From the NCBI GenBank assembly GCA_029261965.1, contig JAJDAH010000398.1, positions 1-35,606 on the forward strand: DNA of 35,606 nt, given 5' to 3'. The notes beneath the pieces were generated by a model. That model searched no databases. It saw only the letters and a list, made by a program, of their open reading frames with translations, and had not been told where the DNA came from. Shown one piece after another: positions 1 through 35,606 of this stretch (the first letter of the stretch is position 1; each line of letters opens with the position of its first letter). Both the position numbers and the translations under genes were made by a program. This DNA comes from Polyangiaceae bacterium (lineage in GTDB: Bacteria > Myxococcota_A > Polyangia > Polyangiales > Polyangiaceae).

Positions 1-1214
1 GCGGGACGCGACCTCTCCGAGTCGCTCTCGTCGGTGAAGTTTCCTATGCGTCAAAGGGCGCCGGCGCGGACTTTGCGACGGTGGACCGGTGCCGCAAGAA
101 GAACGTCGTGTGGGCCAATTTAGGCCGGACGGACCAGGTCGGTTTCGACGATCAGCTCGACGCGCTCAGCAAAGACATGAAAATCGTTCGCCACGGCGGG
201 TTCGAACGCCACGAGATCGTCGGCCATCTCGCCAAAGCGGACGTCGATATCGGACTATTGCTCCCGCCGTGGCACGAGACGTTCTCCTACACGCTGAGCG
301 AGCTGCTCGCGGCGGATGTCCCCGTGGTCGCCAAACGCGTCGGCGCCCTGGAGAACCGATTGCAAGGTCGAGACTACGGTCGCCTCGTGGGTGGGCCAAG
401 CGAAGCAGCGCGAGAGATCCTGCGGTTGGAGGCCGACTCCGACGCGCTCTCGGCCTTCCAAGCGGCGGCTGAAAAGTTCGAGCACGAATCGACCGAGCCT
501 TGGGCAACACGGCACGCCGAGCTCTACGAGAGCTGTGCACCTCTGGCGCCGAGCGGCGCATCCGCGCCGCTCTCTCGAGAAGAGTGCAAAAAAATGAACG
601 AGCTCACCGTCGCCGTTTCAGCGATGCCGACCGAGGCAGCCGGCGTCACGCGACCTGCGGCATCGCTCACGCGCTCGTTCTGGTATCCACACGCGCTCCG
701 CCTAGGCGCGTACCTGCCGGAGTCGGTTCGACAAGTCGCCCGTCGAGGCCTTGCCGCCGACGGCATGCGCGACGTGCGCCGCTTTCGACTACCGAGTGGC
801 CGCGCGCGCGTGGGCGGCGACCTGGTGCTCGAAAAGCGCTACCTCCGAAGCGCGCGCTTTCGAGCCGTCGGGGGCGATCCGCACTTCCTGCTCGACGTCG
901 ATCCCGTCGATGCGGAATCCGTGCAGGCGATCCGCTTCAACATCTGGTGCAGCCACGCAGGATTCGCTTTTGCGCAGGTCTACTGGCGGGGCGAGAGCGA
1001 CACGACTTTCAACGAAGACCGCAGCGTCACAGTGCGACTCGACGGACATCAAGCCAAGTGGCAGGAGTACGTCGTCCGTCTCGACAATCACGAGCGAGCT
1101 CCCGCCTGGTATGAGTCGGGGTCGATCGTCGCACTTCGCTTCGACCCCATCAACGTGCCGGGCCCGGTTTGCGTCGGGGAGCTAGCGCTCTGCAAGGCGT
1201 CGGCCGCTAGCTGA
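1..1214 (+). CDS. Glycosyltransferase (GT-B, GT4-like), 3' part, with C-terminal beta-sandwich module
   Basis: The frame is open to the left edge (codons from base 3), so the start is outside the window; the GTG at 81 is internal, because residues encoded before it (RVALVGEVSYASKGAGADF) continue the fold. The first part looks like the C-terminal Rossmann half of a retaining GT-B glycosyltransferase: HETFSYTLSEL contains the E-x7-E pattern typical of the donor-sugar site, followed by DVPVVAKRVGALE. From about base 650 the protein continues into a beta-rich module with a YWRG...F...V pattern (Trp codon 984-986), ending in LRFDP...GELALC. The same module occurs twice in the lipoprotein at 8066-9058. 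It probably acts in the cytoplasm on the glycan exported by the ABC pair downstream. The sugar donor cannot be told. The GT call is fairly secure; the function of the module is unknown. Confidence 0.8.
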   Translation, partial: GTRPLRVALVGEVSYASKGAGADFATVDRCRKKNVVWANLGRTDQVGFDDQLDALSKDMKIVRHGGFERHEIVGHLAKADVDIGLLLPPWHETFSYTLSELLAADVPVVAKRVGALENRLQGRDYGRLVGGPSEAAREILRLEADSDALSAFQAAAEKFEHESTEPWATRHAELYESCAPLAPSGASAPLSREECKKMNELTVAVSAMPTEAAGVTRPAASLTRSFWYPHALRLGAYLPESVRQVARRGLAADGMRDVRRFRLPSGRARVGGDLVLEKRYLRSARFRAVGGDPHFLLDVDPVDAESVQAIRFNIWCSHAGFAFAQVYWRGESDTTFNEDRSVTVRLDGHQAKWQEYVVRLDNHERAPAWYESGSIVALRFDPINVPGPVCVGELALCKASAAS

Positions 1215-1217
1215 CCT

Positions 1218-1272
1218 TGTTGACAACATGCCGCGCCGCGGGGCATGTAAACCTCGGGGCATCGGTACCCCG
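1218..1272. promoter_or_regulatory. Inverted repeats and -35-like element between GT and ABC exporter genes
   Basis: The 137-base gap starts with an 11-base inverted repeat TGTTGACAACA (1218-1228) that contains TTGACA (1220-1225). Overlapping it is a 7-bp hairpin, ACATGCC (1226-1232) with GGCATGT (1242-1248), and then a second hairpin, CGGGG (1255-1259) with CCCCG (1268-1272). No T-tract follows, so an intrinsic terminator of the classical kind is not shown. The arrangement could be a terminator of the GT gene, a promoter with an operator for the exporter operon, or chance in GC-rich DNA. Confidence 0.25.
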
Positions 1273-1351
1273 CGTTGGATGCCGCGGCTCCCCCGCTCGA
1301 TCGGGTTTGAGATTGCCATGACCAGGAGGCGCCAGTAGCCTCGGCGCGCCT

Positions 1352-2287
1352 ATGGACCAGGGGTTTCCACCGCCGAGCGCACCTCGCCCGCTTCCCGAGG
1401 GCGGGCCATCCCCCGCGTCGGGGCCGTGGACTCATCGCACCTCGGCGGGCGTCCAGTTCGGTGGCGAGCGACCGACCGGGAATCGGGCGGGTCTACTTCA
1501 GAGTTTCCGCGCCGCACTGGGGCTGACTTGGAAGCTCCGCCAAATGCTCTGGCTGCTGAGCGTCAAGGACTTCAAGTCCCGGTATCGGGCGCAGGCCCTC
1601 GGCATGTTTTGGTCGTTTGCCTACCCGCTGGTGATGATGGTCACCGTCACCCTCGCATTCGAGTACATCCTCAAGATCCCCATTCCCCACTTCCCGGTTT
1701 TTTATCTCATTGCCGCGGTCTTTTGGCAGTTCTTCACGAACGCTACCCTGGCGACGACCGGGTCGATGATGGAGAACGCGGCGCTGGTCAAGCGCACGAC
1801 CTTTCCGCGATTCCTCATCCCGATCTCCGCGGTGCTCTCGCACCTCATCAACCTCGCGATGGAGTTCGTGCTGGTGTTCGGGTTCTACCTGGCATTTCCG
1901 GGGGCCTACACATTCAGCGTCAAGTTGATCGCGCTGCCCGCGCTGGTGTTGTTGGTCGTCTTCATCTGCATCGGCGTGGGTCTGATGACATCGTGCCTCA
2001 ACGTCCGGTATCGCGACGTCTTCTACATCGTCACGTCGGTCATCACGATGGGGTTTTGGGTTTCCCCGATCCTCTACTCGACCAGTATGGCGCCGCCCTG
2101 GCTCGCGGCGATCCTGAGGCTGAACCCCCTAGCTGGCGTCATGGAGGGCGCACGGGACGTGATCATGCTCGGACAGTGGCCCAACCCGGCCTATCTGGTG
2201 CCGGGGCTCGTCGCCGCGGTGGTTCTCTTCCTCATGGGTTGCTTCATTTTCAATCGTCAGAACCTCAAACTCGCCGACTACGCATGA
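1352..2287 (+). CDS. wzm: ABC-2 type polysaccharide export permease (Wzm-like)
   Basis: The 311-residue protein has about six membrane segments (roughly residues 83-105, 115-135, 158-182, 190-212, 222-245, 282-300). It carries family landmarks: a cytoplasmic lead-in VKDFKSRYRAQALGMFW, the VKRTTFPRF loop and the LNVRYRDV segment near residue 220. Such permeases pair with an ATPase to carry lipid-linked O-antigen, capsule or teichoic-type glycans across the inner membrane. The ATPase gene overlaps by ATGA (2284-2287), which supports coupled translation. The first 50 or so residues are Pro/Gly-rich and absent from most relatives (usually 255-285 residues), so the true start could lie further in. 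The first ATG lacks a well-placed ribosome site. Family is secure; the start is not. Confidence 0.92.
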   Translation: MDQGFPPPSAPRPLPEGGPSPASGPWTHRTSAGVQFGGERPTGNRAGLLQSFRAALGLTWKLRQMLWLLSVKDFKSRYRAQALGMFWSFAYPLVMMVTVTLAFEYILKIPIPHFPVFYLIAAVFWQFFTNATLATTGSMMENAALVKRTTFPRFLIPISAVLSHLINLAMEFVLVFGFYLAFPGAYTFSVKLIALPALVLLVVFICIGVGLMTSCLNVRYRDVFYIVTSVITMGFWVSPILYSTSMAPPWLAAILRLNPLAGVMEGARDVIMLGQWPNPAYLVPGLVAAVVLFLMGCFIFNRQNLKLADYA

Positions 2288-3033
2288 GCGCCAACAATCT
2301 GAACATCCGAGTCGAAAAGCTCGGCAAGCGCTTCGACCGAGTGCACGAAAAGCCGATGCTGCTTCGCGAGACCGCCGGAATCTTCGCCGGGCGCTCGCAA
2401 AAGAGCGTGGATGATCTGTGGGCGGTGCGAAACGTGTCCTTCGAGCTGGCCAAGGGAGAGACTCTCGGTGTGCTCGGCCGAAACGGCAGTGGCAAAAGCA
2501 CGTTGCTCACGTTGGTCGCCGGAACGAGCTTCCCGAGCGAGGGTTCGGTGTCCACGCGGGGTCGAATCTCGACTCTGCTTCAGCTCGGCGCCGGCTTTCA
2601 CGTCGACATGACCGGCGAAGAAAACATCATGGTCAACGCTGGGCTCCTGGGCCTATCCGCAGACGAGGTCAAGCGAAGGACCCCGCAGATCGTCGAGTTC
2701 GCCGAGCTTCAAGACGCCATCGACACCCAAATCCGCTACTACTCTTCGGGCATGCTCGCCCGCTTGGGCTTCTCGATTGCGATCAACGTCTCGCCGGACA
2801 TCGTCGTCGTGGACGAAGTCCTGGCAGTCGGCGATCTCGGATTTCAGAAAAAGTGCATGGGGGCCGTGAAGGACCTGCAGAAGGGTGGCGCCACCATCGT
2901 GCTCGCCTCCCAGGCTCCCGTACTCGTGGCTTCGCTGAGCACGAAGGCGATTTGGCTGGAAAAAGGCGAGATCAAGATGGCTGGCGACCCCAGCGAGGTT
3001 GCGGCCGAATACAACGCAGAAATGGCAAAATAG
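2284..3033 (+). CDS. wzt: ABC polysaccharide export ATPase (Wzt/KpsT-like)
   Basis: The start is the ATG at 2284, overlapping the permease stop; an open frame extends upstream but is antisense-like noise over the permease. The 249-residue protein has Walker A GRNGSGKST (65-73), signature YSSGM (153-157) and Walker B VVVDE (174-178) followed by the AVGD typical of the polysaccharide subfamily. At the H-loop, where relatives read VSH, this protein reads ASQ: the switch histidine is Gln210. The length fits a bare nucleotide-binding domain of the KpsT/TagH type and leaves no room for the C-terminal carbohydrate-binding domain of Escherichia coli O9a Wzt. It should power export of the glycan made by the neighbouring genes. 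The assignment is firm; the effect of the missing histidine on turnover is unknown. Confidence 0.93.
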   Translation: MSANNLNIRVEKLGKRFDRVHEKPMLLRETAGIFAGRSQKSVDDLWAVRNVSFELAKGETLGVLGRNGSGKSTLLTLVAGTSFPSEGSVSTRGRISTLLQLGAGFHVDMTGEENIMVNAGLLGLSADEVKRRTPQIVEFAELQDAIDTQIRYYSSGMLARLGFSIAINVSPDIVVVDEVLAVGDLGFQKKCMGAVKDLQKGGATIVLASQAPVLVASLSTKAIWLEKGEIKMAGDPSEVAAEYNAEMAK

Positions 3034-3061
3034 ACGCTCGCCCTCCCTCGGACCCGCGAGC

Positions 3062-3979
3062 ATGACCAAGCTGTTTTCGATCATCGGAATGCACCGCAGC
3101 GGCACGTCGCTGGTGGGCCGCTTGACGAACTTGCTCGGCGCGGACCTCGGTCCCGAGGAGGAGCTCATGGCGCCCAAGCCCGACAATCCCGCGGGGTTTT
3201 GGGAGAATCGCAAAGTCTCCGCCTTGCATGACGACTTGCTCGCGCGACTCGGTGGCCGTTGGGACCGACCTCCGTTCCTCGAGGATGGCTGGGAGTCGGC
3301 TGCCGACCTCGAGGAGTTTCGGCTTCGGGCGCGCGCCATCCTCGACTCCAGCTACGGGGGACGAGGCCTCGCGGCGTGGAAGGATCCTCGCGGCTCTTTC
3401 CTCCTGCCTTTCTGGCAGAACTTCTGCACCATCGACGGCACGTTGATGGTCGTTCGCGAGCCCACCGAGGTCGCGGCATCACTCGGATCGCGGTCGGGCA
3501 TGGATTCGGAGACAGCCGCCGAACTCTGGTTGCGATACGTCGTCGCGGGATGGCGCGCCGACCGACGACGGATGGTGCTGTCCTACGGCGACGTGCTCGA
3601 ACGCCCCGACGAGTCGCTCACGCGCCTCGCTCGTTTCTTGGGCGTGCCCATGCCGACCGATGACGTACGCAGCCAAATGGACGCAGTGATCGATCCCAAG
3701 CTCCGGCATCACCAGGCAGACCCGAAACCCGACGGCCAGAAGATTCGACTCGCGCGTGCCATTTTTCGACTCGTGCTAACGCAACCTGCCGAGGTGCTGG
3801 CGCCATTGATGGATTGCCTGCATGACCGAACCCAGGTCGCCGGGCACCTCGAGAAGGGGATGCACGAAACACGGTCGCTCATTTTGCGCAGTGGGCTGAC
3901 GTTCGCGGAGGCGAAGCAATCGACCGAGGGCGAGCACGAACTGTGCGATGATGCCGGAGCGGTGAGAATCGAAGAATAA
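3062..3979 (+). CDS. Sulfotransferase family protein
   Basis: The 305-residue protein opens with FSIIGMHRSGTSLVGRL; GMHRSGTS (residues 9-16) is the 5'-phosphosulfate-binding loop of PAPS-dependent sulfotransferases. A second motif, VVREPTEVAASLGSR (R132 to S140), fits the 3'-phosphate-binding Arg/Ser site. WKDPR near residue 106 is also typical of bacterial members. I chose the ATG at 3062 because an upstream in-frame start at 2999 would overlap the ATPase gene by 35 bases and adds residues without family character. It lies 28 bases after wzt and its stop overlaps the next start (TAATG, 3977-3981), so it is part of the export operon. The likely role is sulfation of the exported glycan or its precursor. 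Some members of this fold have other acceptors, so the substrate is inferred from context. Confidence 0.85.
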   Translation: MTKLFSIIGMHRSGTSLVGRLTNLLGADLGPEEELMAPKPDNPAGFWENRKVSALHDDLLARLGGRWDRPPFLEDGWESAADLEEFRLRARAILDSSYGGRGLAAWKDPRGSFLLPFWQNFCTIDGTLMVVREPTEVAASLGSRSGMDSETAAELWLRYVVAGWRADRRRMVLSYGDVLERPDESLTRLARFLGVPMPTDDVRSQMDAVIDPKLRHHQADPKPDGQKIRLARAIFRLVLTQPAEVLAPLMDCLHDRTQVAGHLEKGMHETRSLILRSGLTFAEAKQSTEGEHELCDDAGAVRIEE

Positions 3980-6900
3980 TGGGCATACGAGCCAGGTTGA
4001 AGTCGCAGCTCACGAACCTCGCTGGATCGGTTTCGAGCGTTTTGGTGACCGAATCGGCGATGGCCTTGCTCAGCAAGGTTGCCGAGCGGCTCCCAACGGA
4101 TACGGAGCCCCATCGTCTCGAGAACGCCCAGGAACAGGACAACACGACCCGAATCGAAGCGAACCTGCAGATCGTCTTCGTTCAGTACGATCGCGAAAAG
4201 TATCGCGGAGCGCTCGAGGGCCTTCTCGCCAGGCTGGAAGCCATCGGCGGCCTCGACTATTCCGTCGTCGTCGTCGACAACAAACGACCGGGTTTTTGGA
4301 CGCACCGCGTTTCCTCGCGAGTCGTGCACATTGGCGGTGACAATGCACACTGGGAGTTCAGCGCGTTCGATCGCGCTCTCGAATACCTAGACGCGCACGG
4401 CAGCGCCAAGGTCTACGCGTTCGTCACAGACGCCTTGGCTGCGTACGGCGCCGAGTTTCTCACGCTGATCGAGGCTGCGACCTTCGAGCGAGCAGAGCAA
4501 CAGCAGGCTTGCGTTGGCTGGGTCGATGCCTGGCCCGCGCCGGTCACCGCACTGGGCGAGACCTATCAAGAGTGGCTGCGCACGAGCTTTCTCGTCGTCC
4601 CTTCGAGCGTGCTCTCGAAGATTCGGCCGCTGACGACGCCGCTCGACCGAACGGGCATCTTCGGCATCGAACCGACGGCGCCGTTCGCCGACGACGCGCC
4701 CGTGGGCGAATCGTTGCAGAAGTATCTCGTCGACTGGCTCGTCGTCGGCCACGAGGATTCCGCTCTGCCAGAGGCATGGCATTCGCGGTTCGTGCTCAGC
4801 AGCGAAACAACCGCTCTTTTTCAAGACAAGGTTTCGGCGATCTTGCGTGAGCAACTGCTTTCGGCGCGCCTCCGGGCGGCGAAAACCCCCTGCTACGACT
4901 TTCGGCTCTCCAACCGCGTCCGCGAGGCGGGCGTGCTTTGGGACGAGATCACTCCGGAGGAGCTCGAAGCATTTCAGTGGGGCGGGTGGCGAACCGCGCT
5001 GGTGGGACGCGAGCAGCCGACCCGACATCACGTCGACGTCTGTGACGTCCCGGACGCCATCGAGCACGGCGCCGATGCGGATTTCGTGATCGAAGGCTGG
5101 GTGCTTGCGCCCACACAGCCTGACCTAATCCGAGTGAGCACCTCGTCGAACGACGTGTACTACTCACCGTGCAACATGATCCGGGAGGACGTCGTGGGCG
5201 CCTACCCGGGCTACGCCGCGGATCCGAACTGCGGCTTTCACATCGAAGGCTCGTTCCGAGGACTGAGGCCAGGCTCTCACGAGATCAAGCTCGACTTCGA
5301 CGACGGGTTGGACGCGACGGTGGTCAAGACGGTGCGCGTCGTTCCGAAAGTCGTGTTCGAGGTCCAGCGCCTTTTTGTGCCGGATTCCTGGCCGGCGGAG
5401 GGTCCCTTGCCCGTCTCGCTCGAGGGCACGCTTCGCGGCACGTTCCTAGCGACCTCGGTCGAGGTCGCGCTCGATGACCACGAGGTGGACATCGCGGTCC
5501 CGCTCGGCCCTAGCACCGTCGACAGCTCCGGCGTGCAGTCCCAACCCGTGCTGCTCAACGGGAGGCTCGCCGGGAAAAAAACCGGGGGGCAGCACTTGTT
5601 GGAGCTGCGATTCGCGCTGTCGAACGGCAAGACATACACGTGGAAGAAACACCTCGCCGTCGGCGCCCACTCCCAGGTCCCCCACACGATGAACGAGCTC
5701 GAGCTCGGCCCGTTCGATCCGGACACGGGGCTTGCCTACGTGCTCATCGGCATCGACCTCTACGGGGTGGCCGCCGGCGACCGATTGCTCCTGTCCCGCA
5801 ACGGGACGGACGTTCTCGATCGTCCGGTGTACTTTTCCCCAGATCTCGGCGGATCCGGGGTGAACCGCGCTCGAGTGGCGATCGAGCAGTCCATCGACGG
5901 GATCGCACCGGGGATCGCCCTGTTCGAGCTCTCAGTCAAGCGGGGGTCCGAACGAATCGTATTGTGGAAAAGCGAGCTCTGCATTGCGTTGCGTAGACCG
6001 GAGCTGACGCTGGACTCGCTCGACGTCGCTTTCACGTCCGTCGCAGGCCGCAGCATTCATCGGATCCACGCCATAGGCTGGGTACGCAACCATTTCTTGG
6101 TCGACTGCTTGGCCATCGAGGTCGACGGTAGCCGGTTGGGAGTCATCGGTTTGTCCGAGCTGCGGCCGGACGTCGCCGAGGCGCTTCAGCAACCCATCGT
6201 AGCCAAACAGGGCTTCAACGCCACGTTCGACGCCGAGGTCGCTCCCGGAGAGCACGTCGTACACGTGATCGCCTACCAAAAGAGTGGAGAGGCGGCGCGC
6301 ATCAGTCGGCGTCTTCGGTTCGAAAAGCCACCAGCGCAACGATTCAGCCTGACTTCCCACGATCTCGAGCAGCTTCGACGTGGAACCACTGCCCGGTACT
6401 ACGGCGCCATCTCCCTGCGCCTCGCGATACGAACCGAAGAGGACGACCTCGCGATATCGCTCCTAGTGGACGACCGTGTCGTCGACGAGCGCATCCTCAC
6501 CGAAGCGGGTAGCCACGAGGTCGAGATGCGATGCGTGCCCGCGTCGCCGGGCGAATATGAAGTTCGCGTGATGGTCTCGTCCCAAGGCAAGCGCATCCTG
6601 ATCACGGATCCGGCCCTGGCCAGGTTCGAACCGACCACCGTGCCCGCCGACACACGTCGAGCACTCGATCTTTTCGTCGACCGATTCGACATCCGACAGA
6701 AAATCAGCGGATACGATGACGGCGACCTCGCCACCAGGCTCATCGAACGACAAGCCGAACGGATTCCCGACTACCTCGCGATGATCGAGACTGTCGGAAG
6801 ACGGCTCTCCGCCGACGAACAACCGTGCGTAGCAGCTCCGGATACCGCCGACGGGAGGGAAACCCGGCCCTTGAAGGTGCTGTTCGTCACCTGGGAGGTT

Positions 6901-8103
6901 CCGAGCCCATACCACGGTGGCGGCGTCTACCTCACGAACATCCTGAAGAGGCTTGGGACGCGGCACGAGATCACGCTGGTCCACACCCAAGGTGTGAACG
7001 AGGTCGGGCACGTAGACGCTGTTCGTCCCTACGTGCGCAAGGTCATCAGCGTGGCACGCACGCATCTACCGGCTCATTTTCGTGCCAACGCTCACCATCC
7101 CCATTTGCTCTACGATCTCTACATCCCGGAGCTGAGACGGCTGATCGAGCTGGAGGTTGCCACCGGCGACTACGATCTCGTCGACTACGAGTATTGGACA
7201 GTGGGACCGTACATCGTGCCGGGGATTCCGAGCGTTCTCGGGGTCATCGAATTGGGCTACACGGCGCTGCTCAATACGAACTTCACTGCGGCTCGATCAC
7301 TCGAATCTGCCGTACCGGAGCTGGATCGGCTACTGCGCTCGTTCCACTACGACACCGTCGAGTTGCCGGCGCTGTGTCGCAACCTCGTCACCCTCACCGA
7401 AGAGGACGCATACGCACTGAAAAAGTATTGCCCCGACGCCAAGGTCTATGTGAACCAATCGGGCGTCGACGTCGAGAGCTTCGCAACGGTTGAAGACGAG
7501 GAGCCGACGGCAGGGCCGCCGACATTCGTGTACGTTGGCAACTTCCAGCACCCACCCAACGTTCGCGCTGTACGCTTCTTCGCCGAGAAAGTCATGCCAC
7601 GACTGCTCCAGCGGCATCCCACTGCGCAGTTCCACGTCGTGGGGTCGCAAGTCCCCGCCGAGCTACGCGAGCTCGAGGCGACGGGCAACGTCACGGTCGA
7701 TGGCTTTGTTCCAGACCTTCGGCCAATCCTCGCGAACGCCACTGCATTCGTCGCACCGATTTTCACGGGCACGGGCATGCGCATCAAGACCCTCGAGGCG
7801 TTCGCATCGGGCACGCTGCTCATTGGTAGCGGGCTCAGTGTCCGCGGCACGGGTGCCATCGACGGGGAACACTTCATCTTGGCGGAGACCGCCGCCGATT
7901 TCGCCGACGCGGCGGCACGGGCAATATCCGACGCGGCAGGCACGAAGGCGATCGCCGACGCCGGCCAACGGCTCGCCGCCGGTTACGACTGGAGCAAAGT
8001 GGCGGATCGTCAGGAGGCGATTTGGCACCAAGTGGTGAAAGATGCGTCCGAGGAGACCGGTTCCCGTGAAGCTCATCCGAGGCTTCATCAACAGCCATCC
8101 TGA
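3979..8103 (+). CDS. Giant two-GT protein: GT-A-like domain, beta modules, GT4 domain
   Basis: The 1374-residue protein has three parts. Residues ~60-300 (VFVQYDREKY, VVVVDNKRPG, IGGDNAHWEFSAFD, FVTDAL) resemble the GT-A-like domain of large rhamnan-type glycosyltransferases. Residues ~360-920 are a string of beta-sandwich modules; two (about 365-455 and 690-780) share a pattern of GWV, then R-x-DV, then GF. Residues ~965-1360 are a GT-B/GT4 enzyme: LKVLFVTWEVPSPYHGGG at the acceptor side, NQSGVD, FVYVGNFQHPPN and GTGMRIKTLEAFASG at the donor side. No signal peptide or membrane segment is visible, so it should be cytoplasmic. Translation probably follows the sulfotransferase (TAATG). The C-terminal GT call is strong, the N-terminal one moderate. 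Donors and linkages cannot be read from sequence. Confidence 0.88.
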   Translation: MGIRARLKSQLTNLAGSVSSVLVTESAMALLSKVAERLPTDTEPHRLENAQEQDNTTRIEANLQIVFVQYDREKYRGALEGLLARLEAIGGLDYSVVVVDNKRPGFWTHRVSSRVVHIGGDNAHWEFSAFDRALEYLDAHGSAKVYAFVTDALAAYGAEFLTLIEAATFERAEQQQACVGWVDAWPAPVTALGETYQEWLRTSFLVVPSSVLSKIRPLTTPLDRTGIFGIEPTAPFADDAPVGESLQKYLVDWLVVGHEDSALPEAWHSRFVLSSETTALFQDKVSAILREQLLSARLRAAKTPCYDFRLSNRVREAGVLWDEITPEELEAFQWGGWRTALVGREQPTRHHVDVCDVPDAIEHGADADFVIEGWVLAPTQPDLIRVSTSSNDVYYSPCNMIREDVVGAYPGYAADPNCGFHIEGSFRGLRPGSHEIKLDFDDGLDATVVKTVRVVPKVVFEVQRLFVPDSWPAEGPLPVSLEGTLRGTFLATSVEVALDDHEVDIAVPLGPSTVDSSGVQSQPVLLNGRLAGKKTGGQHLLELRFALSNGKTYTWKKHLAVGAHSQVPHTMNELELGPFDPDTGLAYVLIGIDLYGVAAGDRLLLSRNGTDVLDRPVYFSPDLGGSGVNRARVAIEQSIDGIAPGIALFELSVKRGSERIVLWKSELCIALRRPELTLDSLDVAFTSVAGRSIHRIHAIGWVRNHFLVDCLAIEVDGSRLGVIGLSELRPDVAEALQQPIVAKQGFNATFDAEVAPGEHVVHVIAYQKSGEAARISRRLRFEKPPAQRFSLTSHDLEQLRRGTTARYYGAISLRLAIRTEEDDLAISLLVDDRVVDERILTEAGSHEVEMRCVPASPGEYEVRVMVSSQGKRILITDPALARFEPTTVPADTRRALDLFVDRFDIRQKISGYDDGDLATRLIERQAERIPDYLAMIETVGRRLSADEQPCVAAPDTADGRETRPLKVLFVTWEVPSPYHGGGVYLTNILKRLGTRHEITLVHTQGVNEVGHVDAVRPYVRKVISVARTHLPAHFRANAHHPHLLYDLYIPELRRLIELEVATGDYDLVDYEYWTVGPYIVPGIPSVLGVIELGYTALLNTNFTAARSLESAVPELDRLLRSFHYDTVELPALCRNLVTLTEEDAYALKKYCPDAKVYVNQSGVDVESFATVEDEEPTAGPPTFVYVGNFQHPPNVRAVRFFAEKVMPRLLQRHPTAQFHVVGSQVPAELRELEATGNVTVDGFVPDLRPILANATAFVAPIFTGTGMRIKTLEAFASGTLLIGSGLSVRGTGAIDGEHFILAETAADFADAAARAISDAAGTKAIADAGQRLAAGYDWSKVADRQEAIWHQVVKDASEETGSREAHPRLHQQPS

Positions 8104-9058
8104 CGCTCGCGACTCGGCAGCGACGATCTTGCGCACGTTCGCAATCCTCACGCTCGCCGCCGGTTGTGTTCCCGAAGGGCCGGCAACCATCGAAGGCGCA
8201 CCACCGGCTCCGCACGAAGTCGCTACGTGGACGTTCGCCGCGCCGTCCGCCGCCGCCACGATCGCTTCGTTGTGGCCTGCCGGCGAGGGCGCGCCCACCC
8301 GAGGGAGGCGCCAGATGTCCACGTCGAGAGCCGGGAGCTCGCTCGTCGCGACGCCGAGCGGGGCCGACCCCTACTTTCTGTGGAAGTTCGAACAGCCCAT
8401 CCAAGCCTCAGCCGTGACGATCATCGTCGATGCAGGCAAGGCCGGCGTTCTTCAACTGTTCTGGTCGTCGGCACATTGTCCGACGTTCCGGGAAACGTGC
8501 AGTCTCACCCGACACCTCCGCTCGGGGGCCAACCGCGTCGACTTTCTCGTCGATTTCAACGTGCCGCTTCGCGAGCTGAGGCTGGATCTCCCGGGCGAGA
8601 AGGGAGAGCGCTTCACCTTCGAAAGCATCCAGCTACTCGGCGTGGCGGAGTTCGGCACGCTGTGGGAGCCGCGTGCGGGCCACACCACGCTCAGAGCGGA
8701 CCCGGCGGGCATGCTTCTGACAGCAATCGAGACGGATCCCTGGGCGACGATTGATACACCGGGGCTCGAAGCACGATGGGTGGACACGGTTGAAGTCGTG
8801 ATGTCCGCGGCGACGGGTACCCGAGCATTCCTGTTCTGGCGGGGCGAGGCGTGCGCGAATTTCAGCGCTGACTGCGCCGTAGCGCTGTCGCCAAGCGACG
8901 GCGGCCGGACCGCGCAAACGGCTCGGCTCGCTGGCCTCGAACGCTGGGAGGGCCGTGTGGATGGCTTACGGCTGGATCCCAGTGAGCAACCGGGCTCCTT
9001 CGTGATCGAGCGACTATCCTTATTGCGGGATCTCACCGCCGGCAGCCCTGCGCCGTGA
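8066..9058 (+). CDS. Lipoprotein with two tandem copies of the beta module of the upstream GT
   Basis: I place the start at GTG 8066, preceded by AGGAG (8051-8055); an in-frame ATG at 8042 is possible, and both overlap the giant GT gene. The N-terminus has a short hydrophobic run ending ILTLAAGC, a lipobox with Cys34 as lipidated residue (330-residue numbering). Two homologous beta modules follow. Each has FW, then Cys at +5, Phe at +8, Cys at +12 from the Trp (W133/C138/F141/C145 and W258/C263/F266/C270) and ends in LRLD...SIQLL or LRLDP...RLSLL. The paired Cys in each module suggest a disulfide, consistent with export. A glycan-binding role is plausible because the same module is fused to a GT at the left edge. 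No enzyme motif is seen. Confidence 0.82.
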   Translation: MKLIRGFINSHPDARDSAATILRTFAILTLAAGCVPEGPATIEGAPPAPHEVATWTFAAPSAAATIASLWPAGEGAPTRGRRQMSTSRAGSSLVATPSGADPYFLWKFEQPIQASAVTIIVDAGKAGVLQLFWSSAHCPTFRETCSLTRHLRSGANRVDFLVDFNVPLRELRLDLPGEKGERFTFESIQLLGVAEFGTLWEPRAGHTTLRADPAGMLLTAIETDPWATIDTPGLEARWVDTVEVVMSAATGTRAFLFWRGEACANFSADCAVALSPSDGGRTAQTARLAGLERWEGRVDGLRLDPSEQPGSFVIERLSLLRDLTAGSPAP

Positions 9059-9137
9059 GACAAAACAGCACCGGCCCGCTCGGTGAGCAGGCCTGATTGC
9101 TGTCTGGAAGCCTTGGTTTGGAGTGTCCCGAGACGGC

Positions 9138-9563
9138 TCAGGTGCCGCCGGCGCCAGCGTTGCCAGCCATGCCAGCCGCTCCGCCCATGGCATCGACCAT
9201 GACGTCGTTGGCGGCATCGCCGTTCGACATCACGTCGTCGCTGGCATCGGACCCGCCCATGCCTGCCACGCCGCCAGCGCCACCGCCGGTACCGCCGGTA
9301 CCGCCGCCGGTACCGCCCGTGCCGCCGCCAGTACCACCGGTACCGACGCCGCCAGTACCGCCGCTGCCGCCCGTGCCGCCGGTACCACCGGTGCCACCGC
9401 CGCCAGAGCCGCTGACTCCGCCCTCGGCACCAGCGGACCCGCCGCTGCCGAAAGCGCCATCGCCACCGCTACCACCGCAAGCAACGAACACGCTGCTCGA
9501 GACAACAACCGTTGCGACCAAGACCAAGCCTTTGTGACTTCGCACTATCCCCGGAATTTTCAC
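9138..9563 (-). CDS. Gly/Thr-rich lipoprotein
   Basis: The 141-residue product has a signal peptide (LVLVATVVVSSSVFVAC, Cys of the lipobox followed by GGSGG), then about 75 residues dominated by GGT, GGS and GGTGGG units, then a short tail (DASDDVMSNGDAANDVMVDAMGG). Start is GTG at 9563; a GTG at 9545 would give a more usual signal peptide length, and neither has a clear ribosome site. There is no folded domain of recognisable family. In Polyangia such Gly-rich stretches normally link a lipidated N-terminus to a domain; here the protein ends soon after, so it may be a spacer, a substrate for glycosylation, or a truncated relic. It lies 82 bases downstream of the TMTC-like gene on the same strand. 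Confidence 0.75.
   Translation of the reverse strand: MKIPGIVRSHKGLVLVATVVVSSSVFVACGGSGGDGAFGSGGSAGAEGGVSGSGGGGTGGTGGTGGSGGTGGVGTGGTGGGTGGTGGGTGGTGGGAGGVAGMGGSDASDDVMSNGDAANDVMVDAMGGAAGMAGNAGAGGT
9262..9480 (-). repeat. Gly-rich low-complexity repeat with recurring GGTACC
   Basis: Within the Gly/Thr-rich lipoprotein gene, units such as GGTACCGGCGGT recur with imperfect spacing, and the hexamer GGTACC occurs five times between about 9288 and 9400. The repeat keeps the reading frame (multiples of three) and codes for GGT/GGS triplets. It is a coding repeat likely to vary in length between strains, not a non-coding array. Confidence 0.7.
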
Positions 9564-9645
9564 GGGTTGAATTTGGTCCAGCCCCGTCGTGAAGTCAACT
9601 CTTCGGCGCCTGTGGATAAGATCTGGTTCAGTTTTGGCGCTTTCT

Positions 9646-11190
9646 CTACGGATCTGGTCGGCCGGCGACGCAGGCGGGGGCTTGGGCGGGCTCGAGTGCC
9701 GCGCATCGCCGCGCGCGGTTCATACCCCTCCGGTGTCTTCCGCCGAGGCGCTCTATCTCTAGGATCCCCACGCGCGCCCCACGGACGTCGCCACGGGTAA
9801 GCTGGTTGTGCACGCGCGTCACTCGGGCCGACAAGTAATTGGGGTCGAGGGCGATTGCCCGCTCGATACTCGCGTCGGCACCGTCGAGGTCGCCAGCCAG
9901 TCGGCGAACTCGGGACAGTCCGGTCCAGGCTCGTGGAGAAGTCGGTGCGCGCTCCGTGGCGGCCAACCACAAGGTGGCATCGCTGGCCCATGCGGCCGCG
10001 GCCAGCTGGGCGTACACGAGCGGCGGCAAGAGTGCGGCCGCCAAAGCCGGCGTCCGCCAAGTCGGCGCAAGGCGAGCCGCGACGCGGTCCGCGATCCATC
10101 CCCAAACCAGTCCCCCTCCAAGAGCCGCGAGAAAAAGATACCTGTCCGCGTAGGCGTTGATGGGGCCCACGAGAGGCGAAGTCGGGAGCGGCGCGAGCAT
10201 TGCGATGGCGATCCCGGCCGAAGGTATGCGAGTGGACCGATGCCGCGCCGTCCACACCACCGCGACGAGAATCAGCATGAAACCGACGAGCCACCAGGGC
10301 GACGCCGTCGGAGCGGGCGCATATTCTGGAGACCAGTCGATGGGCACCAGGGCGTCGACCACGGAGTGAACCTCATACCGGGCCGTGTCGAGCACTTTCT
10401 CGAACGCCGTACGGTCCACGAGCGCCAGTGGCACGTCGTCGCGGCCGCTCGTGCGAAGCCATGTCCGCCAGGTTCCCCAGCCTCCCAGAACGACCCCAAA
10501 AGCAGCAAGAGTCACCATCCGTGCTCGAACCCAGTGCCAGCTTCTACGCTGGACGACGATGATGCCGATCGCGAGGGGCACGAGAGCGACTGCGCTCTCC
10601 TTGCCGAACAACCCCACGAGCCACGCCAGCGCGGCGACAGCTGCTCTGTCCACCGGCTTGCGCGATGGATGAGGCGTAAAAAGGAGCGCGAGCGCGATCA
10701 ACACACCGATACCAGCGATCAAATCCTCGCGATAGTTGACCGCTGCAACCACTTCGGCATGCGCTGGATGCATGGCGAAGAGCAAGCCAGCGACCAGCGC
10801 AACCCGTCGGCGACGTGTGATGTAGAACGCCGCGAACCCGGCGGCTACGCAGGCCGCACCGTACAAGAGCAGCGAGTGCACGTGATAGCCGAACGGACGC
10901 AACGAAAAGAGCTGTCGGTCGAGCCACATCGACGCGATCATCGCCGGGCGAGTCGCATCGACCACTGCGTGCTCGGTGCCTTCCCCGGTGACCGACACCC
11001 TGAGCAGCCACGACAACGGTTGAAGCAAGGACCGGTTTTGAACGATGGTCCAGTGGTCGTCGTAGACGAAACCGTGGGTGAGCGTCGGCGCGAACGTGAT
11101 GCCGGCCACCAGCGCGATCAGGACGATGCCGATCTTCAGCCGACGCGAGGCCTTCGCGCGGGGCGCCGGTCCTTCGACTTGTCCCGCCAC
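9646..11190 (-). CDS. TMTC-like GT-C membrane protein with C-terminal TPRs
   Basis: The 514-residue protein starts with a basic N-terminus and a first membrane segment (residues 19-37), then GFVYDDHWTIVQN, where Asp44-Asp45 sit in the first periplasmic loop as in GT-C glycosyltransferases of the TMTC/PMT type. Further family-like features are the AMHPAHAEVVAAVNYREDLIAG segment near residue 150 and about ten hydrophobic helices to residue ~400. The tail (about 412-480) has two TPR-like units (LAGDLDGADASIERAIALDPNY). Eukaryotic TMTC proteins are O-mannosyltransferases using polyprenyl-linked mannose; bacterial relatives are mostly uncharacterised. It starts only 26 bases from rmlD on the opposite strand and is followed by the Gly/Thr-rich lipoprotein. 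Family resemblance is good; activity is inferred. Confidence 0.8.
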   Translation of the reverse strand: MAGQVEGPAPRAKASRRLKIGIVLIALVAGITFAPTLTHGFVYDDHWTIVQNRSLLQPLSWLLRVSVTGEGTEHAVVDATRPAMIASMWLDRQLFSLRPFGYHVHSLLLYGAACVAAGFAAFYITRRRRVALVAGLLFAMHPAHAEVVAAVNYREDLIAGIGVLIALALLFTPHPSRKPVDRAAVAALAWLVGLFGKESAVALVPLAIGIIVVQRRSWHWVRARMVTLAAFGVVLGGWGTWRTWLRTSGRDDVPLALVDRTAFEKVLDTARYEVHSVVDALVPIDWSPEYAPAPTASPWWLVGFMLILVAVVWTARHRSTRIPSAGIAIAMLAPLPTSPLVGPINAYADRYLFLAALGGGLVWGWIADRVAARLAPTWRTPALAAALLPPLVYAQLAAAAWASDATLWLAATERAPTSPRAWTGLSRVRRLAGDLDGADASIERAIALDPNYLSARVTRVHNQLTRGDVRGARVGILEIERLGGRHRRGMNRARRCAALEPAQAPACVAGRPDP

Positions 11191-11216
11191 GAGAGCGTTC
11201 TATCATCCAGGCCCCC

Positions 11217-12113
11217 GTGAAGGTTCTTCTCTTCGGTGCGAACGGCCAGCTCGGCTACGAGCTACGGCATCTGCTCGCCTCGCGTGTCGAGCTGAGCGCC
11301 CCCGCGCGCGAAGACTCCGACTTTCGGCGGATCGACGAACTCGGCGACTTGGTACGGTCCGTCCGACCGAGCGTCATCGTGAACGCGGTCGCCTACAACG
11401 AGGTAGATGGGGCGGAGTCGGACCCGGCGGGAGCCATGCAAGTCAACGCCAACGCCGTCCGCGCCCTCGGAGCGGAGGCCAAGCGGACCGGGGCCGCGCT
11501 GATTCACTACTCCACGGACTTCGTATTCGATGGAGAAAAGACGACGCCGTACACCGAAGACGACGAAACCAATCCTCTCGGCGCCTACGGGGCGTCGAAA
11601 CGAGCGGGCGAACTCGCCCTGGAGGAAATCGAAGCACCGGCGATCATCCTGAGGACCGCGTGGGTCTACAGCCTCCGCCGAAAGAGCTTCGTGTCAGCGA
11701 TGTTGAAATGGGCCCGGCAGCGCCCCGAACTCAGGGTGGTCAGCGATCAGGTCGGTAGCCCGACGTGGTGTCGGGACCTGGCGGAAGCCTCTGTCGAGCT
11801 GATCGGCCGCCTCGGCGACGAACCCGGGGTGAGCGCGCGGGAACATCGGGGCATCTACCACCTCGCGGGAAGCGGCCAGTGCAGCCGGCATCAGCTGGTC
11901 GAAGCGATGCTGAAATCGCACCCCGCCGACGGGAGCCTGGTCTGCAAGGACGTCATCCCGACGACGAGCGACGAATTTCCGGCGCCGGCAAAGCGGCCGA
12001 AGTTCGCGCCGCTCGACTGCAGTCGAATCGACGAACGGCTTGGGATCCGCCTGCGTCCGTGGCAAGAGGGCCTGTCGGACGCGTTGAACTCACCGCCAGC
12101 CCCAAGCGAATGA
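11217..12113 (+). CDS. rmlD: dTDP-4-dehydrorhamnose reductase
   Basis: The 298-residue protein catalyses the NAD(P)H-dependent last step of dTDP-L-rhamnose synthesis. It begins (GTG 11217) with KVLLFGANGQLGYELRHL, the GxxGxxG Rossmann motif of RmlD. It has NAVAYNEVDGAE, YSTDFVFDG and the catalytic YGASK (Tyr124, Lys128), followed by LRTAWVYS and the substrate-side VSDQVGSPT. Its length is normal. The stop overlaps the rmlB start (ATGA, 12110-12113), so D-B-A form one operon. No Shine-Dalgarno is evident before the GTG, and only 26 bases separate it from the divergent TMTC-like gene, so the promoter must lie within that gene's 5' coding sequence. Assignment is firm. Confidence 0.95.
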   Translation: MKVLLFGANGQLGYELRHLLASRVELSAPAREDSDFRRIDELGDLVRSVRPSVIVNAVAYNEVDGAESDPAGAMQVNANAVRALGAEAKRTGAALIHYSTDFVFDGEKTTPYTEDDETNPLGAYGASKRAGELALEEIEAPAIILRTAWVYSLRRKSFVSAMLKWARQRPELRVVSDQVGSPTWCRDLAEASVELIGRLGDEPGVSAREHRGIYHLAGSGQCSRHQLVEAMLKSHPADGSLVCKDVIPTTSDEFPAPAKRPKFAPLDCSRIDERLGIRLRPWQEGLSDALNSPPAPSE

Positions 12114-13168
12114 AGAAGACCTATCTCGTCACCGGCGGAGCAGGATTCATCGGTTCGAACCTCGTTCATTGGCTGCTCGACTCGTCGCCAGACGCGCAGG
12201 TGATCGTGCTCGACAAGCTCACCTACGCCGGGCATCTCGAGAGCCTCGAGCCCGCCAGCCGCAATCCGCGATACGAGTTCGTGCGCGGCGACATCGGCGA
12301 CCGGACAGAGGTCGAGAGCCTATTTCGACGGATCGAACCCGACGTGGTCTTCAATCTCGCGGCCGAGTCTCACGTCGACCGTTCGATCGAGGGTCCCGCC
12401 GCTTTCGTTCAAACCAACATCGTCGGTACGTTCGTGATGCTCGACGTGGCGCTCCACTGGTCCCGCGGTCGCGAGAAACCCCCGACGTTCGTTCACGTGT
12501 CGACGGACGAGGTCTACGGGTCCCTCGGAGCCGAAGGTCGCTTCACCGAAGAGTCTCAATATCAGCCGAACTCGCCATACGCGGCGTCGAAAGCTGGCGC
12601 TGACCACCTCGCACGTGCGTACTTCCACACCTACGGGCTGCCAGTGGTGACGACGAACTGCTCGAACAACTACGGGCCGTATCAATTCCCAGAGAAGCTG
12701 ATCCCTTTGGTCACGCTGAATGCCATCGAGAGCAAGCCCCTCCCGGTCTACGGCGACGGGCTCAACGTCCGCGATTGGCTGTTCGTGCGCGACCATTGCG
12801 AAGCGCTGCATCTGGTCGCCGAGCGCGGCGAACCCGGCGAGACGTACAACATCGGCGGCAACGAAGAGCGCACGACTCTCGACATGGTTCGGGGGATCTG
12901 CCGCGTGCTCGACGAGAGCGGTCCCAAGAGAACGACTCCACACCACGAGCTGATCCGACACGTCGATGATCGCCCGGGCCACGATCGCAGATACGCAATC
13001 GACGCGTCGAAGATCACCGAGACCCTCGGCTGGCGGCCAAAAACGAGCTTCGACGACGGTTTGGAGCAAACAGTCCGTTGGTACGTGGAAAACCGCGAAT
13101 GGTGCGAGCGAGTTGCCAAAGGCGTCTACGAACGCGAGCGTTTGGGGCTCGCTCGGGGAGAAAAATGA
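12110..13168 (+). CDS. rmlB: dTDP-glucose 4,6-dehydratase
   Basis: The ATG at 12110 overlaps the rmlD stop and gives 352 residues, the family norm; the open frame continues upstream only as a shadow of rmlD. The enzyme converts dTDP-glucose to dTDP-4-keto-6-deoxyglucose with bound NAD. TGGAGFIGSNLVH (8-20) is the dinucleotide motif, ESHVDRSI is a family signature, STDEVYG lies near residue 131 and the catalytic YAASK at about 157-161. NNYGPYQFPEKLIPL and DGLNVRDWLFVRDH are diagnostic of RmlB among extended SDRs. The gene is translationally coupled on both sides by ATGA. Certain assignment. Confidence 0.97.
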   Translation: MKKTYLVTGGAGFIGSNLVHWLLDSSPDAQVIVLDKLTYAGHLESLEPASRNPRYEFVRGDIGDRTEVESLFRRIEPDVVFNLAAESHVDRSIEGPAAFVQTNIVGTFVMLDVALHWSRGREKPPTFVHVSTDEVYGSLGAEGRFTEESQYQPNSPYAASKAGADHLARAYFHTYGLPVVTTNCSNNYGPYQFPEKLIPLVTLNAIESKPLPVYGDGLNVRDWLFVRDHCEALHLVAERGEPGETYNIGGNEERTTLDMVRGICRVLDESGPKRTTPHHELIRHVDDRPGHDRRYAIDASKITETLGWRPKTSFDDGLEQTVRWYVENREWCERVAKGVYERERLGLARGEK

Positions 13169-14244
13169 AGGGACTGGTACTCGCGGGGGGGTCGGGCAAA
13201 CGACTGCGGCCAATGACCCACACCGGCGCGAAGCAGCTCGTACCAGTCGCCAACCGCCCTGTGCTGTTCTACGTGATCGACAACCTCACCGACGCCGGCG
13301 TCACCGACATCGGTGTCATCATTTCGCCGGAGACCGGAGAGGAAATTCGCTCGGTCCTCGGGGATGGCTCTCGTTGGAACGCGAAGCTGACGTTCATCCA
13401 ACAGGAACGCGCCAGTGGCCTGGCTCACGCCGTAGCGACCGCCAAGGACTTCCTCGGAGCTTCGGACTTCGTCATGTTTTTGGGCGACAATCTCATCGGT
13501 ACGAAGATCAGAGAAAGCGTGGCTCGATTTCGGGCGCACCCCGAGCTCGCCGCATCGCTGATGCTCAAGGAGGTAGATAATCCGTCCGCGTTCGGCGTGG
13601 CGGAGGTCGACGCCAGCGGAAAGGTCATCAGCCTCGTCGAAAAACCCAAGGAGCCGAAGAGCAACTTGGCGCTCGTCGGGATCTATATGTTTCGCTCGAG
13701 TGTGTTCGAAGCGATCGCCGAGATCCAGCCGTCGGCTCGCGGCGAGCTCGAGATAACCGACGCCATTGCACGGCTCATCGAAAAGGGTGGCACCGTCGAT
13801 TTCAGTCGAGTCGATTCGTGGTGGCTCGACACGGGAAAAAAGGACGATGTGCTCCGGGCGAACGATACGGTGCTCGACGATTGGCTGACCGCTGAGACGA
13901 ACGGCGATGTCGACGCCGAGAGCAGCGTCACCGGGCGCGTTCGGATCGGCAAGGGCGCCAAGATCGTCCGATCCACCGTCCGAGGCCCAGTGGTGATCGG
14001 TGAGAACGCGCGGATCAGCGATTCGTTCATCGGACCTTTCACCTCGATCGGAGACGGTGTCCGCGTCGATCAATCGAGGGTCGAGCATTCGGTGATTCTG
14101 CGAGACGCCACCATCGAAAAGGTGCCGTCGCTCGAGGATTCACTGGTCGGCAAGCGCGTCGTCGTTGCGCCTGGACGCGCACACGGCGGTGCCCTTTCGC
14201 TCATGGTTGGCGACGACAGCGTCGTTCACCTGTCGAAGACTTGA
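13165..14244 (+). CDS. rmlA: Glucose-1-phosphate thymidylyltransferase, long form
   Basis: The ATG at 13165 overlaps the rmlB stop and yields 359 residues. The enzyme makes dTDP-glucose from dTTP and glucose-1-phosphate, the entry step to dTDP-rhamnose. The N-terminus, KGLVLAGGSGKRLRPMTH then KQLVPVANRPVLFYV, is the nucleotidyltransferase signature; FLGDNL contains the metal-binding Asp, and LVEKPKEP and SWWLDTGKKDD follow in order. Unlike the 290-residue RmlA of enterobacteria, it has a C-terminal left-handed beta-helix tail (residues ~245-345; VRIGKGAKIVRSTV, GPVVIGENARI, GPFTSIGDGV), as in the long-form subfamily common in actinobacteria and archaea. The gene ends three bases from the converging rmlC. 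Confidence 0.95.
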   Translation: MKGLVLAGGSGKRLRPMTHTGAKQLVPVANRPVLFYVIDNLTDAGVTDIGVIISPETGEEIRSVLGDGSRWNAKLTFIQQERASGLAHAVATAKDFLGASDFVMFLGDNLIGTKIRESVARFRAHPELAASLMLKEVDNPSAFGVAEVDASGKVISLVEKPKEPKSNLALVGIYMFRSSVFEAIAEIQPSARGELEITDAIARLIEKGGTVDFSRVDSWWLDTGKKDDVLRANDTVLDDWLTAETNGDVDAESSVTGRVRIGKGAKIVRSTVRGPVVIGENARISDSFIGPFTSIGDGVRVDQSRVEHSVILRDATIEKVPSLEDSLVGKRVVVAPGRAHGGALSLMVGDDSVVHLSKT

Positions 14245-14247
14245 GCT

Positions 14248-14817
14248 TCAGCCCTTCTGAAACTCGAAATTGTGCTCGGCATCGGCGAGGGTCGGGGCAG
14301 CGAGATCTTTGTCGGAAACGAAGGTCGGCGGAATCGGCCACTCGATGCCGATGGCGGGATCCGAAAACACTATCGCTCTCTCAGCCGCCGGCGTGTGCAC
14401 CTCCGTGCACTTGTAGAGGACCAAGGTCTCGTCGCTGAGCGCGAGAAACGCGTGCGCAAACCCCGGCGGAACCCAAAGGGCGAGTCGGTTGTCCTCGGTG
14501 AGCTCGCGGCCCACCCATTTTCCGAAGCTCGGCGAACCTCGGCGAATGTCGACGGCGACGTCGAAAATCGCGCCGGTCAGCGCGCGGACGAGCTTGCCCA
14601 TGGGGTGCGGTTCCAGCTGGTAGTGAAGGCCCCGAAGCGTTCCGCGCTTCGAGGAGCTGAGGTTGTCTTGCACGAACGTCTCAGCGAAACCCGCCGCCTC
14701 GTAGGTGAGCTTCGAGTAGAGCTCCGAGAAGAACCCGCGGCCGTCCTTGGCGCAGCCAGCCTCGACGACGAGGACCCCGTCGAGCTCGGTGCTCGATATC
14801 TTGACCGGCATTGGCAT
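14248..14817 (-). CDS. rmlC: dTDP-4-dehydrorhamnose 3,5-epimerase
   Basis: The 189-residue cupin catalyses the double epimerisation between RmlB and RmlD. RGLHYQ supplies the catalytic base His65; WVPPGFAHAFLALSD, LYKCTEVHTP (Tyr135, the proposed acid) and FVSDKD (Asp171, partner of the His) complete the site. The start is either Met1 or Met3 (MPMPVKISS); both lack a strong ribosome site. It completes the pathway with rmlD-B-A but is on the opposite strand, tail to tail, so it needs its own promoter, presumably in 14818-14937. Firm assignment. Confidence 0.95.
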   Translation of the reverse strand: MPMPVKISSTELDGVLVVEAGCAKDGRGFFSELYSKLTYEAAGFAETFVQDNLSSSKRGTLRGLHYQLEPHPMGKLVRALTGAIFDVAVDIRRGSPSFGKWVGRELTEDNRLALWVPPGFAHAFLALSDETLVLYKCTEVHTPAAERAIVFSDPAIGIEWPIPPTFVSDKDLAAPTLADAEHNFEFQKG

Positions 14818-14937
14818 CAGACATTCACCTCGAAAGCGCTTGCGACTTGCCTCCGGATGATGCCGTAAATCGGGTTCCTGGGTCCAGACCGCGTTCGCTT
14901 GCGACTCGCGTGACGCCCTATTAGGTTCTGGTTCCTC

Positions 14938-15939
14938 ATGGCCGGTCTGTCACCCGCCAACGCGTGTGGGTTCATCGAGCTCATGGCGCCCGTAGGGGCG
15001 GACCTGCTCATCAGCGGTTGGCTCTTGCACGAGTCCGGACCGTTCGACGAGATCGAAGTCGAGGTCGATGGGAAGACGGTGGCCAGAGCCGCGCCGACTC
15101 GACGCCCCGACGTCGGCAACGTGTTGAAGAAGATGCCAGGGAGCGAGGCATGCGGATTTCGGTTTCAATTGGCGGCCCCGCCTCCCCGGGGGCGGTTGAC
15201 TCTGCGCGGCATTCGAGGGGCGACGCGCGACAGCGTCTACGAGAGCTTGTATCGCCTCGACCTCGACGAGGTGGTCACTGCGCCCCCCGACCACCTCATC
15301 AAGCGCGTCACTGGCTCGACCGAAGTCAGCTTCTTCCGGTCAGCCGGCCTGCGCACGTATACCGAATTCCGTGATGCGCTCGAGCGCTACCACCCGGAAC
15401 GCATCGGGCACTTGCTCGACTGGGGGTGCGGTTGTGGCCGGATGGCAGTGCATCTCGCGGCGGACCAAGTCGCCGACGAAATCCACGCCTGCGACATCGA
15501 TCGGGAGGCGGTCGAGTGGTGCGCGAACAACGTGCCGGGGGCGGAGTTTCGCCCCATCGATCTCTATCCGCCGACCTCATACGCGGACGACTACTTCGAT
15601 GTAGTCATCAGCTATTCCGTGTTCACGCATCTGACGGAAGAAGCTCAGCACCAGTGGCTGCGCGAACTCAAGCGCATCGTCGCTCCTGGCGGGCTCGTGC
15701 TGACTACGCTGAACGCCGACTATCACGCGCGCGTATGGTTCGGCGAGGAGATGAGCGCCCGACTTTGTCGAGAGGGCTTCGTGGACGTGGGCCAAGACTG
15801 CAACCTCGACGACGTCGCCCCGGACGACTACTACCGCGGCGTGCTGCAGTCGCATTGGTACACGGAGAAGTGGGCCGACCACTTCGAGATCGTCGACTAC
15901 GTCGACGGCACGCAAGCTTTGGTCGTGCTGCGACGCTGA
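14938..15939 (+). CDS. SAM-dependent methyltransferase with N-terminal GW/DV/GF beta module
   Basis: Residues ~130-333 are a class I methyltransferase: LLDWGCGCGRMAVHLA (motif I, about 159-174), ACDIDREAV with the acidic residue binding the ribose, FDVVISYSVFTHL (motif IV region) and LKRIVAPGGLVLTT. Residues ~10-100 are a separate beta module with SGWLL, EVEVDG, RRPDV and CGF, matching two modules inside the giant GT at 3979-8103. The pairing of one module with a methyltransferase and with a GT suggests it binds the common glycan or scaffolds the enzymes. The C-terminal WYTEKWADHF is frequent in sugar or lipid methyltransferases of surface-glycan clusters. The acceptor is unknown; O-methylation of the polysaccharide is a reasonable guess. 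Confidence 0.87.
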   Translation: MAGLSPANACGFIELMAPVGADLLISGWLLHESGPFDEIEVEVDGKTVARAAPTRRPDVGNVLKKMPGSEACGFRFQLAAPPPRGRLTLRGIRGATRDSVYESLYRLDLDEVVTAPPDHLIKRVTGSTEVSFFRSAGLRTYTEFRDALERYHPERIGHLLDWGCGCGRMAVHLAADQVADEIHACDIDREAVEWCANNVPGAEFRPIDLYPPTSYADDYFDVVISYSVFTHLTEEAQHQWLRELKRIVAPGGLVLTTLNADYHARVWFGEEMSARLCREGFVDVGQDCNLDDVAPDDYYRGVLQSHWYTEKWADHFEIVDYVDGTQALVVLRR

Positions 15940-15950
15940 AGGCGACGCCA

Positions 15951-16160
15951 ATGAACGACCCTCAGACTCGCAGAAGTCGAATCGGGTTCAAGATTCGCAT
16001 CCTGGGCGTGGCCCTGACTTTCGCGGGTCTCCTCGTCATGCTCGCCCGGCGTTGGGCCGATCTCGGGGAGGGTTGGGCGAACGTCACCACGCCGCTCATC
16101 GTCGTCGGCGCGATCCTGTGGGCGCTCGGCTATTACCTGTGGCGCATGGCCGGTAGGTAA
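15951..16160 (+). CDS. Small two-helix membrane protein
   Basis: An ATG at 15951, 11 bases after the methyltransferase stop, opens a 69-residue frame. It has a basic N-terminus (NDPQTRRSRIGFKIR), two hydrophobic segments (about residues 17-32 and 47-64, the second rich in aromatic residues) and a short basic end. The short gap suggests cotranscription with the methyltransferase. I recognise no family. It could also be a chance frame, but the amphipathic layout with two clean helices argues that it is real. Confidence 0.6.
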   Translation: MNDPQTRRSRIGFKIRILGVALTFAGLLVMLARRWADLGEGWANVTTPLIVVGAILWALGYYLWRMAGR

Positions 16161-16174
16161 CTAAGCTCGCCTGC

Positions 16175-16948
16175 GTGATAACGCTATACGAGCATCCAAT
16201 CAGCCCGTTCGCTCGGAAGGTGAAGCTCGCCCTCCGTGAGAAAGGTCTCGACTTCAAACGCAAGATCGTCGGCCCGGACGACTTCGACTCGCCGGAGCTG
16301 TCGAACGCCAACCCGCGCGGCGAAGTTCCCGCGCTCGTCGACGACGGTACCGCGGTGTTCGACTCGACGGTGATGTGCGAGTACCTCGAAGACAAATACC
16401 CCGAGCCGCGTTTGTATCCGGCCGAACCCGCCGAGAGAGCGCGTGTTCGCATGCTCGAAGACATCGCGGACACCCAGCACGAAGCCGCGCTCTGGGCACT
16501 GTTCGAGATCCGGTTTTTCGGGCGGGGCACCGGTGAGTTGGGAGAAGCCATCACGGCCCGCGCCCTCGAGGCGGTCGCGCGCATGTACGATCGTTTGGAG
16601 GCAGAGCTCGACGGCCGTCAGTATTTCACGGGTGATTCGTTCGGCGTCGGTGACTGCGCGGTCATGCCGCATGTGAGCGCCGCTTCGATGAGCGGAGCCA
16701 AGGCCGACGAGGATCACCCTCGCGTTCGTGATTGGGTCAAACGCACCCGCGAACGGGAATCCGTGCAGCAAGACCGCGCGGACGTCGGAGCGGCGATGGC
16801 GACAATGGCCGCCGACGCCGAGGCCGCGGCCAAACGTCCGCGCCAGTATCGGGACCACCGTCTCGAATGGATGATGCGAAACGGTGGCGAGAAGATCGTC
16901 GCCGACGGCGTAGCCAACGGCTCGATCAAGTTCTCGCGCGATCTCTGA
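16175..16948 (+). CDS. Glutathione S-transferase family protein
   Basis: The 257-residue protein starts at GTG 16175 (MITLYEHPISPFARKVKLAL), with Ser in the position used by many bacterial GSTs for thiolate stabilisation. The thioredoxin-like domain runs to about residue 78, with the cis-Pro in GEVPALVDDG and the glutathione-contacting DSTVMCEYLED, Asp-Ser. The helical domain follows (YFTGDSFGVGDCAVMPH carries the conserved capping Asp). About 50 residues beyond the usual ~200-220 form an Ala/Arg-rich tail ending GVANGSIKFSRDL. The substrate is not predictable. It ends 10 bases from a convergent cytochrome gene. Confidence 0.9.
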   Translation: MITLYEHPISPFARKVKLALREKGLDFKRKIVGPDDFDSPELSNANPRGEVPALVDDGTAVFDSTVMCEYLEDKYPEPRLYPAEPAERARVRMLEDIADTQHEAALWALFEIRFFGRGTGELGEAITARALEAVARMYDRLEAELDGRQYFTGDSFGVGDCAVMPHVSAASMSGAKADEDHPRVRDWVKRTRERESVQQDRADVGAAMATMAADAEAAAKRPRQYRDHRLEWMMRNGGEKIVADGVANGSIKFSRDL

Positions 16949-16958
16949 TTCTGCGCCG

Positions 16959-19016
16959 CTAGAGCGATTCGAGATACGCGATCAGGTCACCGAGCTCTGC
17001 CGGGCTCAGTTGGCTCGTCTTGCCATGGCGGTCGCCGCCACCGCACGCCGGATCGAACCGCTCACCGAGCGTGGTGGCGCAACCGGTATGCAGGAACGGA
17101 GCCCGGTACCCCACAGCGACGAGCGACGGCACCTGAAGGAGATGACCCGCCGCGGTGGTCCCGACTTCATAGCTCTGATTGTTCGTGTGCTTGGGACCCG
17201 TGTGGCAATCGTTGCAGCCAACCTCTTTCGACTCGAAGAGCGCTCGCCCGCGCACCGCTGCCGGGTCGTCCTCCGCCACGATGCGCGCTGGCGGCTCGAG
17301 GCCGAAGACCCACTCCGAAAGCACCCTGAGCCTTTCGTCGCTCTGGCGAGCTCCTCCCATTCGACCGACGAAGACTTCCTCCATCAACGTGCTGAGGTCA
17401 TGCATGTCGCCATCCCAATGGAACGGCGCGGTCCCCGCGAGGCCGACGTCGACGCTCTGGGTCCGCCGGTCGCCGATGGGACTGAACCTCCACACTCGAC
17501 CGTCATCCCCACCTTCGGAGTGGCATGACGCACAGGAAACGCCGGCCCCGGAGTTGCGATGGAAGATCTCGTGACCCGTGTCGAACATGCTCTCCCCTCC
17601 TAGGTCGACGACGGTGGAAGGCTCGAAGTCGCCGGTGTCGAAGAACGCCAGCGTGGCCGGCTCGCGCGTTTGGGCGATGAACCAAGGGCCGTTCTGCCGA
17701 GCTTCGACATCGACCGCTGGATTGAATGCTACCGCCGTAGTCTGCCCGTTCACCTGGGCGGTAATGTCCGGGAAACCGCATTCGGGGACGTCCTGCTCCT
17801 GACCGGGCTGGATGATCACGCTCTCGATCTGCATGACGCTCACACCACCGAGAGAAAAGAACGCACCCGGGCCACCGGCAAACCCTCCGCCAGATGACGC
17901 GCCTCCATGGGGTCCATCGTTTACGAACTCGACGAAAGGTTGCGGCGCACCCGGATCCTGCGTACCGGCGTGGGCGACGATCGCCCATTGCCCGTCGGGC
18001 GAAATGGCCGCATCGACGGTCAGCGCGCCGCCCAAAAGCGGCATTCCAGCGATGACCTCGCCGTCGGGATCGAAACGAGAAATGCCGGAGCGCACCAAAC
18101 CGGCACAGGGATCTCCGGCGCCGCCGTACGAACTGTCGAGACCGAGCGCATCGCTCGACTCGTCTGGCTCGAGGTCGATCTCTCCGTCGAAGCCATATTG
18201 ATGAAGCATGGCGACCCGGCCCGAACCCGCGTCGAACGCGCGCCATGCCACGGCGGGACTCATCGGTCGTTTCGTCGGCTCGAACGAGACGGGCTCCTCG
18301 ACGCTCTTTCTGCTACCCGGACGCCGCTCTACCTCGACCGCCACAGGTTGGAAAGAGAGCTGCTCGATCGCCGTCGGCCGGCGCACGCTACCGATGCTCG
18401 ACGCGGCGTCGACTTCGATGAGCTCCGCCGACTTGAACCGAGTGACGAAGAGCTTGTCGCCCTGCACGACGACATCGCGCAGATCGGACCCGAGCTCGAG
18501 TCGACGCGTCGCCTCGCCACCCTCGGCGGGCAGGCTCACGAGCTCACCGCCTTTGCAGGCCACGTGCACCGTGTCGTTCAGCGCATCGTAGGCAATCCCT
18601 CTCGGTGCGCCGCACACACTGCGACGCGAGACGACAGTTCCTCGCGCGTAGTCGATAGCCACGACGTCTCCGCCTCGCCGAAGGGCAACGTGCACGAGAC
18701 CCGACTGATCCTCGGCGACACGGCCGGGCTCGTCGCCCGCTGAAAGAGGAATCGTGTAGAGCACCCGTCGCTCACGCAGGTCGACGACAGACACACGGTC
18801 ACGGTCGGGATCGGCGGCAACCGCCCACCGGCCCTCGCGTGTCACGAGGAGCGTGCCGCCACTGATTGCTGGAGGGGGTGTCGCCGACTGGACTGCCGGC
18901 CGGTCGTCCGTCGGAACGTGCCGGATGACTTTCGGCCCCTTGGGTCCCCTATCCCCCGAGCCACAGCCGAATAGCGCGGCCGCAATCGCTACCGCTACCG
19001 CCTTGTCCCTGAACAT
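16959..19016 (-). CDS. Dihaem c-type cytochrome lipoprotein with beta-propeller (MauG/CCP-like C-terminus)
   Basis: I start at the ATG 19016, with GGGAGG six bases upstream (complement of 19023-19028); the frame extends 60 codons further but without signal-peptide character. The 685-residue product has a lipobox (AIAAALFGC), a long YncE-like propeller region (WAVAADPDRDRVSVVDLRERRV, VAIDYARGTVV, LFVTRFKSAELIEVD) and two CxxCH haem sites, CASCH near residue 494 and CNDCH near 600. The segment RRTQSVDVGLAGTAPFHWDGDM and the end TSQLSPAELGDLIAYLESL are typical of dihaem peroxidase/MauG-like proteins in Myxococcota. It should face the periplasm or outer membrane and act in electron transfer or oxidation of an unknown substrate. 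It is divergent from a PilZ gene. Confidence 0.9.
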   Translation of the reverse strand: MFRDKAVAVAIAAALFGCGSGDRGPKGPKVIRHVPTDDRPAVQSATPPPAISGGTLLVTREGRWAVAADPDRDRVSVVDLRERRVLYTIPLSAGDEPGRVAEDQSGLVHVALRRGGDVVAIDYARGTVVSRRSVCGAPRGIAYDALNDTVHVACKGGELVSLPAEGGEATRRLELGSDLRDVVVQGDKLFVTRFKSAELIEVDAASSIGSVRRPTAIEQLSFQPVAVEVERRPGSRKSVEEPVSFEPTKRPMSPAVAWRAFDAGSGRVAMLHQYGFDGEIDLEPDESSDALGLDSSYGGAGDPCAGLVRSGISRFDPDGEVIAGMPLLGGALTVDAAISPDGQWAIVAHAGTQDPGAPQPFVEFVNDGPHGGASSGGGFAGGPGAFFSLGGVSVMQIESVIIQPGQEQDVPECGFPDITAQVNGQTTAVAFNPAVDVEARQNGPWFIAQTREPATLAFFDTGDFEPSTVVDLGGESMFDTGHEIFHRNSGAGVSCASCHSEGGDDGRVWRFSPIGDRRTQSVDVGLAGTAPFHWDGDMHDLSTLMEEVFVGRMGGARQSDERLRVLSEWVFGLEPPARIVAEDDPAAVRGRALFESKEVGCNDCHTGPKHTNNQSYEVGTTAAGHLLQVPSLVAVGYRAPFLHTGCATTLGERFDPACGGGDRHGKTSQLSPAELGDLIAYLESL

Positions 19017-19022
19017 GTTTCG

Positions 19023-19028
19023 CCTCCC
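19023..19028 (-). promoter_or_regulatory. Ribosome binding site setting the start of the dihaem lipoprotein
   Basis: Read on the minus strand, GGGAGG lies six bases before ATG 19016. It decides for this start over an upstream in-frame codon at 19196, because the shorter protein begins directly with a lipoprotein signal peptide. Confidence 0.75.
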
Positions 19029-19072
19029 GATTCGTGAAGAGTACCGCGTCCCGACAAGCAACCGGCATACCA

Positions 19073-19162
19073 GCGAAAAAATTCGCAAAAAGCGGGTCCC
19101 TCGTGCCCGAGGCGTGACGGGGAAGTCGCACGATTCACCACGCTCACCTGGCACAGTGTGCC
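19073..19162. promoter_or_regulatory. Two inverted repeats in the divergent cytochrome/PilZ promoter region
   Basis: The 216-base divergent gap contains GCGAA-AAAA-TTCGC (19073-19086) and a perfect 13-base palindrome GGCACA-G-TGTGCC (19150-19162). The first lies about 57 bases ahead of the cytochrome start, the second about 70 bases ahead of the PilZ start. Both are in positions where a regulator could bind. No promoter hexamers stand out. Confidence 0.3.
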
Positions 19163-19232
19163 GTGCGGGGGACGGCGAGAAGGCGTGCGAAGGCACGGAG
19201 ACGCTCCGTTTCTACGGTACCCTCGGCGCACC

Positions 19233-19643
19233 GTGGAAGAACGCAAGGGTCCTTTGCCGCCCATCCCACAACCCGTCGACCGCCGTCGCGCTCCCAGGCA
19301 TCCGGCGCGGATCGCTGGCTACATCGAAGTCGAAGACGAGCAGGAGCTGGCGATGGTGCGGGACATCAGCGCCACCGGCTCGCTCGTGCTGACTCGCGCG
19401 GTCTTCGAGCCGACCGAGCACATCAAGTTGACGTTGACGATTCCCGGCGGCGATGAGCGCTCGGTCGAGGGAACGATCCGTCGCGTCGAAAAAACCCCGC
19501 CGGGTGTGTCCGATATCTGGCCCTATCGGGTGGCCATCCAGTTCGACGAAGCCATCTCCTACGCCGACGAGCTCGGCGAGCTCGCGAAGGTGAAGGCGCG
19601 CATCGGGCGACGAGACAGCAAGCAGGGCAGCAGCGAAAAATAG
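19233..19643 (+). CDS. PilZ domain protein
   Basis: The 136-residue protein (GTG 19233) contains the two PilZ hallmarks: an Arg-rich DRRRAPRHPA at residues ~15-24 and VRDISATGSLVL at ~41-52, the D-x-S-x-x-G motif. Both are needed for binding cyclic di-GMP. The rest is the expected beta barrel (EHIKLTLTIPGG, VEGTIRRVEK, YRVAIQFDE) and a charged tail. It is a stand-alone domain, so it probably relays c-di-GMP to a partner protein. The start could be earlier (GTG 19158), but those residues lack PilZ character and no ribosome site is seen at either. Binding is inferred from the motifs; the target is unknown. Confidence 0.87.
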   Translation: MEERKGPLPPIPQPVDRRRAPRHPARIAGYIEVEDEQELAMVRDISATGSLVLTRAVFEPTEHIKLTLTIPGGDERSVEGTIRRVEKTPPGVSDIWPYRVAIQFDEAISYADELGELAKVKARIGRRDSKQGSSEK

Positions 19644-19685
19644 GAGCCCCCACCGTCCAGACCGCGCCGAACCGATGCCGCAGCC

Positions 19686-20450
19686 TCACATGCCGGGGAT
19701 GCGCGGTACGGGACCGCTGGTGAAACCGCCGTCGACGGCGATGGCCTGGCCCGTGATGAACGAAGAGTCCTCGCTCGCGAGAAACAGCACGAGCTTGCCG
19801 ACCTCTTCGGGCTCGCCGATGCGACCGAGCGCGTGCGACTTGGCGATCTCCTCGAGCATTTCTGGGCTTGCACCGAAGTCGCCCACCATCGGCGTGCGAA
19901 TCACGCCGGGACAAACGGCGTTCACGCGAATCCCGAAGGTCCCGTATTCGAGGGCAGCCGTTTTCGTGAGCCCGACGACGGCATGCTTCGAGGCGTCGTA
20001 GGAACCGAGCCCCGGCGCGCCGACGAGGCCGGCCACGCTCGCGGTGCTGATTATGCTGCCTCGCTCGGGCCCGGTGTTGTTCATCATCGCGAGGATGCCG
20101 TGTTTGATGCCGTAGAAGACACCGTTGAGATTCACATCGATCAGGTTTCGGTGGTCCTCGTCATCCGCCGCGGCCATGGGTCCGTGAAATTCGATGCCGG
20201 CGTTGTTGAAGAGCACATCGAGCCGACCGTGCTCGGACACCGCGCGATCGATCAACGACTTGACTTGGTCCGACTGGCGAACGTCGGTCTTTTGGAACAC
20301 ACCGCCGACCTCGGACGCGACGGCAGTGCCATCCTGAAAGTCTCCGATGACGACCTTCGCACCGGCCTTCGCGAACGCGCGAGCCGTCGCCGCGCCGATA
20401 CCGGACGCGCCACCGGTGATGACCGCCGATTTTCCTTCGAGTGAGTTCAC
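19686..20450 (-). CDS. Short-chain dehydrogenase/reductase
   Basis: The 254-residue classical SDR starts at GTG 20450 with GAAGGAG (complement of 20458-20464) seven bases upstream. It has TGGASGIG for cofactor binding, FNNAGIEFHG, ISTASVAG with the catalytic Ser, and YDASK with Tyr and Lys of the triad. CPGVIRTPM and GQAIAVDGGF close the fold. Asp at the end of beta-2 (VVIGDF) points to NAD rather than NADP. The gene follows the quinone-oxidoreductase-like gene by 15 bases and is likely cotranscribed. The substrate is not predictable from sequence; close family names such as glucose 1-dehydrogenase are generic. Confidence 0.93.
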   Translation of the reverse strand: MNSLEGKSAVITGGASGIGAATARAFAKAGAKVVIGDFQDGTAVASEVGGVFQKTDVRQSDQVKSLIDRAVSEHGRLDVLFNNAGIEFHGPMAAADDEDHRNLIDVNLNGVFYGIKHGILAMMNNTGPERGSIISTASVAGLVGAPGLGSYDASKHAVVGLTKTAALEYGTFGIRVNAVCPGVIRTPMVGDFGASPEMLEEIAKSHALGRIGEPEEVGKLVLFLASEDSSFITGQAIAVDGGFTSGPVPRIPGM

Positions 20451-20465
20451 TGAGCCGCTCCTTCT

Positions 20466-21491
20466 CTATGGGTCAGGGGTGAGAATGACCTTACCCTGGT
20501 TTCGACCGTACTCGAGCTCCGCGTGGGCATCCGCCGCACGCGAGAAGGGAAAACGGCCGCCGATGTGTGGTTTGACCTTCCCCTCGGCATACAGCTTCAC
20601 CACTGACCGAATTTCGCCCGTCACGAGCTCGACCTCGCCGAACAGGTGGCCCATGTTGACACCGGAGACGGTGCGATTGTCATCCATCAGCTTCATCGGA
20701 GAGAACTTCGGAACCCGAGCGAGCTGCCCGAGGGTGTGAATGATGCTGCGCTTACCGCCAACATTGGCGTTCGCGAGCCCGAAGGCGATGAGCATTCCTG
20801 TCGGCTTGAGCAAGCCGTAACCTTTTTTCCAGTCCGCTCCGCCGAGCGGATCGAGCACGAGGTCCACGCCGCGGCCACCCGTCAGCTTCTTCACCTCCGC
20901 TACGTAGTCGCCGGTCCGATAGTCGATGGGATGGTCGCACCCGTGCTCACGCACGTAGTCGTGTTTCTTCCCACTGGCGGTCCCGTAGGTCGTGACCCCG
21001 TCCACCGTGCGGCACAGTTGAAGGACAGCGGTACCGACGCCCCCAGCGGCCATGTGGATGAGCACGCTTTCACCCGAGCGGATGCGCGCGATGTGAAAAA
21101 GCATGTGGTACGCCGTCAGGTACGTGACCGGCATCGCCGCAGCGTCTTCGAAGCTCATCGCATCGGGAATGTCGATGGCTTGCGCCTCCGACGTCACGAC
21201 GGCGTCGGCGTGGCCCCCGAACTGCGACATGTACAACACGCGCGCGCCCACCCGTGCCGGATCCACTCCGCTGCCCACCTCTTCGATGACTCCAGCGCCC
21301 TCGTAGCCGACAACGCAGGGCGGCTTCGGAGCATCCGGGTACAAACCCTGCCGCGCCATGACCTCGGCGAAGTTGAGCCCAACGGCGGAGACGCGAATCT
21401 TGACTTCGCCGGGCCCGGGTTCGGGATCGGGTGTTTCTCGAACTTCGAGAACTTCGGGGCCACCGTGCTTCCTTATCCAAATGGCGCGCAT
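20466..21491 (-). CDS. Zinc-free MDR oxidoreductase, quinone oxidoreductase / VAT-1-like
   Basis: The 341-residue protein (ATG 21491) is a medium-chain dehydrogenase/reductase without the structural-zinc Cys set. It has GLNFAEVMARQGLYP and GYEGAGVIEEVGSGV in the catalytic domain and HMAAGGVGTAVLQL as the nucleotide-binding motif. The segment MDDNRTVSGVNMGHL is typical of the VAT-1-like branch. Likely role: NADPH-dependent reduction of quinones or activated alkenes in the cytoplasm. Its stop is 15 bases before the SDR start, so the two probably form an operon and may act on successive intermediates, which is inference. Confidence 0.92.
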   Translation of the reverse strand: MRAIWIRKHGGPEVLEVRETPDPEPGPGEVKIRVSAVGLNFAEVMARQGLYPDAPKPPCVVGYEGAGVIEEVGSGVDPARVGARVLYMSQFGGHADAVVTSEAQAIDIPDAMSFEDAAAMPVTYLTAYHMLFHIARIRSGESVLIHMAAGGVGTAVLQLCRTVDGVTTYGTASGKKHDYVREHGCDHPIDYRTGDYVAEVKKLTGGRGVDLVLDPLGGADWKKGYGLLKPTGMLIAFGLANANVGGKRSIIHTLGQLARVPKFSPMKLMDDNRTVSGVNMGHLFGEVELVTGEIRSVVKLYAEGKVKPHIGGRFPFSRAADAHAELEYGRNQGKVILTPDP

Positions 21492-21738
21492 GGCCCTGAG
21501 CCTAGGGCCCGGCTCGGCGGTGGCAATGGACGCGGAAGCTGCGCTTCATTTAACGACTCCTCACTTTTCTTTTTTTGAGGCTCACGAGGTTGGTCAGCGC
21601 TGTTTCACTCGCGGCGCAAGGGGAGCGCGGCGGCGGTGAGGTGAAACAGAGACGTGCGCTCGCAGCAAACGGATACGCATTTGTTCGAGCATTTTCGCAC
21701 TCTTGCAGACTCTTCAGCGTGAGAGCGTGTGTTGCGCC

Positions 21739-21745
21739 GAGGAGG
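21739..21745 (+). promoter_or_regulatory. Ribosome binding site for the haem-copper lipoprotein
   Basis: GAGGAGG ends four bases before ATG 21750. It selects this start over an upstream in-frame GTG at 21729 and gives a standard lipoprotein signal peptide. Confidence 0.75.
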
Positions 21746-21749
21746 CCCC

Positions 21750-23399
21750 ATGCCAAGCGACACGATCCGACGACATCTAGTTTCACTGTTCGCCGCAGTT
21801 CTTCTGCTTGCGTGCTCCGCCTCCGACACGGGGCTCGGTTTCGGTCGCGGAGGGCTCTCGTGTCCTCGTGGAACCGTAGCCAATTGCCCCTGCCCGGACG
21901 GGAGCCGCGGCGTCGCGACGTGTGGGTTCGAAGCGAGGTGGAGTGCGTGCGACTGCGCGGCGGGCACCAACGCACCGCCAATCGATGGTCAGGCGCTTCC
22001 TTGCGACGTCGCCGCGGTGGTGCAGAACCGTTGCCACGAATGCCACGGACAGCAAACACAGTTCGGCGCGCCGATGTCGCTCGTCTCGTGGGAGAACTTG
22101 CATGCGCCGGCTACGAGCGACCCTTCGCGTTCGGTGCTCGACGTCGTGGCCGAGCGCATTCGAAGCGCCACGGACCGCATGCCGCCTCCGACGCAACCCG
22201 AGCTCACGTCCTCCGAGCTCGCCGCCATAGAAAACTGGATCGCCAGCGGCGCTCCGCCGGCGAACGGAAACTCGTGCACACCGACTGGCGCCGGTGGCAG
22301 CCCGAACCCGACCGGCGCGGGCGGAGGGGGTAACGCGAGCGGCGGCGGCGGCGGCAACGTCAGCGGTGGTGGTGGTTTCGGGGCCGGCGGAGGAGGGGGA
22401 GTCGGCGGCGGTGGTCCCGTCAGCGGCCCGCCGGACTGTCAGGACTATTTCGAGATCCGAGCGCATGGGCAGGTCGGCGAAAACGACACGACGCCGTTCC
22501 CCGTGCCGAAGAACCCGGCGGACTCGGGCAATCAGTACATGTGTTTCTATTTCAATCCGCCGTACGCGGGAGATGCCCAAGGGCTCTGGTTCTCATCGCT
22601 CTTGGACGACACGCGGGTACTGCACCACTGGCTCTTGTATGGAACCGACGCGGCAACACAGCCACCGGGCACGATGGCTCCGTGCAGCGCAGCCGAGCCC
22701 GGTGCCTACTTGCTTGCGGGGTGGGCTCCGGGCGGGTCCGACGTCACGATGCCGCCAGGCGTGGGTCTCGACATGCCGTCAGGTCCAGGCGCAGGGCTCA
22801 TTCTCGAGGTTCATTACTTCAACTCTCAGGGCTTCGACGCGGTCGACTCGAGCGGTGTGCGCTTCTGCACCGCCCCCGAAAACACGCGCCCGCAAACGGC
22901 GGCGGTGCACTTCCTCGGTTCGGAGGGCATCTGTGTGCCGCCCAGAGCCCCAGGAGAGGTCGCCGGGCCGTGTCAGCCGCGAACCGACATGGGAGACATT
23001 CACATCACCAGTGTGTGGCCGCACATGCATCAGCACGGTCGCCGAATGCAGACGCTCATCTACCGAGTCAACGGCACCGTCGACGTGCTCCACGACGCGC
23101 CCTTCGACTTCAACAACCAGATTACCTATCCGAAAGACGTGGTCATCCATCCCGGCGACCGTCTCGAGACGCGTTGCTTCTACGAGAACACGACCGCCGA
23201 AGCGGTGCACTTCGGCGACCGGACCCAAGACGAGATGTGTTACAACTTCGTCACCGCTTGGCCCGCCGGCTCGCTCGGACCCGACCCGTTCACCGCGCTC
23301 TTCAACCCGGTCAGCTGGGTGCAACCGCAACGCCGGTGCATGGACCTGACCTCGATCCTGCAAAGCTGTAACGGGCTGGCGGACTACCCGACGCCATAA
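21750..23399 (+). CDS. Lipoprotein: c-type haem domain fused to copper type II monooxygenase domain
   Basis: The 549-residue product begins with a signal peptide and lipobox (LLLAC, Cys22). A Cys-rich segment follows (eight Cys, 38-85), then a single-haem cytochrome-like domain: CHECH (95-99) and DRMPPP, whose Met144 could be the distal ligand. A Gly-rich linker spans about 180-225. Residues ~230-549 match the PHM/DBM fold with all copper ligands in order: His292-His293 (VLHHWLLYG) and His355 (ILEVHYFN) for the first copper, His425-x-His427 (HMHQHG) and Met496 (DEMCYNF) for the second. PHM-type enzymes hydroxylate C-H bonds using two electrons from ascorbate; the fused haem may be the electron donor here. 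Location would be the cell surface or periplasm. The substrate is unknown. Confidence 0.9.
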   Translation: MPSDTIRRHLVSLFAAVLLLACSASDTGLGFGRGGLSCPRGTVANCPCPDGSRGVATCGFEARWSACDCAAGTNAPPIDGQALPCDVAAVVQNRCHECHGQQTQFGAPMSLVSWENLHAPATSDPSRSVLDVVAERIRSATDRMPPPTQPELTSSELAAIENWIASGAPPANGNSCTPTGAGGSPNPTGAGGGGNASGGGGGNVSGGGGFGAGGGGGVGGGGPVSGPPDCQDYFEIRAHGQVGENDTTPFPVPKNPADSGNQYMCFYFNPPYAGDAQGLWFSSLLDDTRVLHHWLLYGTDAATQPPGTMAPCSAAEPGAYLLAGWAPGGSDVTMPPGVGLDMPSGPGAGLILEVHYFNSQGFDAVDSSGVRFCTAPENTRPQTAAVHFLGSEGICVPPRAPGEVAGPCQPRTDMGDIHITSVWPHMHQHGRRMQTLIYRVNGTVDVLHDAPFDFNNQITYPKDVVIHPGDRLETRCFYENTTAEAVHFGDRTQDEMCYNFVTAWPAGSLGPDPFTALFNPVSWVQPQRRCMDLTSILQSCNGLADYPTP

Positions 23400-23410
23400 C
23401 CGCCGAGCGG

Positions 23411-23432
23411 CCGCCGCCTGGCCCGACGGCGG
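23411..23432. terminator. GC-only hairpin in a convergent gap
   Basis: CCGCCG (23411-23416) pairs with CGGCGG (23427-23432) around a 10-base loop, in the 85-base gap between two convergent genes. There is no T-tract on either strand. It could help end transcription from both sides, but such hairpins arise easily at this GC content. Confidence 0.25.
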
Positions 23433-23484
23433 ATATCGGCGATAGCCCGGTCGGTTCGAGAGCCTTTCGCGAACCTGAGCGCGA

Positions 23485-24711
23485 TCAGGGCTTCGACGCT
23501 CGGGGTGGCCGACCGAGATTCACCGGGCTAGCCGGGCAAGCCGACACTCGGATGGTCTCGACGAACAGAGACTGCTTCGCGCTCGTCTCGAATCCCCACG
23601 GCGCGTTCACCGGCGTGAATCCGGCCGGAGTGACGAGTCGTTCGCTCACCTCGCCGCCGTCCGGCGACTCCGCCATGACGACCGGAGCGCCCGACATCGC
23701 GGTAGTGAATCTCGTCCCGGCGCGGATCTCGCCAACTCGAACGAGCGTCGAATCTCGAACGAAGAGTGCCAACGGGTTGGCACAAACCCTCCCAGGGGGT
23801 GCCAGCGCTCGCGCGACGGCACCCAGGCGACCCACTGTACCGACGCTACCGAAAGCCTTGCCCAGAAATCCGCGGGGCGGCTTCTTGCCTCGAATCGACA
23901 GCACCGAATCGTCGACCCAACCGTGCACGACGCCACCGTCGATCTCGAGGGCAATCAACGAACGGCCTCTACGTTGCTGCTGAACGGAAACCTCGAACTC
24001 ATGTGACATCGGCACCTCGATATCGACGCCATCGGCGCCGGTTTCCCTACTCGAGACGCTCACCTTGGTCCCCGGCTGGAAGTAACGCTTTCGCGGTTTT
24101 CCGGCGTCCCCGGCTTCGGCTTCGGCTTTCGCCGCGTCTCGCGGCGCGAACTTCGCCGCGCCGAGCCCGACTCGAGCACAGGGTACCCGCGCGCTCACGC
24201 GCGCGAAGAGTGAAGGCTGGACGGTCACGGTGATGTGACCGTTCGTTGCGCCCTCCCAGGACAGGCCTGTGTGCGGTCCGGCGATGAACACACCGCCGAA
24301 GCGCGTCGGCCGCTGCGCAAACAGAGCGGTGTCCGCTGGACCCACGCGACCGCGCAGCACCCAACCGTCCCGCTCGACCTCGAGTACCGCTGGGGCAGCG
24401 GCCGCCGGCCCCACCGGGACGTGAAGGCGCGCCGACGCTCCACTCACCCTGACGAACGGTTTTTCGCGGGGTCTCAACCGAACCTGAAGCTGCCGCGACA
24501 CCTCGGCCGCGACGAGCACGCACGCAGACTGTACCGGAGGCTCGATGCTCGGCGCGGACGAGGACATCGCTGTGGGGAGCGCAACGCTCGACGTCGACTG
24601 GGAGGGTGCCGGTTCCTCCGCAGGTCCCGGTGCAATCTCCGCCGGTGGTGGCGCGGGCCCAGCGCACCCGGTGAGCGCCGCCCCCGCTGCGAACGCGAGC
24701 ACGTTTCGCAT
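23485..24711 (-). CDS. Lipoprotein of unknown function
   Basis: The 408-residue protein has a clear lipoprotein signal (RNVLAFAAGAALTGC) and a Pro/Ala/Ser linker to about residue 60. The remainder is beta-rich with no family I recognise. It reads like repeated small barrels: one unit ends in PTRFGGVFIAGPHTGLSW, another contains RSLIALEIDGGVVHGWVDDSVLSI, and a third has FVRDSTLVRVGEIRAGTRF. The last two resemble SH3-like segments that end in a 'GWV' strand, but the match is loose. A charged AKAEAEAGDAGKPRKR linker separates halves. It is divergent from the 24953 gene and convergent with the copper monooxygenase. Confidence 0.8.
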   Translation of the reverse strand: MRNVLAFAAGAALTGCAGPAPPPAEIAPGPAEEPAPSQSTSSVALPTAMSSSAPSIEPPVQSACVLVAAEVSRQLQVRLRPREKPFVRVSGASARLHVPVGPAAAAPAVLEVERDGWVLRGRVGPADTALFAQRPTRFGGVFIAGPHTGLSWEGATNGHITVTVQPSLFARVSARVPCARVGLGAAKFAPRDAAKAEAEAGDAGKPRKRYFQPGTKVSVSSRETGADGVDIEVPMSHEFEVSVQQQRRGRSLIALEIDGGVVHGWVDDSVLSIRGKKPPRGFLGKAFGSVGTVGRLGAVARALAPPGRVCANPLALFVRDSTLVRVGEIRAGTRFTTAMSGAPVVMAESPDGGEVSERLVTPAGFTPVNAPWGFETSAKQSLFVETIRVSACPASPVNLGRPPRASKP

Positions 24712-24952
24712 GCGGCATTGTACACGCGACTCAGCGCGGACGCGCGACGCGGACCCACGGAGGCGAGAAACGCTCTTCGCATCCGGCGCGGGAGTGAATC
24801 CAACGTCTCATCGGTTGCACTTGGTTGTTACAAAATCGCTACACAACGGCCGAGGCACCCGGCCCAGGCCACGGCGATTCCCGCGTGAAAACCAGCAAAT
24901 GGCCTCCGCCTCGAGCCGCCGGCACGAGGTTCGCATTCACACCGATGGCCCA

Positions 24953-26530
24953 ATGAGAAAGCGACTCGTCTTCTTCGCGGCGGCACTCTCGACCGCTCTG
25001 AACGCTTGCGGCGGCGTCTCCCGGGTCGAGGCCGGTGGGAAGATCCAAGATCACCCAACGCTCGGCCTACTCGACAACGAGCGGGGCCGCCTCGACCTCT
25101 GCGTCGAGCTCGAAGTTCTCGATCCGAACGGCGAGACCAGAACCGAACAGGCTTGTGCTCGCCCAACCCTCGGCGACGGCTCCTATTCGTGGAGCGCCGA
25201 GGTGGGCGCCGGCATCCGACTCCGAGACGACGTGAGGGTGAGCGGGGCGCGACTGACGTACGAGCACGTCGAAAACCACCGATCGTGCTCGGTGCGGGAA
25301 ACGGCTACGGAGAAGTCCGTTCACTGCACCGCCGATGTGACACGACTCACCTACGGGGCGGCGGCCGAAACCGAAACGGCCCCGTCGAGGCGCCTTGGCG
25401 AGGTGCGGATCCCGCTCGATTGGGACCTGAGCCGGGCCCCGGACGAAGTGCAAAAGGCGGTGGAGTCCGTCGAGCTGGCCGGGCACGGCGTCGTCGATCC
25501 CGGCGCCCAGTGCCTACCCGAACTCGCCCCGGCCGGCGCATGGCTCGCGGCGGACGGCGGTCGATCGATTCCCCTCGCCGACGGCCGGTCGCTTCACCTG
25601 TTCGGGGACACGTTGCTTGGGCCGGCCGACGCCGACGACGCACGCGAGAATACGTTCGTCGGAAACTCCGTTGGCATCAGCCGATGCGACGACGAAGGCT
25701 GGCACGTCGACTACCACTATCGCGATGACGGCCGGACGCGTTCGGCGATCTTCGACCTCGACGACGGGTCGACTCGGCTCTGGCCGGTAGATGGATTTCG
25801 TCGCGACGGTCGTTTGCATGTCGTGCTCGCCAAAATCATCCACATCGATTCCGGGCTAGGCTTCGACTACGCCGGTTCCGTGCTCGCCACGGTCAGCAAC
25901 CCGAACGCCGCACCCACGACTTGGCAGATCACCTACCAAGATCTGACCGGTCGCGCCGGCCCTCGCCCGGGCAAAGGCGTGACCGTGCACGACGGTGACG
26001 TCTATCTCTACTCCTCGATCGGGGACGGCGCGTATCCGCACCCAGCCGGCCTATTGCGGCTGCCCACACGCGCGCTCGGCGATGTCCGCGGCCGCCTCGA
26101 GTATCTCTCGAACGACGGAGGCTGGAAGCCGCTTGCCGGCGCCATCGCGGGCGATGTGCGGGTCGTCGTCGAGGAAACCTCACCGAACATGTACGTGCAC
26201 TTTCACGACAAACTCGGAAAATGGGTGACGGTGCACGCCGATCCGACTTTCGGCTCGCCGGACATGATCCTGAGGACCGCCGACGACCTCGCGGGCCCGT
26301 GGTCCAAAGGCAAGCTGGCCTACAAGTTCCCCGAAATGCTCGATGACAAGAACCGCGGGCGCGACGTGATTTGTTACGCGGTGACCGAGCACCCGCAGCT
26401 GCGGCGGGACGGGGAGCAGGTCCTCGTCGTGACCTACGCCTGCAACACCCTCGCCGGCCCCCTCCCTTCGCCGGACGACCTCGAAATCTATCGGCCGAAG
26501 ACCGTCACGCTGAACCTCGACGCCCTCTGA
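24953..26530 (+). CDS. Lipoprotein with DUF4185/DUF5005-like propeller domain
   Basis: The ATG 24953 gives 525 residues with a lipobox (STALNAC); the frame is open further upstream, but those residues are arginine-rich noise. Residues ~20-175 form a beta-rich N-terminal domain with paired Cys. From about 180 the protein reads WLAADGGRSIPLADGRSLHLFGDT, then NTFVGNSVGISRCD, and later SPNMYVHFHDKLGKW and PWSKGKLAYKFPE, the spacing of a five-bladed propeller as in DUF4185 and DUF5005 proteins. Some DUF4185 members are endo-D-arabinanases (GH183), so glycoside cleavage or binding at the cell surface is possible. I cannot confirm catalytic acids by eye; treat the enzyme role as a hypothesis. Confidence 0.82.
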   Translation: MRKRLVFFAAALSTALNACGGVSRVEAGGKIQDHPTLGLLDNERGRLDLCVELEVLDPNGETRTEQACARPTLGDGSYSWSAEVGAGIRLRDDVRVSGARLTYEHVENHRSCSVRETATEKSVHCTADVTRLTYGAAAETETAPSRRLGEVRIPLDWDLSRAPDEVQKAVESVELAGHGVVDPGAQCLPELAPAGAWLAADGGRSIPLADGRSLHLFGDTLLGPADADDARENTFVGNSVGISRCDDEGWHVDYHYRDDGRTRSAIFDLDDGSTRLWPVDGFRRDGRLHVVLAKIIHIDSGLGFDYAGSVLATVSNPNAAPTTWQITYQDLTGRAGPRPGKGVTVHDGDVYLYSSIGDGAYPHPAGLLRLPTRALGDVRGRLEYLSNDGGWKPLAGAIAGDVRVVVEETSPNMYVHFHDKLGKWVTVHADPTFGSPDMILRTADDLAGPWSKGKLAYKFPEMLDDKNRGRDVICYAVTEHPQLRRDGEQVLVVTYACNTLAGPLPSPDDLEIYRPKTVTLNLDAL

Positions 26531-26544
26531 GTCGGGCGTGGCGC

Positions 26545-26570
26545 CGAGTGCAACGACCTGCACTCGTTGC
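26545..26570 (+). promoter_or_regulatory. Two overlapping, mutually exclusive hairpins
   Basis: CGAGTGCA (26545-26552) pairs perfectly with TGCACTCG (26559-26566). GCAACGA (26550-26556) pairs perfectly with TCGTTGC (26564-26570). The two stems share bases and cannot form together. They begin 15 bases after the stop of the 24953 gene and 137-162 bases ahead of the VWA gene. No T-tract follows. This may be a terminator of unusual type, an RNA switch or a protein site. Confidence 0.3.
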
Positions 26571-26706
26571 CACGAGCTGCACCCAGGGCTGAGCACCGGC
26601 GTGCACCGCGACGCCATAGCTCTTTGAAATTCAGGCACTTGCTGAACGGCACGGAGACTGCAGTACCCGGGCTCACGACTCACCCACCCGAACCCCGGAG
26701 CCCGCC

Positions 26707-28059
26707 ATGACGAACACCTCGCCTACCGCCCCTCGCCGAATCCGTTTCCTCGCCGTCGCAGCGCTCGCCGTCGTGACCGGTCTCGTCGGCACCGGCTGCA
26801 GCGGCGCACCGGTCGAGCAAGATTCAGGCGGCGGCGCGGCGCAAGCGGCCGAGTGTGTCAGTGACGACGAATGCTCCGGAGGATTCTGCTCGGCAGACGG
26901 ACGGTGCGAAGCCGAGTGCAGCACGAACGACGAGTGCGCGCCGGGCGAGCACTGCTCCGCGAGTGGCGTCTGCCAGTCCACCCTGGAAGTTCCGAACCAG
27001 CCGAGCGGCAATGCGTGCGCCCCGAGCCTGGCGCCGATCTCCGAGACCGTCGAAGTCGAGGTTCCGGTGGAAACCATCGAGGAGGTCGTGGTCACGACCG
27101 AGGTGTCGGTGACGCCGACAGTGATGTTGCTCGTCGACCGCTCGGGAAGCATGGCATGGAAAGTCGACAAGAACCGAGAGGATGCGCCCTCGGGAGAGTC
27201 ACGGTGGGACGTCGTCAACGAGGCGCTCTTCAACGCCGGCGACGGTTTGGTCAAGCAGCTCGAGAACGACGTCGCGTTCGGGCTCGTGCACTACACTGAC
27301 GGCGGCAGCTCCGCCGACACCTGCGTCGGGTTCTCGCAGGAGCTCGACCAGCTCGCATTCGCCACCGGCAACTACGACAACCTGGCCCAGCTCGCCGGCG
27401 GCCTGAGCCCCAAGAGCCACGGACAGACGCCGACCGGAGAGAGCCTCGAGCACGCCGCAGCGATGCTGTCGAGCACGACGAGCGAGGGGCAAAAGCACTT
27501 GATCCTCGTGACCGACGGCATGCCGGACACTTGCGACCACCCGAACGCAGACCTCGACTTCGGTAGCGCCGAGCACGAGGCCGCTAAAAAACTCGTCGTC
27601 GACGCCGCGGGCGAAGGCGCGCTCTCGAACGTCACCGTGCACGTCATCGGCATCGGGCCCGACGGGACGAGCACGCACTTCGAAGAGGTGGCGACTGCGG
27701 GTGGCGGCGTCTTCGCCAGCGCCCGGACCGACAGCGGCGTCTACACCGCGTTTGCGAGCGTGCTCGAGGACATCCGGACCGAGACTCACGTCGAAGAGAA
27801 AACCGTCACTTCCATCGAGACGCGAACCGAGACGCAGCTCACCTGCCGGCTCGACATCTCCTTCGCCAATGGGGCCGACGCTGCGCGGTTCGCGACCGAC
27901 GGCATCGTCAGCACCGGCGGCCAGGAAGTGGACGGGGCGCTCTGGCGCCTCAACGCCGACGGAGAGCTCGAGCTCCTGGGCGACGCTTGTGGCGAATACC
28001 TCGCCTCGGGTGAAGCCGTGACCGCGGCCTTGGGCTGCGCGCTCGAGCCGGTCCGCTGA
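26707..28059 (+). CDS. VWA-domain lipoprotein with Cys-rich N-terminal repeats
   Basis: The 450-residue protein has a signal peptide and lipobox (GLVGTGC, Cys31). Two short Cys-rich units follow (CVSDDECSGGFCSADGRC and CSTNDECAPGEHCSASGVC), as in many Polyangia surface proteins. A VWA domain spans about 137-345 with a complete metal site: DRSGS (Asp144, Ser146, Ser148), a Thr in HGQTPTGES (241 or 243) and Asp270 in LVTDGMPD. Val/Glu/Thr-rich strands flank the domain on both sides (VEVEVPVETIEEVVV before, VEEKTVTSIETRTETQ after). It is probably a surface adhesion or assembly factor; VWA proteins with intact metal sites usually bind protein ligands. The partner is unknown. Confidence 0.9.
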   Translation: MTNTSPTAPRRIRFLAVAALAVVTGLVGTGCSGAPVEQDSGGGAAQAAECVSDDECSGGFCSADGRCEAECSTNDECAPGEHCSASGVCQSTLEVPNQPSGNACAPSLAPISETVEVEVPVETIEEVVVTTEVSVTPTVMLLVDRSGSMAWKVDKNREDAPSGESRWDVVNEALFNAGDGLVKQLENDVAFGLVHYTDGGSSADTCVGFSQELDQLAFATGNYDNLAQLAGGLSPKSHGQTPTGESLEHAAAMLSSTTSEGQKHLILVTDGMPDTCDHPNADLDFGSAEHEAAKKLVVDAAGEGALSNVTVHVIGIGPDGTSTHFEEVATAGGGVFASARTDSGVYTAFASVLEDIRTETHVEEKTVTSIETRTETQLTCRLDISFANGADAARFATDGIVSTGGQEVDGALWRLNADGELELLGDACGEYLASGEAVTAALGCALEPVR

Positions 28060-28108
28060 AAGTCCGGTCCGCTGAAAGTCCCGCGCTGAAAGTCCGGTCC
28101 GCTGAAGT
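28050..28108 (+). repeat. 16-bp tandem repeat across the VWA stop codon
   Basis: The unit GGTCCGCTGAAAGTCC occurs exactly at 28050-28065 and 28066-28081, as a 14-base degenerate copy at 28082-28095, and as a partial copy at 28096-28108. The stop codon of the VWA gene is the TGA of the first unit, and every unit carries a TGA. Because 16 is not a multiple of three, the stops fall in two frames. Confidence 0.9.
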
Positions 28109-28197
28109 ACCGCGCGCATGCTCATCGCCTTGACTCCGAGCCAAACGACGAACTAACGTTGCACGCGATGTGATCGCATTTCGGGAGGACGAAGAGC

Positions 28198-28566
28198 ATG
28201 CTGCGCCAAACCATAGTTGCTTCCTGCCTGTTCATGGCTGCCCTGCACTGCGCGACTGGATGCTCCGACCCGGTGGCGGGCGCGCAGAACGTCGCAATGT
28301 CGTGCGGCGAGCGGCCCTGTCCGACCGGCACGACCTTCCATGAGAGCCGGTCGTTCAGTGGAGGAACGGACGTCAGCGCGGGTTACATGCCGGGGACGAA
28401 CACGGTCAGCGGCGCCTTCTCGCGGTTTGGAATGGGGGATTGCGAGTATATCTGCTCGGCCATTCAGGACTGCCCAATGGACACCTTTCCGGTCATCAGC
28501 GATTCGTGCTTCACGTGCGCCGCGATTCTGCCCTCGGGCGAGCTCGGTCAGGCCATGTGTCAGTGA
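28198..28566 (+). CDS. Small Cys-rich lipoprotein
   Basis: The 122-residue frame has GGGAGGA (28183-28189) eight bases before its ATG. It starts with a signal peptide and lipobox (MAALHCATGC, then SDP). The mature part has eight further Cys (SCGERPC, DCEYIC, QDC, SCFTC, MC), enough for four disulfides, and no known motif. It stands alone on the + strand between the VWA gene and a convergent DUF1015 gene. Similar small Cys-rich lipoproteins are common and uncharacterised in this group. A short palindrome, GCGAT-GTG-ATCGC (28165-28177), lies just ahead of the ribosome site. Confidence 0.82.
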   Translation: MLRQTIVASCLFMAALHCATGCSDPVAGAQNVAMSCGERPCPTGTTFHESRSFSGGTDVSAGYMPGTNTVSGAFSRFGMGDCEYICSAIQDCPMDTFPVISDSCFTCAAILPSGELGQAMCQ

Positions 28567-28637
28567 CGGTCACGGCGTAGCCCGATCCGCCATCCGGCAG
28601 CAAGAAAGACGCGCGTCGTTCACGCCGTTCGTCACAG

Positions 28638-29993
28638 TCAACCGACGATCTTTCGCGCCTCGAAGTAGAAGCGCTTTTCGTCTGCTTCTCCCATCGAGAA
28701 AGTCTTTCTCGGCAACGCCCCGTCGAGAATGACGGTCTTGAAGAGATCGCTCTTATCCATCGAGGGGAGGTAGAAACCGATGCGCTCGGGATCGGCGGAC
28801 AACGATTCGACGACGTCATCGCCGTGAATGTAGTCCGTCGAGACGCCCTTTCGCCCGCCGAGCTCGTCGTCGAGAAAGTTCTGTAGCGAACCGACGGCGA
28901 GATTGTGTCGGGGGTCGTCGACGAAAAGGATGCCGCGATCCGAGCTGGTCACGTACCCGATGGCGTGACGCTCGCCGGACGTCCAGAGCGTCTCGAGCTT
29001 TCGTTTTTGCGACGCCGCGTCCGACACGGACTCGGTGGAGCACCGACTGCCGCGTTTCTCGAAGTACGCCGGGGCACCATCGAGCAGCGCGCGGGGGTCG
29101 ACTCCGAACACGACGCGGTGAATCGGCTCGAAGACCAGTCCTTCGTCGTGCACGTTGACGAGCTCGACGATCGCGTGGCGCGCCGGGTGTTCTTCTCTTT
29201 CGGTGGGAGACAGGGTCTTCTTCACTTGGTCCCAGTGAGCTTTGGCGGCGGCGAGCGAGTGATTGCCATCACCCATCGCGTAGAGCAGCACGTCATCGCC
29301 CTGCACGCCGTACTTCTCACGGAACTTGCTTTGTTGAGCGAGCGATTCGAGCGCCGAACGAATCGCTTCGAGCGCGCCGTTGTCACTCACCTCGTGTGCA
29401 CGCAATCGACCGCCATTTTCCATCAACTCGACGTCGTAGAGCGGTGCGCTTTGGGAAAAGCGCTCGGCGAGCGGCTCGATGACGGTGCGTTCGGGATCGT
29501 CGATGAGGACCATGACGTGAGGAAGCTCCAGAGCCGCGTTGGCTCGAATTTTCACTCTCGGCGGGAGGCGCTCCTCCACGGTTTTCTCGGTCGCTCGAAC
29601 GAGAGTTTTCGAGCCCTTCCGATAGTCGTAGTGTTCGAGATCGAGCGCGACGATCAGGCCTTTTCGAGACGCCACATGGCTGGTCTTTCGGTCGATGTAG
29701 ACCATCGCTTGCGCACTTCGAAACACGCCTTGCTGGAGGTACTGCTGCATCGCCTGCTGGATGCCGCTGACGCGCGCGTCGACGTCGTCATCCTCGAGGT
29801 AGACCTCCGGGAGAATGAGCCGCAACGTCGACGGTGCATCTCCCACGTAATCGTCGACGCGCTGCCAGTAGTCGCGCTGCGACGTGTACTGGTCGGCGGC
29901 GACGACGGCCCATCGCGTCAGATCCACGCCGTCCTTCGGAAGTAGCAGATCGGGGATTGTCAGGCCGAGAGCGGCGAAATTGGGCTTTGCCAT
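28638..29993 (-). CDS. DUF1015 family protein
   Basis: The 451-residue protein (ATG 29993) matches the DUF1015 family end to end: WAVVAADQYTSQRDYW near the N-terminus, YAMGDGNHSLAAAKAHWD (a conserved H-x-x-A-x-K style segment), EEHPARHAIVELVNVHDEGL with FEPIHRVVFG, and the ending MDKSDLF then DGALPRKTFSMGEADEKRFY. The family is usually cytoplasmic, sometimes neighbouring D-3-phosphoglycerate dehydrogenase, and has no settled biochemical role. There is no signal peptide. It is convergent with the small lipoprotein gene and divergent from the 30062 gene, with only 68 bases between starts. Family membership is secure, function is not. Confidence 0.93.
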   Translation of the reverse strand: MAKPNFAALGLTIPDLLLPKDGVDLTRWAVVAADQYTSQRDYWQRVDDYVGDAPSTLRLILPEVYLEDDDVDARVSGIQQAMQQYLQQGVFRSAQAMVYIDRKTSHVASRKGLIVALDLEHYDYRKGSKTLVRATEKTVEERLPPRVKIRANAALELPHVMVLIDDPERTVIEPLAERFSQSAPLYDVELMENGGRLRAHEVSDNGALEAIRSALESLAQQSKFREKYGVQGDDVLLYAMGDGNHSLAAAKAHWDQVKKTLSPTEREEHPARHAIVELVNVHDEGLVFEPIHRVVFGVDPRALLDGAPAYFEKRGSRCSTESVSDAASQKRKLETLWTSGERHAIGYVTSSDRGILFVDDPRHNLAVGSLQNFLDDELGGRKGVSTDYIHGDDVVESLSADPERIGFYLPSMDKSDLFKTVILDGALPRKTFSMGEADEKRFYFEARKIVG

Positions 29994-30044
29994 GATGGGC
30001 GCGCAAGATTCCTTTTTGCGGTAGGCGCGTCAAGGCGGCGTCGG

Positions 30045-30058
30045 TCGAGTAGACTCGA
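30045..30058 (+). promoter_or_regulatory. Palindrome directly ahead of a lipoprotein start codon
   Basis: TCGAGT-AG-ACTCGA is a perfect inverted repeat ending three bases before ATG 30062. In RNA it can fold as TCGAG/CTCGA with a TAGA tetraloop exactly where a ribosome site would be expected; no Shine-Dalgarno is visible. It could be an operator or a translational block. Confidence 0.3.
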
Positions 30059-30061
30059 AAC

Positions 30062-30958
30062 ATGGCTCGTCGAAGGCGCATGTGGCTGTTGGCTGCCGGG
30101 TGGCCGATCGCGGCGTGCGGTGGAAGTCCGACGGACGACATCGATACCGCCGACGCCGGCGCGCAGAGCGATGCCCCGGCGGCGGTGACCCCGGACGGCT
30201 CTCGAGATTCCAGCGCGCCCGCGATCGATAGCGGTCCATCTCCGACCGACAGTGCCACGCCGACCGACGCGACTGCCGCAAACGACGCCGGCATCGATTC
30301 GGCCAGCGACGCGATCTCCGAATCATGCGCCACCCCGGCTTGCGGCCCGCTCGTACTGCTCGAACGCCCCGGTTGCTTCGAAATCACGTTCCCCGGCGAA
30401 GAAGAGCTGCACGACTTCGGAGAGGTCGGGACTCGCTACTCGAAGATACATGTGGATTTCGACATCGATGCGGGCCCGTGGCGCAGCGATTTGTTCAGCC
30501 GAGGAGTGTTGAACCACATCTTGTTCGGCCTGTCGCGCAACGCACCCGTGAGTCGACAGCGCTACATTCTGGGTCTCGCCCCCCAAATCGACGGGTCGGT
30601 CACCGGACTTCGCCGCAGAACCATCTTTTTCGGGCGAAATGACCTCGACGCTCGACCGCCAGGCTGCGGTTTCAAAGCCTACACGAGCTTTCGCGCGGAC
30701 TTCCCTTGGCAACCCGGAGAGGTCTATCATGCGCACGTCGAGCTCGACGCCCTCGGCAAAGAACAACGACTCGACATTTCTCGAGCAGGCTCGTCGCTCC
30801 AAATGCTCAACGGGGCGATCGACTACTTCGACCTATCGCTCACGGATTCGGGATGGCAACTTCAATTGGGAGCCGAGGAAACGGCATTTCGGGACATCAG
30901 CCCGGTGGGCTGGAAGATCTGCGACGTACGCGTGACCGCCGTCGTCGATCGGCCCTGA
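30062..30958 (+). CDS. Lipoprotein with Asp/Ala/Ser/Thr linker, unknown function
   Basis: The 298-residue product begins MARRRRMWLLAAGWPIAAC, a short basic signal with lipobox, followed by about 70 residues of D/A/S/T-rich linker typical of Polyangia surface lipoproteins. The folded part (about 95-298) is beta-rich: PGCFEITFPGEEELHDFGEV, RYSKIHVDFDIDAGPW, GVLNHILFGLSRN, and FRADFPWQPGEVYHAHVELD. The pattern of strand lengths and the WQPGEVYHAHVELD segment suggest a jelly-roll/concanavalin-like fold related to the LamG group, but I would not assign activity. Its 3' end overlaps the likely 5' end of the next gene. Confidence 0.78.
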   Translation: MARRRRMWLLAAGWPIAACGGSPTDDIDTADAGAQSDAPAAVTPDGSRDSSAPAIDSGPSPTDSATPTDATAANDAGIDSASDAISESCATPACGPLVLLERPGCFEITFPGEEELHDFGEVGTRYSKIHVDFDIDAGPWRSDLFSRGVLNHILFGLSRNAPVSRQRYILGLAPQIDGSVTGLRRRTIFFGRNDLDARPPGCGFKAYTSFRADFPWQPGEVYHAHVELDALGKEQRLDISRAGSSLQMLNGAIDYFDLSLTDSGWQLQLGAEETAFRDISPVGWKICDVRVTAVVDRP

Positions 30959-32730
30959 CCGGCGCGACCTTCTGCGCCGTAGCCATCATGGGATGCGGCT
31001 CGAGCTCGAGCGACGCCGTAGGGGGTCCCGATGCAGGAACCGCCGGAGCTCCATCGAACGACGCTGGCGCCGGTCCCGACGCCGACGCCGGGGACAGCTC
31101 GGCGCCGCTCGCCGCCTGTCGCCTCCCCGCCCCCATGCCGCCCGCATGCGGCAGCGGTACCTTCTCGTGGGAGAGCGTGATCGCGTCACCGACCGCGGGC
31201 TCCTTCGACGCCGCGCTAGCGGATAAAGCCGACCGCTTCGACCGGCAATTTCACGGCCTCAATGCGTTTGCCACCGGTCTCAACGCGGGCATGACCATCC
31301 CCGAGGGCAACACCGCCGATCGCATGCTCGTCGACCAATTCATCGCGCAGAACGCCGAGTGGGACTTCGAAGCCTTCAGCTCGCGACCGGTCGCACAGGT
31401 CGGCACGGCCTTCGACAAGGCCACCGGAGCTTTTGCTGGCGCGGGCATCGCCGCCGACGCGTACCGCTACGCGACGTTGCGCGAGCAGGGCGCCGCCTGT
31501 GCCGACGTCGACCGCGCTCGCGCACACCTCGTCCGGGATCTGGACGCGCTGCATCTCGCCACGGCAATCACCGGAGTCGAAGGCGTCATCGCCCGGGCCT
31601 TCGCTCGCAAAGACCTGCCTGGTCAGGGCGAGGTCCCGACGACGCCGTTGTTCGACTCGAACGGCGCCGCGCTCCCGACGGAAAAGGACAACGGCACCTG
31701 GCGCGAAGACAACTCTGGAGGGCTGTTCCCAGACCACGTTTGGGAAGACTCGGCGAGTCGAGATCAGCTCGTCGGCTGGGTTCTCGGGTTCGCCGCCGCT
31801 TGGGAGGTCATCCGGGACGACCCCACTTTCGATGACGCGAGCAAGTCCCGTCTGCAAGCCGATGCCGTCGCCATCGCCAAGTCGCTCATGATCGTGGGCG
31901 ACGAAGGGTTCGACCTCGAGATCCGCGACGCAGACGGGCGTAGGACGTTTCACGGCATCCTCCACGAGGACTCGCTCGACCGCATCTACTTGCCCGGAGC
32001 CGAGAACGGGTTCAACGCCATCATCGCCGTCGGCATCCTCGGCGCGATCGATTACATCGCTGCCGATCCCGAGGTCGCGCGCTATTTCGAGGAAGTGATC
32101 ATCGAGCAGCGTCAGTTGCACGTGTTGTCGCGCGACAAGATGAACTTCGTCGACCTCGGAGTCATGTCGAACTATTCGGCCTACCACATGGCGTTTCAGG
32201 GCGGCTTGCTCGCGACGCGCTACATCTGCGACGACGCGATTCGCGACGTCATGAGGGACGCGGTACGCACCGGACTCTACGACCGCGGTGGCGATCGACA
32301 ACCCACCGAGCAGAAGCAGAGCTTCTACGACCTGGTGTTCGCAACGGCAGACGCCGGCATCACGGCGTGGAGCTCCGCGGCGACACCCCCGGACGCGGCC
32401 ACGGTGGCTCGAGGCGTCGAGTCGCTGGAAGAGTTCCCTGCGCCGCCCTACTTCGGAGAAGACCGAATCAATTGCGACGACGCCGAAATCGCTGCAGACG
32501 ACTGCGTAGGGATTGACGGAACGCCGATCACGCTCTTGGCGTCGCCCGGCCGCGGCGGAACTCTCGTTTCGAGAGATCCGATGCCGATGCGCATTCGCCC
32601 GACCAGCAACTGGTTCTGGCGCTCGAACCCGTACCAGGTCAACGCCGCAGGCAACCCGAGCGGGCTGAACCCCGCCGCTGATTTTCGTGTCGTCTATTGG
32701 CTCGGTCGCTGGGCGCGCGCGACTCCTTGA
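30853..32730 (+). CDS. Large lipoprotein, probable alpha/alpha toroid, unknown function
   Basis: The frame contains a lipoprotein signal (RRRRSALTGATFCAVAIMGC) and a D/A/G/S linker, then a ~530-residue helical domain. The only canonical in-frame start that keeps the signal is ATG 30853, inside the preceding gene (106-base overlap) and giving an unusually long N-terminal region; a non-canonical CTG at 30955, overlapping that gene's TGA, would fit better. Segments such as WVLGFAAAWEVIRDDPTF, GFNAIIAVGILGAIDYIA, MSNYSAYHMAFQGGLLATRYI and FYDLVFATADAGITAW recur with helix-pair spacing as in polysaccharide lyases and other toroid enzymes. The C-terminus (TLVSRDPMPMRIRPTSNWFWRSNPYQV) is beta-like. 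A glycan-active enzyme is a guess. Confidence 0.75.
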   Translation: MATSIGSRGNGISGHQPGGLEDLRRTRDRRRRSALTGATFCAVAIMGCGSSSSDAVGGPDAGTAGAPSNDAGAGPDADAGDSSAPLAACRLPAPMPPACGSGTFSWESVIASPTAGSFDAALADKADRFDRQFHGLNAFATGLNAGMTIPEGNTADRMLVDQFIAQNAEWDFEAFSSRPVAQVGTAFDKATGAFAGAGIAADAYRYATLREQGAACADVDRARAHLVRDLDALHLATAITGVEGVIARAFARKDLPGQGEVPTTPLFDSNGAALPTEKDNGTWREDNSGGLFPDHVWEDSASRDQLVGWVLGFAAAWEVIRDDPTFDDASKSRLQADAVAIAKSLMIVGDEGFDLEIRDADGRRTFHGILHEDSLDRIYLPGAENGFNAIIAVGILGAIDYIAADPEVARYFEEVIIEQRQLHVLSRDKMNFVDLGVMSNYSAYHMAFQGGLLATRYICDDAIRDVMRDAVRTGLYDRGGDRQPTEQKQSFYDLVFATADAGITAWSSAATPPDAATVARGVESLEEFPAPPYFGEDRINCDDAEIAADDCVGIDGTPITLLASPGRGGTLVSRDPMPMRIRPTSNWFWRSNPYQVNAAGNPSGLNPAADFRVVYWLGRWARATP

Positions 32731-32737
32731 GCGATGC

Positions 32738-33160
32738 CTATTTCGGTACGGCGCGCTTGACGAGCCGAATCTTCGAAATCGGGGTGCCCTGGGGCTCGTG
32801 CGCGAACACCCGCGACATGACCTGACACACGAGCTCCATCTCTTCGGTCGCCATCTCGCCGTCGGCGCGCATGACCTCGGTCGCCTCGTGAAAGAACGTC
32901 TCCCCCACTTCGCTCGGTACCGACGCCAGCTCGACCTCCGGCCCGCCGGTTTCCAGCCAAGCATCGAGCTCGCGCTCGGAGAGAGACGCGTCCCCATGCC
33001 GGCGAACGAGGTCGAGAACCTGGGCTCGCTCCTCCGGGCTGACGACCCCATCCGCCCAGGCCACCTTGCACGCGAGGGCAATGAGACCGCGGCGCTGCTC
33101 CTTCGTCAGCTCGGGCATCGGCGAAGAGTACTCGGTTCGCGGATCGACCGGGGCATTCAT
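32738..33160 (-). CDS. TerB-like domain protein
   Basis: The 140-residue protein carries the helical TerB-type pattern: RRGLIALACKVAWADGVVSPEER and later EATEVMRADGEMATEEMELVCQVM, each with the A/RADG-x-(x)-x-x-EE acidic signature that binds metal in TerB of tellurite resistance. It lacks the rest of the ter operon, so a role in tellurite resistance is unlikely; stand-alone TerB-like proteins are common and poorly understood. There is no signal peptide. Start could be ATG 33160 or ATG 33118; neither has a ribosome site. It converges with the 30853 gene at a 7-base gap. Confidence 0.8.
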   Translation of the reverse strand: MNAPVDPRTEYSSPMPELTKEQRRGLIALACKVAWADGVVSPEERAQVLDLVRRHGDASLSERELDAWLETGGPEVELASVPSEVGETFFHEATEVMRADGEMATEEMELVCQVMSRVFAHEPQGTPISKIRLVKRAVPK

Positions 33161-33197
33161 GTTTCACTCGACGCGGCGGTCGGAGTAGGAAGACCCC

Positions 33198-34127
33198 ATG
33201 AAATGGACCCTCGTCGCCCTGCTCGTGCTCACCAGTTGCCGCGAGGCCGTTCCGGCCGAGCCCCAAGACGCACAGCAGAACCCGCCAGCAGCCACCTCCG
33301 CCGCGAGCAACGCCGAACCCTCGAAACCACCGCCGGAGATCTCGGTCACCCGGTCGGGGGCAGAAGCAAAGCTGTTGTCGGTGTCGACCTACACCACCGG
33401 TGGCGAAGCGATCACGCTCGTCGGGTCGAGCGCGAAACTCAGCTGTGCCGACATTCGCAACAACACGATGCACCGCCAGCACACTGAGCACGATTTTCAC
33501 TTCCGCCTCGTCGTCGGCGTTCCGATAGACGGCCCACACGCGGGCAAACCACGGGTGCTCGAAACCTACTACGAATCGTCTACGCGCCAGGGCGACCAGG
33601 GCGCCGTCGAACTCTCCCGCGCCGACGGTTCGGTGAGAGCAAAACTCTCTCTGACACTCGAAGCTGCTGGCGCGGACAAGAAACCGCTCACTCTCGAGGG
33701 GACCGCCGTGGCCACGCACTGCGGCGACTTCGGCACCGGCGCGGCGGACCGGCCGCAAAAGGGCGCGACGGCAACCGTGCAGGGCAAGCCGTTTCATTGG
33801 CGCGGCGCCATCGTCGAGAAGGGCTCGAGCTACACGAGCATCACGCTGTCGACGAGCCCGATGGACTGCAAAAAGGGAGCGTTCGACGGAGACCTGGTGT
33901 TCGGGATCAATCTGGACCCCCAAAGCGGCGAAACGAAAATCGTCTCGCTGCGCGGCCGTCGCCTCGCGCGTCAGTCGTCGGGATCGGGGTCCGGGCTCGA
34001 AGTGAAAATCGAGGGCAAAGTGGGCACGGATCCTGAAGTCACCATCACGGCGACAGGCGAAACCAAGCTCGCCAACATCGGCGCGAGGCTCGGCGGAAAA
34101 GTGCGCGCACTGAGTTGCAAGAAATAG
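33198..34127 (+). CDS. Lipoprotein with two related beta domains, unknown function
   Basis: The 309-residue product begins MKWTLVALLVLTSC, a textbook lipobox, then a Pro/Ala/Ser linker to about residue 48. Two domains follow that look like divergent copies: one has SAKLSCADI, DFHFRLVVGVPIDGP and LTLEGTAVATHCGDFG; the other has STSPMDCKKGAFDGDLVFGINLDPQ and VTITATGETKLAN ending VRALSCKK. Each has two Cys at matching ends, suggesting a disulfide per domain. I recognise no family. A purine-rich stretch (33187-33193, GTAGGAAG-like) precedes the ATG. It ends 7 bases from a convergent lipoprotein gene. Confidence 0.82.
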   Translation: MKWTLVALLVLTSCREAVPAEPQDAQQNPPAATSAASNAEPSKPPPEISVTRSGAEAKLLSVSTYTTGGEAITLVGSSAKLSCADIRNNTMHRQHTEHDFHFRLVVGVPIDGPHAGKPRVLETYYESSTRQGDQGAVELSRADGSVRAKLSLTLEAAGADKKPLTLEGTAVATHCGDFGTGAADRPQKGATATVQGKPFHWRGAIVEKGSSYTSITLSTSPMDCKKGAFDGDLVFGINLDPQSGETKIVSLRGRRLARQSSGSGSGLEVKIEGKVGTDPEVTITATGETKLANIGARLGGKVRALSCKK

Positions 34128-34134
34128 CTTTCGT

Positions 34135-35589
34135 TCACGGTCCGCGGTCGACTGGGCCGATATAGCGACGCGCGAGCACGATGTTGTCCGTCCAACGGAT
34201 CATCGTGTGAGGGAAGTTGGCCGTGGTCCGGTGCAGGTTCATCTGCATGTGGTTCGGCACGAGGTCCTCCGCGATGCGGAAGGTGACCGAGATGGCTCGA
34301 GCGCGCAGTACTCCGTCAATCCAGAAACGAATCTCGCCGTCGCTTTGGTCCGCTCGATTGAGGTAGAGCCCGACCTCGTAGCAGCTCCACTCGCCGAAAG
34401 TGATGTATTCGAACGGCGTCGAGTACGCAGAAAAACGCTGCGCTGGCTCCCCCGCTGGCGGATCCGTCACGAGGACCGAGCCGACCTCGGCGAGAGCTTC
34501 CTCGGGACGCGGGTTGAAGCTGTAGGCGTGGCCGACAAAGAGAAACCCATCGTTGGCCTCCGGCTTCACGCTCGGACCCCACCCGACGAACTGCACGCCC
34601 GCGTTGAAGTTGTCGATGCCGGGTGTCGGGGGATTCGTACTCGGAAAGACTCGGTCGGCGTAGATCCCGAAACCCTTGACACCGACCGAGGCCATCGACG
34701 AGCCGGGGTGAAACGAATCATCGTGGCTCAGACACATGCGCTGGAAGTAGGTTGGACGCTCGTCGCCACCGTCTGCGTCGACGGGCAAACGATGACGCGT
34801 CGTAGGACCTTGGTAGTTCTGTCGCCAGGAGTGCTCGCCCGAATACTGACCGGTGAATGCCCGCGCATTCGTCACCGTGATCTCGCGCGCGTAGCGATCT
34901 TCTTCCGTCGCGATGGTGACGGTGCCGGTTTCGAAGGTCTCCACAGCGAAGACGTGGGCGTGGGCGTCGAGCCCTTGATCGCCGGGGTAGCCTTCGGCGA
35001 TGCCGTAGTTCACGCCGGGGCCAAGGCCGTCGAGCCAGTGGGGCGGAAGCCCCGTCGCTCCACCAGCGCCACCCGAACCCGAAAAACCTCCCGAGCCCCC
35101 GGCGGAGCCGCCCGAGACACCGGCGCTAGCCGCCGCCCCCGCGGAGCCGGACGAACCCGATGTACCCAGAGCGCCCGATGCACCCGCGGCGCCCGACATA
35201 CCCGCGGCGCCCGACGTACCCGCGGCGCCCGACGTGCCCGCGGCGCCCGACGTACCCGCGGCGCCCAGCGCGCCGGCGCTGCCGGTCGCACCAGCTTCAC
35301 CTGCGGATCCCGGATTGCCCGAAACGCCGCCGGCGCCGGAAGCACCGGCATGACCTGGCGCACCACCAACCGCCCGACCGCCACTACCACCCACGCCCGC
35401 TAGAGCGATCGGTCGAGGCCTGAGCCCGCTCCCTCGGGCCGGTGGTTCGACGAGATCGATCCGCCAGTTGCGCATGTTCGCGCCGTTGCCCGACGCCCCC
35501 GCTGCCAACGAGTTGTCGCCCTCGCCCCCACGGGACGAACATCCAGCAGCGACGACGCCCAAGCAGAACAAGGCGCGCGTCATGGCCAT
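34135..35589 (-). CDS. Lipoprotein with collagen-like repeats and lectin/polysaccharide-lyase-like domain
   Basis: The start is ATG 35589 or 35583; both give a signal with lipobox (RALFCLGVVAAGC). A Gly-rich region of about 120 residues follows, including near-perfect GAAGTS hexapeptides in Gly-x-y register, as in collagen. Residues from about 190 form a beta-sandwich domain: FAVETFETGTVTIATEEDRYARE, YSGEHSWRQNYQGP, FNAGVQFVGWGPS and GEWSCYEVGLYLNRADQSDGEIRFWIDGVLRA. The last segment is typical of the concanavalin-like fold of polysaccharide lyases and related glycan-binding proteins. Catalytic residues cannot be fixed by eye. The location is the outer surface, with a role in glycan binding or cleavage inferred. 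Confidence 0.83.
   Translation of the reverse strand: MAMTRALFCLGVVAAGCSSRGGEGDNSLAAGASGNGANMRNWRIDLVEPPARGSGLRPRPIALAGVGGSGGRAVGGAPGHAGASGAGGVSGNPGSAGEAGATGSAGALGAAGTSGAAGTSGAAGTSGAAGMSGAAGASGALGTSGSSGSAGAAASAGVSGGSAGGSGGFSGSGGAGGATGLPPHWLDGLGPGVNYGIAEGYPGDQGLDAHAHVFAVETFETGTVTIATEEDRYAREITVTNARAFTGQYSGEHSWRQNYQGPTTRHRLPVDADGGDERPTYFQRMCLSHDDSFHPGSSMASVGVKGFGIYADRVFPSTNPPTPGIDNFNAGVQFVGWGPSVKPEANDGFLFVGHAYSFNPRPEEALAEVGSVLVTDPPAGEPAQRFSAYSTPFEYITFGEWSCYEVGLYLNRADQSDGEIRFWIDGVLRARAISVTFRIAEDLVPNHMQMNLHRTTANFPHTMIRWTDNIVLARRYIGPVDRGP
35183..35268 (-). repeat. 18-bp tandem repeat encoding collagen-like GAAGTS units
   Basis: The unit, read on + as CCCGCGGCGCCCGACGTA, occurs at 35183, 35201, 35219, 35237 and partly at 35255, with one or two differences per copy (ATA, GTG endings). 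It encodes Ala/Gly/Thr/Ser hexapeptides and keeps frame. Imperfect units continue on both sides. Near identity implies recent expansion. Confidence 0.85.
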
Positions 35590-35606
35590 CGACGTGTGCA
35601 AGTGGC

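Follow-up and report, generated by a model that had tools for sequence, protein, structure and literature searches.

Three stretches of coding sequence in a 35,606-nucleotide contig of a Polyangiaceae bacterium (JAJDAH010000398.1, assembly GCA_029261965.1; this whole stretch of DNA is referred to as the window), two of them on a giant glycosyltransferase (GT) and one on a methyltransferase (MT), are, judged by sequence profiles, copies of a single homologous domain some 90-105 residues long, here called the module. In predicted structure the module is an Ig-like beta-sandwich, and by profile comparison it is an unnamed relative of the Pfam family Big_7 (PF17957), lying outside the Pfam cut-off. 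It is very probably a recurrent mobile accessory domain of glycan-assembly enzymes.

The giant GT (1374 aa; 3979..8103, + strand) is composed of a GT-A-like N-terminal region, module copy 1, an unassigned stretch, module copy 2, a second unassigned stretch and a GT4 domain. The N-terminal region (aa 63-345; 4165..5013, +) is GT-A-like by eye and has no Pfam or PDB match. Module copy 1 covers aa 353-455 (5035..5343, +; EGWVLAP ... IREDV ... NCGF), module copy 2 aa 677-782 (6007..6324, +; IGWVRN ... LRPDV ... KQGF), and the GT4 domain aa 1181-1318 (7519..7932, +; PF13692, E 7e-23). The class I SAM-dependent MT (333 aa; 14938..15939, +) carries the module at its N-terminus (aa 11-109; 14968..15264, +; SGWLLHE ... 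RRPDV ... ACGF) and the methyltransferase domain at aa 160-255 (15415..15702, +; PF08241, E 6.5e-15). The same strand encodes a Wzm-like ABC-2 permease (1352..2287, +; PF01061, E 1.4e-14), a Wzt-like ABC ATPase of 248 aa (2287..3033, +; PF00005, E 4e-18) and a sulfotransferase (3068..3979, +; PF00685, E 1e-5). The ATPase has neither a match to the Wzt_C domain (PF14524) nor a module, and the sulfotransferase has no match to the module profile. Pfam and NCBIfam assign the GT4 and methyltransferase domains and leave the three module stretches without a family.

A sequence-only reading of this DNA had aligned the three stretches by eye on the order GW, R-x-DV, GF, and the motifs are present in that order at all three places, in two open frames. 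A pattern of the GW / R-x-DV / GF type, which was picked post hoc, occurs only at these three places among 497 open reading frames, with 0.35 occurrences expected from shuffled sequences. The alignment by eye reaches beyond pairwise tools, since BLASTP of the two window proteins shows almost nothing (best match of the giant GT to the MT, E 0.94 over 30 aa). This lack of pairwise significance, together with the post hoc choice of the motif, is what could be said for a chance likeness of short beta-strand motifs with no homology behind it. The decisive test of homology among the sequence comparisons was a leave-one-out search, in which a profile of two copies recruited outside sequences, a second profile was built from these outside sequences alone, and the omitted copy was then scored. 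Every copy was recovered with the window sequence excluded (GT copy 1 E 6e-12, GT copy 2 E 2e-4, MT E 7e-10), which bears out the earlier expectation that a profile would link the copies above background. The same fold predicted for GT copy 2 and for the MT module, the profile-profile E of 2e-13 to a secreted family and the retention of the module in orthologues likewise speak against chance likeness, which is hardly credible and, at the level of sequence profiles, already refuted.

The profile of the three stretches has matches in 22 of the 183 genomes of the order, window genome counted, with a best E of 2e-11 outside the window. Profile search found no fourth copy in the window, and profile comparison detected no kinship to the module in aa 456-676 and 783-890 of the giant GT. 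The window GT (aa 63-506) is 37% identical over 455 aa, module included, to an orthologue in genome G479 (L165:1-1455:-), and the window MT is 31% identical to a homologue in G364 (L164:13324-14553:+) over its full length with the module (E 3e-41, in that single comparison). BLAST with the whole giant GT matched, in relatives, the GT4 domain alone.

The AlphaFold models of GT copy 2 (pLDDT 91.8) and of the MT module (pLDDT 80.3, with low confidence at either end) agree in the order of their elements, E-E-E-E-H-E-E-E, with seven strands and one short helix. In both, R-x-DV stands at the start of the short helix and G-F at or adjoining the start of the next strand. Structure prediction of the segments had been proposed as a check, and on comparison by element order these two models agree; an Ig-like beta-sandwich is a fold of two sheets and about seven strands, and the seven strands of both models together with their Ig/FnIII PDB neighbours fit it. 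We regard the homology of the copies together with this fold identification as nearly certain. The best PDB matches of GT copy 2 are found in GH2 beta-galactosidases, beta-glucuronidases, chitinase A, Endo-D and the linker of an M60 glycopeptidase, with Z about 9-10 (up to 9.7) over 84-100 residues and 5-17% identity; these neighbours serve carbohydrate-active enzymes as accessory domains of Ig/FnIII type. For the MT module the PDB matches are less strong (best Z 8.8), and animal Ig receptors occur among them.

The relatives of the module that occur most often in the phylum stand at the C-terminus of proteins that appear to be secreted, and have a conserved cysteine pair (RPDVC ... GCPNVGF). 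In hhalign comparisons the enzyme-borne form matches this secreted form (probability 98, E 2e-13), and the secreted form in turn matches Big_7 (probability 96, E 3e-9), in an alignment where the RPDV..GF segment appears as inserted sequence without a counterpart in Big_7. The enzyme-borne profile compared directly to Big_7 gives a probability of 7, and the link runs through the secreted form only. On this ground the module is to be placed, as far as profiles can tell, as a relative rather than a member of Big_7, because it is related by way of the secreted form and has no direct match. The gathering cut-off of Big_7 (24.1 bits) is reached by neither of the two window proteins and by none of the 11 enzyme-borne modules (11/11 below); the best secreted relatives, scanned whole, also score under it (19.6 and 23.5 bits). 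In an alignment mixing secreted and enzyme-borne forms, 8 of the 15 members match Big_7 at E<=1. With Big_7 the module shares the Ig-like character and a similar strand pattern (V-x-VDG ... G-x-H-x-L/V-x-V-x-A-x-D-x-x-G-N), the secreted, cysteine-bearing form being clearly related. It differs from Big_7 in an extra segment, formed by the short helix capped by R-x-D(V/L) and followed by the G-F that opens the next strand. In distinction to the secreted form, the enzyme-borne form is without the cysteine pair and is found on enzymes expected, from their families, to be cytoplasmic. The sequence-only reading knew of no described role for the module, and this stands: no Pfam or NCBIfam model covers this form, and no paper on it was found in the open-access literature searched, which misses most subscription journals.

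Pfam assigns a GT, MT or sulfotransferase domain to most hosts of the enzyme-borne form. The genomes belong to one phylum and are for the most part metagenome assemblies; host functions were taken from Pfam matches, with assignment by eye for the GT-A-like N-terminal region and one sulfotransferase. G479 encodes the orthologue of the window giant GT and, adjoining it, a TylF-type MT with the module. Further TylF-type MTs with the module are present in G552 and in G350, the latter assigned because it is 59% identical to the G479 enzyme. In G364 the hosts are an ABC_tran-Wzt_C-module-GT4 fusion and, nearby, the class I MT. Other GT hosts are a DUF4214-module-GT2 protein in G106 that may have a second GT domain, a protein with GT2 plus GT1 in G058, and four more module-bearing GTs (two in G555, one each in G586 and G183). 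Sulfotransfer_2 proteins with the module occur in G553 and G555, and G132 has a sulfotransferase-like protein with a P-loop motif and no Pfam match, in which the module is C-terminal. The enzyme lineages carrying the module include GTs, three lineages of MTs and two types of sulfotransferase, and the module stands at the N-terminus, at the C-terminus or between catalytic domains. The earlier claim of one beta module on enzymes of different chemistry is supported by these homologous copies on GTs, MTs, sulfotransferases and more. G132 also encodes a radical SAM protein bearing the module, and four hosts (L121, L122, L191 and L197) carry it without an assignable function. The MoaA-like protein L192, as well as L055, L057 and L118, were set aside as false or doubtful profile matches.

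Beyond the phylum, plasmid records were searched. On plasmids of Azospirillum brasilense the module is carried by a GNAT acetyltransferase, probably also an enzyme of surface-sugar assembly, encoded directly after rfbCBDA and by GTs near GDP-sugar and ABC-transporter genes, and in Sinorhizobium meliloti it is part of a 234-aa 'hypothetical protein' encoded within a GT/MT cluster. Plasmid searches gave no match with the module of a TylF-type MT and one weak match only with a sulfotransferase module. Neither the scan of genome contigs with the MT nor that of viral contigs with the three-copy profile gave a relative.

An ABC-2 permease gene is located at 13 kb or less from an enzyme-borne module in five of twelve genomes (the window genome G000, G479, G364, G183 and G106), against an expectation, based on gene counts and genome sizes, of 0.31 genomes (P 5e-6), the 13-kb limit having been chosen after the positions were seen and several modules being on short contigs. 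Leaving out the window genome, the linkage is seen in 4/11 (P 1e-4). The homologues of both window enzymes are encoded in clusters with ABC-transporter genes. The one in G479 (C6) contains RmlC and an exosortase as well as an ABC-2 permease and a Wzt that has a Wzt_C domain, and in G364 (C22) the permease gene adjoins that of the Wzt-module-GT4 fusion. The profile search for GT, MT and sulfotransferase hosts near wzm/wzt, as suggested with the first alignment, was positive. For the secreted form, linkage to an ABC-2 permease was found in one of 14 genomes, by a weak permease match, and the difference from the enzyme-borne form is modest (Fisher one-sided about 0.05, calculated by hand). The seven of the twelve genomes without such linkage, several of them with the module on short contigs, speak against the glycan-assembly reading.

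The proposal that the shared motif marks one common glycan, lipid carrier or scaffold is not supported, as the invariant residues are equally present in the secreted relatives and modules of one cluster show no particular likeness. G-W, R-x-D and G-F are as invariant in secreted members of the superfamily as in the enzyme-borne form, and no column turned out to be conserved in enzyme-borne modules alone. Each enzyme family was represented by one to three sequences, too few to bring out sites specific to one enzyme. The GW/R-x-D/GF motif reads as a fold signature, because the columns conserved in enzyme-borne modules are those conserved in the secreted ones; by this sequence criterion it probably does not imply one shared ligand or scaffold. 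Mean identity between modules is 16% within the same cluster, 18% for unrelated pairs and 32% within the same enzyme family across genomes. In the module tree, which is weak overall, GT copy 1 pairs with the module of the G479 GT (support 96/86) and the sulfotransferase modules group together. From these sequence relationships each module appears to be adapted to its own enzyme.

As to function, our tentative proposal, which we put just short of an even chance, is that of a homologous Ig-like accessory domain of glycan-assembly enzymes that would be non-catalytic and would contact the lipid-linked glycan of each enzyme. The module would touch this polymeric glycan near the active site and may hold or orient the acceptor of its own enzyme, as a carbohydrate-binding or substrate-guiding Ig domain does; each enzyme would have its own acceptor rather than one ligand being common to all modules. 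The working step, contact with the glycan, is itself possible and somewhat on the doubtful side. It is favoured because a polymeric glycan is the one thing that nearly all hosts handle, and because comparable domains adjoin the catalytic domains of glycan-degrading enzymes. There are also observations against it. Every conserved column of the enzyme-borne form is shared with the secreted form and leaves no conserved candidate binding surface, no close solved relative has a bound sugar, and the best PDB neighbours are as often linker or structural Ig domains as domains in contact with sugar. The weaker and mixed PDB matches of the MT module point the same way, as does the radical SAM host, to which no substrate is assigned.

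Part of this evidence is shared with a purely structural explanation, in which the module serves as a rigid Ig-like linker, has no ligand of its own and either packs on a catalytic domain or spaces two of them, as Ig-like domain 2 of GH2 enzymes and the FnIII domain of chitinase A may act. Such domains head the PDB matches of GT copy 2, the conserved residues look structural and are common to the secreted relatives, and in the giant GT both copies separate the N-terminal region from the GT4 domain. Modules also follow the enzyme family, as expected if each packs on its own catalytic partner, and a structural role fits the conservation pattern nearly as well as glycan contact does. What a spacer does not explain is the module at the N-terminus of single-domain MTs and sulfotransferases, or at the C-terminus of another sulfotransferase, nor why it is concentrated on glycan-assembly enzymes, and we consider it unlikely. 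In the docking explanation, one of the proposals of the sequence-only reading, the copies would attach to a shared partner protein, either Wzm/Wzt or a coiled-coil scaffold, or to one another, and this would bring GT, MT and sulfotransferase together where export takes place. The clustering with ABC-2 permease genes and the presence of a module inside the ABC_tran-Wzt_C-module-GT4 fusion are in its favour, and enzyme complexes held by a coiled-coil scaffold protein are established for ABC-transporter-dependent O-antigens (PMC11231755). Against docking, modules of the same cluster are no more alike than unrelated pairs, no residue is conserved in the enzyme-borne form alone that could make up a shared surface, and the window sulfotransferase is without the module; we hold it to be quite improbable.

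Among the closest known systems is the carbohydrate-binding domain of Wzt, which in ABC-transporter-dependent O-antigen assembly recognises the chain end (PMC11231755). Like Wzt_C, the module is a beta domain, probably without catalytic function, borne by proteins that take part in polysaccharide assembly with an ABC transporter. It is a separate family, since both occur in one protein of G364 (Wzt_C at aa 602-728, the module at aa ~791-894), and the Pfam profile of Wzt_C matches neither the window proteins nor the modules. The Ig/FnIII accessory domains of the PDB neighbours (GH2 Ig-like domain 2, chitinase A FnIII, the M60 linker) have the same general fold and the same placement beside catalytic domains; they differ in that 5-17% sequence identity shows no family link to the module, and in that their hosts degrade glycans while those of the module build or decorate them. 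The C-terminal domain of the Enterococcus faecium prophage amidase EfAmi1 (8C4D) gave a weak profile match including ARPDV ... GF (E 0.0025). This candidate relative was set aside, its kinship being doubtful because the paper describes an eight-stranded barrel with three helices, known by AlphaFold only, the solved part being the amidase domain (PMC10167349).

A broader view, which we find rather doubtful, is that of an unnamed, general glycan-handling Ig-like family of cytoplasmic polysaccharide synthesis, repeatedly acquired by glycosyl-, methyl-, sulfo- and acetyltransferases and by exporter ATPases in this phylum and in Alphaproteobacteria, in the way that CBMs serve degradative enzymes. 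Accessory carbohydrate-binding domains are well studied on polysaccharide-degrading enzymes and on the Wzt exporter. To our knowledge, few have been described from cytoplasmic enzymes of polysaccharide synthesis and decoration. With the module, the question of what guides decorating enzymes to the right site of a growing chain can be put to domain deletion. A profile picks out the domain on at least four enzyme chemistries, which also offers a handle on undescribed polysaccharide enzymes, many of them annotated as 'hypothetical protein', the 234-aa gene of S. meliloti being an example.

The modules carried by two types of sulfotransferase (L120 in genome G132, L196 in G553 and L198 in G555) are 36–38% identical. 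The domain is C-terminal in one of these enzymes and N-terminal in the others, and this level of identity despite placement at opposite ends suggests domain shuffling. Other hosts include a radical SAM protein with the module at its C-terminus (L190:784-2160, plus strand, contig C310 of G132) and a GNAT acetyltransferase encoded on p5 of Azospirillum brasilense (L219:8932-9792, plus strand), which bears the module at its N-terminus. The acetyltransferase gene immediately follows rfbCBDA, and its product is possibly an O- or N-acetylating enzyme for the same polysaccharide. A 562-aa protein (L197:1386-3071, minus strand, contig C188 of G553) has the module close to its N-terminus; it has no Pfam match, and one stretch appears SGNH-hydrolase-like by eye.

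The Cys-bearing form of the module, as opposed to the enzyme-borne one, is the C-terminal end of a widespread family of apparently secreted proteins of about 500–600 aa (L037-L049 and many further loci). In these proteins the module is preceded by a conserved YLxLGSF...PPFGxLDxP stretch, and outside the module the proteins scanned gave no Pfam match.

In the window, the Wzt-like ATPase (2287-3033) is only 248 aa long and lacks Wzt_C, in distinction to its counterparts in G479 and G364. Directly 3' of the giant glycosyltransferase, the same cluster encodes a 338-aa protein (8042-9058) with a lipoprotein-like start and no family match in the Pfam and NCBIfam scan. A hydrophobic 514-aa frame (9646-11190, minus strand), with a seemingly TPR-like C-terminus, resembles by eye TMTC-type glycosyltransferases. 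The polysaccharide cluster on contig C6 of G479, which holds the glycosyltransferase orthologue and the TylF methyltransferase, both module-bearing, also encodes an exosortase (PF09721, E 2e-30; L165:16142-17797, minus strand) adjoining rmlC.
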